NCBI GenBank assembly: GCA_946621045.1
Contig: CAMOOA010000077.1
Location: 1-6,195, forward strand
Length of the DNA: 6,195 nucleotides
Direction: 5' to 3'
DNA from: an uncultured Erysipelotrichaceae bacterium
Lineage (GTDB): Bacteria; Bacillota_I; Bacilli_A; Erysipelotrichales; Erysipelotrichaceae
A program made the position numbers and the translations under genes. The first letter of the stretch is position 1; every line of letters begins with the position of its first letter. The notes under the pieces were generated by a model. That model had not been told where the DNA came from, ran no database searches, and was given only the letters and a program-made list of their open reading frames with translations. Shown one piece after another: positions 1 through 6,195 of this stretch.

Positions 1-161
1 TCAGTAAATATTTTCCGGGGCTGCTCTGTTTTGCGCTCCTTGTGTTCGGACTCGGTGTCGGGATGCTGGGTCTGTTTCTCTCCGTCGCATGGGCCTATGT
101 GGCGGTCAAAATCGTCAATCACTACATCCTGAAAAAGAAGCCGGAGGACATGCAGAAATGA
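1..161 (+). CDS. C-terminal fragment of an unidentified membrane protein
   Basis: An open frame enters from the left edge (first complete codon at 3) and ends at the TGA at 159-161, giving 52 visible residues. Residues 5-40 of the fragment are almost all hydrophobic (rich in Leu, Val, Phe, Gly), long enough for one long or two short membrane spans. They are followed by a basic tail containing LKKK and the end EDMQK, which by the positive-inside rule would lie in the cytoplasm. No family could be recognised from this stretch. The stop overlaps the ATG of the next small frame (ATGA at 158-161), so the two are probably translationally coupled. The true start lies outside the window. That it is coding is fairly sure; the function is unknown. 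Confidence 0.65.
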   Translation, partial: SKYFPGLLCFALLVFGLGVGMLGLFLSVAWAYVAVKIVNHYILKKKPEDMQK

Positions 162-229
162 ATTATGTAATTCTTGCCGTTCTGATTGTCGGAACCAGTG
201 TGCTGGTTCAGTGGGCGAGTACGTTATGA
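158..229 (+). CDS. possible 23-residue single-span membrane peptide
   Basis: A short frame begins at ATG 158 and stops at TGA 227-229. Its product begins MNYVILAVLIVG and is hydrophobic almost throughout, ending QWASTL, as expected of a one-span membrane peptide. Three observations support translation: a GGAGG at 143-147 lies 10 nt before the ATG, the start overlaps the upstream stop (ATGA 158-161), and its own stop overlaps the start of the next gene (ATGA 226-229). The double overlap could mean the frame exists mainly to carry ribosomes from the upstream gene to the DUF1653 gene, which has no good ribosome binding site of its own. No family is recognised. The frame is too short to be certain it makes a stable product. 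Confidence 0.42.
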   Translation: MNYVILAVLIVGTSVLVQWASTL

Positions 230-456
230 GCACGGTGAAGCCGGGGCGTTACCGCCATTACAAGGGCAATGAATATACTGTGCTCGGTGTTGCGAAGCAC
301 AGTGAGACCCTGGAGCCGATGGTCGTCTACCGTGCGGAATACGGAGAACGCGGGCTCTGGGTGCGACCTGCGGAGATGTTTGCGGAGACAGTAACCGTAA
401 ACGGAGTCACGGTTCCGCGCTTTGCGTATCTCGGCGCGGCGCAGGAAGAAGAATGA
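226..456 (+). CDS. DUF1653-type small protein, function unknown
   Basis: The 76-residue product begins MSTVKPGRYRHYKGNEYTVL and resembles the DUF1653 family: GRYRHYKGNEY, then a HSET.EP..VYR segment, then a GLWVRP segment and a C-terminal VPRF motif. These proteins are usually about 60-80 residues and this one is full length. It has no signal peptide or membrane span and is presumably cytoplasmic; the family's biochemical role is not established. The ATG at 226 was chosen over the in-frame GTG at 211 because family members start shortly before the GRYRH block, because 226 overlaps the upstream stop, and because nothing like a ribosome binding site precedes 211. Translation probably depends on coupling to the upstream frame. 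The product ends in an acidic EEE tail. There is no evident link to the transporter module downstream. Confidence 0.85.
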   Translation: MSTVKPGRYRHYKGNEYTVLGVAKHSETLEPMVVYRAEYGERGLWVRPAEMFAETVTVNGVTVPRFAYLGAAQEEE

Positions 457-506
457 GGCGCTCATGATAAAGGCGACAGACCCGTCTCTTTATCTTTCAT
501 GCCTCA
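454..506 (+). terminator. long imperfect hairpin after the DUF1653 gene, possible terminator
   Basis: Two nested stems are visible: TGAGGC (454-459) with GCCTCA (501-506), and inside a 6x6 internal loop GATAAAG (466-472) with CTTTATC (488-494). A further GAC/GTC pairing (475-477 with 484-486) is possible in the loop. The outer stem begins in the DUF1653 stop codon. Placement between two transcription units fits a terminator, but only short T runs follow (TTT at 495-497 and 511-512), so an intrinsic terminator is not certain. It could instead be an mRNA-stabilising 3' end. Confidence 0.4.
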
Positions 507-519
507 GAATTTCCGGCAC

Positions 520-556
520 TTGTACCGTATAATAATGAAGATACTGTATTTATAAT
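520..556 (+). promoter_or_regulatory. candidate promoter region for the SDF-fusion gene
   Basis: Two perfect TATAAT boxes occur in this AT-rich part of the gap, at 528-533 and 551-556. Neither has a convincing TTGACA-like -35 at 16-18 nt; TTGTAC at 520-525 is 25 nt from the second box and does not fit. If 551-556 is used, transcription would start near 563 and leave a leader of about 35 nt. The weak -35 would fit an activator-dependent or alternative promoter, but this is inference from hexamers only. Confidence 0.35.
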
Positions 557-570
557 GCATGGAAAGGGAA

Positions 571-585
571 TCCGGCAGTGCCGGA
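571..585 (+). promoter_or_regulatory. small perfect hairpin in the leader of the SDF-fusion gene
   Basis: TCCGGC (571-576) pairs with GCCGGA (580-585) around a 3-nt loop. It sits between a purine-rich AAAGGGA (563-569) and the start ATG at 598, which has no other ribosome binding site nearby. If folded, the hairpin would shorten the effective distance from AGGG to the ATG from about 29 to about 14 nt. A role in setting translation is inferred, not shown. Confidence 0.3.
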
Positions 586-597
586 TGAAAAGAACAG

Positions 598-2223
598 ATG
601 AGATTCTGGAAACGCCGCAAAGTGATAAAAACGATCAATGAAATGGTTCCGCTTACCCCGGAGAACGTTGACAGTCTGTCGGAGACAATCAGCGGTTTTC
701 TTCAGGAGGTCAAGATGGAGCGCGCCAACCGGATCCGGATCCGGTTCTCGCTGGAGGAGGCAGTGCTTCGCTGGATGGATCATTTCGGAAATGACGCCGT
801 TCTGCATGTGGAAATGAATGTGAACTGGGGACGTCCGACGATTACGTTCACGATGCCGGGAGAACAGTACAATCCGCTGGTAAGCAGCGAAAATGATCTC
901 GGCGACTGGGCGGAGAACCTTTACAGCGGATTAAGCATGTCGCCGGTGTACAACTACCGCAAGGGATTCAATGTCCTGCAGTTAAAGCTTCCGAACCTCA
1001 ACCGCAACCCGGCGCTGGAGCTGATGCTGTCGGTCATGATCGGAGCGCTGATCGGCGTGCTCGGCAAGGCGCTTCTTCCCGAGACCGTGCGCTCGGTTGT
1101 GCTGAGCACGGTCCTTGGCCCGATTGAAGGCGTGTTCCTGCGGATTCTGAACGCATCTTCCGGTCCGGTCATCTTCCTTTCCGTCATGACTGCGATCTGC
1201 GGAATCGGGATGCTGCCGTCGATCGGCAAAAGCGGCAGGGACATGGTATGGCGCTTTCTCGGACTGACGCTGCTGTCCACTGCGACTGCGGCGGTCATCT
1301 CCTATTTTCTGCTCGGCATGGACCTTACGCCGCTGAGCTTTGACGGGACACAGTTTACAAGCATACTCGATTTCTTCCTCGGCATGATACCGAGCGATAT
1401 CCTCACGCCGTTTATCGAAGGAAACTCGCCGCAGCTGATCGCACTGGCGATCATTATCGGCAATGCACTGATCATCAATTCCGCCCAGACCGTGGGTCTC
1501 AGGGCCGTCGTGGAACAGGCGGATTCCATCGGCCTGACCATTGCCGGCTGGGTCAGCAACCTTACGCCGCTGTTTGTTGCGACACTGCTGATCCTCGGCA
1601 TCTGGAACGGATCGGTACAGATCATTACCGGACTCTGGCGTCCGTTTCTGATTTATTTCGTCATCAGCGCCCTCGGACTGTATCTGCGGTTAAGGTCCGT
1701 TTCCCGGCGATATGATGTGCCGGTGAAACTTCTGTTAACCAAGATGAAGGATTCATTCCGGGCTGCGTTTGTCAACGCATCCGTGGATGCCGCAATCGGC
1801 GACAGCCAGATTCTCTGCGAGAAGCGCTTCGGCATCAGTAAGAAACTGACAGACTACGCATTTCCGCTCGGCATGGTTGTCTATATGCCCTCCGGCTGTA
1901 TTGCCTGCATGATCGTCACCTTATACGCAGCCCATGTGTATGACGTGCCCGTTACTCCGGTATGGCTTATCATTGCGGTGGTGCTCACTGCGGCTCTGAT
2001 TGCCGCAACTCCGCCGGTGGCCGGCATCGGTCTGCTTACCTATACCGCGATTTTTGCCCAGCTCGGCATTCCGCGTCAGGCGCTTACCATGGCGATGGTC
2101 GCGGATATCACGCTTGGCTTTGCGGTATCGGCGCTGAATCTTGCGATGCTGCAGCTGGAACTGGTAAATGAAGCGTCGAAAGTGGATCTGCTCGATCAGA
2201 ATATTCTTCGCAAAGCTCGCTGA
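598..2223 (+). CDS. SLC1/SDF-type transporter with degenerate N-terminal HATPase domain
   Basis: The 541-residue product has two parts. Residues about 15-132 align by eye with the stand-alone HATPase protein at 3885-4289: an EEAVLRWMDH segment at the N-box (E53, E54, H62), GEQYNPL at the G1 loop (88-94) and a final strand FNVLQLKL. However, the N-box Asn is Arg58, the G1 Asp is Met86 and the G2 glycines are gone, so ATP binding is unlikely. Residues about 138-522 look like the dicarboxylate/amino acid:cation symporter fold (sodium:dicarboxylate symporter family): many membrane spans, FPLGMVVYM in the TM7 position, TPPVAGIGLL in the HP2 position and an Asp503/Asn514 pair in the TM8 position. 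Several Na+- and substrate-binding residues known from GltPh appear replaced, so the substrate is unknown. ATG 598 is the first start after an in-frame stop at 586-588; its ribosome binding site is poor. An ATG at codon 16 is an alternative but has no better site. Confidence 0.85.
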   Translation: MRFWKRRKVIKTINEMVPLTPENVDSLSETISGFLQEVKMERANRIRIRFSLEEAVLRWMDHFGNDAVLHVEMNVNWGRPTITFTMPGEQYNPLVSSENDLGDWAENLYSGLSMSPVYNYRKGFNVLQLKLPNLNRNPALELMLSVMIGALIGVLGKALLPETVRSVVLSTVLGPIEGVFLRILNASSGPVIFLSVMTAICGIGMLPSIGKSGRDMVWRFLGLTLLSTATAAVISYFLLGMDLTPLSFDGTQFTSILDFFLGMIPSDILTPFIEGNSPQLIALAIIIGNALIINSAQTVGLRAVVEQADSIGLTIAGWVSNLTPLFVATLLILGIWNGSVQIITGLWRPFLIYFVISALGLYLRLRSVSRRYDVPVKLLLTKMKDSFRAAFVNASVDAAIGDSQILCEKRFGISKKLTDYAFPLGMVVYMPSGCIACMIVTLYAAHVYDVPVTPVWLIIAVVLTAALIAATPPVAGIGLLTYTAIFAQLGIPRQALTMAMVADITLGFAVSALNLAMLQLELVNEASKVDLLDQNILRKAR

Positions 2224-2246
2224 TGGAATCGCTTTCAATTAATATG

Positions 2247-2252
2247 TATAAT
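2247..2252 (+). promoter_or_regulatory. candidate -10 box before the STAS-kinase gene
   Basis: A perfect TATAAT lies in the 69-nt AT-rich gap after the transporter gene. No good -35 is present at the right spacing (TGGAAT at 2224-2229 matches poorly). It may give the four downstream genes separate expression from the transporter, or be chance in an AT-rich gap. Confidence 0.3.
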
Positions 2253-2292
2253 AAAAAGGACGACCCAGTATGTATGAACCGGAGGTGAATGT

Positions 2293-3492
2293 GTGACAGC
2301 TGCTCAGAAAGATGAATGCCGTATCAGTTTTGAAACTGAAGGCAGTAAACTGACCATTGTTCTGGACGGTCAGATCTCCACAGCCAATGCGCCGAATGTC
2401 GAGAATGAAATAAAGGGACATCTTGAAGGCGCAGAGTCGATTGTAATCGATGCAGGAAATCTTACATATATCTCCAGTGCCGGTCTGCGTATTCTGCTTC
2501 GCATGAAGAAAGCGGTGGATGACGTAACCGTAATCAATGTTGCGCCGGAAGTATATGATATCTTTGAAGTCACCGGCTTTACGGAAATGCTGAATATCCG
2601 CAGGGCATTCCGCCATCTCTCCGTCAAGGGATGCGAGGTGATCGGCGAAGGCGCCAACGGCATCGTATACCGCTATGATGAAGATACGATCGTCAAGGTA
2701 TTCCGCAACCCGGATTCCCTGGATGAAATCGAACGTGAGCGGGAACTTGCCCGTACGGCATTTGTGCTTGGCGTGCCAACTGCGATTTCATATGATATCG
2801 TACAGGTAGACGGAGGTCTCTACGGTTCGGTGTTTGAACTGCTGAATGCGGAAAGTTATCATCATCTTCTGAAGGAAGGCAAAAAAACCGTTGATGAGAT
2901 TGCACAGATGAGTGCGGAGCTCCTCAAGGTGGTCCATGCGACAGAGCCGAAACCCGGCGCGCTTCCTTCCCGCAAGCAGATCTCAACCCGGCGCATGATC
3001 AAGATCAAAGAGGCCGGCATCATGCCCGACGAGGAATTTGAACGCCTCAACGTCCTGGTCGATGCGATACCGGACGAGACACATATGCTGCATGGGGATT
3101 TTCACATCAAGAATGTTATGATTCAGAATGGGGAAAGTCTTCTGATCGACATGGATACGCTCTGTGTCGGAAATACGGTATATGAACTGGCAGGCATGTA
3201 TCTGCCGTATATCGGATTTGCAAAGATCGATCCTGAAGATACGATGCGTTTCTTCGGGCTCCGTCCGGAAGTGACGGAGGACCTCTACAACCGCATCATG
3301 GGCTACTACTTTGAGCAGCCGGATGAACGGGAACAGGCAAAGAAAAAAGCGATTGTGCTTGCATGTGCGCGGATGATGTACTACTGTGCGGTCATGAAGC
3401 ATGTTAATGAATCAAACAGAGACGCAATCATTGCGATGTGCCGGGAGAACTTCAACAGACTTCTGCCGGAACTCGGCGAACTTGCGATTTGA
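2293..3492 (+). CDS. STAS domain fused to APH-type kinase/phosphotransferase
   Basis: The 399-residue product is soluble. Residues about 9-105 form a STAS domain of the anti-sigma-factor-antagonist type with the motif YISSAGLR at 59-66; S61/S62 sit where SpoIIAA and RsbV are phosphorylated. Residues about 113-395 form a protein-kinase-like/aminoglycoside-phosphotransferase (APH) fold: glycine loop GEGANGIVY (118-126), Lys135 in IVKVF, the catalytic loop HGDFHIKN (267-274, D269 and N274) and the metal-binding IDMD (285-288). All catalytic landmarks are present, so it is probably active, but its substrate is unknown; a protein or small-molecule target are both possible, and antibiotic resistance should not be assumed. 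The GTG at 2293 is the start because GGAGG at 2281-2285 lies 7 nt upstream. It is followed after 17 nt by a second STAS gene, and the two STAS domains are clear paralogues. Confidence 0.88.
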   Translation: MTAAQKDECRISFETEGSKLTIVLDGQISTANAPNVENEIKGHLEGAESIVIDAGNLTYISSAGLRILLRMKKAVDDVTVINVAPEVYDIFEVTGFTEMLNIRRAFRHLSVKGCEVIGEGANGIVYRYDEDTIVKVFRNPDSLDEIERERELARTAFVLGVPTAISYDIVQVDGGLYGSVFELLNAESYHHLLKEGKKTVDEIAQMSAELLKVVHATEPKPGALPSRKQISTRRMIKIKEAGIMPDEEFERLNVLVDAIPDETHMLHGDFHIKNVMIQNGESLLIDMDTLCVGNTVYELAGMYLPYIGFAKIDPEDTMRFFGLRPEVTEDLYNRIMGYYFEQPDEREQAKKKAIVLACARMMYYCAVMKHVNESNRDAIIAMCRENFNRLLPELGELAI

Positions 3493-3509
3493 ACAGGAGG
3501 GTTATAGAT

Positions 3510-3809
3510 ATGGAAATCAAGATGGACAAAAACGGAAACGAGCTCACAGTATCGCTGGCAGGAAGACTCGATACAATGACATCTCCCCAGCTCGAAGAGG
3601 AACTTCAGAAGGAACTGGACAGTGTCGACAATCTGACATTTGATTTCAAGGACCTTGAATACATTTCATCGGCAGGACTTCGTGTACTTCTTTCCACACA
3701 GAAGCACATGATGAAGAAGGGCGAGATGAAGGTGATCAATGTCAGCGACACCATTATGGAGATTTTCAACGTTACCGGTTTCTCTGACATCATGAATGTC
3801 AGCGCATAA
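3510..3809 (+). CDS. STAS-domain protein, anti-sigma factor antagonist type
   Basis: The 99-residue product is a single complete STAS domain, the usual length for SpoIIAA/RsbV-type proteins. The signature is YISSAGLR at 51-58, with S53/S54 at the position phosphorylated in that family, followed by VINV and the helix IFNVTGFSDIMNV at the end. In known systems the unphosphorylated form binds a HATPase-type kinase and the phosphorylated form is released. The likely partners here are the HATPase encoded next door and perhaps the HATPase domains on the transporters (inference). ATG 3510 has a strong AGGAGG at 3495-3500, 9 nt upstream, and longer frames reaching back into the previous gene lack such support. 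It is closely related to the STAS half of the preceding protein (shared YISSAGLR, VINV, IF.VTGF), suggesting local duplication. Confidence 0.93.
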   Translation: MEIKMDKNGNELTVSLAGRLDTMTSPQLEEELQKELDSVDNLTFDFKDLEYISSAGLRVLLSTQKHMMKKGEMKVINVSDTIMEIFNVTGFSDIMNVSA

Positions 3810-3826
3810 GTTCTGACATGCCGCTG

Positions 3827-3844
3827 CCCGCAGAAGAATGCGGG
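3827..3844 (+). promoter_or_regulatory. hairpin in the STAS-HATPase gap
   Basis: CCCGCA (3827-3832) pairs with TGCGGG (3839-3844) around a GAAGAA loop. No T run follows, so it is not a standard terminator. It may be a processing or stability element that adjusts the ratio of STAS to HATPase protein. A similar CCCGTA/TACGGG stem lies in the next gap. Confidence 0.4.
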
Positions 3845-3867
3845 AGAAACAGATGAAATTCTCAGTG

Positions 3868-3887
3868 AAAGGAGGGGAGGCAGCTTG
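3868..3887 (+). promoter_or_regulatory. strong ribosome binding site deciding a TTG start
   Basis: A purine run AAAGGAGGGGAGG (3868-3880) precedes TTG 3885-3887. The GGAGG at 3871-3875 is 9 nt from the TTG. No in-frame ATG or GTG lies nearby upstream, and the next in-frame ATG would delete part of the HATPase fold. The TTG is therefore taken as the start. Confidence 0.7.
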
Positions 3888-4289
3888 GTAGAGATTGAAC
3901 TGGAAGCGACGATAAGTAATCTCGCTGCAGCAACAGAATTTGTGACAAAGCAGCTGGAAGGCGTTGAGTGCTCCATGGGCACGCAGATGCAGATCGAACT
4001 GGCTGTCGACGAAATTTTCACGAACATTTGCATGTATGCATATGCGCCGAAGACCGGAAATGCGGTCATCTCGGTTGATACCGACACTCCGGGTATCGTG
4101 ACCCTGAAGTTCAGCGATACCGGCATTCCCTACAACCCTCTTGAAAAGGAGGACCCGGATACCACACTGTCTGCGTCGGAACGGAAGATCGGCGGACTGG
4201 GTATTTATCTCGTCAAGAAATCCATGGACGGGATGTCCTACGAATATAAAGACGGGCATAACATCCTTACGCTGGTGAAGCGGATATAA
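3885..4289 (+). CDS. HATPase-type ATP-binding protein, RsbW/SpoIIAB-like (anti-sigma/serine kinase)
   Basis: The 134-residue product is a single GHKL/HATPase domain of usual RsbW/SpoIIAB size. Visible motifs are the N-box DEIFTNICMYAY (E43 and N47; the common His is Tyr51), the G1 box SDTGIPYNPL (D78, G80) and the G2 box IGGLGIYLV (102-110, G103, G104, G106). All key residues for ATP and Mg2+ binding are present, so it should be active. Known members phosphorylate the serine of their STAS partner and sequester a sigma factor. No sigma factor is in the window, so the bound target is open; the nearby transporter-linked domains and the two STAS domains are candidates (inference). The start is a TTG at 3885 with a strong purine-rich site. 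Translation initiation from TTG may keep the kinase level below that of the STAS protein. Confidence 0.9.
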   Translation: MVEIELEATISNLAAATEFVTKQLEGVECSMGTQMQIELAVDEIFTNICMYAYAPKTGNAVISVDTDTPGIVTLKFSDTGIPYNPLEKEDPDTTLSASERKIGGLGIYLVKKSMDGMSYEYKDGHNILTLVKRI

Positions 4290-4303
4290 GTCTGATGTTC
4301 TGG

Positions 4304-4322
4304 CCCGTACGGCTGATACGGG
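4304..4322 (+). promoter_or_regulatory. hairpin overlapping the ribosome binding site of the MATE-fusion gene
   Basis: CCCGTA (4304-4309) pairs with TACGGG (4317-4322) around a 7-nt loop, followed by AG and TTTT. The best ribosome binding site for the next gene, GGGAG at 4320-4324, is 9 nt before ATG 4334 and partly inside the 3' arm, so folding would hide it. The short T run also makes a weak attenuator possible. Which applies cannot be told from the sequence. Confidence 0.42.
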
Positions 4323-4333
4323 AGTTTTAAAAA

Positions 4334-6118
4334 ATGAATAGTGCATTGAAAACAGGTTCGAATGACAAGATCATTTCGAAACTCTTTTTCCGGCTTCTGC
4401 CGGTACAGATTCTGCTTGTGGGTATTCCGTCGCTGAACGGAATCATCTCCAGCCTGTTTGCGAGCAACCTGCTCGGCGAAAATGCAATGACGGCGATTGG
4501 AATGTATGCTCCAATCGTTCAGTTTATTACGGCCATCAGTAATGTTTTCCTTGGCGGATCACAGATCCTCTGCGGGAAATACATGGGCGGCAACCAGGTG
4601 GAACGCACACAGGAAATCTTTTCACTGAACATCACCGCGGTAAGTATTACCGCGGTTATTGCGTCTGTCCTGATGGCAGCCGCCGGTGCGCTTCATCTGA
4701 CCGGATTCATGAATCCCGATCCGGGCGTCATTGAGATGTTCAACCGCTATCTGATCGGCTGTGCGATCGGTCTTCTGCCGATGATGCTCGGCAGTCAGCT
4801 GTCCGCCTTCCTGTCACTGGAACTGGAAGGTTCCCGCTCCACAGTCGCAACAGCGCTCTTTGTCGTAACCAATCTGCTGCTGACCTGGCTCTTTGTCGGC
4901 GTCCTGCATATGGAGGCATTCGGTCTTGCGCTTGCGGCGTCAATCGGATACTGGGTATATCTGATTGTGGAACTGCTCTATTACTTCTCCGGAAAATCAT
5001 TGCTCAAGCTGAAGATGGTGAAGTTCCGCCTGCCGGATCTTTCCGATATCATCCTGATCGGTTTTCCCGGCGCCACTACGGCCCTGTATCTTACGATTCG
5101 CAGATTTGTACTGAACGGAATGATCACGCGATATGTCGGAAATGCAGGAATGTCTGCCTTTACGGCAAGCGATACACTGCTTGCGATATTCTGGGCGCTG
5201 CCGCTCGGCATGGCAAATGTCTGCCGGATGCTGATGAGCGTCAGTTACGGCGAAGAAGACCGGCAGTCCCTGAAGGATGTCTTTAAAACGATGGTCGGCC
5301 GCTGCCTGCTGATTCAGACTGTGTTTATGGCAGTACTGATTCTGCTGGCTGTACCGTTTACCCGGCTGTTTATCCGCGATACTGCGGATCCGGTGTATCA
5401 GATGACAATTACAGCCTTCCGGCTTATGCCGATTACCATGCCGCTGGCCCTGGTCTGTCAGGCATGGCTGAACTACGGCCAGGTATCCCGGAAACAGGTG
5501 CTCACGCATTCACTGGCGCTGATTGACGGCATGCTGTGTCCGTGCCTTGCAATGCTGGCACTGGTGCCGGCCCTTGGCATGAACGGCATCTACTTTGCGC
5601 TGATCCTCAACGGCTTCGTCACGGTGATCTATCCGGTAATCTATTCGATTGTCTTCAACCGGAAGATACCGACGAATCTCGATCAGCTTCTGATGATTCC
5701 GGACAGCTTCGGTGCCCCTGAGAGAGACCGGCTTGATATTTCCCTGCACAGCGATGAAGAGGTTGTGAACATTGCCGAGCGGGTTCAGAAGTTCTGTATT
5801 GAGAAGGGACTGGAGGAACGCAAAGCCTATCTCTCCGGTCTGTTTCTGGAAGAAATGGCCGGCAATATTGTCGACCACGGCTTTACCAAAGACAAAAAAG
5901 AACACTCGGTCGATGTCCGTGTTGTATGTAAAGACGGCGATGTGATTCTCCGCCTGAAGGATGACTGTATTCCGTTTGATCCGAAACAGCGTGCGGACAT
6001 TATTGATCCGGATGATATCACAAAGAACATCGGCATCCGGATGGTATACTCCATGGCGAAGGATATCACCTATCAGAATATTCTGGGTCTCAATGTACTG
6101 ACGATCCGGATTCCCTGA
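4334..6118 (+). CDS. MATE-family transporter with C-terminal HATPase domain
   Basis: The 594-residue product is longer than ordinary MATE transporters (about 450). Residues about 12-445 look like the MATE fold: two halves of about six membrane spans each, with a charged linker near 220-235, where multidrug/toxin or metabolite antiport driven by Na+ or H+ is the family role. Residues about 463-594 are cytoplasmic and HATPase-like: N-box LEEMAGNIVDH (E506, E507, N511, H515), G1 loop DDCIPFDP (D543; the usual Gly is C545), a partial G2 at NIGIRMV (565-571) and a final strand NVLTIRI. This domain resembles the stand-alone HATPase encoded just upstream, so ATP binding is plausible. By inference it could be controlled by binding or phosphorylating the STAS proteins. 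ATG 4334 is preceded by GGGAG. The substrate cannot be told. Confidence 0.88.
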   Translation: MNSALKTGSNDKIISKLFFRLLPVQILLVGIPSLNGIISSLFASNLLGENAMTAIGMYAPIVQFITAISNVFLGGSQILCGKYMGGNQVERTQEIFSLNITAVSITAVIASVLMAAAGALHLTGFMNPDPGVIEMFNRYLIGCAIGLLPMMLGSQLSAFLSLELEGSRSTVATALFVVTNLLLTWLFVGVLHMEAFGLALAASIGYWVYLIVELLYYFSGKSLLKLKMVKFRLPDLSDIILIGFPGATTALYLTIRRFVLNGMITRYVGNAGMSAFTASDTLLAIFWALPLGMANVCRMLMSVSYGEEDRQSLKDVFKTMVGRCLLIQTVFMAVLILLAVPFTRLFIRDTADPVYQMTITAFRLMPITMPLALVCQAWLNYGQVSRKQVLTHSLALIDGMLCPCLAMLALVPALGMNGIYFALILNGFVTVIYPVIYSIVFNRKIPTNLDQLLMIPDSFGAPERDRLDISLHSDEEVVNIAERVQKFCIEKGLEERKAYLSGLFLEEMAGNIVDHGFTKDKKEHSVDVRVVCKDGDVILRLKDDCIPFDPKQRADIIDPDDITKNIGIRMVYSMAKDITYQNILGLNVLTIRIP

Positions 6119-6134
6119 TTCTACAGGTGAACTG

Positions 6135-6153
6135 CCATACCCATGCGGTATGG
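6135..6153 (+). terminator. hairpin after the last gene, possible terminator
   Basis: CCATACC (6135-6141) pairs perfectly with GGTATGG (6147-6153) around a 5-nt loop, 16 nt after the MATE-fusion stop. No T run follows directly. A second weak stem (AAGCC 6158-6162 with GGCTT 6179-6183 region) lies beyond it. It may end or protect the operon transcript; nothing else is visible up to the window edge. Confidence 0.4.
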
Positions 6154-6195
6154 ACGTAAGCCCATATCCTATTGATGATGGCTTCTGAGGGTCTG

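What the first reader, a model, noticed from the sequence alone, without database searches (positions are those of the whole stretch)
598..6118. Partner-switching module whose apparent outputs are transporters
Seen: five adjacent same-strand genes carry two STAS domains, one stand-alone HATPase, and two HATPase-like domains fused to unrelated transporters (SDF-type at its N-terminus, MATE-type at its C-terminus), plus an APH-type kinase fused to a STAS domain. Known: STAS and RsbW/SpoIIAB-type HATPase proteins form phosphorylation-controlled partner switches that normally control sigma factors; SulP/SLC26 transporters show that STAS domains can regulate transport directly. Inferred: here the switch acts on transport by docking STAS proteins on the transporter-borne HATPase domains. 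Two independent fusions in one locus make chance domain mixing unlikely.
Basis: partly seen in the sequence, partly recalled or inferred. Interest (0 to 1): 0.85.

Follow-up and report, generated by a model that had tools for sequence, protein, structure and literature searches.

The report
Partner switch wired to membrane transporters
In a gut bacterium, a protein on-off switch that normally controls gene-reading factors sits beside two unrelated membrane transporters that carry altered copies of the switch's own kinase, which suggests that the switch controls transport directly instead of gene expression.

Summary
In detail: five same-strand genes (598-6118) encode SDF with an N-terminal degenerate HATPase, STAS-APH, STAS, a HATPase kinase and MATE with a C-terminal HATPase. 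The inference that the output is transport is partly supported and untested at the bench.

For: the 24 non-transporter HATPases sampled keep the kinase motifs; both fused domains have a shortened ATP lid without its arginine and lost motif residues in different, fixed ways. The MATE fusion occurs in 40 of 639 genomes of three orders, and 33 of the 40 also match STAS-APH, found in 61 of 639. A SpoIIE-type phosphatase joins the locus in relatives. No listed sigma factor lies within 10 kb of the module in 25 genomes, though the same searches see sigma genes beside ordinary kinases in five.

Against: few MATE fusions are physically linked (12 of 47 loci), and SDF fusions did not track STAS-APH in a drawn sample (4 of 40 against 2 of 39).

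Best reading: STAS proteins shuttle between an active kinase and pseudo-HATPase receivers on transporters. A new variant of a known kind.

The parts
598..2223 (+). Gene A: SDF-type transporter (residues ~139-541) with an N-terminal degenerate HATPase domain (residues ~12-132)
   Evidence: Pfam SDF 4.6e-35; N-domain by hhalign 97%, 96%; model topology
598..1011 (+). Pseudo-HATPase domain of gene A: N-box Asn replaced by Arg, D-box Asp by a hydrophobic residue, lid region much shortened; N-box Glu kept
   Evidence: Asn to Arg in 80 of 84, Asp to Leu in 64 of 84, Glu kept in 83 of 84 homologous domains; P85-G106 stretch 11-15 residues against 22 in the 24 active domains
2293..3492 (+). Gene B: STAS domain (residues ~14-104) fused to an APH-type kinase domain (residues ~110-399) with intact catalytic motifs
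   Evidence: Pfam; in alignment A4 (13 sequences) S61 S62, K135, E149, HGD.H.KN and DMD are invariant
3510..3809 (+). Gene C: stand-alone STAS protein (SpoIIAA/RsbV-like) with the ISSAGLR loop
   Evidence: Pfam STAS 1.1e-15; TIGR00377 73.9 bits, above cut-off 53.45
3885..4289 (+). Gene D: stand-alone HATPase kinase (SpoIIAB/RsbW-like) with intact N, D and G boxes and full-length lid; TTG start after a purine-rich site
   Evidence: Pfam HATPase_c_2 5.4e-20; E43, N47, D78, G80, R100, GGLG; profile finds RsbW 6m36 at 5.5e-7
4334..6118 (+). Gene E: MATE-type transporter (residues ~10-445) with a C-terminal HATPase-like domain (residues ~463-594)
   Evidence: Pfam MatE 2.9e-19 and HATPase_c_2 2.9e-8; model
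5714..6115 (+). HATPase-like domain of gene E: Glu, Asn, Asp and one Gly kept; D-box Gly replaced by Cys, GG pair and lid arginine lost, lid shortened
   Evidence: Cys in 173 of 176, Asn in 172 of 176, Asp in 176 of 176; four lid positions gapped in at least 97%; P85-G106 stretch median 18, range 6-21, against 22

Best explanation
A phosphorylation-controlled partner switch without an adjacent sigma factor, whose likely targets are two transporters. Kinase D phosphorylates the STAS proteins (C, and the STAS part of B) on the loop serine. A SpoIIE-type phosphatase with a sensor part removes the phosphate; it lies elsewhere in the genome of the closest relative tested and in the operon in several others. 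Unphosphorylated STAS leaves D and docks on the degenerate HATPase domains of the SDF and MATE transporters. Those domains kept the fold and the N-box glutamate but are unlikely to work as kinases. Docking turns transport up or down. Shown: gene content, domain homology, motif loss, recurrence and co-occurrence. Inferred: phosphorylation, docking, the effect on transport and its sign, and the role of the APH part.
For: Active and altered HATPases separate cleanly: 24 stand-alone, PP2C-fused or APH-fused domains keep Glu and Asn in 24 of 24, the D-box Asp in 23 and a 22-residue lid stretch in 24; 176 MATE-borne and 84 SDF-borne domains have shorter lids without the arginine and class-specific fixed replacements. 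The loop serine is invariant in the 13 aligned STAS-APH proteins. MATE fusion and STAS-APH co-occur in 12 of 12, 11 of 11 and 10 of 17 MATE-fusion genomes of three orders (Fisher p 9e-17, 9e-12, 8e-9; 1e-15 and 6e-8 without centres G001 and G007, while centre G003 has neither gene), spread over 20 MATE clusters at 55% identity. The weakest rows do not carry the result: without G014, 11 of 11, p 6e-15; with the STAS part required, 9 of 17, p 3e-8. 20 of 24 genomes with the SDF fusion match STAS-APH. Phosphatase on the same piece in L007, L014, L019, L023, L126, L127, L131, L132, L135, L141 and L212, among others. No listed sigma gene within 10 kb of the module, with a positive control.
Against: Only 12 of 47 counted MATE fusions have any module gene within about 7 kb; having at least one is not significantly commoner than beside plain MATE genes (4 of 36, p 0.08). 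The SDF fusion is not associated with STAS-APH in the drawn sample, 4 of 40 against 2 of 39. 7 of 17 MATE-fusion genomes of one order have no STAS-APH match, and an eighth (G360) matches only in the APH part. Shared ancestry makes the p values too small. The MATE-borne domain keeps Glu, Asn and Asp and may still bind a nucleotide. The window has no phosphatase. The STAS part of the window's gene B has Ser where 9 of 13 relatives have the Asp of G..D, a loop known for kinase contact (PMC10120452; the equivalence is my inference). No complex model, binding or transport data.
Confidence: 0.48

Rival explanations
1. The transporters are inputs, not outputs: the transport state of SDF and MATE is reported through their HATPase-like domains to the STAS/kinase core, whose output lies elsewhere in the cell (a distant sigma factor or another target).
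For: Transporters acting as sensors are known in general (recalled). All 25 genomes tested have sigma factors elsewhere. The APH domain could be the effector.
Against: In relatives the input role is already filled by SpoIIE phosphatases with extra N-terminal parts, e.g. a Reg_prop/Y_Y_Y-SpoIIE protein in G001. The SDF-borne domain lacks the motifs needed to phosphorylate STAS.
Confidence: 0.2
2. The fused domains do not bind STAS but heterodimerise with kinase D (GHKL anti-sigma kinases are dimers), tethering or inhibiting the kinase at the membrane.
For: SpoIIAB and RsbW dimerise through the beta1 strand (PMC10120452, passage read). The fused domains keep a first strand and the overall order.
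Against: Four MATE-fusion loci carry a STAS or phosphatase gene but no other HATPase on the fetched piece (L091, L108, L109, L111), though the kinase may be elsewhere in those genomes.
Confidence: 0.15
3. The MATE-borne domain still binds a nucleotide and works as an ATP or redox gate (conserved Cys) on efflux, without STAS.
For: Glu, Asn, Asp and one Gly of the ATP site are kept in 172-176 of 176 sequences and the D-box Gly is Cys in 173 of 176. The lid is shortened, not gone. MATE fusions are often unlinked.
Against: Complete co-occurrence with STAS-APH in two drawn orders. It does not explain the SDF domain, which lost Asn and Asp.
Confidence: 0.1
4. An ordinary sigma-factor partner switch with passenger transporters and chance domain fusions.
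For: STAS and HATPase proteins are classically tied to sigma factors (PMC8256260, passages read). Weaker sigma matches were not listed.
Against: No listed sigma gene within 10 kb of the module in 25 genomes, while an ordinary kinase has one beside it in 5 of them. The fusions recur widely and are under purifying selection.
Confidence: 0.07

Closest known systems
SpoIIAA-SpoIIAB-SpoIIE and RsbV-RsbW-RsbU partner switches
   Same: STAS protein with loop serine, stand-alone HATPase kinase with intact motifs and, in relatives, a SpoIIE-family phosphatase
   Different: No adjacent sigma factor among listed matches. Extra HATPase-like domains with altered motifs on transporters. NCBIfam spIIAB and RsbW models score far below cut-off.
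CapK-CapS and VapK-VapS-VapC (GHKL kinase plus STAS with non-sigma output)
   Same: A GHKL/STAS pair turned to another output (PMC13373217, passages read)
   Different: There the output is a repressor or an RNase. Here it would be transporters, and the receiver would be a pseudo-HATPase rather than STAS alone.
SulP/SLC26 transporters and MlaFB (STAS acting on a transporter)
   Same: STAS domains bear directly on transporters (PMC8256260, passages read; PMC7367683, title and start of abstract in a listing only)
   Different: In SLC26 the STAS domain is part of the transporter, in MlaFB it belongs to an ABC transporter complex. Here the transporter carries the partner of STAS instead.
SypA-SypE of Vibrio fischeri
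   Same: STAS protein with an unknown partner beyond its kinase, perhaps bound through the same face (PMC10120452, passages read)
   Different: Output unknown there; no transporter fusion in the passages read.
NCBIfam TIGR02172
   Same: The APH part of gene B resembles it (3.3e-29)
   Different: 102 bits against a cut-off of 228; and gene B has an added STAS domain.

Membership tests
Phosphorylation-dependent partner switch | STAS protein with the phosphorylatable loop serine | tested here: met
   ISSAGLR loop in B and C; serine invariant in A4; TIGR00377 above cut-off for C. That it is phosphorylated was not tested.
Phosphorylation-dependent partner switch | HATPase serine kinase with intact N, D and G boxes | tested here: met
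   Gene D and its relatives; activity not tested
Phosphorylation-dependent partner switch | SpoIIE/RsbU-type phosphatase | tested here: inconclusive
   Absent from the window; in the locus of several relatives and unlinked in the closest genome tested, G001
Sigma-factor partner switch (SpoIIAB/RsbW) | Sigma factor as the partner, normally encoded beside the kinase | tested here: not met
   No listed Sigma70_r2 match within 10 kb of the module in 25 genomes (198 matches in all, the weakest not listed). Binding not testable here.
Sigma-factor partner switch (SpoIIAB/RsbW) | Score above the curated spIIAB or RsbW cut-off | tested here: not met
   Gene D: 27.8 bits against 135, and 25.4 against 145
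SulP/SLC26 | SulP membrane domain fused to STAS | tested here: not met
   Only SDF and MatE membrane families found in the six window proteins scanned
SDF (dicarboxylate/amino acid:cation symporter) | SDF membrane domain above the gathering score | tested here: met
MATE | MatE domain above the gathering score | tested here: met
   69.8 bits against 24.9; Foldseek's first hits are MATE structures
HATPase_c_2 (MATE-borne domain) | Score above gathering and intact ATP site | tested here: inconclusive
   Score met (34.2 against 27.4); GG pair and lid arginine lost, lid shortened, Glu/Asn/Asp kept
HATPase_c_2 (SDF-borne domain) | Score above gathering and intact ATP site | tested here: not met
   13.8 bits against 27.4; Asn to Arg in 80 of 84, Asp to Leu in 64 of 84. 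Homology holds by profile comparison.
TIGR02172 | Score above the curated cut-off | tested here: not met
   102.3 against 228.2 bits
Transport control by STAS docking | Binding of STAS to the transporter-borne domain and a change in transport | not testable with these tools
   No complex prediction or bench work available

The most novel reading that the evidence does not exclude
Gut Bacillota use a partner switch as a post-translational transport controller. Two unrelated transporter families each captured a GHKL kinase domain, which then changed in its own fixed way (Asn to Arg and Asp to Leu in SDF; Gly to Cys with a shortened lid in MATE) and became a pseudokinase receiver for phospho-regulated STAS proteins, so one sensor phosphatase can set uptake and efflux together without transcription.
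Probability: 0.4. Interest if true: 0.82.

Novelty: new variant of a known kind. Interest (0 to 1): 0.68.

Why it matters
If true, partner switching, known mainly as sigma-factor control, would also be a fast, non-transcriptional way to gate membrane transport. It would mirror SLC26, where STAS is built into the transporter: here the STAS partner is built in. Pseudo-GHKL receiver domains would be a new kind of signalling part and easy to test, being small and probably soluble. They are not rare: all 120 listed of 1071 hits to the MATE protein carry both domains (the rest were not seen), and 62 of 73 hits to the SDF protein cover at least 78% of it with E below 1e-23. 15 of the 24 loci name a ruminant host in their titles, so the switch may bear on nutrient uptake in that habitat.

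Tried and rejected
Pfam and NCBIfam on the full SDF protein do not show the N-terminal domain. The PDB profile search with that domain gave no significant hit; RsbW appears only at E 1.3, below unrelated chains. Foldseek and VIA lists for the SDF model and the Foldseek list for the MATE model are filled by the transporter parts, so the fused domains' folds were not tested by those lists; only the secondary-structure order supports them. The co-occurrence idea for the SDF fusion failed in the drawn sample. The idea that large neighbours of solo MATE fusions are hidden phosphatases was dropped on reading the first 60 residues of some two dozen neighbours by eye. A survey in the phylum of G001 found the MATE fusion in 2 of 392 genomes at E <= 1e-60, one being G001 itself. 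A tree of the HATPase domains was not made, so whether the two fused classes share a degenerate ancestor is open. Literature: in nine searches I saw no title or abstract start in the listings about HATPase-fused SDF or MATE transporters; two returned nothing, listings were capped, and most subscription papers and bioRxiv preprints are not held.

Rows dropped before counts: 8 of 55 MATE-fusion loci (L103, L111, L140-L145) because they came from draw centres or SDF-found genomes; G011 and G050 (plain MATE only); and G003 (found through SDF) from the negatives of the SDF test. Kept although weak: G014 counts as a MATE fusion on a partial match with one stop; G196, G207 and G360 count as STAS-APH on matches to the APH part only (recount without these rows). 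L213 repeats L008 among the 33 SDF-fusion loci; L018, L024 and L217 are cut at a contig end. Limits on scored candidates (3 to 10 per genome) and incomplete genomes can hide matches.

One search shows four gapped positions and a median of 18 residues against 22, so it is shortened. I lowered the best explanation from 0.50 to 0.48 and the novel case from 0.42 to 0.40, and raised the nucleotide-gate rival from 0.08 to 0.10 for that reason.
Full report
WHAT IS THERE. A is an SDF transporter of 541 residues whose first 138 residues precede the membrane domain. B is STAS plus an APH-type kinase. C is a single STAS domain. D is a single HATPase. E is a MATE transporter with a C-terminal HATPase_c_2 domain above the Pfam cut-off. 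Gaps are 17 to 75 bases and no + strand terminator-like site lies in them, so an operon is likely but not shown. The closest named relative is a Solobacterium MAG from a roe deer (L001; 92% identity for A), with the same five genes in the same order.

THE DOMAIN NO LIBRARY NAMES. The front part of A gets no Pfam hit in the whole protein. Alone it scores 0.06 to HATPase_c_2, and 11 of 20 homologous domains match that family at E <= 1. Profile against profile it matches the stand-alone HATPases (96-97% probability) and the MATE-borne domain (97%), and not STAS (0.1%, negative control). The predicted model (mean pLDDT 82.9) has the order E-H-H-E-E-H-E-E; the MATE-borne domain has the same order with one more short helix. 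Fold searches could not test it because the transporter parts fill the lists. I take it as a degenerate HATPase with high, not complete, confidence.

KINASES AND PSEUDO-KINASES. I aligned 24 domains of the stand-alone (13), phosphatase-fused (6) and APH-fused (5) kinds, 176 MATE-borne and 84 SDF-borne domains (many are close relatives, so counts are not independent). The first group keeps the N-box Glu and Asn in 24 of 24, the D-box Asp in 23 of 24, the GG.G box, the lid arginine and a lid stretch of 22 residues. The MATE group keeps Glu (176), Asn (172) and Asp (176), but the D-box Gly is Cys in 173, the GG pair and the arginine are lost and the lid stretch is shorter (median 18). The SDF group keeps Glu in 83 of 84, but Asn is Arg in 80, Asp is Leu in 64 and the lid stretch is 11-15 residues. 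More distant SDF fusions (L115, L215, L216, L218, L234, L235) also lack the N-box Asn by eye. So the operon separates one kinase with all motifs from two HATPase folds that are unlikely kinases, the SDF one more clearly than the MATE one. Low dN/dS shows that the altered domains are kept. A glutamate of the kinase faces the STAS serine in the SypA-SypE model (PMC10120452, passages read); that it equals the Glu kept here is my inference, and it would fit a retained docking face.

IS IT A RECURRENT SYSTEM? Loci with the SDF fusion: 24 in the genome collection. 15 of 24 carry a module gene on the fetched piece, 13 of 24 within 1.5 kb; with 9 more from a drawn set the count is 15 of 33 within 1.5 kb against 0 of 20 plain SDF genes (p 1.7e-4; drawn set alone 2 of 9, p 0.09). 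Examples: L007, L014, L019 and L023 add a SpoIIE-HATPase protein with a long N-terminal part; L212 is phosphatase, SDF fusion, STAS and HATPase in a row. MATE fusions: 12 of 47 counted loci have any module gene within about 7 kb against 4 of 36 plain MATE loci (p 0.08), and 8 of 47 against 0 of 36 have two or more (p 0.008). In L126-L128, L131 and L132 STAS, APH and HATPase are one protein (Pfam on L126 only).

CO-OCCURRENCE. In three drawn orders (148, 246 and 245 genomes) the MATE fusion was found in 12, 17 and 11 genomes and STAS-APH in 13, 19 and 29. Both were found in 12, 10 and 11, that is 33 of 40 MATE-fusion genomes (Fisher p 9e-17, 8e-9, 9e-12). Some rows are weak: G014's MATE match is partial, and G360's STAS-APH match covers the APH part only. 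Without them the counts are 11 of 11 (p 6e-15) and 9 of 17 (p 3e-8). The MATE fusions of 48 loci form 20 clusters at 55% identity: 17 occur only in STAS-APH genomes, 2 only in genomes without it and 1 in both. So one recent clade does not explain it, though shared ancestry still makes the p values too small. 20 of 24 SDF-fusion genomes match STAS-APH. Against this, SDF fusions were found in 4 of 40 STAS-APH genomes and 2 of 39 others (G003 set aside), no difference.

SIGMA FACTOR. In 25 genomes that carry module genes no listed Sigma70_r2 match lies within 10 kb of the STAS-APH, SDF-fusion or MATE-fusion places known to me; the nearest is about 11 kb from the MATE fusion in G160 (198 matches in all, those weaker than about 4e-10 not listed). 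The same two searches place a sigma gene within about 120 bases of an ordinary stand-alone HATPase in G442, G443, G006, G992 and G008, so the method can see such pairs. In G001, the closest genome tested, the only HATPase_c_2 matches better than 1e-6 are D and E themselves.

MECHANISM. Most likely: D phosphorylates STAS; a sensor phosphatase reverses it (in G001 a 1099-residue Reg_prop/Y_Y_Y-SpoIIE protein on another contig); free STAS switches from D to the pseudo-HATPase domains of the two transporters and changes transport. Anatomy, motif loss and association are shown; phosphorylation, docking and effect are inferred. The APH part has its expected catalytic motifs (their roles are recalled) and an unknown substrate. 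The transported compounds are unknown: the SDF and MATE parts fall far below the cut-off of every NCBIfam model listed.

KNOWN OR NEW. STAS/GHKL switches for outputs other than sigma factors exist (CapK-CapS, VapKSC; PMC13373217, passages read), and STAS can act on transporters in SLC26 and MlaFB (PMC8256260 passages; PMC7367683 listing only). I saw no description of HATPase-fused SDF or MATE transporters or of this module in the listings of nine full-text searches. I file it as a new variant of the partner switch: the core features are met, while the sigma partner, a defining feature of the SpoIIAB/RsbW form, was not met.

Noticed in passing
L126:8795-10384, L127:5381-6967, L128:8766-10361, L131:1712-3331, L132:1711-3330: A natural single protein STAS-APH-HATPase of 528-539 residues: substrate, kinase fold and HATPase of the switch in one chain (Pfam on the L126 one).
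   Followed up: partly
L157:230-3529 and L149:571-3831: Large proteins (1099 and 1086 residues) with a SpoIIE phosphatase end, a few kb from a plain MATE gene, in the two Solobacterium genomes G001 and G002 that hold the whole module; the L157 one has Reg_prop/Y_Y_Y repeats.
   Followed up: partly
window 226-456: Small gene with DUF1653 (4.5e-31) upstream of the module, same strand.
   Followed up: no
L003:2-1387 and L001:3-221: A second SDF-like gene (461 residues in L003, cut in L001) upstream of the module in the closest relatives; in L003 labels its front SDFn at a permissive cut-off, at the stricter one does not.
   Followed up: no
L104, L105, L112 against L092, L093: MATE fusions linked at 55% identity or more occur in genomes drawn from two different orders, which hints at horizontal transfer.
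   Followed up: no
L004:3538-7075: An ABC exporter pair lies between the SDF fusion and STAS-APH, a third transporter type in the locus.
   Followed up: no
L010:1837-3249: A GGDEF gene lies just upstream of STAS-APH and the SDF fusion.
   Followed up: no
window 2293-3492, STAS part of B: The window, L003, L005 and L014 lack the Asp of G..D that 9 of 13 aligned STAS-APH proteins have, so the two STAS domains may differ in partner choice.
   Followed up: no
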